A DNA stretch of 64,000 bases from Fibrobacter succinogenes. Lineage in GTDB: Bacteria; Fibrobacterota; Fibrobacteria; Fibrobacterales; Fibrobacteraceae. Of the stretch, positions 1-64,000 are shown piece after piece. Position 1 is the stretch's first letter. Each line of letters starts with the position of its first letter. The stretch lies in the NCBI GenBank assembly GCA_902756345.1, contig CACVQR010000004.1, positions 248,001-312,000 on the forward strand. The letters are read 5' to 3'. The position numbers were made by a program, and so were the translations under genes. The notes below the pieces were generated by a model. That model was given only the letters and a program-made list of their open reading frames with translations, was not told the DNA's origin and did not search any database.

Positions 1-322
1 GTTCCACAGCCGAGGAATGTGGCGGTTCCATGCCCGAAGAAGCACCCGGATTGACTTCAAGCGCCGACGATTCCGGAGTATCCGCTGTAGAAGAACTCAG
101 GTAAGCAAGCGTATCCCCGCCTTGGGGCGGATAAACTAAGACCTCAGGCGGAGGCATATGAATGGTATCATAAATCGTATCGCGAACAGTTACTGCAGAT
201 GAATCGCGTTCATTATCTATGACTTCGTAGTCATATTCCGCAGCATTGTTAGATCCGTTATCGCAACCATTCACGACAAGTGCAAATAGCGTCGCAAAAG
301 AGACTAGACCAAATTTTCCCAT
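1..322 (-). CDS. Lipoprotein, 3' part outside window
   Basis: The reading frame runs off the left edge, so only about the first 107 residues are seen. The N-terminus has a short hydrophobic segment ending in the lipobox-like VVNGC (Cys20 from the start at 322), followed by an acidic and then Pro/Ser/Thr-rich stretch with a DTIYDTIHMPPP run. This indicates an exported lipoprotein with a long disordered linker after the anchor. A second in-frame ATG at 334 would add four residues. No domain can be recognised in the visible part, so the function is unknown. Confidence 0.7.
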   Translation of the reverse strand, partial: MGKFGLVSFATLFALVVNGCDNGSNNAAEYDYEVIDNERDSSAVTVRDTIYDTIHMPPPEVLVYPPQGGDTLAYLSSSTADTPESSALEVNPGASSGMEPPHSSAVE

Positions 323-425
323 TCGAATTCCCATGCCCCTAATCTATACAAAACACCCCGAAAAATCAACAAACGAATTCTTTACACTAGGCCTTGCGCG
401 GCAAAAAACAGCCCCACAATACAGC

Positions 426-452
426 AAAAGGCCCCGTCAAAGCGGAGCCTTT
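426..452 (-). terminator. Intrinsic terminator after the 494-1360 lipoprotein gene
   Basis: On the minus strand an AAAGGCTCCG arm and a CGGGGCCTTTT arm pair across a short loop. It lies 40 bases past the stop of the lipoprotein gene and before the next minus-strand start. Confidence 0.7.
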
Positions 453-493
453 CGCTAAATTCAACAGACAGGGCTAAGCCCTATGCCGTAAAA

Positions 494-1360
494 TTACTTG
501 ACCTGGAAGTAGTAGGTCTGCAGGGTCTTGCCATCCTGGGCGAGCTGAAGAATCTGCTTGCCAGACGGAAGAGTGCCCGTCACCTGGAACAGGTTTTCGG
601 CCTTGTATTCCACATTCAGAGTCGTGCCCTTGGACTTGTCTACAAAGAGACCTGTCTTTTCGTCGGCGCCGAAGCCCTGGCAGTCGGAATGGTCAGCCAC
701 CTTGCCTTCCACAGCCGGGTAGGTGGTCGCAACCAGCGGAGAGGTCACGGAGCTTGCATTCACGTAGAACACGTTGAGTGCAGCGTCCACGGCCAACGGA
801 GCCGGGAGGCTAGAAACCTTGGCTGCGCCCTTATCGGCCTTCTTCTTTTTCTTCTTGTCAGCCTTCTTGCCCGGAACCTTGGCGGCATCGGTAGCAATCG
901 GCATGGTCAAACGGTAACCGGCAACGGATTCGCTGCAGCTTGTAGAATAGACAACCCACTGGTTATCAATCTTTTCAGGACCTTCGGTCGTACCGCTCTT
1001 GTAGAGACCCGGCTTGATCTGGTCGCTGTATTCGTACAGAGTCACAGAGAGGTTCGGGTTCTTTTCGTCGGTAGCAATCTTCTGCTGGCCGAGAATGTAC
1101 TTGGAACGACGGGCCTTGATCAGATATTCGCCAACGGGAACCTTTTCAAACTTGAACTTACCCTGCTGAAGGTCGCCCTTGTAGGGGTACTTCGGGTTCT
1201 GCGTACCGAAGATGGTTGAATCCATCCAAACGGTCGGCATTTCAATAGCCTTGCCAGTAAACGGATCGAGGACGACACCTTCGATAGTGCCAGTCTTCTG
1301 GCAACCGGTCATAGCCATAGCCACGAGAGCGGCTGCACCAATAAAGAGTTGCTTTTTCAT
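494..1360 (-). CDS. Lipoprotein with carboxypeptidase-regulatory-like domain
   Basis: The 288-residue product begins with a lipoprotein signal peptide ending in AMTGC (Cys20). Residues about 25-90 (TIEGVVLDPFTGKAIEMP through KFEKVPVGEYLIKARR) have the pattern of a carboxypeptidase-regulatory-like beta-sandwich, common in envelope proteins of this phylum. A strongly basic block (KKADKKKKKKADKGAAK, about residues 160-176) separates it from a C-terminal part that I do not recognise. AAAGGA lies a few bases before the ATG. A terminator follows at 426-452, so it is probably monocistronic. Envelope location is a solid inference from the lipobox; the role is unknown. Confidence 0.85.
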   Translation of the reverse strand: MKKQLFIGAAALVAMAMTGCQKTGTIEGVVLDPFTGKAIEMPTVWMDSTIFGTQNPKYPYKGDLQQGKFKFEKVPVGEYLIKARRSKYILGQQKIATDEKNPNLSVTLYEYSDQIKPGLYKSGTTEGPEKIDNQWVVYSTSCSESVAGYRLTMPIATDAAKVPGKKADKKKKKKADKGAAKVSSLPAPLAVDAALNVFYVNASSVTSPLVATTYPAVEGKVADHSDCQGFGADEKTGLFVDKSKGTTLNVEYKAENLFQVTGTLPSGKQILQLAQDGKTLQTYYFQVK

Positions 1361-1378
1361 TTGAATCCTTTTTTTAAT

Positions 1379-1404
1379 AAAAGGGCCCCCTTACGCAGGG
1401 AGCC
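1379..1404 (-). terminator. Intrinsic terminator of the L31 gene
   Basis: On the minus strand GGCTCCCT and AGGGGGCC pair across a five-base loop and are followed by CTTTTATT. It lies 16 bases past the stop of the L31 gene. Confidence 0.75.
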
Positions 1405-1420
1405 ATTCATTTATCTGTAA

Positions 1421-1723
1421 TTATTCGGCGTCTTCAGCCTTGGCGGGAGCAGCCTTGCGGGTCTTACGCTTTGCACCAGTGATGTTGCCAGCGAAACGCT
1501 TGTTGAAGCGGTCGATACGGCCAGCCGTATCCACGCGATGCTGCTTGCCCGTCCAGAACGGATGGGTATCAGCCGTAATTTCCAAGGAAATTACGCTATA
1601 TTCAACACCATCGATAGTCTTCTTTTCGGCGGAAGACTTCGTGGAGCGGGTGATGTATTCTTTACCCGTATTCGCATCGACGAACACGACCGGTTGATAG
1701 TTAGGGTGGATACCTTCTTTCAT
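1421..1723 (-). CDS. rpmE2: 50S ribosomal protein L31 type B
   Basis: The 100-residue product starts MKEGIHPNYQPVVFVDANTG and has the L31 signature ITADTHPFWTGKQ followed by DTAGRIDRFNKRF. The CxxC zinc-binding cysteines of type A L31 are absent, so this is the zinc-independent type B paralogue. The C-terminal tail is basic and then acidic (RKTRKAAPAKAEDAE). The frame is open further upstream, but the start at 1723 is supported by an AGGAAG ribosome-binding site and by family length. In many bacteria type B L31 is expressed under zinc limitation; no Zur operator could be identified here. A divergent lipoprotein gene begins at 1815. Confidence 0.95.
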   Translation of the reverse strand: MKEGIHPNYQPVVFVDANTGKEYITRSTKSSAEKKTIDGVEYSVISLEITADTHPFWTGKQHRVDTAGRIDRFNKRFAGNITGAKRKTRKAAPAKAEDAE

Positions 1724-1814
1724 TTTTAAACTTCCTATGAAGTAGTTAGATTTTGAGAGCCTAAATTTAGAAGAATTTCGCCATTTTGGCAAGGGAAATA
1801 GTATTTTTGGGAAC

Positions 1815-2411
1815 ATGAATAGAATTTCTGTGGCATTTTTTACAATTATCCCTTCGCTTTTTATGGCCTGCGGGAACGAACCTCCCGTGGCAAAAATCAT
1901 CGTAACCGACCAAAAAATGCCCCTTACCGAGTGGCCCGACAGCGCCTACGTTGCAGGACTAGATTCTATTCTCGCCCTGGAGCCTATCAAGAAGAACGCC
2001 GAAACCGAAGCGAACATCAACATGAACGTTTTCGAGGCGCCCGTCTTCAAACTGCCGGGGTCGGTCACCGGCAAAAAAGAGGCTTCCGCGAAGGCGAACC
2101 ACGCAGGGAAGTCGGCGGGAACAAAACAAGCGAACGCAGCAAAGCCGGCCGACAACAGCGCCGAAGCGTTTGCCGACAAATTCGCGACAGCGCTTTCCAA
2201 GTTGCAGTCCGACCCCTCTAACGCAAGCCTGTACAAGACCGTCACCGCAAACGAAGGCGACGACCTGTTCAAGCTGTTAAAGCGTACCTACGGCGCCGGA
2301 GTCCAGGGGCTCCCCCGTTTCTACGTTCTCTCGGCCCTACAATCAGTAAACGCCGGCGTCATGCTAGAGCACTTGAACGCCGGCGATAAAGTCCGAGTAC
2401 CTAGATTATAA
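1815..2411 (+). CDS. Lipoprotein with C-terminal LysM-like region
   Basis: The 198-residue protein starts with a signal peptide ending LFMAC (Cys19). It continues with a low-complexity Ala/Lys-rich middle (about residues 90-120) and ends in a region containing ANEGDDLFKLLKRTYG and LNAGDKVRVPRL. That region has the GD-L and GDxVxVP landmarks of a LysM fold, which would suit peptidoglycan contact. The LysM assignment is tentative because the motif is imperfect. The gene faces hisB tail to tail, with an inverted word repeat between the stops. A TTTTTGGGAACA stretch immediately precedes the ATG, and no clear Shine-Dalgarno is seen. Confidence 0.75.
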   Translation: MNRISVAFFTIIPSLFMACGNEPPVAKIIVTDQKMPLTEWPDSAYVAGLDSILALEPIKKNAETEANINMNVFEAPVFKLPGSVTGKKEASAKANHAGKSAGTKQANAAKPADNSAEAFADKFATALSKLQSDPSNASLYKTVTANEGDDLFKLLKRTYGAGVQGLPRFYVLSALQSVNAGVMLEHLNAGDKVRVPRL

Positions 2412-2496
2412 ATTCAGATTTCAGAGTTCGGAATTCGGGAAAAATAAAAGTTACGCACCAGTTTCCAATTCCGAAATCCGAATTTCTAATTCCGAA
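2412..2496. repeat. Inverted degenerate word repeat (family C, ATTCAGATTTCGGAATT type)
   Basis: Between the converging stops, a left block built from AATTCAGATTTCAG and TTCGGAATTC faces a right block built from AATTCCGAAATCCGAATT. Together they form an imperfect long inverted repeat around an AT-rich centre. The same words recur at 47919-47979 and 54987-55010. It may act as a bidirectional terminator, but the symmetry is not a clean GC stem with a T-run. Confidence 0.7.
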
Positions 2497-3084
2497 TTAC
2501 AACACGCCCTTGCTGCTGGGGATACCTTTCACATTCCTGCTCGGGGCAATCGCCATCGCCACAGCGCGGGCAAAAGCCTTGAAGATCGACTCAAGGCAAT
2601 GATGGTTGTCGTTGCCGTAGAACAGTTCCACATGCAGGTTCATGCGGGCATTTTCGCACAGACTCTTGAAGAAATGTTCAAACATGCTAGCTTCGATACC
2701 GCCAGCCATGGCAGCCGGGAGCTTCACGTTCCACACAAAACCAATGCGGTTGCTAAAGTCAATGCACACGCGGCTCAAAGCCTCGTCCATCGGGACAAAG
2801 TAGAATCCATAGCGTTCGATTCCCTTCTTGTCGCCAAGGCATTCCACCAAGGCCTGACCAAGCACAATCGCAATGTCTTCCATGCTATGGTGCATATCGA
2901 CATGGACATCACCATTGCAAGTCAAATCCAGATGGATTCCTCCATGGATTTGGAACAAATTAAGCATGTGATCCAAGAAGCCGTTTCCGGAATTGATAGA
3001 ACCCGGAGTGGAATCATCCAAGTTGAGCGACAAGGCGATATCTGTTTCGCCGGTCTTTCGTGTGAGAGACGTGCTACGCATCAT
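2497..3084 (-). CDS. hisB: Imidazoleglycerol-phosphate dehydratase
   Basis: This enzyme of histidine synthesis dehydrates imidazoleglycerol phosphate to imidazoleacetol phosphate in the cytoplasm. The 195-residue protein has the usual monofunctional HisB length. It carries the metal-binding landmarks GNGFLDHMLNLF, HHSMEDIAI and DNHHCLESIFKAF in order, with no N-terminal phosphatase domain. Two tandem ATGs occur, and GAGG upstream suits the first. It is the last gene of an lptD-maf-rodZ-like-hisB run and begins six bases after the RodZ-like stop. hisF lies far away at 32.2 kb, so his genes are scattered here. Confidence 0.97.
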   Translation of the reverse strand: MMRSTSLTRKTGETDIALSLNLDDSTPGSINSGNGFLDHMLNLFQIHGGIHLDLTCNGDVHVDMHHSMEDIAIVLGQALVECLGDKKGIERYGFYFVPMDEALSRVCIDFSNRIGFVWNVKLPAAMAGGIEASMFEHFFKSLCENARMNLHVELFYGNDNHHCLESIFKAFARAVAMAIAPSRNVKGIPSSKGVL

Positions 3085-3090
3085 AGTCCT

Positions 3091-4083
3091 CTACTTTTTA
3101 ACAATCACGCCACCATACACGCGGAAACGCGTCACGCGGCCAAACTTCATTTCAGGAAGCGGAGTTTCGACACCGTTCAAAAGCATCTTGGCGATAGCCG
3201 TCGGATCGCCGATGGTTACGCACAAAGTATCGTTCGTGTTGTAAACCATGCGAACACCGGCCCTAGAAATATTTGCTTCCTTCAAGAAGGAATCCGCATC
3301 TTCGCGACGCTTGAGGCCCACCCAAGAAAGGGATTCGCCAGAACCAATCAACACGAAGTTCGTCTTGCTGGTCTTGGGAGAAGTCGGAACAGCAGCCTTT
3401 GCAGTATCCTTCTTGGAGTCAGACGAAATGAAAATTGTTGCAGATGCCGGCAGGTCCGATTTCTTGATGGCAGAATCCACCACAGCCTGGCTCACCGTCG
3501 TATTGGCAGCGGCCTGCTTTGCAGAATCCTTAGCGACAGAATCAGCAGCCATGGAATCAGCCGGGACAGCCTCGGCACCATCCGGAATTTCCTGGGTCAT
3601 GGAATCTTCGACTGCCACCGGGAGCTTTTCAGCGGGCTGCTGTTCGCTAGACTGCTGGGCCAGGGATTCCAAATCCAAGAAATGGGAAGCGACTAGGAAT
3701 GCCAGTACGAGAAGTACAAGCACCACGGGAACAGCCATACTCTTTTTCTTGATTTCGCCCTCTTTGAGGGGAGCAAGCTTGCGGCCAGCCGACACATCAT
3801 TAAAATCCGTTTCGACCGGAGCACCGCTTTCGGCATTGTAGGCCTTGAGTACCTGGTCGGCATTCAAATTCAAAACATGAGAAATAGAACGTAAATAACC
3901 ACGCACGTAAGCGGCCACCGGGAACGTTCTCCACTCGCCAGCTTCAATCGCCTTAATATAAGAGACTCCAAGCTTAATTGAATCAGCAAGTTCCTCCACC
4001 GTCATCTTGCGGCTTTCACGAACTCTTGCAATATACTGACCCACTTTCTCTTCGGGTCGCATTTCTTCTGCTGGAATAGACAT
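3091..4083 (-). CDS. RodZ-like helix-turn-helix membrane protein
   Basis: The 330-residue protein has an N-terminal cytoplasmic helix-turn-helix of the RodZ type (about residues 12-82, VGQYIARVRESRKMTVEELA). A linker, one membrane helix (about 116-136, VPVVLVLLVLAFLVASHFL), a long acidic Ala/Ser/Asp-rich periplasmic stretch and a C-terminal beta-rich region follow. RodZ links MreB filaments to the elongasome, so a role in cell shape is the likely one. The start at 4083 overlaps the maf stop as TAATG, implying translational coupling; upstream in-frame codons would extend into maf and are rejected. Confidence 0.85.
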   Translation of the reverse strand: MSIPAEEMRPEEKVGQYIARVRESRKMTVEELADSIKLGVSYIKAIEAGEWRTFPVAAYVRGYLRSISHVLNLNADQVLKAYNAESGAPVETDFNDVSAGRKLAPLKEGEIKKKSMAVPVVLVLLVLAFLVASHFLDLESLAQQSSEQQPAEKLPVAVEDSMTQEIPDGAEAVPADSMAADSVAKDSAKQAAANTTVSQAVVDSAIKKSDLPASATIFISSDSKKDTAKAAVPTSPKTSKTNFVLIGSGESLSWVGLKRREDADSFLKEANISRAGVRMVYNTNDTLCVTIGDPTAIAKMLLNGVETPLPEMKFGRVTRFRVYGGVIVKK

Positions 4084-4649
4084 TATACCTCTACCTTCAT
4101 ATCGACCAACATCTCGAGCATCCGTGCTACAGGCAAACCCACCACGTTGTAGTAGCACCCCCGGATTTCCTTGATAAGCCTTGCGCCACCGGTCTGAATC
4201 CCATAAGCACCAGCCTTATCCATCGGGTCCCTAGAATTTACATATTTTTCGAGCTCTTGTTTGGAGCAGTTTCTAAAAACAACCTCTGTTTCCTCGCATT
4301 CCGCTTTAATAATTTGTCCGCCATGGGCAATGGCCACGCCGGTTATTACTTTGTGCGATCTGCCATTCAGCTTTGTAAGCATTTCCAAAGCTTCCGCCTC
4401 GGAATGGGGTTTGCCCAAAGGCTTACCGTCCAGGAACACCAACGTGTCAAAGCCAAGCACGATTTCGGAGGGCATCTTGCGCGAAACGGCAAGTGCCTTT
4501 ATGGAGGCATTTTCTTTCGGAAAATCCAGCGGATTCGTCGACGTCGGCTTTTCTTCTTCGTTCGAAACCACTACTTCAAAATTCACACCGATTAGCTGCA
4601 GAATTTCTTTGCGCCTCGGCGACCCACTCGCAAGAATTACTTTAGTCAT
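4083..4649 (-). CDS. maf: Maf-family nucleotide pyrophosphatase
   Basis: Maf proteins hydrolyse non-canonical or modified nucleoside triphosphates to monophosphates. The 188-residue product starts MTKVILASGSPRRKEIL, the diagnostic N-terminal phosphate-binding motif. It continues with GFDTLVFLDGKPLGKP, TGVAIAHGG and DKAGAYGIQ, the family motifs in order. The start at 4649 is preceded by GAGGG; a longer reading of seven residues has no better signal. The gene is coupled to the downstream RodZ-like gene by a TAATG overlap, and separated from lptD by a 51-base spacer of repeated words. Confidence 0.95.
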   Translation of the reverse strand: MTKVILASGSPRRKEILQLIGVNFEVVVSNEEEKPTSTNPLDFPKENASIKALAVSRKMPSEIVLGFDTLVFLDGKPLGKPHSEAEALEMLTKLNGRSHKVITGVAIAHGGQIIKAECEETEVVFRNCSKQELEKYVNSRDPMDKAGAYGIQTGGARLIKEIRGCYYNVVGLPVARMLEMLVDMKVEV

Positions 4650-4700
4650 CGTAAATCCCTCATCCCTCACTGCTCATTACACACTTCACACTACACATTG
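4650..4700. repeat. Degenerate word repeat (family A, TGTGTARTGTGAA type)
   Basis: In the direction of transcription (minus strand) this spacer reads as a string of AATGTGTAGTGTGAAG, TGTGTAATGAG and AGTGAGGGATGAGGG words. It is built of the same short units as the spacers at 16545-16640, 43287-43334 and 53001-53067. The last GAGGG unit doubles as the ribosome-binding site of maf. Confidence 0.65.
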
Positions 4701-7166
4701 TTAATTCGTTTCCGTGCTACCCGCATTGAGCTTGATATCCGGCAAATCTCTCACGTAAATCGAGAAACTCCAGCCCGCGGCAGGCCCTGTAGGAGTCCAG
4801 CTAAAGTCAAGCTGCCAGCAGTGCAACACGCGGTTAAATGTAAAGCTATGCGTCACAAATCGTCCTTCGTTATAGTTATAACGGGTGCTGTAAGTCATTT
4901 CCCAGTTCTTGGTGGGTTGCAGACTTGCACTAATGCCGGTTGAATGCGTCACGCGGTCCTGAAACAAGTCGCGCGCCACGCGAGTGCTGCTAAAGCTGTA
5001 GCTATAGTCAAAGCCAAAGGTCCACTTGAGCATTTCATACTTGCCCAGCTGCGACGGCAAACCGCCATTGAATTCACCGCTCCAGCTAAAGCGCTTCGAA
5101 AAATCGTAACCCCAGTAAATGAGTTCCGGCATCTGCACCTTGTTCGGGTCTTCGGTAAACTTGTGGTACACGCTATGGCGGGTATTGATCGTGAACAGGT
5201 AATCCGGCAAAATCTGGAAACCGAACGAAGAAGTAATGTCCGAGAACTGCAGCGAATCGGCGGCAAAGTTATACGAAACGCTGTGGCGAGTCGTAAGCAA
5301 GCGACGTGTGCCGTACTGGTCTTCCACCGCCTTTGCCGTATCGCCCTTCGTGGTATCGGCCGCATGGCCCACCACCTTCAGGTACTTGATATCAAAGTCG
5401 TTGTTGAGTCCAAAACCAACAGTCTTCTGTTCAATCTGGTACGGAGTCTGGCCCAATAGCGGATGCGGAGCGAACTTTTTCACTGTATCAATTTCCGGTG
5501 CATACGTATACGACACACTCGGCGATAGCACATGCCTTGCGCCTGTAAAGCGACCAATCTCGGGAACCCAGATACCGTAAAGTTTCGTATCGGCCGTAAT
5601 GCTGTAATTGTGGTTGTAGGCCACCTGACCATATTCATCATGTTCGGGATCAAGGCTCATGTAGCGCTTGCGGTACTTCAGGGAATCTTCGGGATTAATC
5701 CAACCCGTTCCAGTCCAGTAGCCCGTAAAGGTCGCGCGAGGCGTGATGTTGATGACATCGAACAGCGTGCCCGAGTAATCCATGGAATACGTACCCGTAT
5801 AGCCCACATATTCTGCGGTCGTGTCTACGGCATTGACCGTATCGCGCGCACGCTTGGTGTAATAGTTGAAGCGGTTGTTAAAGTTGTAGTTGAACTTTTC
5901 AAGATAGCTTATGAACGAACCGTCTTCGTACGCTTCCTCGTCTTCATCGAGTTCAAAGGTAAAGAGCTGGCCACTCATGCGGTACTGGATATCCGGAATT
6001 TCGCGCTCCATCATGTCCGTCACCAAGTTGTGGTTCTGGCGGGCCTTCACGGTAAGGCTCTTGTTCGTTCCGAAGCGGCCCGAGTAAGTCAACTGCGCAT
6101 TTGCTTGCTGGTTCAAGATCGTTTCTGCATCGAGCGCCTTATCCTTACGAATGCTCTGGCTACTGACGAACGAGCCCGAACCACTCAAAGTCTGCTTGCC
6201 GTCGGGAGTCAAGTTCTGGTTGTGCGTAAAGCGAATATCGTAGCCGCTGTTCGCCATATCGAATTCTTCGAGGTACGACGTATAAGACACGTTTCCGTCG
6301 AGCACGTAACGTTTCTTGTATCGCACTTCGCCCGTCAGAGTCGAGCGTTCGAACCTAGCCTCGTCACCTTCGATAATGTCGCCCTTGACCGTTGCATCCC
6401 AGTAATCGTTTGCCGCGTAATAGAAACCGAGATTACTCATGTAGTAACCCTGTTTCTGGTCACCGCCGAACTTCGGAGTCAAAAGGCCCGACTTACGTCC
6501 ACTCTTCAAGGGGGCAACAATCATCGGGAGCACTGCCACCGGCACATCGGCAATGTTCAGTACCACGGGGCGCGCGGTAATCGTCTCCTTGGGCTTTACC
6601 ACCATGCGCCGTCCGTAGAAATAGAAGTGCTGGTGAGTGGAATCGTTACAAGTACTGAAGTCGCCACGCGCAATCTGAATTCGTTGGTCAGGGAGCCTTC
6701 GGACTTCCATGCCGTTCAGTTGCTGGTTATCTTGATATGTCGTTGCGTAATAGATTTCACCGATACGGCTTTTCATGTTGTACTTGAGCCGCATACCCGA
6801 AAGCGATGGATTCTTGGTTTCGCGCAGCACCGGATCGCCCGTCGCCGCCAGGATGCTGTTTTCCTGATCAAACAAAATCGTATCGGCATCCAGAGTTGCC
6901 GAACGATACTTGAGCTGGGCACTGTTATTCAGGTTAAAGGTCGATTTATCGACATCGTAAACCAAGTCCACGGCGCGGTATTCAATGGTATCTACACCGG
7001 TCGTGTCGTTCATCCAGTCGACCTCTGTCGTATCCTCTTCTTCCTGAACACGCTCTTCGAGTTCAAAGCGAGTCATCTCCTGGCCGAAGGCGGCCGGAGT
7101 GGCGATGGCAAAAATCCATAATGCCAAAAAAGCCCACAGAATACGATGGGTTCTAGATAAAATCAC
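4701..7166 (-). CDS. lptD: LPS-assembly outer membrane protein LptD
   Basis: The 821-residue protein has a signal peptide (cleavage near PAAFGQ). An N-terminal OstA-like region follows (about residues 65-200: DVDKSTFNLNNSAQLKYRSA, MRLKYNMKSRIGEIYYA, then VVKPKETITARPVVLNIADVPV). It then reaches PMIVAPLKSGRKSGLLTP, a strong LptD landmark at the plug/barrel boundary. The rest alternates short polar and aromatic strands, as in an LptD-type barrel. It would insert LPS at the outer membrane surface. The few cysteines visible do not show the proteobacterial disulfide pattern. It heads the run to maf, the RodZ-like gene and hisB. A terminator of the upstream gene lies at 7183-7214. Confidence 0.9.
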   Translation of the reverse strand: MILSRTHRILWAFLALWIFAIATPAAFGQEMTRFELEERVQEEEDTTEVDWMNDTTGVDTIEYRAVDLVYDVDKSTFNLNNSAQLKYRSATLDADTILFDQENSILAATGDPVLRETKNPSLSGMRLKYNMKSRIGEIYYATTYQDNQQLNGMEVRRLPDQRIQIARGDFSTCNDSTHQHFYFYGRRMVVKPKETITARPVVLNIADVPVAVLPMIVAPLKSGRKSGLLTPKFGGDQKQGYYMSNLGFYYAANDYWDATVKGDIIEGDEARFERSTLTGEVRYKKRYVLDGNVSYTSYLEEFDMANSGYDIRFTHNQNLTPDGKQTLSGSGSFVSSQSIRKDKALDAETILNQQANAQLTYSGRFGTNKSLTVKARQNHNLVTDMMEREIPDIQYRMSGQLFTFELDEDEEAYEDGSFISYLEKFNYNFNNRFNYYTKRARDTVNAVDTTAEYVGYTGTYSMDYSGTLFDVINITPRATFTGYWTGTGWINPEDSLKYRKRYMSLDPEHDEYGQVAYNHNYSITADTKLYGIWVPEIGRFTGARHVLSPSVSYTYAPEIDTVKKFAPHPLLGQTPYQIEQKTVGFGLNNDFDIKYLKVVGHAADTTKGDTAKAVEDQYGTRRLLTTRHSVSYNFAADSLQFSDITSSFGFQILPDYLFTINTRHSVYHKFTEDPNKVQMPELIYWGYDFSKRFSWSGEFNGGLPSQLGKYEMLKWTFGFDYSYSFSSTRVARDLFQDRVTHSTGISASLQPTKNWEMTYSTRYNYNEGRFVTHSFTFNRVLHCWQLDFSWTPTGPAAGWSFSIYVRDLPDIKLNAGSTETN

Positions 7167-7182
7167 GTTGGCGATAATTTAG

Positions 7183-7214
7183 AAAAATCCCCCGTCAGAA
7201 AACGGAGGATTTTC
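7183..7214 (-). terminator. Intrinsic terminator of the PDZ-protein gene
   Basis: On the minus strand AAATCCTCCGT and ACGGGGGATTT pair across a six-base loop, followed by TTTCTAAAT. It separates the PDZ gene from lptD, which must therefore have its own promoter in 7167-7182 or receive read-through. Confidence 0.8.
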
Positions 7215-7240
7215 AAAGAGTTTCGTCGAAAGAATCGCGA

Positions 7241-8053
7241 TTACTTCAGCACGGCGTTCTTGCCGGACACAGAACCGTTGTGGTCAATACGAACAAGATA
7301 ACGACCGCTCGGAACGTTTTCGCCATTCCAGCGAAGCGTGTTAAAGCCCGGCTGAGCATTGTCGGCACGGAGGGTTGCCACTTCGGCACCGTCAGAATTC
7401 AAGATCGTGACGATTGCAGTACCGACTGACTTGAGGTCAAAGCTAATGGCCTTGCGGCTAAAGCCCTTGAGCAAGGCGGAAGCTGGCTTCACATTGCCAT
7501 TCACCTTGGGAGCCGGAGCAAATTCATTTACGCGTTCCACATAAATGCCGTTCAGGTTCGTTGCGCGCACCTTGGCGTCAGAAGCAACCAGCGAGCCCTG
7601 TTGGAGCACGGCAACCAGCTGCTTGTTGTTGCTTTCGGTTGCACTCGCGTAGGTTTCAAGTTCCTGAGCGTTGAATTCAGCCTTGTTGTACCAGGATTCC
7701 ACCTTGGCGCTTTCCAGATCCTTCACGGTAATCTGGGCACGACGGATGGTTGCGGTATAAGTTTCGCCTTCGCTCACGTAGGTAATTTCGAGCGGTTTAT
7801 TCACCGTACCGCGGAGCATCGACTTAGAAGCTTCGATATCGTTACCCTTGAGGCTCACACCGTCAACAGCGGTAATCACGTCGCCCGCCTGGAGCTTGGT
7901 TTCGGCAGCGGGGGTACCCGGAATCACTTCGGCCACCTTCACGCCATCACGAATCTGGTAAATCGTCACACCGATACCGCCGAATTCTTCGTCGGCCATA
8001 ATCGGGGCTGCAAGCATAGCTGCAACAAGAGAAGCCTTGATAAACTTGTTCAT
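7241..8053 (-). CDS. Exported PDZ-domain protein with FlgD-like C-terminal domain
   Basis: The 270-residue product has a Sec signal peptide (cleavage near PIMADEE). A PDZ domain spans about residues 23-110 (GGIGVTIYQIRDGVKVAEV, GTPAAETKLQAGDVITAVDG). A charged middle follows, then a C-terminal beta domain (about 200-270) ending with LRWNGENVPSGRYLVRIDHNG and NAVLK. That tail resembles FlgD-Ig and type IX secretion C-terminal domains; Fibrobacter is reported to use type IX secretion, so surface delivery is plausible but inferred. No protease domain is present. AAGGAG precedes the ATG, and a TATATTTAG box lies at 8083-8089 (minus sense). Confidence 0.8.
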   Translation of the reverse strand: MNKFIKASLVAAMLAAPIMADEEFGGIGVTIYQIRDGVKVAEVIPGTPAAETKLQAGDVITAVDGVSLKGNDIEASKSMLRGTVNKPLEITYVSEGETYTATIRRAQITVKDLESAKVESWYNKAEFNAQELETYASATESNNKQLVAVLQQGSLVASDAKVRATNLNGIYVERVNEFAPAPKVNGNVKPASALLKGFSRKAISFDLKSVGTAIVTILNSDGAEVATLRADNAQPGFNTLRWNGENVPSGRYLVRIDHNGSVSGKNAVLK

Positions 8054-8184
8054 AGGAACTCCTTATAAATTCTATACGTTCTAAATATATAATTATTAAT
8101 CGTTTCGGCAACTCCAATTGACTAGATTATTCAAAAATCAGCCCCATTGGAGCCAAATGTCGAAAAAAAACGCTGAAAAAGCCC

Positions 8185-9300
8185 CTATTCGAACATGGTG
8201 CCGTCTTCTTCGTCTGCGGCGCCATCGTCGTAATCTTCGATCGATTTGCCGTTGCCAGGCACAATAATCAGGCCTAGCGTCACCGGGTCACCCTTCATGT
8301 TCAGGTAGGCTTCCAGCCACAAATTCGTCGAAAGGCGCAGCAGGCGAAGGTCGAGCATGGTGCCGCCCTTGTGAATGCTTTTCGGATTCCTGTTGAAGAA
8401 CAGGAACTTTTTATTGATATATTCGAAGCGGTCCTGGTCGTAGTTGATGGACCATTCGGAATTGCCGTCGTTTTCTTGGCGGTAGGTGCAACGGTCGTTA
8501 TCGATGTCGCATTCAAAGCTTGCACTTTCATGGTAACGTTTGTTCCATTCGCGGCTAAAGGCGCAGCTCTGTACGCGGCCAGCACCATTGCGCTTTTTAT
8601 TCAGCTGGTCGTTAATGACCACAAAGTCCATTTTCTGATTCTTGACCTGCTTGTAGACATCCATCAAAATGATGTACGCTTCAATATTGTTGGGGCATTT
8701 ACCCGTCAGGTTCACGTCTTCGTGCGCCTTCAAGAGCGTCTGCTGCATGTCAATATCAATAGCATCGGGAATTTCACTTTCCTTGATTTTATCGAGTACC
8801 TTCTTGGGCGGAACAAAGACAACCTTGTCGCCCTTCTTGATGGCATAACCCAACTGATCACGCACGTAGTCCAGGCACTGCTGCACGTGAATGTGCACCG
8901 TATTGGAACCGCCAGACACGAAGTCCACGCCAATCCGCACATTCCATTCGCCCGCGGTGCTGCCCGCGTTCTTGTCGATTTCGCAGAAGGGATCTTCGCG
9001 AATACCGTCAATAAATATCACTTTCGCATTGAGCTTGGTCACCACCGATTCTTCTTTGTCCAAGGCTCCACCCAAGCTCCAGAAATTCGGATTCAAGCGC
9101 AACACTTCGGCAAAGGCCTTGTCGCCATCGAGGGCCGGCAACAAAGAATCGTTGCGGGCATTCTTTTCTTTCAAAAGTTCAGAATACTCCGTCGTAACGT
9201 TCATATTGGTAAAACCGTTACGCTTTGCCGGTTCAGGCATAGCCAGCGCAAAGGATACCGCCAAAAGGCAAATCAAGGCAAACAGAGAAATCTTTTTCAT
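8185..9300 (-). CDS. Exported protein of unknown function
   Basis: The 371-residue product begins MKKISLFALICLLAVSFALA, a clear signal peptide with cleavage likely before MPEP. The mature part has scattered cysteines (CEID, CLDY, GKCPNN, QSCAF, FECDIDNDRC) that could form disulfides, and an acidic end (DDGAADEEDGTMFE). A segment around GSNTVHIHVQQCLDYVRDQLGYAIKKGDKVVFVPPKK is conserved-looking, but I do not recognise a family. An in-frame ATG two codons upstream (9306) is possible; neither start has a convincing Shine-Dalgarno. Upstream lies the family B repeat. Fibrobacter-specific envelope protein is my best guess. Confidence 0.7.
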   Translation of the reverse strand: MKKISLFALICLLAVSFALAMPEPAKRNGFTNMNVTTEYSELLKEKNARNDSLLPALDGDKAFAEVLRLNPNFWSLGGALDKEESVVTKLNAKVIFIDGIREDPFCEIDKNAGSTAGEWNVRIGVDFVSGGSNTVHIHVQQCLDYVRDQLGYAIKKGDKVVFVPPKKVLDKIKESEIPDAIDIDMQQTLLKAHEDVNLTGKCPNNIEAYIILMDVYKQVKNQKMDFVVINDQLNKKRNGAGRVQSCAFSREWNKRYHESASFECDIDNDRCTYRQENDGNSEWSINYDQDRFEYINKKFLFFNRNPKSIHKGGTMLDLRLLRLSTNLWLEAYLNMKGDPVTLGLIIVPGNGKSIEDYDDGAADEEDGTMFE

Positions 9301-9317
9301 ACGCATATAAAATACAA

Positions 9318-9416
9318 AAATTAGTTAGAAGAACTTAGTTGGTAGAACTTAGAGATTTCATCCTAAGCCTTAAACTCTAAGTTCTAAGCTCAAAGATCTA
9401 AGTTCTAATATATGCG
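9318..9416. repeat. Degenerate word repeat (family B, TTAGAACTTAGA type) reaching into a coding end
   Basis: On the minus strand the words TTAGAACTTAGA, GAGCTTAGAACTTAGAG and AAGGCTTAGG are followed by the opposite-sense words TCTAAGTTCTA, CTAAGTTCTTCTAACTAA. This makes an imperfect inverted repeat of about 100 bases. Its first part (9370-9416) lies inside the HAD-family gene and encodes its last 14 or so residues plus the stop. Confidence 0.8.
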
Positions 9417-10038
9417 GAATATGGTAATCCACATAGGGAGCGCTATCGGTGGTCGGATTCACGAAAACCGTAGTCCAGCCGCGGCGGTGCGCAGGTTCCA
9501 GGTTGCGAAGACCATCATCCAGCAACACAATGTCGCGTTTGTTCTCAGGCATTTCTAACCCCATGGTAGGGAGCTTTTGCGCAAGCCACTTTTCCATTTT
9601 GTCGTAAGCACTTTCGTGGGGTTTTCCTTCCCAGCCGAGTAACTTCAAGTCAAACACGCCGTCAATCGCCGAATCAATCCCCATGTGCAACATGCCCGCC
9701 TCACTCCAGTCGTGGCGGCCATTGGTAAATACAAAATGCGGACCCTCCAGGCTTTTCAACAGGGCCAGTTTTTCAGGAGCCTTCTTGGGGTAAATCAAGT
9801 ATTCCGGCTCATGGATGAAGTCGAAAAATTCGTCGGGATCGGTACCGTGCATCGCCATCAGCCCAGCAAGCGTCGTTCCGAACCGTTCCAGGTAATCGGT
9901 ACGCACCTTATGGGCCATTTCAAAATCGCAGCCGACCGTTTTTTGCACAAACAGTGAAATGCGGTGGTCCAGGGAATTCAGCACGCACCGTTCTTCGGCT
10001 CCGTATAAGGTCAAGTCGTAGTCGAACAACCAAACCAT
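9370..10038 (-). CDS. HAD-superfamily pyrimidine 5'-nucleotidase-like hydrolase
   Basis: The 222-residue protein has the HAD motifs in order: motif I LFDYDLTLY (nucleophile Asp6, acid Asp8), motif II FTNGRHDWSE, a lysine in GKPHESAY, and motif IV LLDDGLRNLEPAHRRGWTTVFV. The arrangement matches SDT1/pyrimidine 5'-nucleotidase-type HAD enzymes, which dephosphorylate nucleoside monophosphates; the true substrate cannot be read from sequence. It starts six bases after dgt, so nucleotide metabolism is a consistent context. The C-terminal ILELRSLSLELRV is encoded by the family B repeat, suggesting that the original end of the gene was replaced or extended by the repeat. Confidence 0.85.
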   Translation of the reverse strand: MVWLFDYDLTLYGAEERCVLNSLDHRISLFVQKTVGCDFEMAHKVRTDYLERFGTTLAGLMAMHGTDPDEFFDFIHEPEYLIYPKKAPEKLALLKSLEGPHFVFTNGRHDWSEAGMLHMGIDSAIDGVFDLKLLGWEGKPHESAYDKMEKWLAQKLPTMGLEMPENKRDIVLLDDGLRNLEPAHRRGWTTVFVNPTTDSAPYVDYHIPHILELRSLSLELRV

Positions 10039-10044
10039 AGGGAA

Positions 10045-11352
10045 CTAGTAACCCATGGCAAGGCCGCCAATCTGACGCGCCAGATACGTTGCGTAGTTAT
10101 CTGTCATGCCGCTCACGAAGTCGAGCACCTGGTGGTACGCTTCGGCAACGGTCACGCTCTGGCCAATTTTCGCTTGACCGATAAGTCGTACAATGCGGTC
10201 GGCGCGGTAGGAATTGTTGCCATTCAAGCGGAAATCGTAAACGCCGTTAATAAAGGCATCGAGTACCGTTGCAAGCGTGGTGTAACTACCGACTTCGAGT
10301 TCAGTCTTGCGGCGGTCCGGGTAAATGCGTTCCACGCCCAAGCGCTTTGCAATGCGGATACCTTCCATTACGTCGGAACGGGACAAATTCGTCAAATGCT
10401 TGACACGTTCGCCGCTCATGATCGCTTCGTAGTTATTCACGAAAGTCACGGCCACATCGTCAATCAGATTCTGAATGGCAAGCCCGCGCACGCTGCTCAG
10501 AAAATCGCGGAAGTTCTGACCATTTTCGCGGTATTCGCGGTCAATGTCTACATCTGGTCCGCACAAGTAGCTGAACATGCCGCGTACATCGCCGTAGCTC
10601 AAAATGCCAAGTTCAATGGCATCTTCCACATCCAAAATGCTGTAGCAAATATCGTCGGCGGCTTCCATCAGGTATACCAGCGGATGGCGCACCCACTTGC
10701 CCGTTTCCACTTCGGGAATGCCAAGCGTGTAAGCGGTAACGCGGTAAAGGTCAGCCTCTGTCGCGAACAAACTTGTAGGCGAACCGAACTTGGCAAGCTG
10801 CGGATACTTGATCATGGCACCGAGTGTTGCATAAGTCAAGCGCATACCACCATCCAAAAAGTGATATTCCAACTTGCTCAAAATGCGATGGCCTTGAGCA
10901 TTGCCATCAAAGTTTTCGAAATCAGCCATTTCGGTATCATTCAGGTCGCGCATTGGGGCAGAATTACGATTCTTGCGGAACCATTCACGAATGGCCGCTT
11001 CACCGGCGTGGCCAAAAGGCGGGTTGCCAATATCGTGGGCCAAGCATGCCGACTGAACAATCGTTCCGAAGTGGTATTCGTTGATGTACTTGGGCAGATA
11101 CTTTTTAATCAGGTGATACACCGTAATGGCAAGGCTTCTGCCCACGCTCGATACTTCGATGCTGTGAGTCAAACGGCTATGCACATGGTCATTCACCGAG
11201 AACGGGTGCACCTGGGTCTTGCGGCCAAGACGCCTAAAAGCCGTCGAAAAAACAATGCGGTCGTAATCGCGGTGAAAGTCAGAACGGTTCGGGTCCAAAT
11301 CGGCAGGGTGCCCGTAACGCGTCGCAGAAAGCAGAGTATCCCATTGAAGCAT
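10045..11352 (-). CDS. dgt: Deoxyguanosinetriphosphate triphosphohydrolase-like protein
   Basis: The 435-residue protein is a dNTP triphosphohydrolase of the HD superfamily, cleaving dGTP or other dNTPs to nucleoside and tripolyphosphate. It shows the family N-terminus (RYGHPADLDPNRSDFHRDYDRIVFSTAFRRLGRKTQV), the HD-domain metal ligands in HSRLTHSIEVSSVGR and CLAHDIGNPPFGHAGE, and EAADDICYSILDVEDA. It is translated before the HAD nucleotidase gene, six bases apart, a sensible pairing for dNTP pool control. The upstream spacer (11353-11429) is filled by the CTACTTCC word repeat that also precedes ung. Confidence 0.95.
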   Translation of the reverse strand: MLQWDTLLSATRYGHPADLDPNRSDFHRDYDRIVFSTAFRRLGRKTQVHPFSVNDHVHSRLTHSIEVSSVGRSLAITVYHLIKKYLPKYINEYHFGTIVQSACLAHDIGNPPFGHAGEAAIREWFRKNRNSAPMRDLNDTEMADFENFDGNAQGHRILSKLEYHFLDGGMRLTYATLGAMIKYPQLAKFGSPTSLFATEADLYRVTAYTLGIPEVETGKWVRHPLVYLMEAADDICYSILDVEDAIELGILSYGDVRGMFSYLCGPDVDIDREYRENGQNFRDFLSSVRGLAIQNLIDDVAVTFVNNYEAIMSGERVKHLTNLSRSDVMEGIRIAKRLGVERIYPDRRKTELEVGSYTTLATVLDAFINGVYDFRLNGNNSYRADRIVRLIGQAKIGQSVTVAEAYHQVLDFVSGMTDNYATYLARQIGGLAMGY

Positions 11353-11364
11353 GGGTAAAAGATA

Positions 11365-11418
11365 GAAAAAAGAAGTAGACAGTAGGAAGTAGGAAGTAGA
11401 CTGTGGGCAGTAGGCAGA
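11365..11418. repeat. Degenerate word repeat (family D, CTACTTCCTACTG type) upstream of dgt
   Basis: In the sense of dgt this spacer is a run of CTGCCTACTGCC, CAGTCTACTTCC, TACTTCC and TACTGTCTACTTC words ending 12-20 bases before the ATG. Positions 11372-11392 are the exact reverse complement of 15843-15863, upstream of ung. Confidence 0.8.
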
Positions 11419-11429
11419 ATGATGAGCGA

Positions 11430-13487
11430 TTAGGATTTTCGTAAGCCGAGATACGCAATTACCATCGAATCAACCACCACAAACACAGCGAGCCAAATCG
11501 CCGACCCATTCTGGAATCCATAACTATGCAAGCCCACACCAAGCAAATTCACCCCGAACCAACAGAGGAACGTGACAATCACGTTGAGCGCATTCAACAA
11601 TGCAAACACCCGCGGCGAGATAATCTTGCCCGCCCACAAATGGAGCGAGAGCAGCGCCCAGAGAATCACAAATAGCGCACCGCATTCCTTCGGGTCAAAC
11701 CCCCAGAAACGACCCCACGCAAAATCGGCCCATACGCCCCCAAGAAGCGTTCCAAGAACCGTAAACACCATGCCAAAAACGAGCGTTCCATACATCAGCG
11801 AAAAAATCGGAGTCTGCTTTGCTTTTCGGTAAAGCACCAAATGGGCAACCACCCCCGACAAAATCATCGAAGCAAAGCCAAGCGCAATCGCAAACACATG
11901 AACCGTCAGGAACACCGAAGAGTTCAACACATTCGGAATCGGTTGGAATGTATCGCCCGGTTCCAGCACGAACTTGGCAAAGAATAAAAGAGCTGCAGCC
12001 ATAAACGTCACGGGAATCATCAAGGTATAAGTGCGACGCTTACAGAAAATAAACGCTCCCGATTCAAAAACCATCAGCATCAACGCCACCAGCATCACAA
12101 TTTCGTACAAACTAGACATTGGAGGACGGGCAGCAACATAAGCGCGCATCGTAAACAACGCCGTCAAAATGACTGCTGTAACGATACACACTATATTGGC
12201 TACAGCATCTAGCTTTAAAGAACGGAATACCACATTCAGCGAAGAAAGAATACATGCCAGCAAAGCACCCACAAAGGCAAATAAGGCTAGATTCAGCCAG
12301 TGGTACAAAACTTCAGCCTTTAACCGGCGAGGGTATACATTGGAATGCGTCAGGGAATGCTTAGCGATAATCGAAAACGCTGTACGATCCGCAACCGATT
12401 CATACAGAAGTACATTTGAATAAAGACGCCGCATTTCAGCAGTCGCCGGCAAGTCATCGTTGCGCGTCGCATAAAGTTTGAGGATATCTTTCAACGGGGC
12501 CAGCTCCGCATAGCTCACGTAACGCTTTTGATGCGGCAAGCGAAGAATCACGGACACATCGCTACGGAGTACCTTGAACAAGTCATAATTTCTGGCCGTT
12601 CCGGGTGTGACAAGAATATGGCGAACCACATTTGCCGCCGTATGTTTCTTATAGGTCACACGGCCGCTCAAGTCGTCAAGAAAGCCTCGCGCAAAAGAAT
12701 CAAAGGGACGCACCGCGTTTTCAACCAAAATCGGAGTATCCGAATGCAGAGCCTCCCAAATCGGGACCGGGCGCTCTGAAGCATGAGCGTCCATGGGGAA
12801 AGCCGCAAGAATGGCCACAAAGGACAAAGCCTTAAGCACTTCTAGCTTTTTTGACGTCTGCTTACAACGGACCTTTATCGCATAATGAACAAACGCCCCT
12901 AAAAGGAACAACGCCATAAACGCATAAGGCACAAAACGCAAGGGGTCGTAGGTTGCCTTGTACAAATCCACCGACGTTCCCATTACATCGTCTACCCTGC
13001 CATGATAATGAACCGAGTAAGCATATTCTTTTTCATTTACCTCGACCGGAGTCACTCTCAAGCTGTCATCGACGGCGAAAAAAGAAACCGTCGCGTTGGA
13101 AATAGACACATCTCGATACCCGTTGTATTCCCGCTTGATTTCACTTTCGGCAATTCCGCCAACAAGCAAAACCAGCAGCGCGACATGCATTATCCACAGT
13201 CCCACATTCTTCAGTCCGCGAGGCATGCGGAACAAGAGCGACGCGAGGACATTCACGGCAGACAATACCACAAGGCCTTTAAATGCCGGCAAAGGAATGA
13301 CGCCCAAGACCCAAATGAAATAGCTACCAAAAAAGCGATCCACCGCGAAAGATGCCGGAAGTCCGGCAGACTCGGCATGGGCCTGCGCCAATACGCCCCA
13401 AAAAGTCAGCAGCAAAAACGCCACCAACAGCACGGCCGTAAACTTCAAGGATGCCAATTTCTTTATAACGACGAGGCTTCTACCCAT
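11430..13487 (-). CDS. Fused ResB/CcsA (CcsBA-type) cytochrome c biogenesis protein
   Basis: The 685-residue membrane protein begins with a ResB-like half: a first helix (TAVLLVAFLLLTFWGVLAQ), several further helices and a periplasmic loop. It then switches at about residue 395 to a CcsA-like polytopic half. The latter contains the tryptophan-rich haem motif WADFAWGRFWGFDPKECGAL, with Phe where many homologues have a second Trp. Such fusions form system II synthetases that carry haem across the membrane and ligate it to CXXCH apocytochromes. The start overlaps the upstream phosphatase gene by 25 bases, so the two are probably co-transcribed. Confidence 0.9.
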   Translation of the reverse strand: MGRSLVVIKKLASLKFTAVLLVAFLLLTFWGVLAQAHAESAGLPASFAVDRFFGSYFIWVLGVIPLPAFKGLVVLSAVNVLASLLFRMPRGLKNVGLWIMHVALLVLLVGGIAESEIKREYNGYRDVSISNATVSFFAVDDSLRVTPVEVNEKEYAYSVHYHGRVDDVMGTSVDLYKATYDPLRFVPYAFMALFLLGAFVHYAIKVRCKQTSKKLEVLKALSFVAILAAFPMDAHASERPVPIWEALHSDTPILVENAVRPFDSFARGFLDDLSGRVTYKKHTAANVVRHILVTPGTARNYDLFKVLRSDVSVILRLPHQKRYVSYAELAPLKDILKLYATRNDDLPATAEMRRLYSNVLLYESVADRTAFSIIAKHSLTHSNVYPRRLKAEVLYHWLNLALFAFVGALLACILSSLNVVFRSLKLDAVANIVCIVTAVILTALFTMRAYVAARPPMSSLYEIVMLVALMLMVFESGAFIFCKRRTYTLMIPVTFMAAALLFFAKFVLEPGDTFQPIPNVLNSSVFLTVHVFAIALGFASMILSGVVAHLVLYRKAKQTPIFSLMYGTLVFGMVFTVLGTLLGGVWADFAWGRFWGFDPKECGALFVILWALLSLHLWAGKIISPRVFALLNALNVIVTFLCWFGVNLLGVGLHSYGFQNGSAIWLAVFVVVDSMVIAYLGLRKS

Positions 13488-14464
13488 ACGAACTTACTTT
13501 CATCCAGTTTCTGTTCGCCGTCAAAGCGGTATGCCACCAATCGACCATTTCCGCGGTATCCGGCTACACTAAAATCGAGACAGCACACATTGTCACGAAT
13601 CAATTTCGGGAGTCCCGTCAACCAATAATGTCCAAAGAATACGGGGCGTTCGCTTTCGCCGTAAAAATTCCGTGCACGCACCGACGGCAAAACTTCGGAT
13701 TCTACATCCATCGAAACCCCCGGCTGAAAGCAAAGTTCCCGGAAGCTAGCCTTGGTCGGATCTAGCCACCAGGCAATACGGGTCTTAATGCGACGAACGC
13801 CTTCGGCATCGGTAAAATGTTCGCCTTCGGGCAAAGGCATTTCGGGACCCTTCAAAAGCGTACTCATGGGCACAAAAAGGCTGTCTTCATATTCAAAATC
13901 TTCGTCATTGGCGCGGGCAATGAGTTCATCAAAATTGCAGTCGGCAAAGCAGGTAATGCCTTCGCGCCTTAACGCCGCAACGGCATTGACGTCAAAACAG
14001 GCATGTTGCGCCCTGAAAGATTCTGTTTCCAAATAAATCGGCAGCGTTTTCACGAAATCAAGCGCATCCAAGAATTCCTGCTTACGCCCCACAAAAGAGG
14101 TCACCGTCCGCGAATGGATTGCAATCTTGTTAAAGCTGTGTTCGCGTAAAAAGCCGTCTTTAAAGCGGTGCAGAAAATGCCCACCACCAGCGCCATTCTT
14201 TTGCCAGAACGAAAGCATATTGAATTCGTGGTTGCCCATTAACGCAATCGCCGACCCGGCATCGCGCATGGCACGCACCAAGTTCAACGTTTCGCGCACC
14301 TTGGGCCCGCGGTCTACATAATCGCCCAAGAAAACCGCCGACCGTTCGCCGCCCGGATACCGGAACGCACCTTCGGACTCCACATAGCCAAGCTTTTGCA
14401 GCAGGGCGCGGAGTTCATCGCAGTGTCCGTGAACATCGCCGATAAAATCAAGGGAATTATTCAT
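13463..14464 (-). CDS. Calcineurin-like metallophosphoesterase (PrpE/ApaH-like)
   Basis: The 333-residue protein starts MNNSLDFIGDVHGHCDEL and carries the phosphoesterase motifs GDVHGH, GDYVDRGP and GNHEFN in the first 90 residues, with later histidines in FGHYWLTG. This order matches the PrpE/ApaH type that acts on phosphoproteins or dinucleoside polyphosphates. The substrate is undetermined. The long insert between the GNHE motif and the C-terminal histidine is larger than in ApaH. The ATG at 14464 leaves 43 bases to the divergent methyltransferase start at 14508; longer in-frame readings cross that gene and are rejected. Confidence 0.85.
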   Translation of the reverse strand: MNNSLDFIGDVHGHCDELRALLQKLGYVESEGAFRYPGGERSAVFLGDYVDRGPKVRETLNLVRAMRDAGSAIALMGNHEFNMLSFWQKNGAGGGHFLHRFKDGFLREHSFNKIAIHSRTVTSFVGRKQEFLDALDFVKTLPIYLETESFRAQHACFDVNAVAALRREGITCFADCNFDELIARANDEDFEYEDSLFVPMSTLLKGPEMPLPEGEHFTDAEGVRRIKTRIAWWLDPTKASFRELCFQPGVSMDVESEVLPSVRARNFYGESERPVFFGHYWLTGLPKLIRDNVCCLDFSVAGYRGNGRLVAYRFDGEQKLDESKFVWVEASSL

Positions 14465-14507
14465 GCCTTGCAATATAACTAAATTCAAAAAAGGTATCTT
14501 TGCAAAC

Positions 14508-15794
14508 ATGAATTTCTGGGACCTGCTCACCTCTACCAAGATCCAAGGCTTCATCGAAGAAGCCTTTTCCAAGCGGCTAGATGCGTTGCAAGTTTCCACC
14601 TACCTGAATAAAGATGGTTTCAGCAACGAAGAGCGAGCCGCCATTATGGACTACATGGCACTTGTTCCCAAGTTCCGCGAAAAATTTTTCGGCGACGCCA
14701 AACAAAAAAACGCATTCTTGCTATGTGACAAGCTTGCCCTGGAACAAAGTACCGCGAAAGATATCGGCCGCTGGAAGGCAAACCTTTGGCCAAGCGAAGG
14801 CTCCGTTAACGACCTCTGCTGCGGCATGGGCGGCGATAGCCTCTTCTTGCCCGAAACCCTTAAGGTTACCGGCTTCGACCTCGACGAAGACCGCCTTTCC
14901 ATGTACCGCTACAACATGCAGGCACTCGGCAAGACCGTAGGCACCCAGTGCTGCGACGTACGCTCGGTCGAAAACGGGGCCGACTACTTCACCATCGACC
15001 CAGCCCGTCGCGCCATCGAAGGCGAAAACCAGCGTGACTTGCGCAATCTGACCCCCACGCTCGAAGAAGTCGTTGAAATCAGCAAACATTACAAGGGCGG
15101 TATGGCCAAGCTCCCGCCCGGATACCCGCCGGCAGAAATCCCCGACGGCACCGAGATTATATATATAGGCGGCCACAGCGACTGCCGCGAATGCCTAGTG
15201 CTGTTCGGCGCTCTCGCCAAGAACCCAGACGCCGTACGCGCCGTTATCGTGGACAAATCGGGCAAAGTCCTTGCTGAATGGAGCCGGCCCCGCAACCGCG
15301 CCGACGAAACGCTGGACGACGATCTTCAAGAAAAACTTGACAAAAACGATTCCCTCGAAGGCAAAGACCGTACTTACCGCACCGCCACAAGCAAAAGCGA
15401 TTTGCCCCTCGGCGACATCAGCCAGTACATTTCGGAGCCGGCGCCGGTTCTCATTCGAAGCCATCTCTTTAACCAGGCAGTTCTCACCTGCGACCCAAGC
15501 GCGCACCTGATTTCAGAAGGAATCGCCTACGTTGCAAGCGCCGCGCCGCTACCGGTCCCCGGGTTTGCCTGCTACGAAGTACTCGCCCACACAGAAATTG
15601 CAACGGGTGCCGTCCGCGCCATGCTTAAAGAGCACGACATCGGCAAAATTACGCTCAAGCTCCGCGGCGTAAAACTCGACCCTGATGCCGAAATCAAGCG
15701 TTTAAAACCCAAGGGCAAAGAATCTGCCATATTATTCTATACCCGCGCTTATGGTGAGAAGGTTGCTATACTTGCAAGGAGAACCGAGCCATGA
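14508..15794 (+). CDS. SAM-dependent methyltransferase with THUMP-like C-terminal domain
   Basis: The 428-residue protein has an N-terminal helical segment and then a Rossmann methyltransferase core (about residues 100-260) with VNDLCCGMGGDSLFLP as the SAM loop, GFDLDEDR as the second motif and YFTIDPARR as motif IV. The C-terminal third (from about residue 330: HLISEGIAYVASAAPLPVPG onward) resembles the THUMP-like domain of this uncharacterised family, suggesting an RNA substrate. The ATG at 14508 starts the conserved part; an upstream in-frame ATG at 14463 would overlap the divergent phosphatase start. Substrate unknown. Confidence 0.85.
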   Translation: MNFWDLLTSTKIQGFIEEAFSKRLDALQVSTYLNKDGFSNEERAAIMDYMALVPKFREKFFGDAKQKNAFLLCDKLALEQSTAKDIGRWKANLWPSEGSVNDLCCGMGGDSLFLPETLKVTGFDLDEDRLSMYRYNMQALGKTVGTQCCDVRSVENGADYFTIDPARRAIEGENQRDLRNLTPTLEEVVEISKHYKGGMAKLPPGYPPAEIPDGTEIIYIGGHSDCRECLVLFGALAKNPDAVRAVIVDKSGKVLAEWSRPRNRADETLDDDLQEKLDKNDSLEGKDRTYRTATSKSDLPLGDISQYISEPAPVLIRSHLFNQAVLTCDPSAHLISEGIAYVASAAPLPVPGFACYEVLAHTEIATGAVRAMLKEHDIGKITLKLRGVKLDPDAEIKRLKPKGKESAILFYTRAYGEKVAILARRTEP

Positions 15795-15840
15795 GCACAC
15801 TCGTATACACTCGCTCCAAATTTTTAAACCACTTCTAACC

Positions 15841-15863
15841 GTCTACTTCCTACTGTCTACTTC
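15841..15863. repeat. Family D word repeat immediately upstream of ung
   Basis: The block consists of GTCTACTTCC, TACT and GTCTACTTC words and ends three bases before the ung ATG, in the same orientation relative to the gene as the copy before dgt. It occupies the place where a Shine-Dalgarno would be expected, and none is visible. Confidence 0.8.
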
Positions 15864-15866
15864 ATT

Positions 15867-16544
15867 ATGTCCGTCAAACTCGAAGAATCCTGGCTGAACC
15901 TGCTCGCAGACCAATTCGAGCAGCCATATTTTAAACAAATTAAAGAAAAACTTTTGCAAGAAAAGGCAGAACACCACGTGGTTTACCCGCCGGGATCCCA
16001 GATTTTTGCGGCCCTCGACTTTTGCCCTGTCGATAAAGTCAAGGCGGTCATCATCGGCCAAGACCCCTACCACAACCCAGGCCAAGCTCACGGACTTTGC
16101 TTCTCTGTACCTATGGGAATCCAGCCGCCCCCCTCGCTCATCAACATTTTCCAGGAACTGCACGACGACCTGGGGATCAATCCGCCCCCGCACGGGAACC
16201 TCGAAAGCTGGGCTCACCAGGGAATCCTTCTACTGAACGCTTCGCTCACGGTTCGCGCCCACATGGCAGCAAGCCACGCCGGAATCGGTTGGCAGCAATT
16301 CACCGACACGATCATCAAGCGCCTGTCCGAAACTCGCGAGAACCTGGTATTTTTACTTTGGGGTAGCTTCGCCATCAAAAAGCAGGAACTCGTCGCCAAG
16401 AACCGCGGCCATCTGATTTTAACCGCCCCGCACCCGAGCCCTCTTTCGGCTTACCGCGGGTTCTTCGGTTGCAAGCATTTCAGCAAGGCAAATGAATATT
16501 TAAAGAGCAAAGGTCTCGAGCCCATCGACTGGAGCATCAAGTAG
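15867..16544 (+). CDS. ung: Uracil-DNA glycosylase (family 1)
   Basis: The 225-residue enzyme removes uracil from DNA in base-excision repair. It has the catalytic water-activating loop GQDPYHNPGQAHGL (Asp66), the LLNASLTVRAH segment, LLWGSFAIKK for uracil recognition and the minor-groove loop HPSPLSAYRGFFGCKHF (His189). Length and motif order are those of classical UNG. The start follows a family D word repeat and lacks a visible Shine-Dalgarno, so translation may be weak or leader-dependent. Confidence 0.97.
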   Translation: MSVKLEESWLNLLADQFEQPYFKQIKEKLLQEKAEHHVVYPPGSQIFAALDFCPVDKVKAVIIGQDPYHNPGQAHGLCFSVPMGIQPPPSLINIFQELHDDLGINPPPHGNLESWAHQGILLLNASLTVRAHMAASHAGIGWQQFTDTIIKRLSETRENLVFLLWGSFAIKKQELVAKNRGHLILTAPHPSPLSAYRGFFGCKHFSKANEYLKSKGLEPIDWSIK

Positions 16545-16640
16545 ATGTGGAATGAGTAATGTGAGATGAGTAATTAAGCATACAGAAATGTAAAATTAAA
16601 TTTTTCATTCTACATCACACATTACACATCACACATTATA
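16545..16640. repeat. Inverted degenerate word repeat (family A) between ung and the DUF4321 gene
   Basis: The left block contains GATGTGGAATGAGTAATGTG and AGATGAGTAATT. The right block contains CATTCTACATCACACATTAC and ACATCACACATTATACGC, the opposite-sense versions. They flank an AT-rich centre (AAATGTAAAATTAAATTTTT) and form an imperfect inverted repeat. Confidence 0.75.
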
Positions 16641-16678
16641 CGCATCCCGCTGTCTTCTATTTTTCTATATTACCAGCC

Positions 16679-17002
16679 ATGAATCGAAATAATACTTTTG
16701 GCCGTTTATTGGTTTTTATCGTACTTGGCCTGATCATCGGCGGTATCCTTGGCGAATGCCTCGGTGTGCTGTTCGGTCAGCTTGGCGAACTGATGAATGC
16801 TGGTGGATACAACAACGTCGTCCACAACTTCTTTGTTTCGTCCTTTAACCTCAACATCGGTTTTGCCGACAGGCCCGAACCGGTGATCCTTGACCTGTAT
16901 CTCGTCAGGTTTGCCTTTGGTGTTGGCATCAAGCTGAACGTGGTAAGCGTTATCGGCATGATCCTCGGCATCTACATCATGAAATGGTCCGGAGGAAAGT
17001 AA
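16679..17002 (+). CDS. DUF4321-type small membrane protein
   Basis: The 107-residue protein has an N-terminal hydrophobic helix (LLVFIVLGLIIGGILGECLGVLFG) and a second one near the C-terminus (VVSVIGMILGIYIMKW), the layout of the DUF4321 family. Its function is not known. It overlaps gatA by the TAATG arrangement at 17000-17004, so the two are translationally coupled. A TATATT box lies at 16666-16671, eight bases before the ATG, with no obvious Shine-Dalgarno. Confidence 0.8.
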   Translation: MNRNNTFGRLLVFIVLGLIIGGILGECLGVLFGQLGELMNAGGYNNVVHNFFVSSFNLNIGFADRPEPVILDLYLVRFAFGVGIKLNVVSVIGMILGIYIMKWSGGK

Positions 17003-18420
17003 TGGAGACCATCCAAGAATTGAGCGACAAGCTCGCAAACGGCAGCAAGACTGCCGTGGCCCTCGCTGAAGAATCCCTCGCAAAGATTGAATCTACCAAG
17101 AATTTAAATGCATACATTAGCGTATTGAACGAACGCGCCCTTCAAAAGGCTGCTGAATCCGACAAGCGTCGTGCAGAAGGCAAGACTTTGGGCGCCCTCG
17201 ACGGTATCCCCGTCGCCGTGAAGGACAATATGTGCATCGAAGGTACGCGCACTACGGCAGCCTCCAAGATTCTTGAAAACTTTGTTGCCCCCTACACCGC
17301 TACCGCTATCGAAAAGCTTGAAGCCGCCGGCGCCGTGATCGTCGGCAAGACGAACATGGACGAATTCGCCATGGGTTCCAGCAACGAAACTTCTTATTTC
17401 GGCAAGGTCGTGAACCCCCTCGACGAGTCCCGCGTTCCGGGTGGCTCCAGTGGCGGTTCGGCCGTAGCCGTGGCCAGTGGCACGGTCGCCTGTGCGCTCG
17501 GCTCCGACACCGGTGGTTCCATTCGTCAGCCCGCCGCCTGCACAGGCGTTGTGGGCTTAAAGCCCACCTACGGCCGTGTTTCCCGTTACGGCCTCTTGGC
17601 TTACGCAAGCTCTCTGGACCAGATTGGCCCCTTCGGTGCAACCGTTAAGGATACCGCCACCCTCCTCGGCGCCATCTGCGGTATCGACCCGCACGACAAC
17701 ACCACCAGCACTCGCCCGACCGAAGACTTTACCGCTAAGCTCGACGCCGGCGTCAAGGGCAAGGTGATCGGCGTCCCGAAGGAATACTTCGGCGAAGGTC
17801 TCGATGCCGAATGCAAGGCCGCTATCGAAGGCATGCTGAAGAAACTCGAAGCCGAAGGCGCTACCCTCAAGGAAATCAGCCTTCCGCACATCAGCTACGC
17901 CGTGTCCAGCTACTACATCATCGCAACCGCCGAAGCAAGCTCGAACCTTAGCCGCTACGACGGCGTTCGCTACGGCTACCGCAGCAAAGAAGCCCGCAAG
18001 CTCTTTGACCTGTACGCCAAGTCCCGCAGCGAAGGTTTCGGCAAGGAAGTCCAGCGCCGCATTCTCCTCGGAAGCTACGTTCTTTCTGCAGGCTTCTACG
18101 ACGCCTACTACGTGCAGGCCCAGAAGGTCCGCCGCCTGATTACCGACGACTTCAACAAGGCATTCGAAAGCTGCGACGTAATCGCAAGCCCCACGATGCC
18201 GGGACTCCCGCTCAAGTGCGGCATGAACGAATCCGACCCGATGGCCGTTTACCTCAGCGACATCTACACCGTGAGCCTGAACCTTTCGGGCCTCCCGGGC
18301 GTAAGCGTGCCGTGCGGCATGGCCGGCGGACTCCCCGTGGGTCTCCAGTGGATCGGCAAGCCGTTTATGGAAGCCGACCTGCTCAGCGTCGCCGCAGCAA
18401 CCGAGCGCCTGAACAAGTAA
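17002..18420 (+). CDS. gatA: Asp-tRNA(Asn)/Glu-tRNA(Gln) amidotransferase subunit A
   Basis: GatA is the amidase subunit of the GatCAB transamidosome, releasing ammonia from glutamine to amidate mischarged tRNA. The 472-residue protein has the amidase-signature catalytic triad: Lys74 in AVKDN, Ser149 in GGSSGGS and Ser173 in GSDTGGSIRQP, at the same spacing as in known GatA. The start METIQELSDK at 17002 overlaps the upstream DUF4321 stop and has GGAGG before it. gatB and gatC are not adjacent. Since glnS is present at 51.3 kb, the complex here probably serves tRNA-Asn, an inference. Confidence 0.96.
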   Translation: METIQELSDKLANGSKTAVALAEESLAKIESTKNLNAYISVLNERALQKAAESDKRRAEGKTLGALDGIPVAVKDNMCIEGTRTTAASKILENFVAPYTATAIEKLEAAGAVIVGKTNMDEFAMGSSNETSYFGKVVNPLDESRVPGGSSGGSAVAVASGTVACALGSDTGGSIRQPAACTGVVGLKPTYGRVSRYGLLAYASSLDQIGPFGATVKDTATLLGAICGIDPHDNTTSTRPTEDFTAKLDAGVKGKVIGVPKEYFGEGLDAECKAAIEGMLKKLEAEGATLKEISLPHISYAVSSYYIIATAEASSNLSRYDGVRYGYRSKEARKLFDLYAKSRSEGFGKEVQRRILLGSYVLSAGFYDAYYVQAQKVRRLITDDFNKAFESCDVIASPTMPGLPLKCGMNESDPMAVYLSDIYTVSLNLSGLPGVSVPCGMAGGLPVGLQWIGKPFMEADLLSVAAATERLNK

Positions 18421-18441
18421 GTTCGCGCTCCGTTAAAATTT

Positions 18442-18472
18442 AAAGACCTGTTCTTCAGAACAGGTCTTTTTC
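18442..18472 (+). terminator. Intrinsic terminator of gatA
   Basis: AAAGACCTGTTCT and AGAACAGGTCTTT form a near-perfect stem with a tiny loop, followed by TTTTCG. It is nearly symmetrical and could also serve the converging lipoprotein gene at 18492. Confidence 0.9.
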
Positions 18473-18491
18473 GTCTGCTAAAAAAACGATC

Positions 18492-19277
18492 TTAAATTTC
18501 GCAATCCTTAATTGCTGAAAGCGAACCTGCCGAATACGCCTTCCGGATGCATTCGGCAACGGATTCTGCAAGATCTATAACTTCTTGCGGGATAGCAATG
18601 GAGTCTCCATCGCTACCGCTGCTATCAACAGTATTCGCCTTGACAATAGAATCAGCTACAGCTTGGGCGATTGAATCGGCGACCGCCTTTTCTTTGGCTC
18701 TGCGTTCTTCAGCCTCTTCGTAGACTTTCGCCGGAACACGATTCAATGCGACACCATTCTTGCTCACGACTCTGACAAGGCCGTCGTGGACGCCGTAATA
18801 GAACGCCGAAATATTGCACAAGTTATACGAACTGTCAGTCGCATTGAAAACTACAATATCGTAATACGTGGAATCCCCCACTTTGAGGGAATCCTTGAAA
18901 CTCAGCTTATAGCCATTCTCTGTCGCCGGGAAAACAGGGTCGTTGAAGACGAGTCTTTCGCTCTGCGCCGGATTACAAGTAACGACGATGGAACCATCAC
19001 CCAGGCCCGGATACACCTGCAGTCGCACATCAATAGCAGACGCAAGAGCCTTGGCGACATAGTTCATCTCAGGATTGACTTCGGTACCGAAATCAACATA
19101 CTGACTGATCTTGTCGACAAAGTTGACAGTATCCGCCAAATAGATGACAGAATCCTCACTGAAGCCGTCCTTGGAATCCAGCAACATCTGCACATCCTTG
19201 GAAAGTTCCGAAGAACTATCATCATCACCACAGGCCCAAAGGAGCGACAAAAAAGCAAGGAAAAGCACCTTTTTCAT
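18492..19277 (-). CDS. Lipoprotein of unknown function
   Basis: The 261-residue product has a short signal peptide ending LLWAC (Cys16), then an acidic DDDSSSE linker. The middle region alternates strand-like segments (LVFNDPVFPATENGYKLSF, VGDSTYYDIVVFNATDSSYNLC). The end is an Ala/Glu/Lys-rich helical segment with repeated VADSIAQAVADSIVK and a final CEI. No family is recognised. Its ATG overlaps the stop of the upstream lipoprotein gene (TAATG at 19275-19279), so the two are coupled and may act together. Confidence 0.75.
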   Translation of the reverse strand: MKKVLFLAFLSLLWACGDDDSSSELSKDVQMLLDSKDGFSEDSVIYLADTVNFVDKISQYVDFGTEVNPEMNYVAKALASAIDVRLQVYPGLGDGSIVVTCNPAQSERLVFNDPVFPATENGYKLSFKDSLKVGDSTYYDIVVFNATDSSYNLCNISAFYYGVHDGLVRVVSKNGVALNRVPAKVYEEAEERRAKEKAVADSIAQAVADSIVKANTVDSSGSDGDSIAIPQEVIDLAESVAECIRKAYSAGSLSAIKDCEI

Positions 19278-19957
19278 TAGTCGTCCTCCTCGTTGATTGC
19301 GATGTAGCTACCGTCTTCCATCTCAATTTTCAGAATGCCCGTCTTCGTCTGGTAATACAACTTGGCACTTGATTCAACAGTCTTTGTCTGATAATCACTC
19401 TTATACGGCTGTTCGTATTTGCGCCCCTTGGCAACAGCGACATCGGCATACGCGACTCCATTTATCTCCATCTTTTCGATATACGACGAATCACGTACAT
19501 AGGCCAGAGAATCCTTGCCATCAGCATTGATCAAAGCCAACTCTTTTTCTAGTCTCTCGGGATTCCTGAGCGAAAAGATATACTGTCCGAACTTCACCGT
19601 TATAGATTGATTCAATTTATCATCTTCATTGTAGTAGAAAGTCGTCGTTTCTGCAGAAAGAGAAATGGAATAGATGGGATACGCCGATTCCAAAGTTGTA
19701 TTCAAATGCTTTTGGCACGCATCGTCAATAAAGTTGTCCCTATCGGTAACCGCGAACGAAAACAGATAACCGTCCGAATGCTTAAACGGGATGGTCTTTC
19801 CTTCTTTATAGCCACCAAAATCTGCCTGATATCCCTTGATTTTTGAAGTGTCGCTACACTTTTGAAAATTAGGTTCCGTAGTTGATTTTTCGGAGCATGC
19901 ACATAAAAGTCCAAGCGTAGAACAAATCAAAAGCAATGATTTAGTACAAAATTTCAT
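19277..19957 (-). CDS. Lipoprotein of unknown function
   Basis: The product, about 226 residues, has a signal peptide ending GLLCAC (Cys21), followed by SEKSTTEPNF. It has a beta-rich body with FGGYKEGKTIPFKHSDGYLFSFAVTD and IEMEDGSYIAINEEDD at the C-terminus. I recognise no family. Two tandem ATGs (19960 and 19957) precede the signal peptide; the lysine of MKFCTK suits either. It is the first gene of a two-lipoprotein unit, coupled to 18492-19277 by a TAATG overlap. Confidence 0.75.
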   Translation of the reverse strand: MKFCTKSLLLICSTLGLLCACSEKSTTEPNFQKCSDTSKIKGYQADFGGYKEGKTIPFKHSDGYLFSFAVTDRDNFIDDACQKHLNTTLESAYPIYSISLSAETTTFYYNEDDKLNQSITVKFGQYIFSLRNPERLEKELALINADGKDSLAYVRDSSYIEKMEINGVAYADVAVAKGRKYEQPYKSDYQTKTVESSAKLYYQTKTGILKIEMEDGSYIAINEEDD

Positions 19958-19999
19958 CATATCACAATTATATATTATTTTCGACAATGTATGTACAAA

Positions 20000-20033
20000 A
20001 AATGCCCCCGGATTTTCTCCGGAGGCATTTTCT
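20000..20033 (-). terminator. Intrinsic terminator of guaB
   Basis: On the minus strand AAAATGCCTCCGG and CCGGGGGCATTTTTT form a strong stem closed by AGAAAAT. It lies 20 bases past the guaB stop. Confidence 0.9.
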
Positions 20034-20054
20034 AAACGCTCATCGAAAGCGGAA

Positions 20055-21560
<1,506 letters not shown>

Positions 21561-21626
21561 CTAGCTCAAAAGCGCTATAAATATGTAAAAAAGAGCGTTT
21601 TAGCAATGAGCTGCGTCGAAGTCGCC

Positions 21627-22181
21627 CTATTTGCCATTATAGCGTTCCATGCACTTTTCGATGCCGAGCTTGAAGTAGCATTCCACAAGCGCGGGCACTT
21701 TTGCAATGGCCTCTTCGAATATGGGACGGTCTTCAGGCGAGAACTTCGCCAAGACCCAGTTGCTAAGGTCAAATTTCGGCGGACACTTGCCCACGCCAAA
21801 GCGGATGCGCGGGAACTTGTCGCCTACGTGCTCAATAATGTTACGGAGCCCGTTCTGGCCACCGTGACTGCCGTCCTTGCGGCAACGGATACGGCCTACA
21901 TCCAAATTAATGTCGTCGCTGAATACGAGCAGGTGGTCCGTTTTCACCTTGTACCATGTCATCAAGGCCTGCACGGCTTCGCCCGAGAGGTTCATGTACG
22001 TCTGCGGCTTAGCGAGCAGGCATTCCTCGCCCGCGATATTCACCTTCATAGTGAGCGCCTTGTGCTCGCTTTTCCAGTCCTTGTTCGGGTCGGCCAGCTT
22101 TTCGACAGCCATAAAGCCCGCATTGTGGTGAGTGTTAGAGTACTGAGTACCAGGATTTCCGAGACCGACTATAATGTACAT
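21627..22181 (-). CDS. pth: Peptidyl-tRNA hydrolase
   Basis: Pth releases peptides from peptidyl-tRNAs that drop off ribosomes. The 184-residue protein shows GLGNPGTQYSNTHHNAGF (catalytic His19, Asn9), AKPQTYMNLSGEAV, FSDDINLDVGRIR and GSHGGQNGLRNI, the complete Pth signature set. The start is preceded by a TATATTT box only six bases upstream and GGGG just before the ATG. The fabV terminator ends right at that box, so pth either has a very short leader or depends on read-through. Confidence 0.97.
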   Translation of the reverse strand: MYIIVGLGNPGTQYSNTHHNAGFMAVEKLADPNKDWKSEHKALTMKVNIAGEECLLAKPQTYMNLSGEAVQALMTWYKVKTDHLLVFSDDINLDVGRIRCRKDGSHGGQNGLRNIIEHVGDKFPRIRFGVGKCPPKFDLSNWVLAKFSPEDRPIFEEAIAKVPALVECYFKLGIEKCMERYNGK

Positions 22182-22192
22182 GCCCCAAATAT

Positions 22193-22229
22193 AAAAAAAA
22201 GACGCGGTTTTACCCGCGCCTTTTTTTGC
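22193..22229 (-). terminator. Intrinsic terminator of fabV
   Basis: On the minus strand AAAGGCGCGGG and ACCGCGTCTTTTTTTT form a GC-rich stem around TAAA, with a long T-run. It lies between fabV and pth, both on the minus strand. Confidence 0.9.
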
Positions 22230-22249
22230 TTCACAACATAAGACTCTAA

Positions 22250-23452
22250 TTAAATCGTCTCGAAACTCTTTACGTCGGCGCTGTAATCCACGCCCTCGAT
22301 GTCAAAGCCGTTCGTCGCCAAGAAATCGTGACGATAGCCTTCGAGGTCGCCCACCTGCGCCAAGTTTTCTTGCGTGATGGTCGCCATGCGCTTGTTCACT
22401 TCCTCTTGTACCTTCGGGTCGAGTTCCCAATCGTCAATGCGAATCAGGTGATTTTCGTCCGTCGGAACGGCGCTGCCCGTATACAGACGTTCGTTCATCA
22501 GGCGTTCCATCTGCTCGATGCAACCTTCGTGGCACCCCTGTTCCTTCATCACCTTGAAAAGCACCGAAAGGTACAGCGGGATAATCGGAATCACGGCGCT
22601 CGAACGCGTCACCAGCCCCTTGTTCACAGACACATAAGCTTCGCCCTTCAAGTCGCGTTCAAGTTCTGCGTTCAATTCGCACGCGGTTGCTTCCAAGTGC
22701 TTCTTGGCGCCGCCAATGGTACCGTCGCGGTAAATCGCATGAGAAAGTTTCGGACCGATGTAGGAATATGCCACCGTCTTCACACCTTCGGCAAGCACGC
22801 CGGCATCCTTGAGCTGATTCACCCAAAGCGCCCAATCTTCGCCGCCCATCACCTTCACGGTGTTCGCCATTTCTTCTTCGTTGGCGGGTTCTGCGCTAAT
22901 CGTGCTAATTTTGCCCGTCATGCAGTCAATCGTTGCACCCGAGAAAGTTTCGCCAATCGGCTTCAAAACGCTGCGGTAAAGGGTTCCGTTATCCGGATCC
23001 ACACGCACGCTCGATGCCACGCTGTACACCAACAAGTCTACCTTGCGGCCCATCTTGTTGAGCGTATCAATCACGTTCCTTCGCATTTCATGCGAGAATG
23101 CATCGCCATTAAAAGTCACCGATTCAAGCCCCGCTTCATGAGCGAACTTGTCAAAGGCCATGTTGTTGTACCAGCCGGGAGTTCCCGATTTTTGACGTTC
23201 GTCGGAACCTTCTTTTTCAAAAGACACGCCAATCGTTGCAGCACCGAATTCAAAGGCTGCAGAAATGCGACTAGCAAGTCCATAACCGGTCGAGCATCCC
23301 AATACCAGAACCGTCTTCGGAGCTTCTTTCGGAGTTCCGCGTTCAGCGCGCTTCTTTTGTACGTATTCAATCTGGCGCTTCACATCCATGGCGCAGCCTT
23401 GGGGGTGGGCATTCACGCACATATTGCTGCGGATCATCGGCTCAATCACCAT
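22250..23452 (-). CDS. fabV: Trans-2-enoyl-CoA/ACP reductase, FabV type
   Basis: FabV reduces trans-2-enoyl thioesters with NAD(P)H, completing each fatty-acid elongation cycle in bacteria that lack or supplement FabI. The product, about 400 residues, has the long Rossmann-type layout with [17 protein letters not shown] for cofactor binding. The active-site pair is in [26 protein letters not shown], the Tyr-x8-Lys arrangement of this family. It continues with [15 protein letters not shown]. The start at 23452 ([10 protein letters not shown]) fits the family; a second ATG two codons upstream is possible. No acyl carrier or other fab gene is adjacent. Confidence 0.95.
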
Positions 23453-23629
23453 AAACATTTCCTTTTGTTTACATTTTTCGCGGCCAAATCTAGAAAAGAA
23501 TGGATTTTTTTGTACCCTTTTGGAGCCCTTCCCTTATTTTTCGCAAGGAAAAGATATTTTTGTAAGCTTTTTGACAGATTCAACAATCGAAAAGGCCGCT
23601 ATAGAAAAATTTTATTATTTTACAGACCT

Positions 23630-24064
23630 ATGAAATTCCTGATTCAACGCGTTTTGAACGCCCAAGTCGATATCGACGGCGAGACCGTCGGAAAAATCGG
23701 CAAGGGCTACATGATCCTTATCGGAGTGGGCGAAGGTGACTCCAAAGAGGTCGCCGACCGCTACATCCGCAAAATGCTTGCGCTCCGCATCTTCGCCGAC
23801 GAAAACGGCAAGACAAATCTTTCAATCAAAGATGTCGGTGGCGAACTCCTGCTCGTTTCACAATTTACTTTATACGCAAATTGCAACAAAGGAAACCGCC
23901 CCACCTTCAACGGAGCCGGAAACCCCACCTTAGCAAGCGAGCTATATGATTATATTATAGCGGAATGCAAAAAGGAGATTCCAAACGTGCAAACAGGGCG
24001 CTTCGGCGCCGATATGCAAGTGAGTTTAACCAACGACGGACCGTTTACGATTATGTTGGAATAA
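23630..24064 (+). CDS. dtd: D-aminoacyl-tRNA deacylase
   Basis: Dtd hydrolyses D-amino acids and glycine mischarged onto tRNA. The 144-residue product begins [18 protein letters not shown]. It has the family motifs [46 protein letters not shown] (the SQFTL catalytic motif) and the C-terminal [22 protein letters not shown] (the NxGP cross-subunit motif). A long open frame upstream is non-coding: the conserved N-terminus starts exactly at the ATG at 23630. The metX-metW start lies about 10-15 bases downstream, so they may be co-transcribed. Confidence 0.97.
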
Positions 24065-24106
24065 GCTATATTTATGCATATGAGTGAATTTTTGCATAAA
24101 TATAGC
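24065..24106 (+). promoter_or_regulatory. Perfect 14-bp inverted repeat covering the metX-metW start
   Basis: GCTATATTTATGCA at 24065-24078 is the exact reverse complement of TGCATAAATATAGC at 24093-24106, with a 14-base loop. The first candidate ATG (24074) lies in the left arm and the second (24080) in the loop; the right arm encodes residues 5-9. As RNA this would bury the start region. It could be a translational switch or a protein operator at the DNA level. The left arm also contains a TATATTT box. Confidence 0.8.
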
Positions 24107-25873
24107 GTCGGCCCAGTGGTGCCCCAGACCTTTACGAAGGATTACGGGGACGAGGGTTTTAAGCTCGAAAGTGGCAAGACCCTTCCGGCGCTGACCATCC
24201 GTTACGAAACGTACGGAACGCTAAACGCCGACAAGAGCAATGTTGTCTGGGTGTGTTCTCCACTTACAGCTGACGCACACGTTGCCGGCTACTATACCGA
24301 AAACGACAAGAAGCCCGGTTGGTGGGATGCCCTGATTGGCCCCGGAAAACCGGTCGATACAGACAAGTTCTTTGTCGTGTGCAGCAACATTTTAGGTGGT
24401 TGTAAAGGCACCACAGGCCCGGCAAGCATCAACCCGCGCACCGGCAAGCCTTACGGCAGCACCTTCCCCATGATTACCATCGGCGACATGGTGAACGCCC
24501 AGCGAGAACTCGCCAAGGGACTCGGCATCGATCAGCTCTGCTGCGTGATCGGCGGTTCCATGGGTGGTTTCCAGGCCATGAAATGGGCCATTTACTACCC
24601 GGACCTTGTTCGCCGTTGCATCGTGATTGCAAGCTCTCCGCGATTCAGCAGCCAGGCGCTCGGTTTTGAAATCGTCGCCCGCGACGTGATTACCCAAGAC
24701 CCGAATTTTAACGGCGGCGACTACTACGAATCGACTCACCCCGATGTCGGCCTTTCGAACGCCCGCAAGCTCGCCCACATTACCTACCTCAGCGCCGTGG
24801 GCATGGAACAAAAATTCAAACGCGCCCAAGACCAAGAAAGCCGTAACCACGCCGTCACCTACAGCACACCTTTCGATTTGAACCTTCCGCTCGAAAGCTA
24901 CCTGCGTTATCAGGGTGCGAAGTTCGTGGATCGTTTTGATGCCAATAGTTACTTGCACATCGCTCACGCCACCGACAGTTTTGATCTCGAAACGGAATAC
25001 GGCTCATTAGAGTCCGCATTCAAAGGCGTGAAGGCGGAATTCCTGAACGTGAATCTGAGTACCGACTGGCTTTTCCCGCCGCACGAATCGCGCCGTATTA
25101 CAAGCGCTCTCTTGAATGCAGGTAAAACGGTTACAAGCCTTGAGCTCGACACTCAATTCGGCCACGACGGCTTCCTTATCGAAGTCGGCGACCTCGGCAA
25201 GGCTGTTGGCCGTTTCCTCGACAGTAAGATTATTCCGACCAAAACCGAAACGCAGGTCATGCCTGTTTTCCACGACACCGAAGATTTCGACTACATCGGA
25301 AGCCTGATCAAGGAAAACAGCAAGGTGCTCGACCTCGGCTGCGGTAACGGCGAACTTCTCGATTTCTTGAACAAGAAAAAGCATGTTGAAGTTCTCGGTA
25401 TCGAGCGCAACTTCAAGAGCATCATGGATTGCCTCGAAAACGATGTGCCCGTGATCCAGCGCGACCTTGACGAAAGCGGCATTCGCGATTTCAAGGACGG
25501 CAGCTTCGATTACGCCATCATCAACCGCACCATTCAAGAAATCCGCGACCCGGTGGCTCTCTTGAACGAACTTCTGCGTGTAGCCAAGCGCGCCATCGTG
25601 ACCTTCCCGAATTTCGGTCACTGGACAACCCGCGGAAGTCTGATGCTGCACGGACGCATGCCGAAATCCAAGGAATTACCGTACGAATGGTATGACACGC
25701 CGAATATCCGCCTCTTGACGGTGAAGGATTTCCACACCCTTTGCGACAAGGAAGGTTTGAAGATTGAGACCATCAGCTACCAGAACGAACACAAGCTCAG
25801 TAAGTTCCTGACCGCGATCGGTTTCGCAAACTTCGGCGCAGAACATGTAATTGCAATGGTGACCAAGAAATAG
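24080..25873 (+). CDS. metX: Homoserine O-acetyltransferase MetX fused to MetW
   Basis: Residues 1 to about 375 form a MetX alpha/beta hydrolase, which acylates homoserine for methionine synthesis: GGCKGTTGPASINP, the nucleophile elbow GGSMGGFQ (Ser160), an Asp in STDWLFPP and the His in FGHDGFLIE. From about residue 394 a MetW methyltransferase-like domain follows (VLDLGCGNGELLDFL, IQRDLDESG, NRTIQEIRDP, VTFPNFGHW), complete to GAEHVIAMVTKK. MetX and MetW are usually separate neighbouring genes, so this is a natural fusion giving a fixed 1:1 ratio. The start may be 24074 or 24080; neither has a Shine-Dalgarno and both sit in the hairpin at 24065-24106. Confidence 0.93.
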   Translation: MSEFLHKYSVGPVVPQTFTKDYGDEGFKLESGKTLPALTIRYETYGTLNADKSNVVWVCSPLTADAHVAGYYTENDKKPGWWDALIGPGKPVDTDKFFVVCSNILGGCKGTTGPASINPRTGKPYGSTFPMITIGDMVNAQRELAKGLGIDQLCCVIGGSMGGFQAMKWAIYYPDLVRRCIVIASSPRFSSQALGFEIVARDVITQDPNFNGGDYYESTHPDVGLSNARKLAHITYLSAVGMEQKFKRAQDQESRNHAVTYSTPFDLNLPLESYLRYQGAKFVDRFDANSYLHIAHATDSFDLETEYGSLESAFKGVKAEFLNVNLSTDWLFPPHESRRITSALLNAGKTVTSLELDTQFGHDGFLIEVGDLGKAVGRFLDSKIIPTKTETQVMPVFHDTEDFDYIGSLIKENSKVLDLGCGNGELLDFLNKKKHVEVLGIERNFKSIMDCLENDVPVIQRDLDESGIRDFKDGSFDYAIINRTIQEIRDPVALLNELLRVAKRAIVTFPNFGHWTTRGSLMLHGRMPKSKELPYEWYDTPNIRLLTVKDFHTLCDKEGLKIETISYQNEHKLSKFLTAIGFANFGAEHVIAMVTKK

Positions 25874-25879
25874 TTGCAA

Positions 25880-25913
25880 CGTCATTGCGAGGAACGCAGT
25901 GACGAAGCAATCT
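25880..25913. repeat. Dispersed imperfect palindrome, GTCATTGCGAG type
   Basis: CGTCATTGCG and CGCAGTGACG pair around AGGAA and are followed by AAGCAATCT. This resembles the GTCATTGCGAG...GAAGCAATC intergenic element seen in many unrelated bacterial genomes. It lies between metX-metW and yicC. Confidence 0.7.
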
Positions 25914-25938
25914 ATTAATGAATGCAAAAGGATCGAAT

Positions 25939-26820
25939 ATGGCTATTTTATCGATGACGGGGTTTGGAAAAAGCGAGTCCATGTACCAGGGCGCAAGCTG
26001 CGTGATTGAAGTCCGCAGCGTAAACAACCGCTTCTTGGACATCTCCTGCAAGTTGCCCAAGAACCTTGCCTACCTCGAAAACAGCTTCAAGAACCAAATC
26101 AAGGACAAACTGGTTCGCGGCTCCGTCATCTTTAGCGTGACGCTCGGTGCAGGCACCGGCGGAAACATTCCGGTTTCCTATAACGAAGCTGCCATCGCCA
26201 AGTTCGTCGACATCACGCGCACCATGCAAAAGAAGTTCGGCATTACGGGCGAAATCAAGCTGGAACATGTGCTTGCACTCCCCGAAGTGCTGCAGTTTAC
26301 CGACGCCGATGCGGACTCTGAAGCACTCGAAAAACATTTGGCAGCGGAACTCGACAAGGCTCTTGACCAGGTGAACGAAATGCGTGCCAAGGAAGGCGCA
26401 AACCTCGCCCGCGATCTCGAAGGCCGAGTGAATCACCTGAACAATGTTCTCGACAAGATCGAAGTCCTCGACCCCCAGCGCATCGAAGTCTGGAAAGACA
26501 AGTTCAAGGAACGCATCAACGTGCTCTTGAAGGATTCCGAAATCGACGACGTCCGCCTGCTGCAGGAAGCCTGCATCATGGCCGACAAACTCGACATTCA
26601 CGAAGAAATCACGCGCTTCCGCAGCCACAACAAGTTGTTCCTGAACGCCCTCAAGGAAGGCGGCGCCCAGGGCAAGAACCTCGGCTTCATTCTGCAAGAA
26701 ATGGGCCGCGAAGCCAACACCCTCGGCACCAAGTGCCAAAGTGCCGACATCGCCGCGCTCGCCATCGAGCTCAAGAACGAAGTCGAATGCATCCGCGAGC
26801 AATCGCTTAACATCGCTTAA
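25939..26820 (+). CDS. YicC-family endoribonuclease
   Basis: The 293-residue product begins MAILSMTGFGKSE, the diagnostic YicC/YloC start. It continues with EVRSVNNRFLDISCKLP, a long helical centre and the C-terminal signature QEMGREANTLGTKCQSADI followed by ELKNEVECIREQ. Members of this family have been reported as endoribonucleases acting in RNA turnover; the target is unknown here. AAAAGGAT precedes the ATG. A strong terminator follows at 26844. In many bacteria yicC adjoins gmk and rpoZ; that context is not seen here. Confidence 0.93.
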   Translation: MAILSMTGFGKSESMYQGASCVIEVRSVNNRFLDISCKLPKNLAYLENSFKNQIKDKLVRGSVIFSVTLGAGTGGNIPVSYNEAAIAKFVDITRTMQKKFGITGEIKLEHVLALPEVLQFTDADADSEALEKHLAAELDKALDQVNEMRAKEGANLARDLEGRVNHLNNVLDKIEVLDPQRIEVWKDKFKERINVLLKDSEIDDVRLLQEACIMADKLDIHEEITRFRSHNKLFLNALKEGGAQGKNLGFILQEMGREANTLGTKCQSADIAALAIELKNEVECIREQSLNIA

Positions 26821-26843
26821 TCGCGACTCATTTCAAACCATTA

Positions 26844-26880
26844 AAAAAGGCGCCATTCGGAGCGCCTTTCTCTTTTTTAT
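26844..26880. terminator. Bidirectional intrinsic terminator
   Basis: AAAAAAGGCGC and GCGCCTTTCTCTTTTTT form a stem around CATTCGGA. A-rich and T-rich flanks on both sides suit both yicC (plus) and the converging FISUMP gene (minus). Confidence 0.9.
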
Positions 26881-26892
26881 TCTTAAATCAAA

Positions 26893-27831
26893 CTAGTCCT
26901 TAATGCAACGCAAACTGGCGCCGTATTCCGGATTGAACTTTTCGAACTTGGCAATGTCCTTGTCGTAGAAAAATACGAGTACTTCGCCTTCAGCCGTCCA
27001 GAAGAAAGCCTTCTGGCCAGCGGCTTCGAACTTGCGTTCCTTCAGCGGGACATCACTCTTGGCAAAGTGTGCGCCACCGGCCTTGGCTCCGAATCCAAGT
27101 TCATCCTTGCCATTGCCGTAATTGTTCGTGCCCTTGATCGGATCCCAGCCGTAACCAGCCTTCAGCACGGTTCCAACCTGTTTTTCCTTGCCCGCAAAAG
27201 CAAGCAACTCATTCCATTCGGCCTTAGTCGGCATATGGAAGCCTTCAAGGCAGGCCTTCTTTGCATTTTCAAAATTGTACAGACGGCCCCAGTGATTGCA
27301 TTGGGCGCAAAGGGAACCCGAAGCTGTCGCATAATTCATATTTTCTGCGGTCCAAAGCTGCGAACCAATGCGAATCCATTCGTAAGAGTAACCATCGCGC
27401 GGGTCCTTATAAGAACCGCTTGTTGCCGGTTCGCCATTTTCGTCGAAGTATTCACCGAAAGCAATCTGCTTGTTCTGCTTGTATTCAGCCTTAGACGCCA
27501 CCTTGCCATTCTTGTGGTAGCGAATCACCGTGCCTTCGATATAGCCGTCGACATAATTGTATTCCGCTTCAGGAATACCGTCTTCATAATATTCCTTCAC
27601 CACCCCTTCGCGACGATCATTCACGTAATTGGCTTCACGCTTCACGTTACCGTTTTCGTAGTATTCCTTTTCGGGGCCTTCTTTCTTATCTTTGACATAG
27701 GTCGTCTCGATACGGATTTTCCCGCTAGGGTAATTTTCAACGCGAACATCTTCGCACGCGCTAAAAATCATGGCAGAAGCGAATACGCCCGCAAGAACCA
27801 CCGGACGTACCATGTAATTTAATTTGTTCAT
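26893..27831 (-). CDS. FISUMP-domain lipoprotein with YwqK/MORN-like repeats
   Basis: The 312-residue lipoprotein has a signal peptide ending MIFSAC (Cys26). Residues about 33-140 are four to five tandem repeats of the form YYENGNVKREANYVNDRREG and YHKNGKVASKAEYKQ, as in YwqK/MORN-like repeat proteins. Residues about 147-312 form the Fibrobacter succinogenes major paralogous domain: GSQLWTAENMNYAT, the CAQCNHWGRLYNFENAKKAC segment, GFHMPTKAEWNELLAF and a final GASLRCIKD. This domain is expanded in Fibrobacter and its function is not established. The start at 27831 follows a short A-rich leader. A surface adhesin or scaffold role is a guess. Confidence 0.93.
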   Translation of the reverse strand: MNKLNYMVRPVVLAGVFASAMIFSACEDVRVENYPSGKIRIETTYVKDKKEGPEKEYYENGNVKREANYVNDRREGVVKEYYEDGIPEAEYNYVDGYIEGTVIRYHKNGKVASKAEYKQNKQIAFGEYFDENGEPATSGSYKDPRDGYSYEWIRIGSQLWTAENMNYATASGSLCAQCNHWGRLYNFENAKKACLEGFHMPTKAEWNELLAFAGKEKQVGTVLKAGYGWDPIKGTNNYGNGKDELGFGAKAGGAHFAKSDVPLKERKFEAAGQKAFFWTAEGEVLVFFYDKDIAKFEKFNPEYGASLRCIKD

Positions 27832-27876
27832 ATTCCATTCCTTTATTTGTAACCTATCCATACCCCAAGACCGCAT

Positions 27877-28992
27877 TTAAATTCGGATTTTTCCTGCGGT
27901 TGCAAGGAGTCCCAGCATATAAAGCATGCCATCGTAATAGCGCCAAAAGCGGTAAGGCACCGAAAGTGCCGCCAAATCTTTCACGAACGGCTTGATGCGC
28001 GGGTCATCTGTCGGCAGCACCTGAGTGGCCGCAGCATTCATCGCAATCACGCCCGGCGTCGCATTACGGCCCGGACGCGGGAAATCGCCGCCATCAATGG
28101 CGTAGTCCGCCAAGTAAGGGCGCTTGCCATTAAAGAAGTTGAGAATTTTTTCGCAAATTTGCTTTTCGCATTCGTGCCCACGGAACAGCGCATAGTCAAG
28201 GCTCAAATTCATTGCCACACGCCAAGCATCACCACTAAAGCAATCGCTTTCGGGGTACCATGGAGTCGCACGCGGAGTACCATCATATTCGGAATATTCA
28301 CTGCAAAGGCCCGTCACCGGGTGAGCGGCCTTTTGAATGTACTCCAAGCTGTTGTTTGCAATGGTGAGCCAAGTCTCGTCGCCTGTGGCCTCGGCAAAGG
28401 CGCGGTAGAACGCAATGGTATTGTAGCTCGGGTCGGTAAAGTCGTTACCCAGCACCGGCGAGAACTTCACCAGGTTGCGTTCCGGATCGATAATCGGGCC
28501 CACAATTCCGTTATTCGGCTTGTTGCGCATCCAGTTAATCAAACCCACTGCTTCGTCCTTGAGGTCAGGACGGTTAAACCTTTCGGCTGCAATCAAAAGC
28601 GCCATGGCAAAGTATTCTTCACCATCGGGGGCCGCCCCCGGATCCATCTTGCTAAAATCTGTTGTAGAAACCTGCCAGGCAAAGTAGCCCACATGCGGGC
28701 CGTCATCGTTTCTCAGGTAACGCTTGGTAAAATTCCAAAGTTTGTCAAACTGACGTTCATGGCCCGTGAGCGCTGTAATGTACATGCCATAGCTCATGCC
28801 TTCGGAGCGGATATCGTCATGACCGATATCGATGATATAGCTCATGTCGTCGGAGGCATCAAAGCAGACTCGTTCATCAATCGGGTCCCCTTCGAATAAC
28901 TTGCTATAGGCATTTTGTATAAGCTGGTTTGCAAAGTTCGGTCCGTAACCAGCTTCAACAAACATATCTCGCGGTGTCAGTCGTTCCATCAT
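27877..28992 (-). CDS. Glycoside hydrolase family 8, exo-oligoxylanase-like
   Basis: The 371-residue protein has no signal peptide, so it should be cytoplasmic. It shows the GH8 catalytic-acid segment DIRSEGMSYGMYI (Glu64) and FSGDAWRVAMNLSLDY, which carries the probable base. FAWQVSTTD, DGEEYFAMALLIAAERF and an (alpha/alpha)6 helical pattern also fit. The match is closest to the reducing-end xylose-releasing exo-oligoxylanases (Rex), which shorten imported xylo-oligosaccharides. Substrate is inferred from motif similarity. It precedes the FISUMP lipoprotein by 45 bases on the same strand. GGAT precedes the tandem ATGs. Confidence 0.9.
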   Translation of the reverse strand: MMERLTPRDMFVEAGYGPNFANQLIQNAYSKLFEGDPIDERVCFDASDDMSYIIDIGHDDIRSEGMSYGMYITALTGHERQFDKLWNFTKRYLRNDDGPHVGYFAWQVSTTDFSKMDPGAAPDGEEYFAMALLIAAERFNRPDLKDEAVGLINWMRNKPNNGIVGPIIDPERNLVKFSPVLGNDFTDPSYNTIAFYRAFAEATGDETWLTIANNSLEYIQKAAHPVTGLCSEYSEYDGTPRATPWYPESDCFSGDAWRVAMNLSLDYALFRGHECEKQICEKILNFFNGKRPYLADYAIDGGDFPRPGRNATPGVIAMNAAATQVLPTDDPRIKPFVKDLAALSVPYRFWRYYDGMLYMLGLLATAGKIRI

Positions 28993-29087
28993 AATCCTTT
29001 AAGTTTTTTTACCACAAACCACCTATTCCATAAGATAAATAATTTGTATTTTAGCTGTATAAGAATTACAGAGATATGGAGTCATTT

Positions 29088-29954
29088 ATGACAGATATGC
29101 TGATTTTGGGCTACGGCCCCGCAGGTATTTCAGCAGCCCTCTATGGTTTAAGGGCCGGCCTTTCGGTCCAATTGATCGGTAAAGACGGCGGTGGGCTCGC
29201 CAAAGCCCACATGATCCAGAACTACTATGGACTTGAAAAGCCTCTTTCGGGCGAACAACTCCTGGACGTGGGCCACAAGCAGGCCTTGGCCCTTGGTGCC
29301 AAAATCATCGACGACGAAATCACCGACCTCATGTTTGACGGCCAAGGATTTTCAGCAAAAGGTCTTGTCAGCGAATACCACGGAAAAGTTTGTATTATGG
29401 CTACAGGTGCCGCCCGCAACAAGCACCCCGTAGCGGGCATGACAGAACTGGAAGGCCACGGCGTAAGCTATTGCGCCGTTTGCGACGCATTCTTCTACCG
29501 CCAGAAAAAGGTGGCCGTCCTTGGTACAGGCGAATACGCCCTCCACGAAGTCCAGGAACTTGCGCAAGTCGTCGCAAGCATCACGCTTCTTACCAATGGC
29601 GCTCCCTTGACAGCATCATTCCCGCCCAACGTACGCATTGAATCTCGCCACCTGCAATCTTTGGTGGGCGAAGGCCAGTTCAAGGGCGTCCGCTACGAAG
29701 ACGGCATTGAAGAAGAATTCGACGGACTCTTTGTAGCCCTCGGAAGCGCAAACGCCACAGACCTCGCCAAGAAGGCCGGCGCAGGCTTTGACGGCCCAAC
29801 ATTGGTTCTCGACAAGGATTTCCAGACGACTCTCCCTGGACTCTTCGCTGCAGGCGACTGCACCGGAGGAACTCTGCAAGTAGCCGTTGCCGTAGGCGAA
29901 GGCGCCAAGGCAGGGCTCGCCGCTATCAAGTATTTAAGGGAGCATAGGGCCTAG
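29088..29954 (+). CDS. Thioredoxin-reductase-like FAD oxidoreductase
   Basis: The 288-residue flavoprotein has an N-terminal FAD-binding loop (GYGPAGISAALYGLRAG), the redox-active pair Cys129/Cys132 in GVSYCAVCDAFFYRQKKV, and the C-terminal FAD motif LFAAGDCTGGTLQVAVAVGEG. These are hallmarks of low-molecular-weight thioredoxin reductase. The second dinucleotide motif reads GTGEYALHE, and the HRRxxxR element that holds the NADPH 2'-phosphate is missing, so the electron donor may not be NADPH. GGAG seven bases before 29088 decides this start over the ATG at 29076. A TrxA gene lies at 33.0 kb. Confidence 0.85.
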   Translation: MTDMLILGYGPAGISAALYGLRAGLSVQLIGKDGGGLAKAHMIQNYYGLEKPLSGEQLLDVGHKQALALGAKIIDDEITDLMFDGQGFSAKGLVSEYHGKVCIMATGAARNKHPVAGMTELEGHGVSYCAVCDAFFYRQKKVAVLGTGEYALHEVQELAQVVASITLLTNGAPLTASFPPNVRIESRHLQSLVGEGQFKGVRYEDGIEEEFDGLFVALGSANATDLAKKAGAGFDGPTLVLDKDFQTTLPGLFAAGDCTGGTLQVAVAVGEGAKAGLAAIKYLREHRA

Positions 29955-29989
29955 ATCGAATTTAGATTCGTTCAGTTCTAAATTCGATC
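29954..29989 (+). promoter_or_regulatory. Perfect 13-bp inverted repeat abutting a start codon
   Basis: GATCGAATTTAGA (29954-29966) and TCTAAATTCGATC (29977-29989) are exact reverse complements around a ten-base loop. The ATG of the radical SAM gene begins at the next base, and no Shine-Dalgarno is visible. There is no T-run, so it is not a standard terminator of the preceding flavoprotein gene. Confidence 0.8.
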
Positions 29990-30826
29990 ATGCGTCGTAT
30001 CACTCTACTTACTAACCCCGACAAATGTAATTTGCGGTGTGCGCTGTGCTTTTTAAGGCAACGCGGCATAGTCTCTTATTCCGGCGAAATGCCTTTTGAA
30101 ACCGCCAAGGCCGCTATCGAAAAGTACGCCGCCGAACGCGACGAAGCCGGCAATCTGTTGCTAAAAGAAGTCATCCCCTCCACCATGGGGGAACCTCTAC
30201 TTTATTCAAAATTCGAGAATCTGCTACACCTTTGCGAAATGACAGGCGTCAAGATGAATCTCACTACTAACGGGACATTCCCGGGCAAGTGGGGCACACC
30301 GTCGGTCATGTTCGAACTGGTTCAGGCCTGCAGCGACATCAAAATCAGCACGCTTGCCTACGAAATGGGCGGATTCCTCCGCAATCTTTGGCGTGAAAAT
30401 GTAGAGAAGCTTATTGAATGCCGCAAGCGCAGACTCGATTCCAGCGCCACGATTTCTCTGCAAGTGACTTTGCACCGCGAAAATCTCAACGATTACAAGG
30501 ACCTTATCGCCTGGGCCGAAACGGCCGGCGTCCAGCGAATCAAATGGAATCCGGCTGTATTCATTCCAGATACATCGGCAATTCTCGAAAGGCGATTCAA
30601 ACTCAGCAAGCAAGAACTTGAATCACTCCGCCACGAACTTCTCGAAGGCACACTCCATTCGGACAAAATCAAGTACGAAGGTTCCCTGTTCCTGGAAGAT
30701 CCGACCGAAGACTGCCCCATGAGCAGTTCATGCACCAAATGTCCTTTTACAGACGAGACATGGATCTGGCCCGATGGTCACGAAGACCATTGCCCGAATC
30801 CCAAAAGACGTTGGAGTAAATTCTAG
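29990..30826 (+). CDS. Radical SAM protein with C-terminal cysteine cluster
   Basis: The 278-residue protein has the radical SAM [4Fe-4S] motif in DKCNLRCALC (Cys13, Cys17, Cys20), a GE motif in STMGEPLLY and a TTNGT strand as in SPASM/twitch-type enzymes. The C-terminus has further cysteines (DCPMSSSCTKCPF and HEDHCPN) that could bind an auxiliary cluster. The substrate is unknown. The start is set by the cluster motif and lies directly against a 13-bp hairpin without a Shine-Dalgarno. Its stop overlaps the converging tldD stop in a CTAG tetranucleotide. Confidence 0.87.
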   Translation: MRRITLLTNPDKCNLRCALCFLRQRGIVSYSGEMPFETAKAAIEKYAAERDEAGNLLLKEVIPSTMGEPLLYSKFENLLHLCEMTGVKMNLTTNGTFPGKWGTPSVMFELVQACSDIKISTLAYEMGGFLRNLWRENVEKLIECRKRRLDSSATISLQVTLHRENLNDYKDLIAWAETAGVQRIKWNPAVFIPDTSAILERRFKLSKQELESLRHELLEGTLHSDKIKYEGSLFLEDPTEDCPMSSSCTKCPFTDETWIWPDGHEDHCPNPKRRWSKF

Positions 30827-32205
30827 CGGCCGCCGACCAAAATCTGGTCGACCTTAATGGAAGGCTGTCCCACAGTCACAGGCACATGTCCAGAACTAGC
30901 ACCGCAAACACCTGCGGCTACTTCCCAGTCTGTACCCACCATGCTAATGCGTGGCATGATTTCGTGCCCCTTGCCGATCAAGGTTGCGCCGCGCACCGGT
31001 TCGCAAATCTTGCCGCCGCGAATCACATAGCCTTCGTCAACGGCAAAATTGAATTCGCCTGTTGCCGGATTCACCGAACCGCCCGCCATGCGTGCAGCAT
31101 AAAGACCGTTGTCAACGCTTGCAATCATCGAATCGAGCGTATCTTTGCCAGGAGCAATAAAGGTATTGCGCATGCGGCTCACGGGCGCGTACTTGTAGCT
31201 TTCACGACGGGCCGAACCCGTGCGGGCAATTCCGACTTCCTGGGCTCCCACGCGGTCGCTCATGTAAGTCTTCAAAATACCGTTTTCAATCAAAGTCGTA
31301 CGCTGGGTCGGAGTACCTTCGTCATCGAACTTCAGGCTCCCCCACACGCCTTCCATGGTGCCGTCATCAATAGCGGTCAAGCAGGGTTGGCCAATCGCTT
31401 CGCCAAGTTTACCGCAGAACGGGCTTGCGCCGCGACGGACCGATTCCGTTTCGAGCGGATGTCCGCAGGCTTCGTGGAAAATCACGCCGCCAAAGCCATT
31501 GCCCATCACCACAGGCATCTGGCCGCCCTTAATGTAACCCGCCGAAAGCATGCGCAACAAGCGTTCCGTCGCATCGGTTGCCAAAGCCTCGGGCGAATAA
31601 TTCGCTAAAAGTTCATAACCGCCCAAGGCGCCAGGAGCCTCGTGCGTTGTCAATCTTTCGGTTCCGTCGGACACCGTTACGGTCACATTCACGCGCAGGC
31701 GTGCACGATTCATCGACAAATTCAAGCCTTCGCTATTCATGAGCGTAATGTTCGAGCAAGAATCTGTCACCGAGGCGCCCACTTGCACTACTTTATCCGA
31801 AATCTTGCGGGCCGTCTGGTCCGCACGGAACAAAAAGTCTTGCTTGACAGCCTGGCCAAGCACCCGCGGATCCTTAAAGGCAGCCACATTGTAGTCGGCC
31901 ACGCGCTTTTCGGGAGCAAATTCCACCGGAGTATAGCCCATCTTGTCAATACGGCCAAAGGCAAGCGTCTTCACGAGTTTCACAAGCGCGTCTTCGGAAT
32001 CATCGCTCGTAAAGCCATAAAGCACCTCGGTTCCGTAAATCAAACGAATTCCGATACCGTATTCAGTGCCTGCAGTCGCAGACTCAATCTGGCTCGATTT
32101 GAGCCCGAGCATCGAACTGCGGGTTTCTTCTTCGTAAATTTCGACAAAGTCTGCACCGGCACTCTTGCCTGCTTCAAAAATCTTGACCGCAACAGAAGTG
32201 TTCAA
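30823..32205 (-). CDS. tldD: TldD-family metalloprotease
   Basis: The 460-residue protein matches TldD of the TldD/PmbA (TldE) pair, a heterodimeric zinc protease that trims peptides such as unfolded microcin precursors. It has GADFVEIYEEE near the N-terminus, the metal-binding motif VIFHEACGHPLE, and the C-terminal sequence GATLIGKGHEIMPRISMVG followed by CGASSGHVPVTVGQPSI. A pmbA partner is not adjacent. It begins one base after hisF, ending the trxA-hisF-tldD run. Its stop shares CTAG with the radical SAM gene. Confidence 0.95.
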   Translation of the reverse strand: MNTSVAVKIFEAGKSAGADFVEIYEEETRSSMLGLKSSQIESATAGTEYGIGIRLIYGTEVLYGFTSDDSEDALVKLVKTLAFGRIDKMGYTPVEFAPEKRVADYNVAAFKDPRVLGQAVKQDFLFRADQTARKISDKVVQVGASVTDSCSNITLMNSEGLNLSMNRARLRVNVTVTVSDGTERLTTHEAPGALGGYELLANYSPEALATDATERLLRMLSAGYIKGGQMPVVMGNGFGGVIFHEACGHPLETESVRRGASPFCGKLGEAIGQPCLTAIDDGTMEGVWGSLKFDDEGTPTQRTTLIENGILKTYMSDRVGAQEVGIARTGSARRESYKYAPVSRMRNTFIAPGKDTLDSMIASVDNGLYAARMAGGSVNPATGEFNFAVDEGYVIRGGKICEPVRGATLIGKGHEIMPRISMVGTDWEVAAGVCGASSGHVPVTVGQPSIKVDQILVGGR

Positions 32206-32206
32206 C

Positions 32207-32998
32207 TTACACCTCGCCGTTCATTTTCTTGCGCACTGGGATTCCTGCAGCAAGCATTTCTTTCTTGATTCCAGGAACAGTGTAATCACCAAAGTGAACC
32301 ATCGAAGCCACCAGGGCCGCATCGGCAGAAGTCTTGCGGAACAAGTCCACAATGTGGGCCGGAGTTCCGGCACCGCCGCTAGCAATCACCGGCACCTGCA
32401 CCGCACGTGCCACCTGGTCGGTAATATTCAATTCATAGCCGTTGCGAACGCCATCGGTATCGATTGCATTCAAGCAAATTTCACCGACACCCAAGTCCTC
32501 GGCCTTCTTGGCCCATTCCACGGCATCGATGCCCATCGCCTGTCGGCCACCGCGAATATACACTTCGTAGCCACTTTTGAATTTGTCAGAAACGCCAACG
32601 AACTTCGCATCCATGCCCAAGACCACGCACTGACGACCAAAGGCCTTAGCGCCTTCGGCAATGATTTCGGGGTGCAACACAGCAAGGCTGTTCACGCTCA
32701 CCTTTTCGGCACCGGCCAAAAGGGCTTCATGCATATCATCCAAGTTACGGATACCGCCACCCACCGCAAACGGAATAAAAACACGGTGTGCAATCTGGCG
32801 AATCATTTCCATATCGCAAGGGCGGTTTTCAGCACTTGCTGTAATATCGTAAAACACTAATTCATCGACACCGTCAGCGCTATACTGCGCCCCCATTTCA
32901 ACCGGGTCACCGATATCGATATTACCCTTAAACTTGACACCCTTCGTCACCTTACGGTTGCGGACATCAAGACATACAATCAATCGTTTCGTCAGCAT
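32207..32998 (-). CDS. hisF: Imidazole glycerol phosphate synthase subunit HisF
   Basis: HisF is the cyclase subunit that makes IGP and AICAR from PRFAR with ammonia delivered by HisH. The 263-residue TIM barrel has the catalytic Asp11 in RLIVCLDVRNRKVTKGVKF, a second Asp in VVLGMDAK, and the phosphate sites FAVGGGIRN and VIASGGAGTPAHIVDLF. It sits between trxA (five-base gap) and tldD (one-base gap). hisH is not next to it. Confidence 0.97.
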   Translation of the reverse strand: MLTKRLIVCLDVRNRKVTKGVKFKGNIDIGDPVEMGAQYSADGVDELVFYDITASAENRPCDMEMIRQIAHRVFIPFAVGGGIRNLDDMHEALLAGAEKVSVNSLAVLHPEIIAEGAKAFGRQCVVLGMDAKFVGVSDKFKSGYEVYIRGGRQAMGIDAVEWAKKAEDLGVGEICLNAIDTDGVRNGYELNITDQVARAVQVPVIASGGAGTPAHIVDLFRKTSADAALVASMVHFGDYTVPGIKKEMLAAGIPVRKKMNGEV

Positions 32999-33003
32999 GA
33001 GAA

Positions 33004-33327
33004 TTACAGATTGCGGTCGATAACGCCTTTAACGGTTGCCTTCGGTACGGCACCAACCACATTGCCCACTTCGACTCCGTTCTTGAAGAGTTTCATGTTA
33101 GGAATATTCGTGATTCCAAAGCGGGCACAGATATCACCCACACCATCGTCATCCACATTAATCTTTGCAATAATTGCTCGACCGTCGTATTCATCGGCAA
33201 GTTCATCGATGATGGGGCCCATCATCATGCACGGACGGCACCAAGTTGCCCAGAAGTCCACAAAGACCAGCTGGCCCGAGGATATCACCGAATCAAAGTT
33301 TTCAGCAGTCAAATGAATTGCTGGCAT
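33004..33327 (-). CDS. trxA: Thioredoxin with WCRPC active site
   Basis: The 107-residue protein is a single thioredoxin domain: VFVDFWATWCRPCMMMGPIIDELADEY with redox Cys30 and Cys33, the DVDD-like NVDDDGVGDICARFGI segment, the cis-proline loop TNIPNMKLF and GAVPKATV. The active site is CRPC rather than the common CGPC, which should alter redox potential. GGAGA lies just before the ATG at 33327, so a longer reading is unlikely. It leads a tight run into hisF and tldD, a mixed operon. Confidence 0.95.
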   Translation of the reverse strand: MPAIHLTAENFDSVISSGQLVFVDFWATWCRPCMMMGPIIDELADEYDGRAIIAKINVDDDGVGDICARFGITNIPNMKLFKNGVEVGNVVGAVPKATVKGVIDRNL

Positions 33328-33368
33328 ACAAATCTCCAATTTTTTTTTCTAAAAAATAGAAAAATGAG

Positions 33369-34016
33369 TTAGAACGCGAAGCCGAACGTATAGTTCAAGT
33401 CATAGCCCGAGCCCACGGTAGCAACTTTATCGATATCATCTTCGGCCTTACCCGAGGCTGAATAGTGAGAATAAACATAGCCGATGTCAAACGACGTCGT
33501 AAAATGACCGGAACGGAACTTATGCCCGAGATAAAAGCCAAAGCCAAAGCCATTCGCATGGGCACTGATATTATCCCTAGAATTACCGTCATAAGTGTAT
33601 TCCAAGCTCACACGGTCGTAATTGAAATGTCCTGCCAGATACAAACCGCGATGTCCCTCATTAAAGTAAAAACGCAAGCCTTCCGAAATACCGAACAAAA
33701 AGACATCAAGATCTTCATCACTATCCGAAAAATCAGCCCAAATCAAATAAGGCCTGGTAATCAAGGAAACGTGGCTAGCCAAGTTTCCTTCGATAGTCAA
33801 GAAAACGGACGGAATATCAATCAGTGACAAGATGAACATCGATATCGGGTGAATCGAGACCGCAAACAGCGGCTCGTCATTTTCGGTATGGTTGATATTC
33901 ATCACCGGCGTATCCTGTTCCTGGGCGCCAGAGGTATAGGCGTAAGGATCATCTGCGACCTGTGCTGTAGCAAAAGCAATCGCGAGCATGGATACCGAAA
34001 GAATTTTCTTGATCAT
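33369..34016 (-). CDS. Predicted outer-membrane beta-barrel protein
   Basis: The 215-residue protein has a signal peptide (cleavage near FATAQVAD) and a short linker. It continues with alternating strands (ISEGLRFYFNEGHRGLYLAGHFNYDRVSLEYTY, GFGFGFYLGHKF, FTTSFDIGYVYSHYSA) and ends with DLNYTFGFAF, whose terminal Phe is typical of barrel proteins recognised by BamA. An eight-strand small barrel is plausible. Its function is unknown. GGAGA precedes the ATG. It follows the PEGA protein gene by 21 bases, suggesting co-transcription. Confidence 0.75.
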   Translation of the reverse strand: MIKKILSVSMLAIAFATAQVADDPYAYTSGAQEQDTPVMNINHTENDEPLFAVSIHPISMFILSLIDIPSVFLTIEGNLASHVSLITRPYLIWADFSDSDEDLDVFLFGISEGLRFYFNEGHRGLYLAGHFNYDRVSLEYTYDGNSRDNISAHANGFGFGFYLGHKFRSGHFTTSFDIGYVYSHYSASGKAEDDIDKVATVGSGYDLNYTFGFAF

Positions 34017-34037
34017 ATTTTCTCCATCTGACTTAAA

Positions 34038-35597
34038 TTAGAACGCAAGTACGATGCCTGCCGCCAAGAGACCGACGCCCAAGGCTCCAAGTCCAATGGC
34101 TACCCCGCACTTGGTATCACCGCTGTCATTCAATTCATGGTTATCTTTGACCATCTGGCGCGTGTCGTCGCTATCGAATGCAGACAAATTCTCATATGCA
34201 TGCTTCTTGTCGGCAGCCTTGCTCCAATCGCGTTCAGCCAGGTACCACATGACACCACCGGCAATAATAGGGATAATGGAACCCCACAAAAGCCCGCGAC
34301 CGATACGCCTCTGGCTACGTTCCTTATTGAATGCATTCTGCTCTTCGATAAATTCAAGATCGTCCAGCACGGGCGTCATGTCCACATACACCAGGTTCGG
34401 CATGTACGGCTTGATTTCCGTCGTCACCGTAGTATCGCGGTAGCCCACCTTTCTAAAATGAATCGTAGCCCTGACCTGCGGCTTTACGTTATCCACCACC
34501 ACGTCGGTCATGTGGTCAGGCATCCTGTTCAGCGAAGGTTCCTGGTTCACGTAGACTTCGGCTGCTTCCGGGTTCGAATTGAGCGTCAAGCGGGTCGAGG
34601 GGCGAAGCACAGGAATCGTCACCTTGTTTACGCTATCGGCATTAATTTTTACAACGGCAGAGCCCCACCATTCTACGTCCTTCAACACCTTCATCACCGA
34701 AATCGTATACTTGCCCGGTTTAATATTCTTGATCGTATCCGGAGCCACAATTTTCAGCGGAATGCCGTTGACATACAAGGAACATGCCTCAGGCTGCGAA
34801 ACCACCAGCAAGTTGGCATTTCCCGGCGGATACAGTTCAATTGTTTCTTCGACAACCTTCACTATGGGAACCACATAGTTCGAAAGCGAAAGGTCGATCA
34901 TCACGTCGTCTTCCATATTGTAGAGACGCTTCAACTCGTACCTGAAAATCTTGATGTAAGGATTCTTCTTGGCTGCGGCAATACTGTCCTGGATTTCGCG
35001 TTCACGGATTTCCTTTTCCATCTTCGCGATTTCTTCCATCTTTACGCGTTTGTCTTCTTTCGCCATTGCCGTCGCAAGATCGTCGTCGGCACCATCATCC
35101 ACAGGAGCAGCCTCTGCCTTACTTGTATCAGCCTGGGCCGCCATTGAATCCTTGACCGCATCGGTCATGATGATTTCGGCGGACTTCGCATTCAAATCGA
35201 CTTCTTCGTTTTCGTCTTCCGCCTGTTCAACCTCCTGGCCATTGCTTTCTTGCAAGGCAATCGCCTTCTTATCGGTAAGGCGTTCAATATGGCGCAGTTC
35301 GGCTTCAGTCGGCTTTTTCAAGTAGACCGTATCGTTTTCGATCTTTACAAAAAAGGCTTCCAGTTCCGAGGAATCTCCGTTCACCCAGTAACGCACAGGC
35401 ACTTCACGCCATTTCGGAGCCTCTTCCGAAGAAGAGGACGGTGCCTGCGAGGAGGACGACTGCACCACCGCAGAAGACACAGCCTGCCCTGACACGGAGT
35501 CAACCTGTGCAGCAGGTTGTTCAGCCACGACATCGTCGGCAAAAGCGATAACACTAGCCAACGCAAAAAAAGACGAAAAAACAATTCGCTTAAACAT
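34038..35597 (-). CDS. PEGA-domain exported membrane protein
   Basis: The 519-residue protein has a signal peptide (cleavage near VIAFADD) and a Ser/Gln/Pro-rich low-complexity stretch. A charged coiled region (about residues 175-215, KRVKMEEIAKMEKEIREREIQD) follows. Then come two PEGA-like beta repeats (about 265-400: LLVVSQPEACSLYVNGIPL, LKPGKY-like NIKPGKYTISVMK, LTLNSNPEAAEVYVNQEPS). Near the end there are two hydrophobic helices (GLLWGSIIPIIAGGVMWYL and VAIGLGALGVGLLAAGIVLAF). It is probably an envelope protein working with the adjacent barrel gene. No Shine-Dalgarno is obvious. Confidence 0.8.
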   Translation of the reverse strand: MFKRIVFSSFFALASVIAFADDVVAEQPAAQVDSVSGQAVSSAVVQSSSSQAPSSSSEEAPKWREVPVRYWVNGDSSELEAFFVKIENDTVYLKKPTEAELRHIERLTDKKAIALQESNGQEVEQAEDENEEVDLNAKSAEIIMTDAVKDSMAAQADTSKAEAAPVDDGADDDLATAMAKEDKRVKMEEIAKMEKEIREREIQDSIAAAKKNPYIKIFRYELKRLYNMEDDVMIDLSLSNYVVPIVKVVEETIELYPPGNANLLVVSQPEACSLYVNGIPLKIVAPDTIKNIKPGKYTISVMKVLKDVEWWGSAVVKINADSVNKVTIPVLRPSTRLTLNSNPEAAEVYVNQEPSLNRMPDHMTDVVVDNVKPQVRATIHFRKVGYRDTTVTTEIKPYMPNLVYVDMTPVLDDLEFIEEQNAFNKERSQRRIGRGLLWGSIIPIIAGGVMWYLAERDWSKAADKKHAYENLSAFDSDDTRQMVKDNHELNDSGDTKCGVAIGLGALGVGLLAAGIVLAF

Positions 35598-35641
35598 ATT
35601 GTAAAGATAAATAAAAATTTGCGGAAAAGTCTCTTAGACCG

Positions 35642-36403
35642 CTATTTTTCTTTCACTAGCTTGGCGCAATAAATGGGGCCGCGACCTTCAGAACGGTCCG
35701 GCAGAATATGTACGCCAAATTCAGTGCGGTCGGCACCGGGCAACAAGTTTTCAATCGCCTCGAAACGCATCGATGGCCTTTTTTTGAGAATCTTCCTGAC
35801 CACGTCGTCATTTTCCATAGGCGAAAGCGCGCAGGTACCATAAACCACGGTTCCGCCCGGCTTGAGTGCATCAACCGCCGAGGCCAGGAGCGCCCCCTGT
35901 TCTACAGAAAGCCTCTTGACTCGCTTTGCAGACCACACTTCCAAATGCGCCGGAGAATTCAGCACATGCCTGTCCGAAGAACAGGGCGCATCCAGCAAGA
36001 CCTTGTCAAAACATTCTTTCTTATGGAGTCCAAACTTCATGCCGTCGTAACCCGTCACCTTGATCACGGAACGCCAGCATTCGGGCAAGGAATTTTCGAT
36101 CACATGCTGCAGGCGCAAGCGGCGATCCGGCGAACGGTCGTTGCTCTGCAAAGACCCTTCGCCTTTAAGCATCGACGCAATCACAAGTGTTTTTCCGCCC
36201 GGTGCGGCACACATGTCAAGCACGTCATCACCCGGCTCTACGCCAAGAGCTTGCGCCGCAAAGACCGATGCCTCGTCCAAAAAATACGGTTCAAGTCTAT
36301 CACCAAAATGCAATTCTGTTGCGCAGCCCTCTCCCTTCAAGGATTCAAGCAAGGCCGACCAGCGTTCGCCAAAAAGTTTCTCGTAGTAGTCGAAAAATTC
36401 CAT
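35642..36403 (-). CDS. RNA (cytosine-5) methyltransferase of the RsmB/RsmF/NSUN family
   Basis: The 253-residue protein has the family SAM site VLDMCAAPGGKTLVIASML, SNDRSPDRRLRLQHV, the motif IV cysteine in LLDAPCSSDRHVL and the catalytic motif VI cysteine in VYGTCALSPMEND. It is short: the NusB-like and PUA domains of RsmB or RsmF are absent, closer to the single-domain NSUN4 type. An rRNA or tRNA cytosine is the probable substrate. It lies downstream of tRNA-Gln and its terminator, so it needs its own promoter. Confidence 0.92.
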   Translation of the reverse strand: MEFFDYYEKLFGERWSALLESLKGEGCATELHFGDRLEPYFLDEASVFAAQALGVEPGDDVLDMCAAPGGKTLVIASMLKGEGSLQSNDRSPDRRLRLQHVIENSLPECWRSVIKVTGYDGMKFGLHKKECFDKVLLDAPCSSDRHVLNSPAHLEVWSAKRVKRLSVEQGALLASAVDALKPGGTVVYGTCALSPMENDDVVRKILKKRPSMRFEAIENLLPGADRTEFGVHILPDRSEGRGPIYCAKLVKEK

Positions 36404-36411
36404 AAGCCAAA

Positions 36412-36452
36412 AATAAAAAACTCTCTGCTCAGGGGTATGAGCAAAGAGTTAT
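36412..36452 (-). terminator. Intrinsic terminator of tRNA-Gln
   Basis: On the minus strand AACTCTTTGCTCA and TGAGCAGAGAGTT pair with a single mismatch around TACCCC and run into TTTTATTTTT. It begins five bases past the tRNA 3' end. Confidence 0.92.
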
Positions 36453-36456
36453 ATCG

Positions 36457-36527
36457 TTGAGCTACCAGGATTCGAACCTAGACAAACAGAGTCAGAATCT
36501 GTTGTGCTACCATTACACCATAGCTCA
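36457..36527 (-). tRNA. tRNA-Gln(CTG)
   Basis: The minus strand folds as a cloverleaf: acceptor TGAGCTA with TAGCTCA, a D-loop with AATGGTAG, anticodon stem ACAGA/TCTGT with loop TTCTGAC (anticodon CTG, reading CAG), and T-loop GGTTCGAATCC. The 3' CCA is not encoded, so a CCA-adding enzyme is needed. It is followed at once by an intrinsic terminator. glnS is also in this window at 51.3 kb, indicating direct glutaminylation. Confidence 0.95.
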
Positions 36528-36571
36528 ATGCGCCCCCAAAGTTAGTAAAAGAATTTCACTTCGGCAAGGGG

Positions 36572-37963
36572 TTATTTGAAAATATTTTGATTAGGCGGGG
36601 TGTAAGTCATGCCCTGAACCTGCTGGGTACCGCCTTCAGGCAGAGATACCGGAGTAAAGGTCACGAAATAATCCGTCGAAACGTCCGAAGCACGCAAGGT
36701 AGCAATCACTTTCGGAATACCCGAATAGAGCACCACCTGCTGGGCTCCCGAAGGCAAGTCGGAAAGTCTCAGTTCACTGCAGGTCGCATCGCGAACAAAG
36801 TGCGAAGTACCCTTGATGCCAACAACCACGCTGTTCACCATGCAGTCGCTGGATTGAGTAGTATCTTCACGATCCACCACCAGAGACACGCGGCTAACCA
36901 AGGTCGAAGGACGAGACAGAGTTACATCCTTCACTTTCAAGGTATCCTTCAAGTTTTCAATATCTTTCTTGGTCAAGTAGCGGGACACGCCAGCCTGTGT
37001 CACCAGGTCATCCTGCAGTTTGCGGAATTCGAAGCGGAAGGAATCGCCCGGCAAGGAATCCGGAAGCGGCAACCACCAGCGACCAAGACTGTCAGTCGTG
37101 GTCTGAACTTCGAACTTCATCGAATCGCCTTCGACAAAATTGAAGCCGTAAATATCCTTAATCAGCATTACTTCGACATCGGCGCAAGGATTGCCATTCT
37201 TGCAAAGAACCTTACCTGAGAGACGGGCCACATTCTTCGCTTCCTTTTCGGATTCCTTGATCAAGGAATCGGCACCAGTCGTCGTACTCCAGACAATCGG
37301 ACCCGAGGTAACAGAATCGCCGGCCTTGATCTTGCCGAGATCCAGGGTACGGTAGATAAGGCTATCCGCAAAGCCAAGAGACTGCATGCGGGCAACCATC
37401 ATGGAATCGCCCGGGAAGATTTCCACGGACCATTCGCCTTCAGGAATCAACATCGAGAAACTGTCTGCCGCGAACACGTCGTTACAGAACGGAGTTCCCG
37501 AAAGGCAAGTCATAAAATGGCCGCCCACGGAAACTGCAGAATCTTCCACTTCTTCAAAATAGAGCACGCTCGTTACGACAGCCGCCTTGGCAAGCTGGAT
37601 GCTACCGTAGGCCTTCGCCTTCAAAGTCGTGCGCGGCAAGTAGAACACTTCAACCGCCGACGTATCGATAACCGCCAGCTGGAAGGTATCCGACAAGGCG
37701 GAATCAAAAGAGTACACGCCATCGGAATCGGTCAAGACTTCGATTTGTTCGGGAACATGCAAGACACTATCGTAAACAGCCATGCGGGCCATACGGACCA
37801 TGGCATCCGATGCGGGAGTTCCGTCAACGCGAAGAACCACACCCGATACAGCAAGTGTATTGCCTGTATCCGTCACCGTACCTGCAACCTTTTCATTACT
37901 GCAACCAATCAAGGATACTGCAAGCGAGGCGAGGCAAGCTAACAACGAAAACTTCTTGTTCAT
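36572..37963 (-). CDS. Large lipoprotein with carboxypeptidase-regulatory-like domains
   Basis: The 463-residue lipoprotein has a signal peptide ending SLIGC (Cys21). It then shows repeated beta-sandwich patterns: AVSGVVLRVDGTPASDAMVRM with LTDSDGVYSFDSAL, and later LSGKVLCKNGNPCADVEVMLI with TTDSLGRWWLPLPD. These are typical of carboxypeptidase-regulatory-like domains. Its ATG overlaps the stop of the upstream TIGR02147 gene by four bases (ATGA), so translation is coupled. Regulator and lipoprotein are likely functionally linked, for instance a regulator controlling its own envelope cargo. Function unknown. Confidence 0.85.
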   Translation of the reverse strand: MNKKFSLLACLASLAVSLIGCSNEKVAGTVTDTGNTLAVSGVVLRVDGTPASDAMVRMARMAVYDSVLHVPEQIEVLTDSDGVYSFDSALSDTFQLAVIDTSAVEVFYLPRTTLKAKAYGSIQLAKAAVVTSVLYFEEVEDSAVSVGGHFMTCLSGTPFCNDVFAADSFSMLIPEGEWSVEIFPGDSMMVARMQSLGFADSLIYRTLDLGKIKAGDSVTSGPIVWSTTTGADSLIKESEKEAKNVARLSGKVLCKNGNPCADVEVMLIKDIYGFNFVEGDSMKFEVQTTTDSLGRWWLPLPDSLPGDSFRFEFRKLQDDLVTQAGVSRYLTKKDIENLKDTLKVKDVTLSRPSTLVSRVSLVVDREDTTQSSDCMVNSVVVGIKGTSHFVRDATCSELRLSDLPSGAQQVVLYSGIPKVIATLRASDVSTDYFVTFTPVSLPEGGTQQVQGMTYTPPNQNIFK

Positions 37964-38811
37964 TCTTCCTCCTCGGTTTCTGGCGGCAGGTCCACCTTTT
38001 CCTTACTCAGCGGGAAAAACTGGATATTCATCTGGCACACCATGGTTTCACCTTCATCCGAACGAATAATATCGACCACTTCCTTACGGAACAGGTCAAT
38101 CTTACTAATAATGCGTTCGAGACCTTCAGCAGAAACGCTCATTGTCATACAAGATACATTTCTGCGTTCGGTACTGTAATGATCCAGGGCATCTTTACCG
38201 AGGTCCATCATCTGTTTCTGGAACTGATGAACAAAAAGCGACGAGATTTCGGAGCCGCTAAAGATAGCCTTGTTAACCGAGCGATAAAAACCTTTTTCGT
38301 CCAGTTCAATCAACTGCATCGACAAGAGCAGCTGGATAGCCTGCTTTGCCTGCGGAAGAGTGATACGGGGATTCAGGAACAAAGCGAGTTCCTGGATATT
38401 CTTCGGGCCCACGTTCAAGACGGACAACGCCTCGCGGACCGCCACGTAATACCACTTACTGTAGTATTCCTGCTGACTCTTGGTCAAGGACTTGATGGCG
38501 CTCGGAAGAAGCGCGGACATCTGCTCGAAGATTGCCTGCTTAGACGCCGGCGTGGTGGCATGCGTAAAGTCCACCATCAGCGTGAAGTAGCGGCCTTCCT
38601 TTTCATTCAGGCCTAGAGCCGCAATAAACTTGGGCAACATCTGAGGCGTAAGCGACTTGCGCCCGCGGACCAAGTCCAAATAAAAGCCCGACGAGGAATA
38701 CCCCGCCTTCTTGGCAAAGGACCTGTAAGAAAAGTATCGCTGCACGGACTTCCGGTAGTCGTAATAGTCCTGCAGGAACTTTCGATAGTTGTAGTAAGCG
38801 TATACGTTCAT
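37960..38811 (-). CDS. TIGR02147-type (DUF4423) regulator
   Basis: The 283-residue protein begins MNVYAYYNYRKFLQDYYDYRK, the characteristic aromatic-rich start of the TIGR02147 family. It contains a helix-turn-helix-like segment (YRSFAKKAGYSSSGFYLDLVRGRKSLTP) and a long C-terminal effector-like region (ISKIDLFRKEVVDIIRSDEGE, VCQMNIQFFPLSK), ending in a run of acidic residues. The family is expanded in Fibrobacter and presumed regulatory. The start at 38811 is preceded by a TATATTTAG box (38818-38824, minus sense) only a few bases away. The gene is coupled to the downstream lipoprotein gene. Confidence 0.92.
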   Translation of the reverse strand: MNVYAYYNYRKFLQDYYDYRKSVQRYFSYRSFAKKAGYSSSGFYLDLVRGRKSLTPQMLPKFIAALGLNEKEGRYFTLMVDFTHATTPASKQAIFEQMSALLPSAIKSLTKSQQEYYSKWYYVAVREALSVLNVGPKNIQELALFLNPRITLPQAKQAIQLLLSMQLIELDEKGFYRSVNKAIFSGSEISSLFVHQFQKQMMDLGKDALDHYSTERRNVSCMTMSVSAEGLERIISKIDLFRKEVVDIIRSDEGETMVCQMNIQFFPLSKEKVDLPPETEEEE

Positions 38812-38984
38812 CAATCTAAATATACTTTTTTTGTCAATTTTTGGGAACACCTTATTTCAGAATTGTTTTGTAAATTCCCGTAAATCTTGCAAAAAAGAAC
38901 AATCCGTGAACACTTTTGAAAAAAAAGGTGATACGCTTGCCGATTTTTTTAGATATATTCAAGGAACACCCAATCCCATCCTTT

Positions 38985-39020
38985 GGACTTTCGTCTGGAA
39001 ACAGGCGAAAGTCCTTTTTC
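38985..39020 (+). terminator. Strong GAAA-loop terminator in a gene leader (attenuator or small-RNA end)
   Basis: A 13-bp stem (38985-38997 with 39002-39014, one G-T pair) closed by the tetraloop GAAA is followed by TTTTTC. It points in plus direction, yet the nearest upstream gene (TIGR02147) is on the minus strand and divergent. Whatever ends here must start within 38812-38984, so it terminates either the leader of the 39057 gene or a short RNA. Confidence 0.85.
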
Positions 39021-39056
39021 TTTACCAACCCATTTCATTTTTCTAAATTTGGCGCT

Positions 39057-39857
39057 ATGAATAGCACTATGCCAAAAATCGCCCGATTTCTTAAAGAATC
39101 CACCTTTAGGCTTTTACGCATCGCAGGCATCTTGGTCGTTATATATATAAGTATGGTTTTCTACCTGGCTCTCACCGAACGCAGGAACGCATTCCCAAGA
39201 GCAATCTATCATAAAGAAGCAAACGAAGCGATCCAGGGCAAAGCAAAACCCCTCACCTGCACTCTCGAAGACGGCTCCATCCTAAACGGTTTTACTCTAG
39301 GCAACGAAAACGATCCCGTCATGCTCTATTTCCCCGAAGCCGACGAAGACGCAGCGCAATTCCTTGCACAAGTCGATTCCCTCCCGGGAACAAATATCGT
39401 CGCATTCAATTACCGAGGCTCCGCCCAGAACAAGGGAACACCCAGCGAAGACACGTTCGAGAAAGACGCAAGGCAAATCGCAGAATGCGCAGCACAGGTG
39501 AACGGCAAATTCCCGCAAACCCTTGTAGGGCGCGGCATGGGAGCCATCTCGGCAATTAACCAACACTCGAATAACAAACAAATTATCTTAATCGATCCCA
39601 TCTTCGATATTGCCGATGCCATTCACCAAAAGTACGGATTTCTTTATCCTAAATTCTTGATTCGCACAAACTTCAAAGTATCCATAGACAAGCTAAAAAA
39701 AGCACAAAATAACACAACCGTACTCTTCGATAAGAAACAGTTCGAAGAAAGAACAAAGGCAGAATATTCCAAATTGGAGGGGGCCAAGTTTATTGTTCGA
39801 AATGGAGAGAGTTTGCAAAAAGTGTTGATTTTATCACAAAAACGCAATTTATTTTGA
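39057..39857 (+). CDS. Membrane-anchored alpha/beta-hydrolase-like protein lacking the nucleophile serine
   Basis: The 266-residue protein has one N-terminal membrane helix (LLRIAGILVVIYISMVFYLAL) and an exported domain with an alpha/beta hydrolase pattern: VMLYFPEADED, IVAFNYRGSAQNKGTPSED and the elbow LVGRGMGAISAINQ. In YfhR/BEM46-like relatives the elbow is GxSxG; here the central residue is Gly, so ordinary serine hydrolysis should be impossible. IILIDPIFDIADA may carry the acid residue. The C-terminus, where a catalytic His is expected, has none. A pseudo-enzyme is likely. The start at 39057 follows a leader with a strong terminator. Confidence 0.75.
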   Translation: MNSTMPKIARFLKESTFRLLRIAGILVVIYISMVFYLALTERRNAFPRAIYHKEANEAIQGKAKPLTCTLEDGSILNGFTLGNENDPVMLYFPEADEDAAQFLAQVDSLPGTNIVAFNYRGSAQNKGTPSEDTFEKDARQIAECAAQVNGKFPQTLVGRGMGAISAINQHSNNKQIILIDPIFDIADAIHQKYGFLYPKFLIRTNFKVSIDKLKKAQNNTTVLFDKKQFEERTKAEYSKLEGAKFIVRNGESLQKVLILSQKRNLF

Positions 39858-40004
39858 TAAAATTTGACAAACGTTGTGTGAAATTTCGCACAAAAAAAAC
39901 TTTTTGGGAACAGATTTTAATGTTTTTTTCTTATCTGCATTGATTTTGTTTGGGAAAATTATTAGTTTACCTTGAAAACCACAAATAAACAAAAAGAGGT
40001 GTTT

Positions 40005-40751
40005 ATGGATACTATCATTGTAAAAATGGATATTCGCGGTTTTCTGCGTTTTCCGGACCAAGCCATCAAGACGATGAAACTTGACAAGATGGCGAAGCAA
40101 GAAAACTCCAAGAAAGGGGAAGTCATCGAAATCGGTCCATACGCCGATATCGAGGTCGACCCTGTGGGTAAGCGCGTAGCGATTACGCCCACCAAGGAAG
40201 CAAAGACCACGTCTTTCCGTTTCATTGTTGGTGTCAATTCTACAAAGTCCAAGTTCCTGTACTTCAAGGGCGCCCTGAACGCCATCGGCGAAAAGATCGT
40301 CACCGGTCCGTACGAACTTGAAAAGGAAGGCAACAAGTACATCTTCACGAGCAAGAATTCTACCAAGAAGAAAGGCCCGTGGAAACTGATTGCCTGCCGC
40401 AATTCGATCGCAAACAAGACCATGCTCTCGATCGACTCCCGCGGAACCATCATTTTCGATCGTCACACCAGAGATGCAGTGAACACTCAGGTGAACAAGA
40501 CCATGATTGCCGATTACGATCGCGCCAAGAAGGTCTTCAAGCTTTCCTTCAGCAAGGACAAGGGCTTTATCAACGTGCGCACTATTGCTAGCCACGCCAA
40601 CGCCTCCTTCATGGGAACCTTCTCCTCTCACGGTTTGGCGCTCCCCAAGCAGAGCTTCCGTACCGAATGCAAGGTCGAAGGCAAAACCATCACGTTCAGC
40701 GTAGCCTCCCTGGTCGCTGAACAGAAAGCTGCAGAAAAGTCCAAGAAATAA
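40005..40751 (+). CDS. Conserved-looking protein of unknown function
   Basis: The 248-residue protein starts MDTIIVKMDIRGFLRFP, has no signal peptide and is rich in lysine and beta-strand-like segments (VIEIGPYADIEVDPVGKRV, FIVGVNSTKSKFLYFKGAL, NKTMLSIDSRGTIIFDRHTRD). It ends in an Ala/Lys helix. No family is recognised. AAGAGG lies eight bases before the ATG at 40005. The following membrane-protein gene begins 16 bases later and is probably co-transcribed. The 147-base region upstream is AT-rich and repeats the TTTTTGGGAACA stretch found also near 1804 and 38838. Confidence 0.75.
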   Translation: MDTIIVKMDIRGFLRFPDQAIKTMKLDKMAKQENSKKGEVIEIGPYADIEVDPVGKRVAITPTKEAKTTSFRFIVGVNSTKSKFLYFKGALNAIGEKIVTGPYELEKEGNKYIFTSKNSTKKKGPWKLIACRNSIANKTMLSIDSRGTIIFDRHTRDAVNTQVNKTMIADYDRAKKVFKLSFSKDKGFINVRTIASHANASFMGTFSSHGLALPKQSFRTECKVEGKTITFSVASLVAEQKAAEKSKK

Positions 40752-40767
40752 TTAGTCGGAGTCTCTT

Positions 40768-41226
40768 ATGATCGACATTCTCAAGTTGTTTTATACGACG
40801 CACTATAATTTGGGTGCACTGGCGATTTTGTTTGTCCTTCTCTTGATTTTCTTCTTGACCAAGAAGAATTACAAGGGAGCAATCATCGTCGTCGCCATCC
40901 TTATAGTCTACAATGTCGGAATCTATAAAAGGACCGAAGGTAAGTCCTGGACCATCGAAATCGACCCGCCTGAATCCGCTGCTGTGAACGATGGATACGG
41001 CAACTACACCAAGCCGCAGCCGATCAAGATGACCTTCTCCGCTACTCCGGAGAAATGGACTATCACCGACGAAAAGGGCGAAACCCATCACTGGTGCTGG
41101 CTAGACGACATGTGGGACAAGGTCGCCAATACTGACGTCGTCGCCTGGATCTGGGGCGAAAACGCCAGCAAGAAGATGATGAAATCAACGGAAACCCGCG
41201 CGAACAGCGCCGGAAACCAGGATTAA
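40768..41226 (+). CDS. Small membrane protein of unknown function
   Basis: The 152-residue protein has two N-terminal membrane helices (LGALAILFVLLLIFFLTKK and GAIIVVAILIVYNVGIY). A soluble tail rich in Trp follows (SWTIEIDPPES, EKWTITDEKGETHHWCWLDDMW, VVAWIWGENASKK). No family is recognised. GGAG precedes the ATG, and the gap to the preceding gene is 16 bases, so the two unknown genes form a unit. The stop overlaps the converging lpxH stop in TTAA (41223-41226). Confidence 0.75.
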   Translation: MIDILKLFYTTHYNLGALAILFVLLLIFFLTKKNYKGAIIVVAILIVYNVGIYKRTEGKSWTIEIDPPESAAVNDGYGNYTKPQPIKMTFSATPEKWTITDEKGETHHWCWLDDMWDKVANTDVVAWIWGENASKKMMKSTETRANSAGNQD

Positions 41227-41948
41227 TCATTAAAATTCAGAATATCAAGCTCACCTGCTTCCATCCGGAGGTAGGTGAGTTTTTTCATCCAGTCACCGGC
41301 AGACGCCACAGTCCCGTTTTCGACATTCCAAATGCCCGAAATATGGTGATGTCCCAGAATGCAGTAGGAGCATCCCGTCTTTTCGAGCATACAGTTTGCC
41401 CAATGCAGGTATTCTTCCATCTTGATAATGCGGGACTCACCCACCTTACGGCTGTTTCTGCCCACGAATCGGGCAAGAGCCATCCCCCAATCCGGATGGA
41501 GTTGGCGGAAAAGGAATCGATTCAGCGGAAAATCAAGCACGCGACGGAACAACCGGTAACCGAAGTCGGATTTTGCAACGCCATCGCCATGGCGGAAATA
41601 GACTTTTTTTCCCTGAATATCGAGTTTCAATTCCTTATGAGTCAAGACACCCAGTGATTTCGGGAAGAAATCTCCATAGGCAAAATCGTGATTTCCCTGC
41701 AACAAATGGACTTCGCAGCCGGATTTTACCAGTTCCCGCATGGCAAAGAACAAATCCATATGATTACGGCAAACGTAATCATTGTATTCGTACCAGAATT
41801 CGAACAAGTCGCCCACGATTACCAAATGCGAAGCCTTGCCCTTGATTGATTCCATAAAACGGACAAGGGCCTGCTCACGATTCGGGACTGAGCCAGGCGG
41901 GTTTACCCCGAGGTGCGCATCAGATATAAAGTAGGCGGACGAATTCAT
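41223..41948 (-). CDS. lpxH: UDP-2,3-diacylglucosamine diphosphatase-like phosphoesterase
   Basis: LpxH cleaves UDP-2,3-diacylglucosamine to lipid X and UMP in lipid A synthesis. The 241-residue protein has the calcineurin-type metal motifs SDAHLG, GDLFEFWYEY, GNHDFAYGDFF, FRHGDGVA and LGHHHISG in order, as in LpxH/LpxG-like enzymes. It lies apart from other lpx genes. Paralogous YbbF-type phosphoesterases look similar, so the exact substrate is likely but not proven. It diverges from the lipoprotein gene at 41978; the 29-base gap must hold both start signals. Confidence 0.9.
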   Translation of the reverse strand: MNSSAYFISDAHLGVNPPGSVPNREQALVRFMESIKGKASHLVIVGDLFEFWYEYNDYVCRNHMDLFFAMRELVKSGCEVHLLQGNHDFAYGDFFPKSLGVLTHKELKLDIQGKKVYFRHGDGVAKSDFGYRLFRRVLDFPLNRFLFRQLHPDWGMALARFVGRNSRKVGESRIIKMEEYLHWANCMLEKTGCSYCILGHHHISGIWNVENGTVASAGDWMKKLTYLRMEAGELDILNFND

Positions 41949-41977
41949 CGAAACGAAATATAATTATATTTATAGAA

Positions 41978-42550
41978 ATGAAAATATTTACGCCAAAATC
42001 GTTGATGTTCATGGCATTCGCAGGCTTTTTCGGCATGCTTTTTACGGGTTGCTCTGCAAGCCTCACCAAGTACGACTTACAAGATTACCCTAAAACCATC
42101 CCGTTTTTTGAGCCTATCACGATTTCTTACGCCGGGACGACTTCCGTTTTGGACACAAACTTGCAAAGAGCGTATTCCTTTGCAATAGACACTTTGAACT
42201 ACCCCATGGAAAGCTGCCGCGGTGTCGCCCACATCGATGCAAGCGTCACACCCGATGGAGAGGGCAGTTCCTGGAACATCGGCGCAGCCTTCATTCCCTT
42301 CTGGCCAATGCTTCCTGTTAGCGAAACATGGCATTACCACATGGAAGCCCGAATTTTCTGTCACGGAGCCTTAACCTTCAAAGTGGAATTCGAAGAAAGC
42401 GAACATGTGAAAGCATTCTGGTATGGACGTATGCGCGCAGACCTCGTAAACGATGCCTCGCAAGAAATGCACCGCAAGCTTTTGGAACGCCTCAAGTTCG
42501 AAACCCGCCTTGTCCGTAACACCGATCTAAATTTAGCACAAGACTTTTAA
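41978..42550 (+). CDS. Lipoprotein of unknown function
   Basis: The 190-residue lipoprotein has a signal peptide ending LFTGC (Cys25). The mature part has SYAGTTSVLDTNLQRAYSFAID, a WNIGAAFIPFWPMLPVSETWHYHMEARIFC core of aromatic strands, and a helical tail (ASQEMHRKLLERLKFETRL). The arrangement recalls small outer-membrane-associated lipoproteins, but no family is recognised. A TATATTT box lies at 41965-41971, only six bases before the ATG, and there is no clear Shine-Dalgarno. Confidence 0.75.
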   Translation: MKIFTPKSLMFMAFAGFFGMLFTGCSASLTKYDLQDYPKTIPFFEPITISYAGTTSVLDTNLQRAYSFAIDTLNYPMESCRGVAHIDASVTPDGEGSSWNIGAAFIPFWPMLPVSETWHYHMEARIFCHGALTFKVEFEESEHVKAFWYGRMRADLVNDASQEMHRKLLERLKFETRLVRNTDLNLAQDF

Positions 42551-42602
42551 AAAGCATTTTCACCTTTCTTTTTCTCGTAACTCAGAACTATTAACTAATA
42601 AT

Positions 42603-43286
42603 ATGCACACTCTCTATATTGTAGCAACCCCCATCGGGAACATGGAAGACATCACCTACCGGGCTGTGCGGACATTAAAGGAAGTTCCGCTGGTGCTTGC
42701 CGAAGACACACGCCACACGCGAGTGCTCTTTGACAATTACGGCATCAACACGCCCATGGAAGCCTACCACGACTTCAATAAAGAGAAGGTGACCCCCAAG
42801 TACGTAGAATTCCTGAAAAACGAAGGCGATATCGCCCTAGTAAGCGATGCAGGCACCCCCGGAGTCGCAGACCCGGCTTTCAACCTAGTTCGCGAGTGCG
42901 TCCGCGAAGGAATCGATGTCCGCGCCATCCCTGGCCCTTGCGCCATGATTACCGCACTTGTTTCAAGCGGCATGCCTACGGACCATTTTTGCTTTCAATA
43001 CTTTTCGCCCAAAAAGAGCGCCCAACGCATTCATCTGCTTGAAAAGCTAAAAGACGAAGAAGCGACCCAGATTTTCTACGCAAGCCCGCACAACATCGAC
43101 AAGTTCGTCGAAGAAATCGGCCAAGTCTTTGGCGAAATCAAGATTGCACTGATGCGTGAACTCACCAAGAAATTCGAAGAACACCTGATTGGCACTCCAT
43201 CCGAAATCACGGCACACTTCAAGGCTCACCCGCCCAAAGGCGAATTCGTACTGATTTTCAATCCCCAAGACAAGAGTGGACTGTAG
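42603..43286 (+). CDS. rsmI: 16S rRNA (cytidine(1402)-2'-O)-methyltransferase
   Basis: RsmI adds the 2'-O-methyl group to C1402 in the ribosomal P site. The 227-residue protein has the tetrapyrrole-methylase fold motifs LYIVATPIGNMEDITYRAVRTL, LAEDTRHTRVLF, LVSDAGTPGVADPAFNLVREC, IPGPCAMITALVSSGMPTDHFCF and ALMRELTKKFEEHLIGTP. It is slightly shorter than the E. coli enzyme, lacking its C-terminal extension. The upstream 52 bases contain TAACTCAGAACTATTAACTAA words related to family B repeats. Confidence 0.97.
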   Translation: MHTLYIVATPIGNMEDITYRAVRTLKEVPLVLAEDTRHTRVLFDNYGINTPMEAYHDFNKEKVTPKYVEFLKNEGDIALVSDAGTPGVADPAFNLVRECVREGIDVRAIPGPCAMITALVSSGMPTDHFCFQYFSPKKSAQRIHLLEKLKDEEATQIFYASPHNIDKFVEEIGQVFGEIKIALMRELTKKFEEHLIGTPSEITAHFKAHPPKGEFVLIFNPQDKSGL

Positions 43287-43334
43287 TGGAATGTGGAATG
43301 TGAAATGTGAAATGTGGGATGTGGAATGTGAAAT
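43287..43334. repeat. Direct word repeat (family A, TGTGGAATGTGAAA type)
   Basis: The entire spacer between rsmI and lnt is built from the words GTGGAATGTG, GAAATGTG, GAAATGTG, GGATGTG, GAATGTGAAAT. It forms four to six imperfect direct copies that end exactly at the lnt ATG. Confidence 0.85.
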
Positions 43335-45266
43335 ATGTTGAATAAGATTAAAACTCTCCCGAAGATTTTCTGGATTTACGTAGCGGTTCTTTTTATTGCA
43401 GAAGTGATTGTTTTTTCGCTGCGTCCCGACAAACCGGGTCTTTACACGCAGGCTTTGCAAGTACTCCCCCTGGCAGTAACGATTCCGTTTCTGTTTTTCA
43501 AAGACACCCGAAAAAATTTCAAACGCACGCTTTTCACGTTCGCAATCGTTTCTTTTGCATTCCTTGCGCTTGACTACAACATTGGCGACTTGAATAAAAT
43601 CGGACACGCCGGTCTGATTCAGATTATCCTGACGGCATGCCCCATCGGCATTTTCTGGATTACTCTTTTTGTCCGTTGGAATTACAGACATATCAAAACT
43701 CGCGAATCGCGCACGCCCTTATTTCTTTCCTGTTTTGCATGGGGCCTGTTCGCACTCGCCTACCCACCCATGCCCTTGGGCCCAGCAGCTTTACTGTTGC
43801 TTGTTCCATGGTTCATCGTCCTTAACCGATTCACCCGCGGTCAAGCCATGTTCGCCACCTTCTGGTCGGGCATGCTTTACAACACCATCAACTACTACTG
43901 GATTTACAACGTCATGCACGTGGAGACTGCTCCTTCGGGGCTGATTCTCCTCGGACTCTTTTTGCTGATAGCCTTCTTTAGCGCCTACAACACATTAGCC
44001 GGATTCGTGTACACGCTTGCAAAAGAAGCCCCAGCCAAAATCCGCATCGTATTGCTGATACTTTTCCCGATCTTTTACGCAGGCCTTGAAATGACCCGCA
44101 CCTATGGCGACTTCGCCTTCCCGTGGAGCCACTTGGGCTATGTTTTCGGTAACAGCCTTGAACTTTTGCAGATGCTCCCCTATATCGGAATTTTTGGCTA
44201 CACGATTTTGGTCATCGCTTCGAACCAAGCCGTAGCCCAGACACTTTGCAAAGTTCAAGACATCAAAAAAGCAATCCCTGTTCTAGCCGTCCCCCTTTCC
44301 ATTTTTGTAGTGTTACTCATTCAAGGCAGTATCGTCTTGTCTAAAACCGAAGCCCAACCGTTCTACAATGCAGACGCCGAAGGCAACCCCTCTATCGCCC
44401 TTGTACAACCAAGCATTGCACAGGGTGCCAAATGGAGCAAGGAACGTTTCGATAACATTGTCAACAAGACTCTCGGCATGGTCAACGACAGCATTAAGAA
44501 ACATGCTGACCTTATCGTGCTTGCCGAAACCGCAATCCCCGACCACATTCGCAGGCAGCCCGGCATCATTGAACGCCTGCACGAAGTCGCAGACAGCAAG
44601 AACTCTCAACTTTTAGTAGGCGCACTCGACTACCGTCGCAATCCGCGCGGAAGCATCCGTAAATTCGATGTCTACAATGCCTCGTTCCTGTTCACTCCCG
44701 GCGATTCTCACTTCCCGAAGCGCTACATCAAAAAGCACCTGGTGCCTTTTAGCGAACGAATTCCGTTTGACGAAATCTTCCCGATTTTAAACTATGTGGA
44801 TCTTGGCGAAGGAGACTTTGTCGCCGGTAAAGAAACCCCCGTCTACCAGCCGTTCCTGTGGACACCCTACATTTGCTACGACGCCATTTTTGGTGACCTG
44901 GTGCGCGAAGCGATCCGCGAAGGATCCCGCCTCATGGTCAACATTACCAACGACGGCTGGTTCGGCCGGAGCACCGCCCCTTACCAGCACCTGAACTTGA
45001 TCCGTTACCGCGCCATCGAAAACGGCATGCCGGTGGCACGCCTCGCCAACAGCGGTGTTTCCGCATTCATCGACCAGTACGGCCACTACGACGGCAATAC
45101 CGAAATATTCACCGATCGCGTTGTACAAAGAAAAGTGCCGCTCAAGACCCGCGACACTCTATACAGCCGTATTGGCGACTTTGTTGAAATGTTCTTGCTG
45201 TGCTTTTTCGCAGCCTACCTGATCGCAACGCTTTTGCTCTCTTTTATCAACCGCAAACGCGGCTAG
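43335..45266 (+). CDS. lnt: Apolipoprotein N-acyltransferase
   Basis: Lnt N-acylates the diacylglyceryl-cysteine of lipoproteins in the inner membrane. The 643-residue protein has about seven or eight N-terminal membrane helices and a nitrilase-type periplasmic domain with the catalytic triad Glu398 (LAETAIPDH), Lys466 (RYIKKHLVPFSE) and Cys514 (ICYDAIFGD). The lipid-facing loop NDGWFGRSTAPYQH follows, and a last helix closes the chain. It is longer than E. coli Lnt by an extra N-terminal membrane block (about residues 1-100). The many lipoproteins in this window fit its presence. The ATG directly follows a word repeat. Confidence 0.96.
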   Translation: MLNKIKTLPKIFWIYVAVLFIAEVIVFSLRPDKPGLYTQALQVLPLAVTIPFLFFKDTRKNFKRTLFTFAIVSFAFLALDYNIGDLNKIGHAGLIQIILTACPIGIFWITLFVRWNYRHIKTRESRTPLFLSCFAWGLFALAYPPMPLGPAALLLLVPWFIVLNRFTRGQAMFATFWSGMLYNTINYYWIYNVMHVETAPSGLILLGLFLLIAFFSAYNTLAGFVYTLAKEAPAKIRIVLLILFPIFYAGLEMTRTYGDFAFPWSHLGYVFGNSLELLQMLPYIGIFGYTILVIASNQAVAQTLCKVQDIKKAIPVLAVPLSIFVVLLIQGSIVLSKTEAQPFYNADAEGNPSIALVQPSIAQGAKWSKERFDNIVNKTLGMVNDSIKKHADLIVLAETAIPDHIRRQPGIIERLHEVADSKNSQLLVGALDYRRNPRGSIRKFDVYNASFLFTPGDSHFPKRYIKKHLVPFSERIPFDEIFPILNYVDLGEGDFVAGKETPVYQPFLWTPYICYDAIFGDLVREAIREGSRLMVNITNDGWFGRSTAPYQHLNLIRYRAIENGMPVARLANSGVSAFIDQYGHYDGNTEIFTDRVVQRKVPLKTRDTLYSRIGDFVEMFLLCFFAAYLIATLLLSFINRKRG

Positions 45267-45901
45267 AACAAAAGTAGAGGCGGCCAATGTCCTGCCTTGG
45301 GGCGTTCCTTGAATTCCACCCCAGGCATAAATTCCTTGAGTTCCAAGGTCATAGCCGGCGGAACGGCACCATCCATGCGACCATATAGGACCTGTGTTTC
45401 AGCCGTAATAGGAACAGGCGCATCAATTCGGTTCTTTGCAATATACGAGAGTCCCTTATACAAGGCTTCAGGATCAATCGCCTTGGCGGCTTTCATCCAG
45501 TCATCTTGCCATTCACCAAATTCATTTTCGATTAATTCATAAAAAGCATTCAAGGTTGCATCGACCGCGGTTTTCGTCTGGTGCGCAATAAAAGACAAAT
45601 TTTCGTTATTCCATTCACTGTGATCGGAGCAATAATCCGCATAAGGCGAAAGGAGAATCCATTTCTGGTTCTTGGGGCGATTGTGAGCATTCTTTAAAAG
45701 AACGAAAGCTCCCAAGCCCCATCCTACAACGGTAGACGCCTCTGCAATACCAGGCAAACCGTAAACATCATCAAGAACAGACACCATCTTTTCGTATGTC
45801 ACGAAAAGGTGTTCTGCATCAGGCGCAATGCCGACCAGATCGTCTTCCCATATCCCCATATCCGAGGCAAAATCCGGAAGCCATGTCCATTTCTCATTCA
45901 T
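45263..45901 (-). CDS. BioH-like alpha/beta hydrolase with Gly in place of the nucleophile Ser
   Basis: The 212-residue protein begins MNEKWTWLPDFASDMGIWED and shows a BioH/BioG-like layout: a nucleophile elbow VVGWGLGAFVLL, an acid in LYGRMDGAVPP and the terminal histidine in KAGHWPPLLLF. In active homologues the elbow reads GWSxG; here Ser is Gly, while Asp and His remain. It is either catalytically dead or uses another mechanism. AAAGGATTGG precedes the ATG at 45901, and a TATATTTAG box lies at 45938-45944 (minus sense). The stop shares CTAG with the lnt stop. No biotin genes are nearby. Confidence 0.75.
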   Translation of the reverse strand: MNEKWTWLPDFASDMGIWEDDLVGIAPDAEHLFVTYEKMVSVLDDVYGLPGIAEASTVVGWGLGAFVLLKNAHNRPKNQKWILLSPYADYCSDHSEWNNENLSFIAHQTKTAVDATLNAFYELIENEFGEWQDDWMKAAKAIDPEALYKGLSYIAKNRIDAPVPITAETQVLYGRMDGAVPPAMTLELKEFMPGVEFKERPKAGHWPPLLLF

Positions 45902-46121
45902 AATCCAATCCTTTTGTTCTGTTCGTAACCCAATCCTAAATATATAGAGTTTTTTTTGAATAAAACACTTATTACAAAAAAAAATTAAAATCTTCCTTTT
46001 TTCATATTCCAATCAAGAATATTCCATTTCGTAAGACATAAATAAACTTTGTCGTCAAAATCGTATGAAAAAATAAGTTCACGCTCATCTTTTTGGAAAT
46101 AAACTTTATATTTTCAAAGTG

Positions 46122-46937
46122 ATGTTTCTATTAAGGCGTTTTTCCATACGTATTACACTCCTTTGCCTGGGGCTTACGCTCGGGGCAATGGCAGAAACAT
46201 CTTTTGAAGACCAAAGATTTCCTCAGAAGCCCAGTGAAGGTCAGATTTACGACGACAATCACCTGCTGAACGCTTCCGAGACACAACTTTTTAACGATCT
46301 CGCCCAAAAATTCCATCAAGAAACAGGAATCGAGCTTACCTGCGTGCTGATAGACGACATCGGACACGCAAACCAATTCGAAAAAGGGGACAAGTACGCA
46401 AAGTACACCGCCGAACAATGGAATCTCGGCAAAGAAAACGGCGAAGGCATCATGATTTTCGTTGCTCAAAAGCAACGCTGGAAAAACATCGTCGTCACCC
46501 CCAGTCTCGAAAAAATCTACAGCGAAAAGAAACTGGCCAAGGTTCAACAAAAGACACTCCTTCCCGCCTTCCGCGAAAACAATTACAGCGAAGGAATCCT
46601 TTCGCTTTCGTACGCACTCGCTAAAATCGGCGCCAAGGCAAAAGGCAAAAAGCTTAACATCGACGAAACCCCGTACAAGCTAAGAGAAAACAGCGTCTCC
46701 TCGCTCATGATTCTATTCATCCTCTTTGTTTCGTTCCTGTTGCTGATGGCAAAGTTCAGCGGCGGGCGCGGCAACGGAATCTTCTGGTTCCTATTCGGCG
46801 GCGCCATCAAGAACAAGAAGAAGGACGAACCCGAAGTCGGATTCGGTGGCGGATTCGGAAGCAGCCCGCGAGGCTTTGGCGGTGGATTCGGAAGCGGTTT
46901 TGGCAACAGCGGATTCGGAAACCGGAATTCCTGGTGA
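46122..46937 (+). CDS. TPM-domain membrane protein (YgcG-like)
   Basis: The product, about 271 residues, has a signal peptide (cleavage near LGAMAETS) and a TPM domain (about residues 40-165: IYDDNHLLNASETQLFNDLAQKFHQETGIELTCVLID, NGEGIMIFVAQKQR, YSEGILSLSYALAK). One membrane helix (VSSLMILFILFVSFLLLMA) and a Gly/Phe-rich tail (GFGGGFGSS repeats) follow. TPM proteins include acid phosphatases and photosystem repair factors; in YgcG-like proteins the role is unknown. The first codon may be GTG at 46119 or ATG at 46122. A TATATTTT box lies at 46107-46114. It heads a three-gene run. Confidence 0.88.
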   Translation: MFLLRRFSIRITLLCLGLTLGAMAETSFEDQRFPQKPSEGQIYDDNHLLNASETQLFNDLAQKFHQETGIELTCVLIDDIGHANQFEKGDKYAKYTAEQWNLGKENGEGIMIFVAQKQRWKNIVVTPSLEKIYSEKKLAKVQQKTLLPAFRENNYSEGILSLSYALAKIGAKAKGKKLNIDETPYKLRENSVSSLMILFILFVSFLLLMAKFSGGRGNGIFWFLFGGAIKNKKKDEPEVGFGGGFGSSPRGFGGGFGSGFGNSGFGNRNSW

Positions 46938-46944
46938 GGTTAAC

Positions 46945-47634
46945 ATGAAAAAGAACCTGAGCATCGTAGAACTTCAAAGATCCAACTGGCCGGGCATGCT
47001 ACAGCAAGCTCTGGGCGACAACCTGATTTCGGCGTTCATTCACGGCGATTGCCTGGTCGAAGGATTCAACGCGCTCGAAAGCCCCTGGACCGTAAGCTTT
47101 ATCTTGCGCGACAACTCGACTGCAAGCATCAAGCCCCTGCAGAACCTGTTGCGCGAAGCCAAGAAAGAAAACATCGAGTTCCGTTACTTCTTTACGCTTA
47201 AAGAGATCCAGACATCCGAAGACGTTTTCCCGCTGGAATTTTTGCATATCGCCAACAGGAATGTCGCCCTCGCCGGCGCAAAGCCGCTGCCCAACTACCA
47301 GCCGAATGTGGAATGCCTACGCCTGGAAAGCGAACGCGAATTGCGCGGACTTTTGATTCACCTGCGCGAAGCCTACATTTACCTGCAGCAAGATCGCAAT
47401 CCGCTCGGATTCTTTGCTCGGGCCAATGCGACTCTCCTCCCGATTATGTACGGGGTCTATTACTTGCTTCACAAGACCTACCCCGAAAACCACCAGCAAA
47501 TCTTTAGCGCCTACCCTGCGCTCCGCGCACCAATCAGTAGCCGGAACGAAAAGGCTTTCATCGAGAGCATAAATAGCTATATTGCGACCGTCACTGAAAT
47601 CGTAAACCAGGTCGACTCCATGGATGCGGTTTAA
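46945..47634 (+). CDS. Protein of unknown function in the TPM operon
   Basis: The 229-residue protein begins MKKNLSIVELQRSNWPGML and has no signal peptide. The central part (SAFIHGDCLVEGFNALESPWTVSFIL, EFRYFFTLKEIQTSEDVFPLEFLHI) followed by a mostly helical C-terminus vaguely recalls a minimal nucleotidyltransferase with a helical partner domain. The usual GS and DxD residues are not clear, so I leave the function open. GAGG precedes the ATG at 46945. It is seven bases after the TPM gene and 14 bases before the UreE-like gene, so all three are probably co-transcribed. Confidence 0.75.
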   Translation: MKKNLSIVELQRSNWPGMLQQALGDNLISAFIHGDCLVEGFNALESPWTVSFILRDNSTASIKPLQNLLREAKKENIEFRYFFTLKEIQTSEDVFPLEFLHIANRNVALAGAKPLPNYQPNVECLRLESERELRGLLIHLREAYIYLQQDRNPLGFFARANATLLPIMYGVYYLLHKTYPENHQQIFSAYPALRAPISSRNEKAFIESINSYIATVTEIVNQVDSMDAV

Positions 47635-47648
47635 TACGGGATTTTTAA

Positions 47649-47918
47649 ATGATTTGCAATAGCATTCTAGGCACCATCCATCACGGCACCTACAAGAAGG
47701 TTATCGACGTCCTGTTCGAACGTCACGAACTCAAGGAACATTCTATCCGCCGCATCGCCCGTGACGGAGTCGAAATTGAAATCGACATCAACGAAGACAT
47801 GCAAGAAGGCGACATCCTGGTCGAAACTGACCACTACGTGTACGCCGTCAAGATTTATGTTCCCAAACCCCAAAAAGAAAATCTTGACCCTGTAAACAAG
47901 GTCAAGCATTATCTATAG
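47649..47918 (+). CDS. Small UreE N-terminal-domain-like protein
   Basis: The 89-residue protein (MICNSILGTIHHGTYKKVID start) has the pattern of the UreE N-terminal beta domain: VLFERHELKEHSIRRIARDGVEIEIDINEDMQEGDILVETDHYVYAVKIYV. In urease accessory UreE this domain precedes a metal-binding domain and a His-rich tail, both missing here, and no urease genes are in the window. The resemblance is moderate; a stand-alone chaperone-like or scaffold domain is possible. It ends the TPM gene run. Confidence 0.65.
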   Translation: MICNSILGTIHHGTYKKVIDVLFERHELKEHSIRRIARDGVEIEIDINEDMQEGDILVETDHYVYAVKIYVPKPQKENLDPVNKVKHYL

Positions 47919-47979
47919 CGATTCCGGATATCTGAATTCAGATTTCGGAATTGAATTCAGACACCCTTTTTTCGTACTA
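47919..47979. repeat. Degenerate word repeat (family C) at a convergent junction
   Basis: GATTCCGGATATCTGAATTC, AGATTTCGGAATT and GAATTCAGACACC words fill the gap between the UreE-like gene and the converging CotH gene. GAATTCAG occurs twice and parts are mutually inverted. The downstream part is T-rich. Confidence 0.65.
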
Positions 47980-49779
47980 CTATTTGCTCAGCATTTTTCC
48001 GTTGAGAGTTGCAATCCAGTGCCTGTTCATGGCCTTAGACGGAATTCTCAGAGTCGTGAGTCCCTTATTGATACGAGTCTTGAACAAGACTGATCCGTTC
48101 AGGTCCACAAGGGCAAAAGTACCGCCCAAGCTCGTTTGAATTTCAAGATAATCGCCATTTACAGTAAAGAAGTTCGTCGGAGAAAGTCTGCTGAAATCAT
48201 CCAAACCGACATTCATCGGAAGAGGTTCTGTCTTGTTTTTCTCGTCATTCTGCCAGTCCGGATCATGAATGACGGGTTCCGTTACAATCGGATTGGCCGG
48301 TTCCGAGAATCCGAGTTGCTGGTCCATCCAGGCAATTCTTTCTTTCATTTTCTTGCGAAGATGTTCAAATTCGCCATCCCAAGTAGTAGCATTATAGCCG
48401 CCCATAGCCATTCCAAAGCCGCCACTCTGGCTATTGCAGTACTTCATCGGCTCCGGATCAGGATCGTTCTGGCCACTAGCCTTGCCCAAGTTCGGCCAAC
48501 GCTTGAAGTTTCTGTCGGCAGCGTTCTTCAAATAGATTTTCATGGAATCCAAGTATGCATCCATCGTCTTGGTGTGCCATACACCGCTACGGAGTTCCGC
48601 CCAGCGCTTCTTCAGTTCGCTCTGGTAATGGCTGTCTTTCCACATTCCCAAAAGCCAGTTCGGAGCTTTCAGAGAGCTTCCCATACCCCACATGCCACCA
48701 TTACCTGATTTCTGGCTATTTTCGATTTGCCAACCGGTAACGCCGGAACTTCCAAAGCCGTTTCCACCGCCGCCAAAGCCCCACATACCACCCTGGCCGC
48801 CTTGGCCACCGCCATTTTCAGGCTGGCTTCCGTTACTCATGGCAAGGTTAAAGTCCCATGCCGGGCCAAGCGTCACCTTACCGCCCTTACTGTCCTTGGG
48901 CTTGTGCAAGAAGAAACTGCACCAGTAAGAGTCCGCATTGTTGGTAATTTCTTCGTGCAACACGTAATCGAGTGCCGAAGTCATGTCCACATAGTTTTCG
49001 TATCCGCTACCGTTCTTGCCGTTCTTGAACAAGCCTTCAAGATCGTTCAGGTATTTTTTCAGGTATTCTTCCTGGGCCTTCTGGATATTTTCCTTTTTCG
49101 GGTAATGCAAAATGACGTTCAGGCCGTCCGAGGTACTGAAGCCTTCCTTTTCGATGGGACCGCTGCCTGCACCACCCGTATTGGTACCCGTCTTGTCGAA
49201 TGCCCAAATGTAGCCGCCGGTAACGCTGTCGCCCGCGACATCGGTTTCTTTAAGTTTGCTCACGTTTACACGATACTTGCCACGCTTAATCTTTTCGAGA
49301 AGCACGTACACACCGCGATAAACACCGTTGATGTACAAGTCAAAATGCCTGCTACGGGGGCTATAATGCCCGGCCTGCCTAAAGAGCCAATGGGCAAGCG
49401 CATTACGCATCATACTCTTGTCTACATACGGACCGTGGAACACCCAGTCGTCACCAGGAGGGAGCCCAAACAGGCTCACGTCCATGCCTTCGCCTTTTTC
49501 GTCGCGGACTTCCACGCCATAACCAGGCTTCGGGAACATGGCCGAAGACTGACCACGAACCTTGATACCGATATCATAGCGTGTGCCCTTGGCACTGTCA
49601 GCCACATTGTTCGTTTTTCCGTCCAGCACCTTCATGGTTGCAGGAATCTTTTCAGTGACCTTGTTATCGAGGCACTTGCCCTTGGTGTCAATAAACACTA
49701 TAGGCAAATCGTATGTCTGCGCAAATGTAAATGACGCAAATAGCGCCGTTGTAGATATAATTTTAGCCCAATAGCCCAT
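47980..49779 (-). CDS. Exported CotH-kinase family protein
   Basis: The 599-residue protein has a signal peptide (cleavage near FTFAQTYD) and a CotH kinase-like domain with GIKVRGQSSAMFPKPGYGVE, DDWVFHGPYVDKSMMRNALAH, YINGVYRGVYVLLEKIKRG and the metal-binding segment LGPAWDFNLAMSN. An insert of Gly-rich sequence lies at about residues 313-365. The C-terminal 40 residues (FALVDLNGSVLFKTRINKGL, RIPSKAMNRHWIATLNGKM) resemble a secretion or sorting domain of the kind found on Fibrobacter exported enzymes. CotH kinases phosphorylate proteins at the cell surface; the target here is unknown. Confidence 0.88.
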   Translation of the reverse strand: MGYWAKIISTTALFASFTFAQTYDLPIVFIDTKGKCLDNKVTEKIPATMKVLDGKTNNVADSAKGTRYDIGIKVRGQSSAMFPKPGYGVEVRDEKGEGMDVSLFGLPPGDDWVFHGPYVDKSMMRNALAHWLFRQAGHYSPRSRHFDLYINGVYRGVYVLLEKIKRGKYRVNVSKLKETDVAGDSVTGGYIWAFDKTGTNTGGAGSGPIEKEGFSTSDGLNVILHYPKKENIQKAQEEYLKKYLNDLEGLFKNGKNGSGYENYVDMTSALDYVLHEEITNNADSYWCSFFLHKPKDSKGGKVTLGPAWDFNLAMSNGSQPENGGGQGGQGGMWGFGGGGNGFGSSGVTGWQIENSQKSGNGGMWGMGSSLKAPNWLLGMWKDSHYQSELKKRWAELRSGVWHTKTMDAYLDSMKIYLKNAADRNFKRWPNLGKASGQNDPDPEPMKYCNSQSGGFGMAMGGYNATTWDGEFEHLRKKMKERIAWMDQQLGFSEPANPIVTEPVIHDPDWQNDEKNKTEPLPMNVGLDDFSRLSPTNFFTVNGDYLEIQTSLGGTFALVDLNGSVLFKTRINKGLTTLRIPSKAMNRHWIATLNGKMLSK

Positions 49780-50139
49780 ATAGCCTCCAATCTAGCTATA
49801 AGAAAAATAGATTAAAGTGTGTAAAAATTAATGTTAATTTTAGTTAATGTGTTGTGTAAAACAACAACATGAAAAACGTTATTATTTGACCTTTTTCTAG
49901 AAATTTTGCCGTTTTACCATCCATTTTCATTCATTTTTCGCCATTTTCAGCACTAAAGCCATAATCATCTTTTCGTTTAAGAAGTGTGTAAAAATAAAAT
50001 TGTCCACAATGGACAAATCACAATGCGGGAATTTACTTCCCGAAAAAGAGCTCACCCGCAACCAAAAGCGACTTTCCAGCATCTAATTAGCATGAAATTT
50101 TTGTATAATATTGGTAACCTTAGACTATAGGAGGTAAAC
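49780..50139. promoter_or_regulatory. Divergent AT-rich regulatory region between the CotH and DUF3300 genes
   Basis: No gene is seen in these 360 bases. It holds AAGTGTGTAAAAAT twice (near 49815 and 49982) and several short palindromes: TGTTGT/ACAACA (49850-49866), TTGTCCA/TGGACAA with a three-base centre (50000-50016) and CGGGAA/TTCCCG (50026-50042). A consensus -10 TATAAT lies at 50104-50109 and a full AGGAGG ribosome-binding site just before the ATG at 50140, so the DUF3300 gene should be well expressed. The palindromes are candidate operators. Confidence 0.7.
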
Positions 50140-51273
50140 ATGTTTACCGGTTTAAAGGCTGAAAAAAGTTTAGCATCTCCATTTACAACCAAGCTCGCTT
50201 GGCTGTGGTTTTTACTTGCTGTCATTTTATGTATGCCCTCATCTGTTCGTGCAAACGAGCAATTCACTGCGGCAGAACTCGACACTCTAGTTTCAACCAT
50301 TGCGCTCTACCCCGACCCGCTCCTGGTGCAGGTACTGGCGGCTTCTGTTCATGGCGATGAAATTCCGGGAGCTGCCGATTGGGCAAACCAGAACAAGCAC
50401 CTCAAAGGTCAGGAACTCGCCGACCGAATCAAACTCGAAGACCTTCCCTACGACGAAAGCGTCCAGGCTCTCATTCCCTTCCCGACGGTGCTTGCCACCA
50501 TGGCCAAATACCAAACGTGGACCGACCAATTAGGCGATGCCGTCGCCAGCCAAAAAGAAGCCGTGATGGATGCCGTTCAACGCATGCGTAGCGCCGCCTA
50601 CAACCACGGCCACTTACAAACTAACGAGCAGGTCAAGGTCATCAAGGAAAAGACTATCATCATCGAACCTGTACAGAAGGAATATGTGTACGTTCCGGTT
50701 TACAACCCGCACGTCGTCTACTACGTTTATTCGAACGGCTACCCGGGACTCCGTTACCGCACCGGCGTATGGGTAGGCACTTACTACGATTACTGGGGCT
50801 GGGGCACAAGCCGTTTTGAATGGGACACACACCTAATTTACGTGCATGACTACCGCTGGTACCACAACAGACCCCTGCCGCCTCGCCATCCACGTCATCA
50901 CAACCCACCTCCGCCGCCAAGGCACAACCACTACGTGGCGCCAGCAAGACACGACTCCTATACGCCTCCTCCGAGCAGACCCGTAAAGGTTCCCATGAAC
51001 CACAACACCGCGCCAAGGAGCAAGGCCGAAATTCATCATTCAGCCGCCCACCCGAACACGATTGCAACAGTCAAAACTACCAAAGACAATTACTGGCAAG
51101 AAGACAACAGCAAAAACAACAATCAGGGTTTTGGAAACATCAAGACGACCCGTAGCAGCCAGAAAAACTACGACGATTCCCGCAGTAGCCGCAACAACAA
51201 CAGCCGCAGTAACGGAAACAGCAACCGAAACGGCAATAGCCGCGGAGGTTTTGGCAAAAGCATGAGAAAATAA
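50140..51273 (+). CDS. DUF3300-family exported protein
   Basis: The 377-residue protein has a signal peptide preceded by a basic N-terminus (cleavage near SSVRANEQ). The DUF3300 core covers about residues 45-235 ([79 protein letters not shown]). A His/Pro-rich stretch and a Ser/Arg/Asn/Gly-rich disordered tail ending GGFGKSMRK follow. The function of DUF3300 is not established; a periplasmic or outer-membrane role is likely. It has the strongest ribosome-binding site and -10 box seen in the window. Confidence 0.9.
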
Positions 51274-51320
51274 CAGCCATTTTACTATATTTTCCGGCGT
51301 TAAAAACTAAAGGATTAACC

Positions 51321-53000
51321 ATGGAAATCCCTGAATCTTCGAATTTTGTACAGGACATCATCGTTAACGACCTCGCCACGGGCAAACGCAAGAGCGTGCA
51401 CACCCGTTTTCCGCCGGAACCGAACGGTTACATTCACATCGGTCATGCCAAGTCCATCTGCCTGAATTTCGGTACGGCAAACAAGTATAAGGACTTCGGC
51501 GGCATCACGAACCTCCGCTTCGATGACACGAACCCCACTAAAGAAGACGTGGAATACGTGGATTCTATCCGCGAAGACGTGAAGTGGCTCGGCTTTGAAT
51601 GGAAGGGCGGCGAATACTTCGCGAGCGACTACTACGACCAGATTTACGCCTTTGCCGAAAAGTTAATCGAAATGGGCAAGGCCTACGTAGAAGACCTGAC
51701 CCGCGACGAAATGCAGGAATACCGTGGCAACGATGCCGGCAAGCCCAGCCGCCCGAGCCCCTACCGCGACCGCAGCGTCGAAGAGAACATGAAGCTGTTC
51801 CGCGAGATGCGCGACGGCAAGTACGCCGACGGCGAAAAGTGCCTGCGCGCGAAGGTGGACCTTTCGAGCCCGAACATGAACATGCGCGACCCGGTCATCT
51901 ACCGTATTAAGCACTGCACCCACCACCGCACTGGCGACAAGTGGTGCATCTACCCAATGTACGACTTTGCACACCCGCTTTCCGACTGGATCGAAGGCAT
52001 CACGCACTCCATTTGCACGCTGGAATTCGAAGCGCACCGCCCGCTGTACGACTGGTTCTTGATTGAACTGGGCCTGGACAATCGCCCGCAGCAGATTGAA
52101 TTTGCCCGCCTGAACCTCACCTACACCATGATGAGCAAGCGTAAACTTTTGGAACTGGTGCAGACGAAGGCCGTGATGGGCTGGAACGACCCGCGTATGC
52201 CGACGGTTTGCGGTTACCGCCGCCGTGGCTTCACCCCGAGTTCCATCCGTGAATTCTGCGACCGTATCGGCGTTTCCAAGGCCGACTCCATGGTCGACGT
52301 GAACCTCTTGTACTTCTGCATCCGCGAAGAACTGAACAAGACGGCGAACCGCGTGATGGCGGTGATTGACCCAGTCAAGCTCGTGATTGATAACTGGGAA
52401 GCCAGCAAGGTGGAAATGATCGAAGTGGAAAACAACCCGAACGATCCGAACGCAGGTACCCGCCAGGTTCCGTTCAGCGGCGAACTCTACATCGAAGCCG
52501 ACGACTTTATGGAAGAACCGCCGAAGAAGTACTTCCGCTTGAAGCCGGAAGGCGAAGTCCGCCTGAAGGGCGCCTACTTCGTGACTTGCAAGAGCGTCGA
52601 GAAGGATGAAAACGGCAAGGTCACCGTGATTCACTGCGTTTACGATCCACTGAGCAAGGGTGGCGAAACTCCCGATGGCCGCAAGGTCAAGGGCACCATC
52701 CACTGGGTTTCCGCAGCTCACGCCGTAGACGCCGAAGTGCGCCTGATCGACAACCTCTTTACGCTCGAAGACCCCTCGGCAGTTCCCGAAGGCGAAGACT
52801 GGCACGACTACCTGAACCCGGAATCCATGGTTGTGAAGCAGGCCAAGGTGGAACCGAGCCTCGCCAACGCCAAGCTGGAAGACCGCTTCCAGTTCATGCG
52901 CCAAGGCTACTTCTGCCTCGACAGCGAAGATTCCAAGCCGGGCCACCTGGTGTTCAACAGAACGGTTGGTCTGAAGGATAGTTTTAATCCGACAAAATAA
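51321..53000 (+). CDS. glnS: Glutaminyl-tRNA synthetase
   Basis: GlnRS attaches glutamine directly to tRNA-Gln. The 559-residue class I synthetase has the HIGH region [20 protein letters not shown] and [10 protein letters not shown]. It also has the KMSKS-type loop [11 protein letters not shown] and the C-terminal anticodon-binding beta barrels ([30 protein letters not shown]). The length is that of bacterial GlnRS without a YqeY extension. AAAGGAT precedes the ATG, and a TATATTTT box lies at 51286-51293. It coexists with gatA (17.0 kb), implying that GatCAB serves another tRNA. Confidence 0.97.
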
Positions 53001-53228
53001 TGTGAGGTGAGAGATGTGAAAGGCGAGGTTAAACGATCCTCATTTCACATTCCACATTACATTTCGAGTTTAGTAAATATTTTAGACAAATTAAAATTCA
53101 ACATCCTAGAGACTTTCCTGGGGTGTTTTTTCATATTTATCGCCTTTTTTTTTACAATTTTTCATTTTTTATTATTCGTTTTTGATTTAAAAAGCTACAT
53201 TCAGTATGATAAAGCATTCGAGGCGCTT
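53001..53228. repeat. Family A inverted word repeat followed by an AT-rich leader
   Basis: Positions 53001-53028 (TGTGAGGTGAGAGATGTGAA) and 53037-53067 (ATCCTCATTTCACATTCC, ACATTACATTT) are opposite-sense word blocks forming an imperfect hairpin just after the glnS stop. The remaining 160 bases are AT-rich, with long T runs, and lead to a GAGG before the ATG at 53229. No gene is seen. Confidence 0.7.
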
Positions 53229-54986
53229 ATGGAAAACGCAAAAAAGACCATCAACCTGTTCCTGAAGAACAAGTATAGTCCGAACGAACTCAAAGCCGAG
53301 CTCTACAAGGCGGGTGTCGCCGCTATGGAAGAAGGCTGGACCTTCATGGACGCCAGTTTCCAGCTGGGCGGCAAAGCCCGCGACGACGGCATGGACGGCG
53401 AAGAGGTCGAACAGACTCTTCGCCGCGCGTTCTCCGCCGAAAAGCGTACGGCAGAGCGCCCTCAGGAACAAGTGGCTCCGGCGCAGAACGCCGCCCCGGC
53501 TGCGGAAGGGGCACCCCAGGCACAAGCTGCGGCCGCCCCGCAGGCGGTTGCCATGCCAATCATCACGCCGCTGTCGGCGAACATGATTTCCATGGAACAG
53601 ATGCTTGCCATGGGTCTTGACACCCAGTCCCTGGAACTATTGCAGAACTTCAAGATTGACCCCGAAGCGCTTTCTATTCCCTGGCCTGCCGCCGACTGGC
53701 GTAAGGACCTCGCCAAGCTTCTGGAAGCCGCATTCGACCCCGAAGAAACAATTTCGTTCAAGGTATCGAATACCCCGGACAGCACCGAAGAACTCGTATC
53801 GAACATCATTGGACAAGACGACTCGATCAAGAAAATCATGAAGAGTCTCGACAGTCCCGAAGGCGCCCTCCTGTGCATTAACGCCGTGAAGGGGGGCGAC
53901 AATGTCTCGGACGAATCGTTCCGCTACCGCTATGTGGTGGTCGATAACCCCAAGATGTCCTTGGCCAAGCAGCTCGCCTACTACAAGGCCCTGAACCTTC
54001 CCTGCGCCGCCTTGGTGAACACAGGCGCGAATTCCGTGCAGGCATGGGTCAAGATTTTTGCCAACGACGAAGAAGAATATAACGATCGCGTTGACTTCCT
54101 TTTCAAGACGCTTGATTCCCAGGGATTCAAGGTCGACCCGAGCAACAGTAACCCGCACATGATGGTGCGTATGCCTGGCGTGCTCCGCGGCGGTAAGCAG
54201 CAGTACTTAATCGGTCTTGAACAGGGTGCCAAAAACTTTAAGGAATGGCAGGAATGGGTGGAATATTCCCTTGACGGAAAGCCGCTCATTGAACTGGCAA
54301 GCGATACCGAAGAAGCTCCCAAAAAAGACCAGACGATTGTTGAAAACATGCTCCGTGCCGGTGAATTTTTCTTGTTCACGGCACCTCCGAAAAGCGGTAA
54401 GTCGCTTGCACTCATGGATTTAGGTCTGTCTATTTGCTACGGCGAAGACTGGTTCGGCAATTCAACATCGTCTAGCGATGTTCTGTTCATCAACTTCGAA
54501 CTGACCAAGTCCGTGTTCCTGAACCGCCTTTACCTGTTGGCCGGCAAGCGCAATCTGAATGCGAGCACCCCGAAGTTCGGCTTCCTGAACTTGCGCGGTA
54601 CGGCTCTTTCACCGATCGAAACGGCTCAGCTTATCGCCAAGCGTATTCAAGGTGCCAAGCGACTCGAAAACCACGATTACCGCGTTGTCGTAATCGATCC
54701 GATTTCGGCCGTATTGCATAACCCGAAGTCTACTCGTTTGAATGGCGCTCCGCACCAGATTTTGATGCAGATGGTCGACACCATAATCGCCCTCACAGGG
54801 TGTGCAGTCGTGTCGTCTTGCAACCTGGACGAATACCCCTACCTCGAAGCCCGCGCGGACTCGCTCATCAAGCTTTCACCGGTGGAAGGCAGCCTGAACC
54901 TTTACCAGATCAATGGGACCTTCCGCGAATTCCCGAAGATGCTCGCCCGCGAATGCTCTTGGATTTACCCGAGATTCCTTGTTTAA
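53229..54986 (+). CDS. Degenerate primase-like domain fused to a RecA-like (RepA-type) ATPase
   Basis: The 585-residue protein has a helical N-terminal part (about 1-73), an Ala/Pro/Gln linker (about 75-115), a middle domain (about 150-345) and a RecA-like ATPase with Walker A APPKSGKSLALMDLG (about 383-398) and Walker B RVVVIDPISAVL. The middle domain follows the archaeo-eukaryotic-primase-like layout seen before RepA-type ATPases in mobile elements: RYVVVDNPKMSLAKQ, LPCAALVNTGANSVQAWVKI, VRMPGVLRGGKQQYLIGLEQG. The histidine expected in the SxH motif is Gln, so primase activity is doubtful. The start at 53229 has GAGG before it. Confidence 0.8.
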   Translation: MENAKKTINLFLKNKYSPNELKAELYKAGVAAMEEGWTFMDASFQLGGKARDDGMDGEEVEQTLRRAFSAEKRTAERPQEQVAPAQNAAPAAEGAPQAQAAAAPQAVAMPIITPLSANMISMEQMLAMGLDTQSLELLQNFKIDPEALSIPWPAADWRKDLAKLLEAAFDPEETISFKVSNTPDSTEELVSNIIGQDDSIKKIMKSLDSPEGALLCINAVKGGDNVSDESFRYRYVVVDNPKMSLAKQLAYYKALNLPCAALVNTGANSVQAWVKIFANDEEEYNDRVDFLFKTLDSQGFKVDPSNSNPHMMVRMPGVLRGGKQQYLIGLEQGAKNFKEWQEWVEYSLDGKPLIELASDTEEAPKKDQTIVENMLRAGEFFLFTAPPKSGKSLALMDLGLSICYGEDWFGNSTSSSDVLFINFELTKSVFLNRLYLLAGKRNLNASTPKFGFLNLRGTALSPIETAQLIAKRIQGAKRLENHDYRVVVIDPISAVLHNPKSTRLNGAPHQILMQMVDTIIALTGCAVVSSCNLDEYPYLEARADSLIKLSPVEGSLNLYQINGTFREFPKMLARECSWIYPRFLV

Positions 54987-55010
54987 TTCAGAATTCGGAT
55001 TTCGGAATTA
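54987..55010. repeat. Family C word repeat
   Basis: TTCAGAATTCGG and ATTTCGGAATTA follow the stop of the ATPase gene. They share their words with the spacers at 2412-2496 and 47919-47979 and are partly self-complementary. Confidence 0.65.
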
Positions 55011-55042
55011 CTCAAGTAGGAAGTTGCCTAGCCACGAATGAG

Positions 55043-55082
55043 TCGTCCTGAGCAAAGGGCTATGCCCGAAGTCGAAGGGTCC
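55043..55082. repeat. Dispersed element, CGTCCTGAGC...GAAGTCGAAGG type
   Basis: TCGTCCTGAGCAAAGGGC, TATGCCC and GAAGTCGAAGGGTCC resemble the CATCCTGAGCGAAGTCGAAGGATC element that recurs in many bacterial genomes. GGGC and GCCC pair around TAT. It lies in the spacer before the TrmA-like gene. Confidence 0.65.
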
Positions 55083-55111
55083 AAAGATAAAGTAAAAGTA
55101 AAGAATTAAAA

Positions 55112-56425
55112 ATGAAGAACAATTTCAGAAGCACAAACAATCGCGCACGCGGAAATTCCGTACGTCGCGACAAAATTCAAGACAAAGCCCCGAAAGCCGA
55201 AAAGCCTGTACGCAAAGCAGCGCTGACTTTTGAAGATATCAAGCAGCAGCTTGCCGCATGGGCCGAAAACGAACGCATTCCCGGTAAGTTTCAATCATGG
55301 TTTACAGCAGATGCTAATCCGGAACATTCCGACTGGCGCATTATCAAGACTTACCGCGGCCAGCAGGAATCGCTTTCGATAGACGCTCCCGCCCGCGGTA
55401 TGGATGTTCCCGAACTTGTCAGCCGCATTTTTGAACAGGTCAAGAAAGAACACCTGCATATCTTTAAAAAGGCTCTCCGCCAGATTTGGTTCCGAGCCGT
55501 CGGTGACGGACGTTATGCGATACTCGTTCAGGTCAACCTGAAAGGCAGATTCTCTGCTCACGGATACAAGACCTTCGTTGATTTTATACAAAGAAACTGC
55601 CCGGAAGTCATCAGCTGTCACCACATTCAGTGCATGCCCGACCAGCCTTTTGATCCGGCCGGAACGATTCCGATGAAGGTAGAAGCCAAGAGCGCTTTCG
55701 GAAGCGACTTTATGCCCATTGGCGAAACCGGAATCAGCATGCATGTGCTGGACTGGACGCCCCGAATTCATGACGCCTGGATGGGACTCCCCAAACGTAT
55801 CGAAGACGCTATCCACCCGAATGCCGAGGACAGTTTCTTTGAATTCTATTCCGGAAGTTCCTTTGTGAGCGCAACTCTTGCAAACCGATTCAAGAGAGTC
55901 GTTTCGATGGACTGCCGCGAATACGCCATGATGTCGTCGCGCTTGAACGCACGCAACACCGTCGATGACAACATGAAATTCATCCGCAGTCACGTAGAAC
56001 AGGATTTCTTTGGCAAGTTCTTCAGCAAGCCCGAAAACGAGGGCCGTTGGACATTCTACTTCAACCTGCCCGGCGACGAACCGCTTGCACAAGGCGTGGC
56101 ACAGGCAGCCGCCCTTTCGAGACCGGAACGTATTCTCTTGCAGACTTCGAACCTTGAAGTGGCCACGCGCACCATCAAGCAGTTTAGAAACGAAGGCTAC
56201 ATGTTGCGCAAGAATATCCCACTGTACCTGGAACCGGGCTCCGGGAAGTTCGAAATTCTGTTCCTGTTCGTACCTGACCGCGTAGGAATCTTGGGACAGA
56301 ATCCGGCACAAAAACAGCGTTCCAGGACGATCCAACGCCCGCAAGAACGCGTTTCTAGCCGAAAAACGCAAGAAATTCCTCATTTTAGCCAAAAAGCCCC
56401 TACTTTTAAGCAAAGAAAAGGTTAA
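55112..56425 (+). CDS. TrmA/RlmD-like methyltransferase-fold protein without the catalytic cysteine
   Basis: The 437-residue protein has a basic N-terminal extension. A central region like the TrmA/RlmC/RlmD family follows (FGSDFMPIGETGISMHVLDW, then the SAM site FFEFYSGSSFVSATLANRFKRVVSMDCREYA). Family members carry DPPR and a catalytic Cys in SCNPxT. Here these read FNLPGDEPLAQGV and LLQTSNLEVATRT, so the nucleophile cysteine is missing. The Lys/Arg-rich C-terminal tail suggests RNA binding. It is either an inactive RNA-binding paralogue or an enzyme with altered chemistry. No clear Shine-Dalgarno is seen. Confidence 0.75.
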   Translation: MKNNFRSTNNRARGNSVRRDKIQDKAPKAEKPVRKAALTFEDIKQQLAAWAENERIPGKFQSWFTADANPEHSDWRIIKTYRGQQESLSIDAPARGMDVPELVSRIFEQVKKEHLHIFKKALRQIWFRAVGDGRYAILVQVNLKGRFSAHGYKTFVDFIQRNCPEVISCHHIQCMPDQPFDPAGTIPMKVEAKSAFGSDFMPIGETGISMHVLDWTPRIHDAWMGLPKRIEDAIHPNAEDSFFEFYSGSSFVSATLANRFKRVVSMDCREYAMMSSRLNARNTVDDNMKFIRSHVEQDFFGKFFSKPENEGRWTFYFNLPGDEPLAQGVAQAAALSRPERILLQTSNLEVATRTIKQFRNEGYMLRKNIPLYLEPGSGKFEILFLFVPDRVGILGQNPAQKQRSRTIQRPQERVSSRKTQEIPHFSQKAPTFKQRKG

Positions 56426-56458
56426 ATTATTGATATAACAGCCTGTAAAGGGATTATT

Positions 56459-57640
56459 ATGCGACTTTTGAAATGTGCATCCATCTGTCTGGGACTTTCC
56501 GCCTTGTTGGCCTCCGCCTACATTGTCAAGGAAGGCGATACCCTTTGGGACTTGAGTGACGAATTCCTCAAGGACCCCTTTGCCTGGCCAGACCTTTGGG
56601 AAAACAACCGCCACATCGAAGACCCGCACTGGATTTATCCGGGCGACTCCATTTACCTGGGCGATTCCATTCGTGAAGGTAATGTTCTTCAGGTCGAAAA
56701 GAAGAACAAGTATCCCTGTAATGCAACCATCTCGGATTCCGCGCTCCCCAAAGGCAAGGGTCTGACAGTCGCTAACGCCGGTTGCGATGATGGCGACGAA
56801 CGCAATAGCGATTTCGAAGGCATGCTCGGCAACCTGCGCGACAAGGACAAGAAGGCCGTCAAGAAACCCAAGGCAAACGACGAATACTACTACAAGCAGC
56901 GTCCGGCCCCCAAGATTTTCAATGGCTACTACCAGATGCACGCCCCCGAAATCTATACGCTGGATTCCTTGAAAAAGGACAAGCGCTTTGTGTCGATCAA
57001 GTCGGGAGAAAAGAAAGAACCCCTGATTCACATGCCTGAAACGGAAGTAGTCGTTGGTATCGGCAAGAAGACGAACTCCAACCTGAAGCGCGGCGACCTC
57101 GTGGAAATCGTTGATGCTAAGGCAATTAACGTTCCTGCAGCCAAGGGCAGCAGCTTTGACAAGTACGCGTTGCTCCGCCTTTCCGGCATTGCAAAAATCA
57201 CAGCCATCGGCGACACGCTTTCCCGCGCAAAGATCGTGACGACCTTCCGTGAAATCAAGATTCACCAGGCCAAGGCAAGGCTCAAGGAACCGCTCAAGAC
57301 CCTGAACGTGTCCGGTTACAGCAAGGTCAAGGAAGCCAAGTTCGACAACCTGGCCATGATCCGCTATTCCATGGACCCAATGCTGATTATCGGAGCATAC
57401 TCGTATGTGCTTATCGATAAAGGCCTTAACGAAGGTTACAACACGGGCGATGCCGTCGCCATCTGGGAAGAAGACAAGACCGACGAATCGCTTCCACCCC
57501 GCCTGATAGGCCGCGGTATTATTGCCAGAGCGGCAGACAACGAATCGAGCGTTCTCATTCGCGAAATCTATTCCAACAGCAGAAGAATCGAAGTTGGACA
57601 CAGGGTATCGGTGACTCACCGTGCACAGATTGTCAAGTAA
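56459..57640 (+). CDS. Exported LysM-domain protein
   Basis: The 393-residue protein has a signal peptide (cleavage near LLASAYIV) and an immediate LysM domain ([31 protein letters not shown], then IYPGDSIYL), the form that binds peptidoglycan. A charged linker follows, then a beta-rich C-terminal region (about 180-393) with [23 protein letters not shown] and [21 protein letters not shown]. LysM proteins of this shape occur widely in Gram-negative phyla and their role is not settled. The histidine kinase gene begins 40 bases downstream, so cell-wall binding and signalling may be linked. Confidence 0.9.
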
Positions 57641-57680
57641 GATTCTCGCCCTAAGTCCACAAATTCTGTAGGGACTGGCA

Positions 57681-59744
57681 ATGCAGGTTTCACGTAATAA
57701 TCTGCTGTTCGTCCTTTTATTCGCGGGAGGAATTGTCCTCCCGACAGCGATTCTTTCGTTCCTGAGTTTTAGAAATATCCAGAACGAAATATACCTGTCG
57801 CAAAAGAATTTCGACGAAAACCTGAACGCGTTCCAGAACGAAGTGGAAGAAGCGATAGAAAAAGAGCAGGCCAAGATTTACCAAGAAACCAAGGCGGCAT
57901 CGCTATTCCTTTATGAGCAGCCGCAAGGACTCCTGGACTTTGGGCACGCCGCCGAATTCAAGTCGGTAGAAGGCCTGGACGCCATCTTCTTGTTCAACAA
58001 CGGGAACTTGATTTACCCCGACATGACATCCAAGAAGTTCTTCAAGTCGTCCAACTTTTCGAACAGCGTTCCATCTGCCCTCGACAAGAAACTTTATCAA
58101 GTGGAAACGAGCGGCCTAAAAGACAGCATTGCCCAGAAGATTTACTTGGAACAGCGATCACGGAGTTTAAGGCCGACAAGCTTTTTCTTCGAATCCAAGG
58201 AAGAACAAATCCAAAATATTCTTGGGTTGATTCGCTTTTACTACAAGAACAAGAAATACGACGAAGCTTTGCACCTGCTTGAAATCCTCGAAAGCAATCC
58301 GCACCAGCAGGGCTATTTGCACGCCGACTTGACTTACGCGGTCTACCTACTGCACTTTGAAATCTTGGTATTCCAGAGAAAGCACCAAGAGGCTCAAGAC
58401 TATTGCCTTTCTGTATTGGCTCAATTCCTGGACAAGCAAAATATCGACGACATTTCTTCTTCCAGGTACTTCTTTGAATCGGCCTTTACGCGAATTCTGT
58501 CGTTCGAGAACCTGTCGCAAGAAAAGCGCGAAGCCTTCTGGAACCTTCGCGAGAACTTCAACCGCCAACTGGGGTACATGGACATCCTGTATTACAACAG
58601 GGACTTGTTCCAAGAAATCTTGAACGACGACGTTTCTTCGAAGGAAGGCATCCTTTACAAGAACACCGAAGAAGTTACTTTATTCAAAATGTCATACCCG
58701 TACCTTTCGGGCGACCAGGTGGTGATTGCGGTCATCAACAAGGATGCATACAAAGCACGACTCCAGAGCAAGCTCAAGACTGTCGTACAGAGCTACAAGA
58801 ATATCCCCTTCTCGATTACCGAAAACAGCGACAAACTGCTTATGGGCGAAATTCCGGAAGGCGCTCCCATTATTGCGCAGCACTATATTTCAGACGCGTT
58901 TGAATGGGAGTTCACCTTGTACGAAAAAGACATGCAGGACATTCACAAAGAAACGAGACACCGCATGTTCCTGATGTACGGGCTTATGCTTTTTGCCCTC
59001 ATCACCGTTATTTTCGGTTCATTCTTCATGTTCCGATTCATTACCCAGGAACGAAAACTTTTGGCCATGAAGGCAAACTTTTTGTCAAGCGTTTCGCACG
59101 AATTGAAGACTCCCCTGACCTCGATCAAGATGTTTGCCGAAATGATGGCCCGCGGGCGCTTGCAGCGTGCCGAAAAGGTGCAGGAATATTCCACCCTCAT
59201 TGGCAAGGAAGCCTCTAGACTCGAAAACCTGATTGGCGCCATTTTGAATTACACCCGAATGGAACACGGAACCGGGGCCTTCAAGTGGGAACGCCTCGAC
59301 TTTTCTATTTGCGCCAAGAAAGTGTTTGACGCCGTAGAAGATATCGGCGTCGAAAAGGGACTTACCTTCTACACGCATTTTGAACCCAACGTATTCGTGA
59401 TGGGCGACTACACGGCGCTTTACAGTTTGGTCCAGAACTTGATCGACAACGCCATCAAGTATACCGAAGCTCCCGGAGATATCAAGGTCGATGTCAGGAG
59501 CGATAGCGAATGGGTCATATTCTCGGTGGCAGACACCGGCATTGGCATCGCTGCATCTGAACAAAAAAATATATTTAATGATTTTTATAGAGTGGGTGAC
59601 GAAATGACCCGAAGCACCAAGGGCTCCGGGCTCGGCCTTGCAACCGTCAAGCGCGTTGCCGAAACACACAAGGCGACCATTTCGTTGGTCAGCAAGCCCG
59701 GAAAGGGTTCTACGTTCACCGTCAAGTTTAAAAAGGCAGAATAA
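57681..59744 (+). CDS. Membrane sensor histidine kinase with a large novel-looking sensor region
   Basis: The 687-residue protein has a first membrane helix at about residues 9-27, a 400-residue extracytoplasmic region and a second helix at about 428-453. The kinase core carries the phospho-accepting His473 in VSHELKTPLTS, the N box NLIDNAIKYTE, DTGIGI, FNDFYRVGDE and GSGLGLATVKRV. The sensor region begins with a coiled coil (about 28-75). It contains tandem helical hairpins (IRFYYKNKKYDEALHLLEIL) that look TPR-like, and no recognised sensor family. The response regulator starts two bases after the stop. Confidence 0.93.
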   Translation: MQVSRNNLLFVLLFAGGIVLPTAILSFLSFRNIQNEIYLSQKNFDENLNAFQNEVEEAIEKEQAKIYQETKAASLFLYEQPQGLLDFGHAAEFKSVEGLDAIFLFNNGNLIYPDMTSKKFFKSSNFSNSVPSALDKKLYQVETSGLKDSIAQKIYLEQRSRSLRPTSFFFESKEEQIQNILGLIRFYYKNKKYDEALHLLEILESNPHQQGYLHADLTYAVYLLHFEILVFQRKHQEAQDYCLSVLAQFLDKQNIDDISSSRYFFESAFTRILSFENLSQEKREAFWNLRENFNRQLGYMDILYYNRDLFQEILNDDVSSKEGILYKNTEEVTLFKMSYPYLSGDQVVIAVINKDAYKARLQSKLKTVVQSYKNIPFSITENSDKLLMGEIPEGAPIIAQHYISDAFEWEFTLYEKDMQDIHKETRHRMFLMYGLMLFALITVIFGSFFMFRFITQERKLLAMKANFLSSVSHELKTPLTSIKMFAEMMARGRLQRAEKVQEYSTLIGKEASRLENLIGAILNYTRMEHGTGAFKWERLDFSICAKKVFDAVEDIGVEKGLTFYTHFEPNVFVMGDYTALYSLVQNLIDNAIKYTEAPGDIKVDVRSDSEWVIFSVADTGIGIAASEQKNIFNDFYRVGDEMTRSTKGSGLGLATVKRVAETHKATISLVSKPGKGSTFTVKFKKAE

Positions 59745-59746
59745 AC

Positions 59747-60451
59747 ATGAACTTCAAAATACTCATCGTAGAAGACGAAGAAATCATCCGCTTGGGCCTC
59801 CAGGACAATTTTGAAATGGAAGGCTATACCGTAGAAACGGCCTGCGATGGTGAAGAAGCTATTGCCAAGGCGGATTCCTACCAGCCCCATTTAGTGCTAT
59901 TGGACTTGATGATTCCGAAAAAGAGCGGCTTTGAAGTTTGCCGTTACATTCGCAACAAGCATCCGGATACTTACATCATTATGCTCACGGCAAAAACCGA
60001 AGAAACGAGCAAGGTGGCCGGGCTTGAAATGGGCGCCGACGACTACGTGACAAAGCCGTTCTCGATTCTGGAACTCCTTGCCCGCGTCAAGGCATTCCGT
60101 CGGCGCATTGAGCCGCAAAGCGGTAGCACCTCGGTTCAGGTTCCCGACGTGCTCGAATTCGCAAACATCAACATTAACGTCAAGAAGTTCGAAGCCACCA
60201 AGGGCGGCGTGCCACTCGACTTGACTACCCGCGAATACCTGATTATGAAATTCTTCTGGGCACACCGCGGCGAAGTGATTTTGCGCGAAACCTTGCTCAA
60301 GGAAATTTGGGGCTACACTGACGAAAATATGCCCTCGACCCGAACTGTCGACAACCACATAGCAAACCTTCGCCGTAAAATCGAAGACGACTTGGACAAC
60401 CCGAAGTTTATTATCTCGGTGAGAGGCGCCGGCTACAAGTTTGACGCATAG
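59747..60451 (+). CDS. OmpR/PhoB-family response regulator
   Basis: The 234-residue protein has a receiver domain with acidic pocket VEDEE, phospho-acceptor Asp53 in LVLLDLMIPKKSGFE, a switch Thr in MLTAKTEE and Lys in VTKPFS. A winged-helix domain follows (LDLTTREYLIMKFFWAHRGEVILRE, TRTVDNHIANLRRKIE, VRGAGYKFD). Its gene is two bases after the histidine kinase, which is its probable partner. Targets are unknown; the neighbouring LysM, propeller and transporter genes are candidates. Confidence 0.96.
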   Translation: MNFKILIVEDEEIIRLGLQDNFEMEGYTVETACDGEEAIAKADSYQPHLVLLDLMIPKKSGFEVCRYIRNKHPDTYIIMLTAKTEETSKVAGLEMGADDYVTKPFSILELLARVKAFRRRIEPQSGSTSVQVPDVLEFANININVKKFEATKGGVPLDLTTREYLIMKFFWAHRGEVILRETLLKEIWGYTDENMPSTRTVDNHIANLRRKIEDDLDNPKFIISVRGAGYKFDA

Positions 60452-60524
60452 GAGTAGGCAGAATTCAGCTGGCTAAACTTAGAAAACGATGACAGGCAAA
60501 CGGTTAAACATAGGTTCCTTCATA

Positions 60525-63014
60525 ATGATTCGCACGGCGTTGACGCTCGTGTGGTTATGCGGGCTTGTATCTTTTGCCTCAGCCGAAAAGATGGAAGCGA
60601 CCATTCAAGAAGCGCTTTACCTGTTCGAACTGAAGGGAGAAACTGCTGACGCGATCAAGTTGCTCGAAAAAGCCGCCATGCAAGGCGACGAAGACGACAA
60701 GGAAAAGGCCTATTTTTACCTCGGCAAAATCCAAGAACTTGCAGACAACAAAACTTCAGCCAATTTCTACTACGAGCAGAGTTTGGCAAGAACAAACGAA
60801 GTGGCAAAAGCATACTGGCTTTCGGAACGCGAAAGCGCTACCAGCAGCAAGCCCGAGGCATTGTTGAAAGCCCCGATTCAATTGAAGAGCCCGATCCAGA
60901 GAACCTTCGGTAAGGATCCGACATTCTTGCTTTTGAATGACGGTTCCATCTGCAAGATCAAGGACGACCGCCTCGAAAAAATCGCAACGGCTCCAGCCAA
61001 CAAGCAAATTTTCAATATCGACCGCCAGGGAATCTGGTACCAACCCATTGACCAGGACAGCCTAGTATTCAAGGCTTTCTATGCCAGCAACCCGAGCAAG
61101 AGCTTTCCGATTACAAACATCACGCACCTTGTAGTCGATGGCAACAGGGCGATTGTCCAAAGCGAAAAGCAGCTTTCTATTTTGAATAACAAGCGCATCG
61201 TAACGCAAGTCGCCGACAAGTACAGCGGCTGCGTGCCCGAAGGATTCTTTTCGCCCACCAACGAATTCGTCTTGAACTGCACCGACAATGCGCTTCACTT
61301 TATTTCGTCGGAAGACGGATCGACCAAGAAATCCATCGCCCAATTTGACGTGATTCAGGATGTCCTGATTGACAAGAACATGCTCTTCCTGGTTTCGGGC
61401 AATTACCTTTACGGCTACATTCCCAAGGCAAGGACTTCCCCGCTTTGGAAAATTTCGGTCAGCAACATCGAAAGCATGTTCCCGTTTGAACGAGAGATTG
61501 TTCTGCTCGAAGCTTCGGGAAGAATCTCCTTGATTGACAGAAGAACCGGCATGATTCGAAAAACGATCCGAAGCGACGCTTCTTCTATCCACCCGCTAGC
61601 CAAGGGAACACTTGGTTTATTCTCTGGCGAAGGCGCCATTACTGCAGTCGATACCATTCTGAATCCGCTGTGGCATTTCAACTTCACAAAGCCCATTGAA
61701 CAAGCCCCTATTTTCACGAACGGAAATCTCTACTTGTACTTTGGCGACCGCAAGTTGGTTTCGCTTTCGCCGCATTACTACGGCAAGAAAGTCCTGCTTT
61801 CCGAGATTCTTGCACAACAGGCGGCTGACCTCGCCGAGCACGAAGAATGGGATGACCTGCCAAGCGTTCTGGATTCCCTGTTCAAGCTGGAACCTGGTAA
61901 TGCCGAGGGCTGGTTCTTTAAAGCATTGTACCTTGAACAGAACGGCAACAACGAGCGCGAAAAGCAAAAAGCATGGTCCGAAGCCGTCAGACTTTCGAGC
62001 AGCAATCCGCAAGCGACCCAGTTGATTCTGAACCGCTACAGCAAGGCCATCGGCGCAAAGTTCGTGACGCTGCTTCCGATTTCGCCCAAAACCCGTTACC
62101 CGCAATTCTTTAGCGGCAAGCGCAACCTGTACACGATCGACCCCGCCGCTGACAGGCTATTCACTATTAACGCCGAAACCGGCGAACTGCGTTCTGCCAA
62201 GTACATTGGCGCACTCGACAACAGCCCCGTTATCGACAACGACGAAAACACGCTGGTCATTGCTTCGGGCTACAACATTTCGATTTACGACCTGAACAGG
62301 GATGTTTCCCCCGCCAATTTGCAACTTCCGGGAAAAGCGTTCAAGATGAACGTGACCGAGAACGCGATTTACATTTCGACATGGAACGGTTTTTTGCTCA
62401 AGATTCTGAAACCCGACAATAAACTGGCCTGGTCGAGAAAGATTTTCTCTGTACCCTTCTTGCATTCCAAATCGGACAATACGATTTACGCCTGCAACCT
62501 GGAAGGCGAATTTGTCGCGCTCGATGACGAAGCCGGACAAATAGAAGAAAATTCTGCCCGAAAGATCCCCGGGCAGATTTCGCACTTGCTCAGCACGGAT
62601 TCCATTATCGCGGTCGCAAGCGGCAACAAGCTTTACCTATTCAACCTGAAGAAGAAAGACGCCACCCCGCTCCAGATTCTAATGGAAAACGCGGTGTCTT
62701 CTTTGCAGGTGATTACGGATCACGGCGAAAGGAAATTCCTTGTTGGCCTTTCGGACCAGTCCATTTTACTTTACTCTGAAGCAGGCGCCCCGCTGTGGAA
62801 ATTCAACGGTAAGAACGCTGCGTTCCCAAGGCCCTTCGTGAAGGATGGTTTCGCTTGGATTGACCAAGGAAACGAAGTTATCGGCATTTCCTTGAAGACG
62901 GGTAAAAAGGAGCGGAAATACAGCACTCCGGGCGGAGCCGGCACACCGTTTATACTAAATCATACTTTGTTCAGCGCCTCTCCAAAGCGTTTGCTATACG
63001 GATTCACGCTATAA
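60525..63014 (+). CDS. Exported TPR / beta-propeller protein
   Basis: The 829-residue protein has a signal peptide (MIRTALTLVWLCGLVSFASA, cleavage before EKME) and a short TPR-like helical region (ALYLFELKGETADAIKLLEKAAMQG). A first set of propeller-like blades (about residues 130-410: VVDGNRAIVQSEKQLSILN, LIDRRTGMIRKTI), a second TPR hairpin (DDLPSVLDSLFKLEPGNAEGWF) and a second PQQ-like blade set follow, the latter with LWKFNGKNAAFPRPFVKDG. It has no catalytic motif, so a scaffold or signal-input role is plausible. An upstream ATG at 60489 is possible but precedes no better signal. Confidence 0.82.
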   Translation: MIRTALTLVWLCGLVSFASAEKMEATIQEALYLFELKGETADAIKLLEKAAMQGDEDDKEKAYFYLGKIQELADNKTSANFYYEQSLARTNEVAKAYWLSERESATSSKPEALLKAPIQLKSPIQRTFGKDPTFLLLNDGSICKIKDDRLEKIATAPANKQIFNIDRQGIWYQPIDQDSLVFKAFYASNPSKSFPITNITHLVVDGNRAIVQSEKQLSILNNKRIVTQVADKYSGCVPEGFFSPTNEFVLNCTDNALHFISSEDGSTKKSIAQFDVIQDVLIDKNMLFLVSGNYLYGYIPKARTSPLWKISVSNIESMFPFEREIVLLEASGRISLIDRRTGMIRKTIRSDASSIHPLAKGTLGLFSGEGAITAVDTILNPLWHFNFTKPIEQAPIFTNGNLYLYFGDRKLVSLSPHYYGKKVLLSEILAQQAADLAEHEEWDDLPSVLDSLFKLEPGNAEGWFFKALYLEQNGNNEREKQKAWSEAVRLSSSNPQATQLILNRYSKAIGAKFVTLLPISPKTRYPQFFSGKRNLYTIDPAADRLFTINAETGELRSAKYIGALDNSPVIDNDENTLVIASGYNISIYDLNRDVSPANLQLPGKAFKMNVTENAIYISTWNGFLLKILKPDNKLAWSRKIFSVPFLHSKSDNTIYACNLEGEFVALDDEAGQIEENSARKIPGQISHLLSTDSIIAVASGNKLYLFNLKKKDATPLQILMENAVSSLQVITDHGERKFLVGLSDQSILLYSEAGAPLWKFNGKNAAFPRPFVKDGFAWIDQGNEVIGISLKTGKKERKYSTPGGAGTPFILNHTLFSASPKRLLYGFTL

Positions 63015-63018
63015 TCCC

Positions 63019-63046
63019 GAAAATGCCCTGAAAAAGGGTGTTTTTC
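63019..63046 (+). terminator. Probable intrinsic terminator of the propeller gene
   Basis: GAAAATGCCCT and AGGGTGTTTTTC pair around GAAAA with two wobble pairs, followed by a T-run. The stem is weak. Confidence 0.6.
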
Positions 63047-63103
63047 TTATCTTGTAAACAAATTTTGGTGGTTTTTTTGTTAAAAACACACTAAATTTAT
63101 GAT

Positions 63104-64000
63104 ATGGATTATGGGAATATAAAGAATTCTTTGGGATGCACGGTTAAACATCGTGCTCGATACTTTTTCACTCTGGCATCCGCTCTTGGGGCGTTCTTCG
63201 TTATCGGTTGTAACGAAGAAACCAAACCTGCTCAGGACAAGGTTCAGTCGGAATACGAACGCAGCGAGACCCTGTATATCGGTGGTTTTGACTGGACGCC
63301 GCCTTCTTCTTTCAACCCGTTGGATTACAACCCCAACTTCCCCATCGACGGCAACAGCCGCATTACCTACGAGTCGCTGCTGACGTACAACCAGTTGACC
63401 GGCGAACTCGAGCCCATGCTTGCCGACAGCTATACCAGTGACGAAGACAAGATTACGGTTCACCTGGACACCAAGGCGCGTTGGAGCAACGGTTCCCCCG
63501 TTACCGTCGACGACGTTCTTTACACATTCAAGATTGACTCCTTGCTGCCCACGCCGCGTCACGGCAACTGGCAATTCCTGAGCGAAATCACCAACGATGG
63601 TGGCAACAACATTTCGTTCCATTTCAGCAAGAACAAGAACCCCTTGATTATCTTGAATGCCATTGCCGAAACCTCGATTCTCCCGAAGGCCGTATTCGAG
63701 CCGCTCATCCAGGGGGCGAAGTCCGGCAAGACCTACGACATGAACCGCATTGCCGAATTCAAGAACGATTCTATGCCGGTGGTTTCGGGACCGTACAACC
63801 TCAAGACTTATTCCCCCGACCAGATTGTCCTGGAACGTAACGACAAGTACTGGGGCAACTATAAGTTCAGCGGAAAGAAGCCCTCTCCCAAGTATATCAT
63901 CCATTCCCTGTACAACAGCAACAACCAGTTCAACAGCGCCATGACCAAGGGTAACTTGGACATTTCGTCTGTGTTCCTGCCCCGTATTTGGGAAAAGGCC
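63104..64000 (+). CDS. Peptide-type ABC transporter substrate-binding lipoprotein, 3' part outside window
   Basis: The frame starts at the ATG at 63104 and runs off the right edge (299 codons seen). The signal peptide is preceded by a basic segment and ends FVIGC (a lipobox at about residue 36). The mature part matches family 5 solute-binding proteins of the OppA/DppA class: LEPMLADSYTSDEDKITVHLDTKARWSNGSPVTVDDVLYTF, then GPYNLKTYSPDQIVLERNDKYWG. It would deliver oligopeptides or similar ligands to an ABC permease outside the window. The start has no clear Shine-Dalgarno. Confidence 0.9.
   Translation, partial: MDYGNIKNSLGCTVKHRARYFFTLASALGAFFVIGCNEETKPAQDKVQSEYERSETLYIGGFDWTPPSSFNPLDYNPNFPIDGNSRITYESLLTYNQLTGELEPMLADSYTSDEDKITVHLDTKARWSNGSPVTVDDVLYTFKIDSLLPTPRHGNWQFLSEITNDGGNNISFHFSKNKNPLIILNAIAETSILPKAVFEPLIQGAKSGKTYDMNRIAEFKNDSMPVVSGPYNLKTYSPDQIVLERNDKYWGNYKFSGKKPSPKYIIHSLYNSNNQFNSAMTKGNLDISSVFLPRIWEKA

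Follow-up and report, generated by a model that had tools for sequence, protein, structure and literature searches.

A dispersed hairpin of seven-base units has replaced the end of a HAD nucleotidase gene in a Fibrobacter succinogenes genome

The 94-bp repeat at positions 9318-9411 is most probably a lineage-specific insertion with replacement, in which one copy of a dispersed, polar family of hairpins built from 7-base units (family B) displaced the last nine codons and the stop codon of a HAD gene. Positions refer to the window, the whole 64,000-nucleotide stretch analysed here (G000:C4:248001-312000), which belongs to a genome (G000) of 3.36 Mb in 27 contigs. The closest relative, G030, still has the old gene end, and in G000 this end has been replaced by the hairpin. 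The HAD gene thereby shows, before and after, how a repeat has written the end of a protein. Family B has many copies in G000 but almost none in the sister genome G030, and it is one of several Fibrobacter heptad families with very fast turnover.

The repeat lies between the minus-strand genes 9370-10038 and 8185-9306 and extends 42 bases into the HAD ORF. A preliminary description of this DNA had it running from 9318 to 9416 into the HAD gene and supplying both the C-terminus and the stop codon; the span is confirmed to within 5 bases, and the tail is indeed ILELRSLSLELRV followed by TAA. The element is palindromic, with heptad arms facing each other across a loop, and is therefore not a simple direct array. 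Its 5' arm (9323-9353) has 2 mismatches to the 30-mer consensus, and the HAD stop codon at 9370-9372 is located in the loop, not in a TTAGAAC unit. The repeat is far beyond chance, since TTAGAACTTAGA occurs 91 times in the genome versus 0 for the reversed control, and since 400 kb of contig C4 contain 51 period-7 segments (score of at least 12) versus none at lags of 4, 5, 8, 10, 11, and 13 and 2-3 at lags of 6, 9, and 12. The window copy folds at -23.9 kcal/mol, with z = -2.40 against shuffles.

Table 1. Coordinates of the HAD gene end, its hairpin, and other heptad elements in the window
Feature	Position	Strand	Remark
TTCGGAA-family hairpin, between convergent genes, touching both gene ends	2413..2498	.	
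Remnant of the older spacer, as in G030, before minus-strand gene 8185-9306	9307..9317	-	
Whole family-B heptad hairpin	9318..9411	+	bounds set against the G030 empty site
5' arm, two 14-mers, consensus (AGTTGGYAGARCTT)x2 AGA	9323..9353	+	
Loop, differing in length and sequence among copies; contains the HAD stop codon	9354..9374	+	
3' arm, TCTAAGY heptads including the variant unit GCTCAAA	9375..9408	+	codons read from sequence
HAD ORF end supplied by the element: 13 codons ILELRSLSLELRV, then stop TAA, replacing the older LMNLADLKL*	9370..9411	-	
HAD gene, pyrimidine 5'-nucleotidase-like	9370..10038	-	TIGR01993 match
AGTAGRM-family array; missing in G003	11372..11417	.	
ATGTGRR-family array, spacer filled from stop codon to start codon	43286..43337	.	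1 bp in G003

About 40 dispersed relatives of the element are present in G000. Many are near full length at 70-79% identity, the best full-length ones are 77-79% identical, and no near-identical copy is found among them. Thirty copies fit one plan, which consists of AGTTGGTAGARCTTAGTTGGTAGARCTTAGA, a loop of variable length, and TCTAAGY units. The 5' arm of two 14-mers is present in 27 of these 30 aligned copies; in the remaining three, ACGCTTCGCTTG or a similar sequence replaces TTGG and the standard 5' arm is missing. The loop and the 3' arm are variable, with the 3' arm ranging from about 4 to about 17 units and the longest array reaching 124 bases. As RNA, family B folds into a hairpin whose stems are 10-12 pairs long and whose internal loops are 4 x 4. 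Covariation between the arms is absent at both arm positions that vary A/G (R/Y), and nothing therefore shows that the hairpin itself is under selection. At L176, L182, L191, and L194, a GC-rich mini-hairpin (such as GCGGCTTCGCCGC) adjoins the family-B 5' arm.

The HAD protein matches TIGR01993 over residues 2-193 with 102.9 bits, under the curated cut-off of 142.9, and residues 4-214 match the solved chain of a xanthosine monophosphate phosphatase. The altered tail comprises residues 210-222, which lie entirely past the part matched by TIGR01993 and mostly outside both the profile and the structure matches. Because 7 and 3 have no common factor, any 21 bases of repeat place the stop codon of the unit (TAG/TAA) in each of the three frames, and invasion would normally extend an ORF by only a few residues. 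The HAD protein gains 13 residues because one variant unit lifts this stop: the third repeat unit reads TTTGAGC on the gene strand (GCTCAAA on the other) instead of TTAGARC, which removes the in-frame stop codon from the HAD frame. A TTAG at this unit would end the frame five repeat codons in.

The HAD protein of G030 is 95.9% identical to that of G000, and the flanking DNA is 99% and 96% identical. In G030 the gene ends in HIPHLMNLADLKL and TAA (LMNLADLKL*), with 34 bp where G000 has 94. The spacer TTTTTTGTATTTTATATGCG directly follows the G030 stop codon, and G000 has the same spacer, one T shorter, after the element. A LMNLADLKL or LMDLADLKI tail with a similar short spacer is also found at L034/L061, L038, and L093, which makes the empty state the older one. 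The orthologue comparison thus bears out the earlier proposal that a repeat had invaded the 3' end of the gene, with an empty end in G030 and the same or nearly identical ends at these other loci. Distant orthologues with the same residues and no repeat were not encountered, as the tail ILELRSLSLELRV is found in none of the other 63 orthologue loci (64 with the window, from two sets of 30 and 34 whose genomes overlap). Among the 60 loci with a findable pre-tail motif, 40 different tails occur, and this part of the protein is thus free to vary within the genus.

By eye, the same spacer holds an ATGTG-type heptad hairpin in G003 and other heptad words at L050/L083, L052, and L056. At L063 and L064, the HAD stop codon is followed by a different dispersed repeat of spacers, containing TCATCCTGAGC and GTCGAAGGATCT, which is also present in G030 at the counterparts of the G000 heptad elements #23 and #34. 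The gene downstream of HAD (8185-9306, 373 aa) has no Pfam or NCBIfam match, and its start region is recognisable beside HAD in many Fibrobacter loci.

An alternative is that homologous recombination brought in a gene end already invaded in some other Fibrobacter strain, with the insertion itself being older and made elsewhere. Identity between G000 and G030 is strongly uneven along this region (78-96%), and more distant species, G074 and G001 among them, are rich in family B; both observations are consistent with import. However, HAD flanks this close to those of G030 leave little room for an imported tract, and no other orthologue locus offers the same tail, so import is an unlikely source of the present gene end.

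Insertion with replacement may have occurred a second time at this gene end. In L062, which is Fibrobacter succinogenes isolate RUG10650, the HAD protein ends in LLEIKSLSKLYQLSSSN. A family-B profile of 26 copies, with the window's own left out, gives 59.6 bits for the window and 15.8 bits (E 3.6e-4) for L062; no shuffled or coding control exceeds 2.8 bits, and G030-type HAD end regions do not match the profile. In the tree, L062 groups with L093, L038, and others without an element, which requires two changes. Based on the profile match and this tree, L062 is best read as an apparently second, independent, and decayed family-B insertion that now lies wholly inside the ORF. The L062 tail is the nearest to that of the window and is itself coded by a decayed family-B arm, and the L062 genome contains only one 5' arm, with 3 mismatches. 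L062 seemingly illustrates the later fate of such ends, in which the repeat decays into ordinary-looking coding sequence.

Comparison with related genomes extends to the 63 elements detected on C4; the fetched sequence of G030 allowed 24 of them to be placed, and that of G003 allowed 22. The 36 comparisons kept, which are limited to elements that have a named family and lie outside called genes, comprise 3 shared elements, 2 of the same family but diverged, and 31 that are absent or otherwise replaced. The same family is found at the site in none of the six comparisons for family B (five elements, in G030 or G003). Among spacers free of elements, 80% or more of the length aligned in 27/29 cases for G030 and 42/44 for G003, where the ratios cover those of the 126 examined spacers with both flanks found. 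By eye, the G030 counterparts of elements #43 and #44 are not family B, and the G003 counterpart of element #57 carries the AGACGAR family. The family-A element #28 is common to G000 and G030 and differs by exactly 14 bp (54 vs 40). Target-site duplication was not seen at 14 clean junctions, where shared bases average 1.36 against 0.88 in shuffled sequence with a maximum of 5. The preliminary description had suggested active spread or growth of the repeat at gene ends. Spread in this lineage is supported by the string TTAGAACTTAGAAC, with 45 exact sites in G000 and 0 in G030, together with the six family-B site comparisons. The variable 3' arm and the 14-bp difference at an element of another family speak for growth in 7-base steps.

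Whole hairpins of about 90 bp would be copied into new spacers without target-site duplication; the most likely candidate route is template switching during replication from one dispersed copy to another. Copying of whole hairpins is something we infer rather than see, because G000 has no near-identical donor copy. After copying, slippage would lengthen or shorten the 3' arm in 7-base steps. Gene ends would tolerate such insertions, and selection would keep copies only where the harm is small.

Growth could instead be purely local, with a chance TTAGAAC-like stretch expanded by slippage, a 7-base preference arising from the polymerase, and no copying between sites. The period of exactly 7 in every family, the variable unit number of the 3' arm, and the 14-bp step at element #28 are in keeping with this reading, and a polymerase footprint of 7 nt is attributed to Mrazek 2007 in the introduction of PMC4679880. 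Slippage alone, however, does not account for one and the same 30-base 5' arm, paired with a 3' arm of opposite direction, at dozens of unlinked places across several species, and the ancestral HAD tail, as represented by the G030-type regions, has no similarity to family B. Growth without copying is therefore already disfavoured and has a low probability.

The hairpin at the HAD end belongs to a multi-family system in Fibrobacter. Its words include AGTAGRM (A), TTAGAAC (B), ATGTGRR (C), TTCGGAA (D), GTGGTTA (E), and GACGARA (F), among others. Exact TTAGAACTTAGAAC sites occur in 22/61 genomes, with 90 in G074, 38 in G062, 33 in G001, and 12 in G003; G000, with 45 sites, and G030, with 0, differ by 0.014 changes per column. 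AGTAGRMAGTAGRM occurs in 53/61 genomes (G000 319, G030 326, G003 15), the ATGTG word in 38/61, and the GTGGTTA word in 48/61. The family-B 5' arm (at most 3 mismatches) is present in 21/61 genomes, with 30 in G000 and 3 in G030; these 3 diverged arms mean that family B was not wholly new. Reversed-pattern controls are near zero, with G009 and G011 as the main exceptions for the AGTAGRMAGTAGRM count. The sister species G005 and G010 contain 27 and 242 family-A sites, respectively.

Samples of 100 kb each from G036 and G069 contain no period-7 segment of score 11 or higher, which makes them useful as array-free controls. G039, which belongs to the same class but a different family, also contains heptad arrays, with words of its own and opposed arms. 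At its loci L236-L240, the words are GTAGACG/GTAGTAG, ATGAATG, and AGTGGATA, with 15 segments per 100 kb. Within the window, the ATGTGRR-family array takes up all the space between the stop of gene 42603-43286 and the start of gene 43335-45266, and it may supply that start codon, since G003 has a 1-bp gap and a different N-terminus here. At L104 13439-13566 (G000:C4:193439-193566), GACGAR- and TTCGGAA-type heptads lie inside the called gene C4:193200-194298, in a region whose length exceeds that of its G030 counterpart by 33 bp, which is divisible by three.

Dispersed, palindromic, and extragenic elements with a patchy distribution across genomes also resemble REP-like or MITE-like elements moved by a transposase of RAYT/Y1 or DDE type. 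A Y1 transposase is present in 20/61 congeners, but Y1_Tnp has no match in G000, G030, G003, or G074, and RAYT mobilisation was rejected on the basis of the G000 result. Target-site duplication is absent, and the alignment shows no fixed terminal tag beyond the stem, so movement by a transposase is improbable. A reverse-transcription origin as a retron or group II intron product was rejected, as RVT_1 (reverse transcriptase) has no match in G000, G030, or G003. SbcD cuts hairpins; palindrome tolerance through its loss was rejected, since SbcD scores above the cut-off in 56/61 genomes including G000.

On C4, 52 of the 63 detected elements, part of which are ordinary coding repeats, are in spacers, 10 are inside called genes, and 1 is at an edge. 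Elements often occupy the spacer from the stop codon to the promoter or start. An element edge lies at most 3 bases from the stop codon in 20/43 cases versus 26% with random placement in the same spacers, and at most 3 bases from the start codon in 4/51 versus 17%. The excess over random placement at stop codons in short spacers is moderate; stop-codon targeting was therefore rejected, and the excess is attributed to selection. Five of 43 ORF ends reach at least 6 bases into an element, with the 42 bases of HAD being the deepest. The stop codon itself often differs with the element, being TAA in the empty relative and TAG at #34, #35, #54, #55, and #58. A consistent orientation of family B to genes was rejected: of 30 copies examined, 25 have called genes on both flanks, and their tally is a mixed 9/6/6/4.

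A regulatory or terminator hairpin conserved by selection at gene ends, to which the better-than-shuffled fold and the stop-codon excess would lend themselves, is very unlikely given the gain and loss of elements between sister species, the lack of a terminator call at the element, the arms without R/Y covariation, the mixed family-B orientation, and the Fibrobacter samples without any elements. An intrinsic terminator with a GC-rich stem and T run was rejected, with none called at the element, and a known RNA family was rejected, with two chance-like matches far under gathering scores. No intron family, group I included, was found in window positions 9000-9700 (E up to 1).

Beyond the insertion at the HAD gene, a broader and more tentative possibility is that heptad hairpins are their own class of non-autonomous mobile DNA. 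A dedicated activity with a 7-base register might write or copy palindromic spacers, so that a Fibrobacter genome could acquire dozens to hundreds of hairpins with a new 'word' in a single speciation step, and proteins would come to end in such words. This proposal is doubtful at present.

Heptamer repeats in Fibrobacter were not found in openly accessible papers. Cyanobacterial STRR heptamers are short tandem heptamers with degenerate positions located in spacers. The Fibrobacter elements are like them by this description. With heptamer repeats of the TAACTGA/STRR kind they share exact 7-base tandem units that are mostly outside genes; direct repeats of one fixed heptamer were not found, as there are several degenerate families with opposed arms.

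The TAACTGA heptamers of Beggiatoaceae, some Cyanobacteria, and Bacteroidetes are, in the available text of PMC4679880, mostly intergenic and overlap stop codons at ORF ends (13 sets), with stops in all three frames and with changes limited to the ends of proteins; the frame argument given above for the HAD gene was made for these repeats too. Both systems have an exact 7-base unit, a mostly intergenic location, stop-codon overlap, stops in all frames, and confinement to protein ends. TAACTGA repeats, as that text presents them, are 2-6 direct copies of one heptamer, whereas Fibrobacter has several degenerate families, usually with opposed hairpin arms, and adds before-and-after sites in sister genomes.

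The P6b element of the Nostoc trnL group I intron is described in the available text of PMC4476775 as a stem of degenerate 7-base motifs (TDNGATT or NNTGAGT), in which motif classes are repeatedly swapped at the same place and copy number changes by one motif. A stem built of degenerate heptads is common to both, but the Nostoc stem resides within a group I intron, whereas the Fibrobacter elements are dispersed in spacers and gene ends. REP elements, as characterised in the available text of PMC3733652, are 20-40 bp long with an unpaired GTAG or CGTC tag, and the GTAG type is associated with a RAYT gene. Like REP elements, the Fibrobacter hairpins are dispersed extragenic palindromes with several families per genome; unlike them, they are about 50-190 bp long, are built of heptads, and occur in a genome without a Y1 transposase match. 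By eye, GTAG is present in every family-A unit and CGTC in the family-F reverse complement, in both cases inside the repeat and not as a tag.

The frequent unit of seven in bacterial tandem repeats is an old open question. Within a single genus, Fibrobacter combines array-rich sisters with species that lack arrays and with clean empty sites, which makes the origin of heptamers testable through gene content and isolate resequencing. Stop-codon heptamers in Beggiatoaceae (available text of PMC4679880) and heptad stems with word replacement in Nostoc (available text of PMC4476775) are already in print. Fibrobacter differs in uniting stop-overlapping spacer heptamers and heptad stems as one dispersed multi-family system, and in the before-and-after evidence from sister genomes.

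Follow-up and report, generated by a model that had tools for sequence, protein, structure and literature searches.

Short intergenic arrays in a Fibrobacter genome are a fast-changing form of the known bacterial heptamer repeats, and they are new in that one genome holds several lexicons of words, that the arrays are phased to stop codons, and that orthologous slots switch from one word family to another. What was found in them is what marks bacterial intergenic heptamer repeats: a 7-bp tandem unit kept in phase, presence at many intergenic loci, and variation between close relatives. The window, a stretch of 64,000 nucleotides (C4:248001-312000), belongs to genome G000, which comprises 3.36 Mb in 27 contigs. 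Heptamer over-representation in bacterial spacers is an old question that is usually put to polymerase slippage, as stated in two papers that cite a 2007 survey by Mrazek and colleagues (PMC4679880, PMC4692102). The independence of units, the independence of arms, and the switching of slots described below contradict plain single-unit slippage. With hundreds of arrays and close relatives at hand, the origin of the over-representation becomes testable, and the arrays show one way in which a gene can have its end and its stop codon replaced.

Heptamer words, word families and abundance

Periodicity was scored for each period from 3 to 15 in 244 spacers, delimited with our own simple codon-usage gene caller in a 464-kb sample of G000, with shuffled spacers as the control and a score of at least 15 as the cut-off for an array. 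Further stretches of G000 were targeted, and some stretches were picked with the knowledge that they contained matches. Period 7 reached the cut-off in 44/244 spacers and in 0 shuffles, so the enrichment survives comparison with composition-matched sequence; only 7 and its multiple 14 were in excess, and the other periods gave 0. The pattern ATGTGNAATGTG matched 126 times genome-wide, compared with 14 matches for the reversed control pattern, and within the 464 kb it matched 33 times in intergenic sequence and 0 times in genes, with 4 matches to the reversed control. Together these counts exclude chance. Array density was about 15 per 100 kb (61 arrays in 400 kb), which by extrapolation gives roughly 500 arrays for G000.

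At least six word families, A to F, were found in G000, so that the "Family A" of the initial sequence-only reading is one of several. The family A word is AATGTGN, in which positions 3 and 4 are almost invariant and position 7 is free (A, T or G, seldom C). Family B words are AGTAGGA, AGTAGAC and AGTAGGC, with AGTAG fixed and the last two bases GA, AC or GC; AA was seen only once. These restricted choices in families A and B indicate that words are discrete alternatives and not the product of single-base drift. Family C (ATTCGGA/ATTCAGA, also written TTCAGAN/TTCGGAN or ATTCNGA) is close to palindromic, family D is built of GTTCTAA/TTAGAAC and also TTAGAGC, family E of ATGAGTT, and family F of GGTTAGT and GGGTTAG. 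A search of the window against Rfam gave no match to the arrays; tRNA alone matched.

The arrays of the window are listed in Table 1. The spacer between rsmI and lnt reads TAG-TGGAATGTGGAATGTGAAATGTGAAATGTGGGATGTGGAATGTGAAAT-ATG, with the TAG at 43284-43286 and the ATG at 43335, and the array begins directly after the stop codon; as had been claimed from the letters alone, the spacer consists of repeated GAATGTG-type words and nothing else. The same reading gave a unit length varying from 7 to 10 bases, which proved to be an effect of parsing, since period 7 runs throughout 43286-43337 (score 33) as seven units in one phase. Its related strings at 4650-4700, 16545-16640 and 53001-53067 were found as described.

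Table 1. Heptamer arrays within the window
Position	Strand	Family and form	Context	Relatives
2412..2496	.	C (TTCAGAN/TTCGGAN), inverted pair	flanked by convergent stops	
4650..4700	-	A, single array	G-sense on minus strand; begins one base past TAA of gene 4701-7076, ends at ATG of gene 4083-4649	
9307..9408	-	D (TTAGAAC/TTAGAGC), pair	5' arm codes final residues and stop of gene 9370-10038	
11356..11433	+	B (AGTAGGA/AGTAGAC), array	antisense to both minus-strand neighbor genes	short family A array in G003
15829..15866	+	B, C-arm words (CTACTTC/CTACTGT)	immediately ahead of ATG of gene at 15867	spacer missing in G003
16545..16641	+	A, inverted pair	after TAG	homologous array in G003, with units gained and lost
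43287..43334	+	A, single array (AATGTGN x7)	fills rsmI-lnt spacer; sense of both genes	
47919..47979	+	C, short inverted pair		near-identical in G010; differs in G030 and G005
53001..53067	+	A, inverted pair	first word TAATGTG includes stop TAA	missing or replaced in four relatives
54985..55009	+	C, array	begins inside TAA stop	family B array with TAG in G030

Elsewhere in G000, a divergent spacer (L044:16044-16286) holds a long, near-perfect run of more than 10 family E units (ATGAGTT) that is missing in G003. Small GC hairpins (GCGGC-NNN-GCCGC) often lie within or beside heptad arms, in spacers of L007, L019, L042, L046, L050 and L129.

Placement at stop codons and pairing of arms

Arrays were densest in convergent spacers (2.46 per kb), followed by co-directional (1.50) and divergent ones (0.52). 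In co-directional spacers the distance to the upstream stop was at most 5 bp for 20/36 arrays, compared with 7.2 expected (p=3e-6), and no such bias toward start codons was seen. Among arms within 8 bp of a stop, 44 were in the sense orientation and 1 was apparently antisense, the latter being a family C array scored both ways; exceptions to the orientation occur farther from stops, as in the family B array at 11356-11433. Array phase relative to the stop was non-random in families A, B and C (chi-square p=0.036, 0.0002 and 0.001, respectively), and family B adjoined TAG in 11/14 cases (p=0.0003).

The sense strand of every A and B array contains stop codons in at least one frame, usually in several, and the antisense strand is stop-free in 63/82 family A and 34/40 family B arrays; a sense array can thus abut or overwrite a gene end without the protein being extended. 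In family C sense stops are mostly missing, yet placement is as in A and B. The array supplies the gene's own stop in two cases, gene 9370-10038 of the window and L115 12588-13856, which ends inside an A array. The former closes with family D words in G000 (...ILELRSLSLELRV, stop) and with one of family A in G003 (...TLIKM, stop), and the array provides the stop in both species.

Most family A arrays are paired, with a G-arm, a loop such as AATGANTAATTA, and then a C-arm. The inverted pairs noticed in the sequence-only reading were confirmed and found to follow one order, with the G-arm first in 41:0 pairs (A 34:0, B 3:0, C 4:0). Stable folds are predicted, with a median of -21.5 kcal/mol (z -5.8), but they are irregular. 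Single arrays such as that at 43287 lack such a hairpin.

At base 7, the N of the family A word, Watson-Crick pairs between arms numbered 23, against 30.8 expected (p=0.04), and covariation between arms was absent at every unit position, which indicates that neither arm was copied from the other. The hairpin is present, yet its individual base pairs are not maintained. Adjacent units were no more alike than random draws (lag 1 p=0.27 for A and p=0.44 for B, and likewise over lags 1-2); in family B, identical words recurred more often than expected at lags 3-5 (lag 4 p=0.001). Strings of three units shared between arms of different loci numbered 5, with 3.5 expected, which is no excess over chance, and the 7-base grammar by itself yields 80-90% identity. 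Two copying routes were rejected on these data: snap-back copying of arms, by the deficit of N pairs and the lack of any near-perfect arm pair among the A hairpins inspected, and copy-paste of arms from a master, by the chance-level sharing of strings. In family D a complex two-arm layout is kept at five loci.

A 50-bp core (ATAAACGATACTTGGTGCTTTAGCACCTTAGTAGAGTT...CCTCTATGA) lies between or beside family A arms at L050:16279-16403, L114:5842-5959 and L115:13857-13970. At L115 the core has GGTACT/AGTACC in place of GGTGCT/AGCACC, a change on both sides that points to a maintained hairpin.

The sequence-only reading had also offered a role as terminators, which is generally unsupported. A TTTT run follows the array in 14/82 flanks, a weak signal against a background of 9%, and canonical terminators are not clearly avoided in array-bearing spacers; a classic role in intrinsic termination fits poorly, and a minority of arrays could terminate.

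Turnover between species

Comparisons were made at the species level, between G000 and its relatives G003, G005, G010 and G030, and no single mutational event was caught in them. In the rsmI-lnt slot, where G000 has a single A array, G030 has an A hairpin with the same first 12 bases (Lnt is 98% identical), G005 has another A hairpin, G010 has a B array, and G003 has none. At L116 5979, G000 has a family A array, G003 and G005 both have family D, and G030 carries B. Orthologous slots change family, or hold no array, when species with genes of about 90% identity are compared. Spacers without heptads were conserved like genes in G003 and G030 (0.90-0.92 identity), compared with about 0.5 identity for spacers with heptads in one species only. 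Two arrays were 97-99% identical across species where their flanks were 90% identical, so that arrays can also persist without change; turnover is mostly by replacement and not by steady slippage.

Unit gain and loss in orthologous spacers, named as a check in the sequence-only reading, was seen between species at 16545, L044 13332 and L117 5614, where homologous arrays have gained or lost 1-3 units and these do not duplicate the adjacent ones. Of the slippage or template switching proposed there, gain and loss in multiples of 7 and the family B excess at lags 3-5 are in agreement; single-unit slippage is not the main process, given the lag 1 results in both families and the dominance of whole-array replacement between species. 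The type of stop codon differed in 17/30 comparisons with heptads, against 40/161 others (p=0.0009, with some genes counted repeatedly). G010 presents a nearly clean empty site at L130 6637. In the empty and filled pairs inspected, inverted arms were present and neither constant ends nor target duplications were evident.

Heptad-free slots in relatives often hold other hairpin-rich sequence, for example CACGAGCCTGCGGCCCTTTGAGCAAAGAGG, as at window 54987-55111 in G005 and G010 and at window 53001 in G003 and G030, a hint of further dispersed spacer families. Identity between G030 and G000 genes is uneven along the window, jumping from about 70-80% to 99% and back. Such a mosaic suggests that these species recombine frequently.

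Origin of the arrays and relation to known repeats

Short tandemly repeated heptanucleotides (STRR) are dispersed in heterocystous cyanobacteria. The view that no element of this form had been described was too strong, as heptamers are on record in Xanthomonas (PMC4692102) and Nostoc (PMC3488679). The heterogeneous 7-bp units of Xanthomonas and Nostoc are GGGNATC and GGGGA(C/T)T, and Xanthomonas has about 185 mostly intergenic arrays per genome, lying nearer to the 5' neighboring ORF, with 70-75 convergent inverted pairs (PMC4692102). The Fibrobacter arrays resemble them in combining fixed and free positions and in varying strongly in length and sequence between close species, and differ in that the Xanthomonas heptamers have G-tracts and one reported word type per genome, whereas G000 has at least six families, phasing to stops, and family switching. 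G-tracts of three or more are missing from the words AATGTGN, AGTAGGA/AC and ATTCNGA, and families A-D are without them. According to PMC3488679, which cites Costa et al. (2002), the P6b hairpin of the Nostoc tRNA-Leu (trnL) intron is made of degenerate heptanucleotide repeats; like our arrays it has them in two pairing arms, with copy-number variation and two alternative classes per locus, but it is one site in a self-splicing intron, and the Fibrobacter arrays stand at hundreds of gene ends. The TAACTGA repeats of Beggiatoaceae, cyanobacteria and Bacteroidetes are likewise intergenic 7-bp arrays with indels in 7-nt steps and with stops in all three frames in one orientation; unlike ours, they are mostly exact direct repeats of one word, located just upstream of start codons in Beggiatoaceae (PMC4679880). 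REP/BIME elements are also dispersed extragenic palindromes, some adjoining stop codons, but they lack period 7, consist of one conserved GTAG-tagged palindrome, and are tied to a Y1 transposase, to which G000 gave no match. In the open-access literature we found no paper on such repeats in Fibrobacter, and a search with the sequence as text gave nothing relevant.

Tentatively, and with a little less than even confidence, we take the arrays to be a dispersed degenerate-heptamer satellite that would have colonized gene 3' ends, would be turned over by multi-unit slippage and exchange, and would be tolerated because stop codons lie on its sense strand. Arrays would grow, shrink and exchange by replication-associated slippage of several units at once, and also when the template switches from one array to another or two arrays recombine; the five or six bases that are fixed in each word would keep the phase. 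Recombination in flanking genes probably exchanges entire slots between strains as well. Purifying selection against antisense arrays at gene ends would set their place and orientation, and an influence on the 3' ends of mRNAs, if there is one, would be either incidental or a function that is weak and tuned. Adjacent units are more independent than slippage predicts, so exchange would have to be frequent. Against a satellite origin stand the G-first rule in co-directional spacers, where the C-arm protects no gene of its own, the placement of family C mostly without sense stops, and the 50-bp core at three loci, since it means that some larger elements are copied. That core, near-identical and nested at the three loci with a compensatory change in one, also bears on an unlikely alternative, in which the arrays are non-autonomous MITE- or REP-like mobile elements, with heptads as their terminal structure and an unrecognized enzyme acting in trans. 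Whole-element alignments across loci, the family D layout and the nearly clean empty site in G010 speak for mobility of this kind, but constant ends and target duplications were not evident, unit strings were shared between loci at chance level with grammar alone accounting for 80-90% identity, and G000, the richest genome in family A matches and 99.2% complete, gave no match to Y1 (RAYT; PF01797) or reverse transcriptase (PF00078) profiles. REP/RAYT transposition and reverse-transcriptase-based retro-copying or diversity generation, considered as specific routes, are likewise unsupported.

It is also improbable that the arrays are functional 3'-end RNA hairpins (mRNA stabilizers, terminators or translation modulators) in which selection would keep the fold alone, whichever words build it. 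The stability of the predicted folds and the richness of convergent over divergent spacers are consistent with such a role, and stop-proximal REPs are reported to stall ribosomes (PMC12306157, after earlier work); however, covariation is absent, N pairs fall slightly below chance, a T-run follows in only 14/82 flanks, spacers with arrays show no clear avoidance of canonical terminators, relatives often have nothing in the slot, and single arrays form no such hairpin. The sharp separation of fixed from free positions, in A as in the AGTAG of B, would suit arrays to which a sequence-specific protein binds, as DNA or as RNA, recognizing the five or six fixed bases, N being a spacer. This is very unlikely, as unrelated word families in the same slots across species would call for several proteins, and placement tracks stop codons and not start codons or promoters.

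Among Fibrobacter species, family A matches ranged from 0 to 126, with G000 having the most, and species poor in family A carry other words. A scan of 84,980 species for A hairpins recovered 86 stretches, compared with about 0.4 expected in random uniform sequence by our own estimate; about 50 were in Fibrobacter and the remainder in Flavobacterium, Prevotella, Clostridia, Oscillochloris (Chloroflexi), Acidobacteria and others. Long sense ORFs ended between -25 and +9 of the element edge at 28/63 element sides outside Fibrobacter (control 5.6%; peak at 0-1) and at 55/86 in Fibrobacter. Neighborhoods of the non-Fibrobacter hairpins hold more heptads with different words, and because AATGTG was the sole word searched, nothing follows on a universal word across phyla. 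The independent-looking arms and units, the order of G-arm then C-arm, and the stop-anchored A-type hairpins in Flavobacterium, Prevotella, Clostridia and Chloroflexi would fit an undescribed process, shared by several phyla, that writes degenerate heptamer words behind stops nearly unit by unit, which we consider quite unlikely. Family A-type runs occurred in only 8 stretches of viral sequence, so phages are no evident carrier. L219 and L225 lie on a viral-labeled contig (IMG/VR 3300031867_000530) whose gene boundaries hold several heptad runs, of GAAATGT and other words, and which may be a mis-binned bacterial contig.
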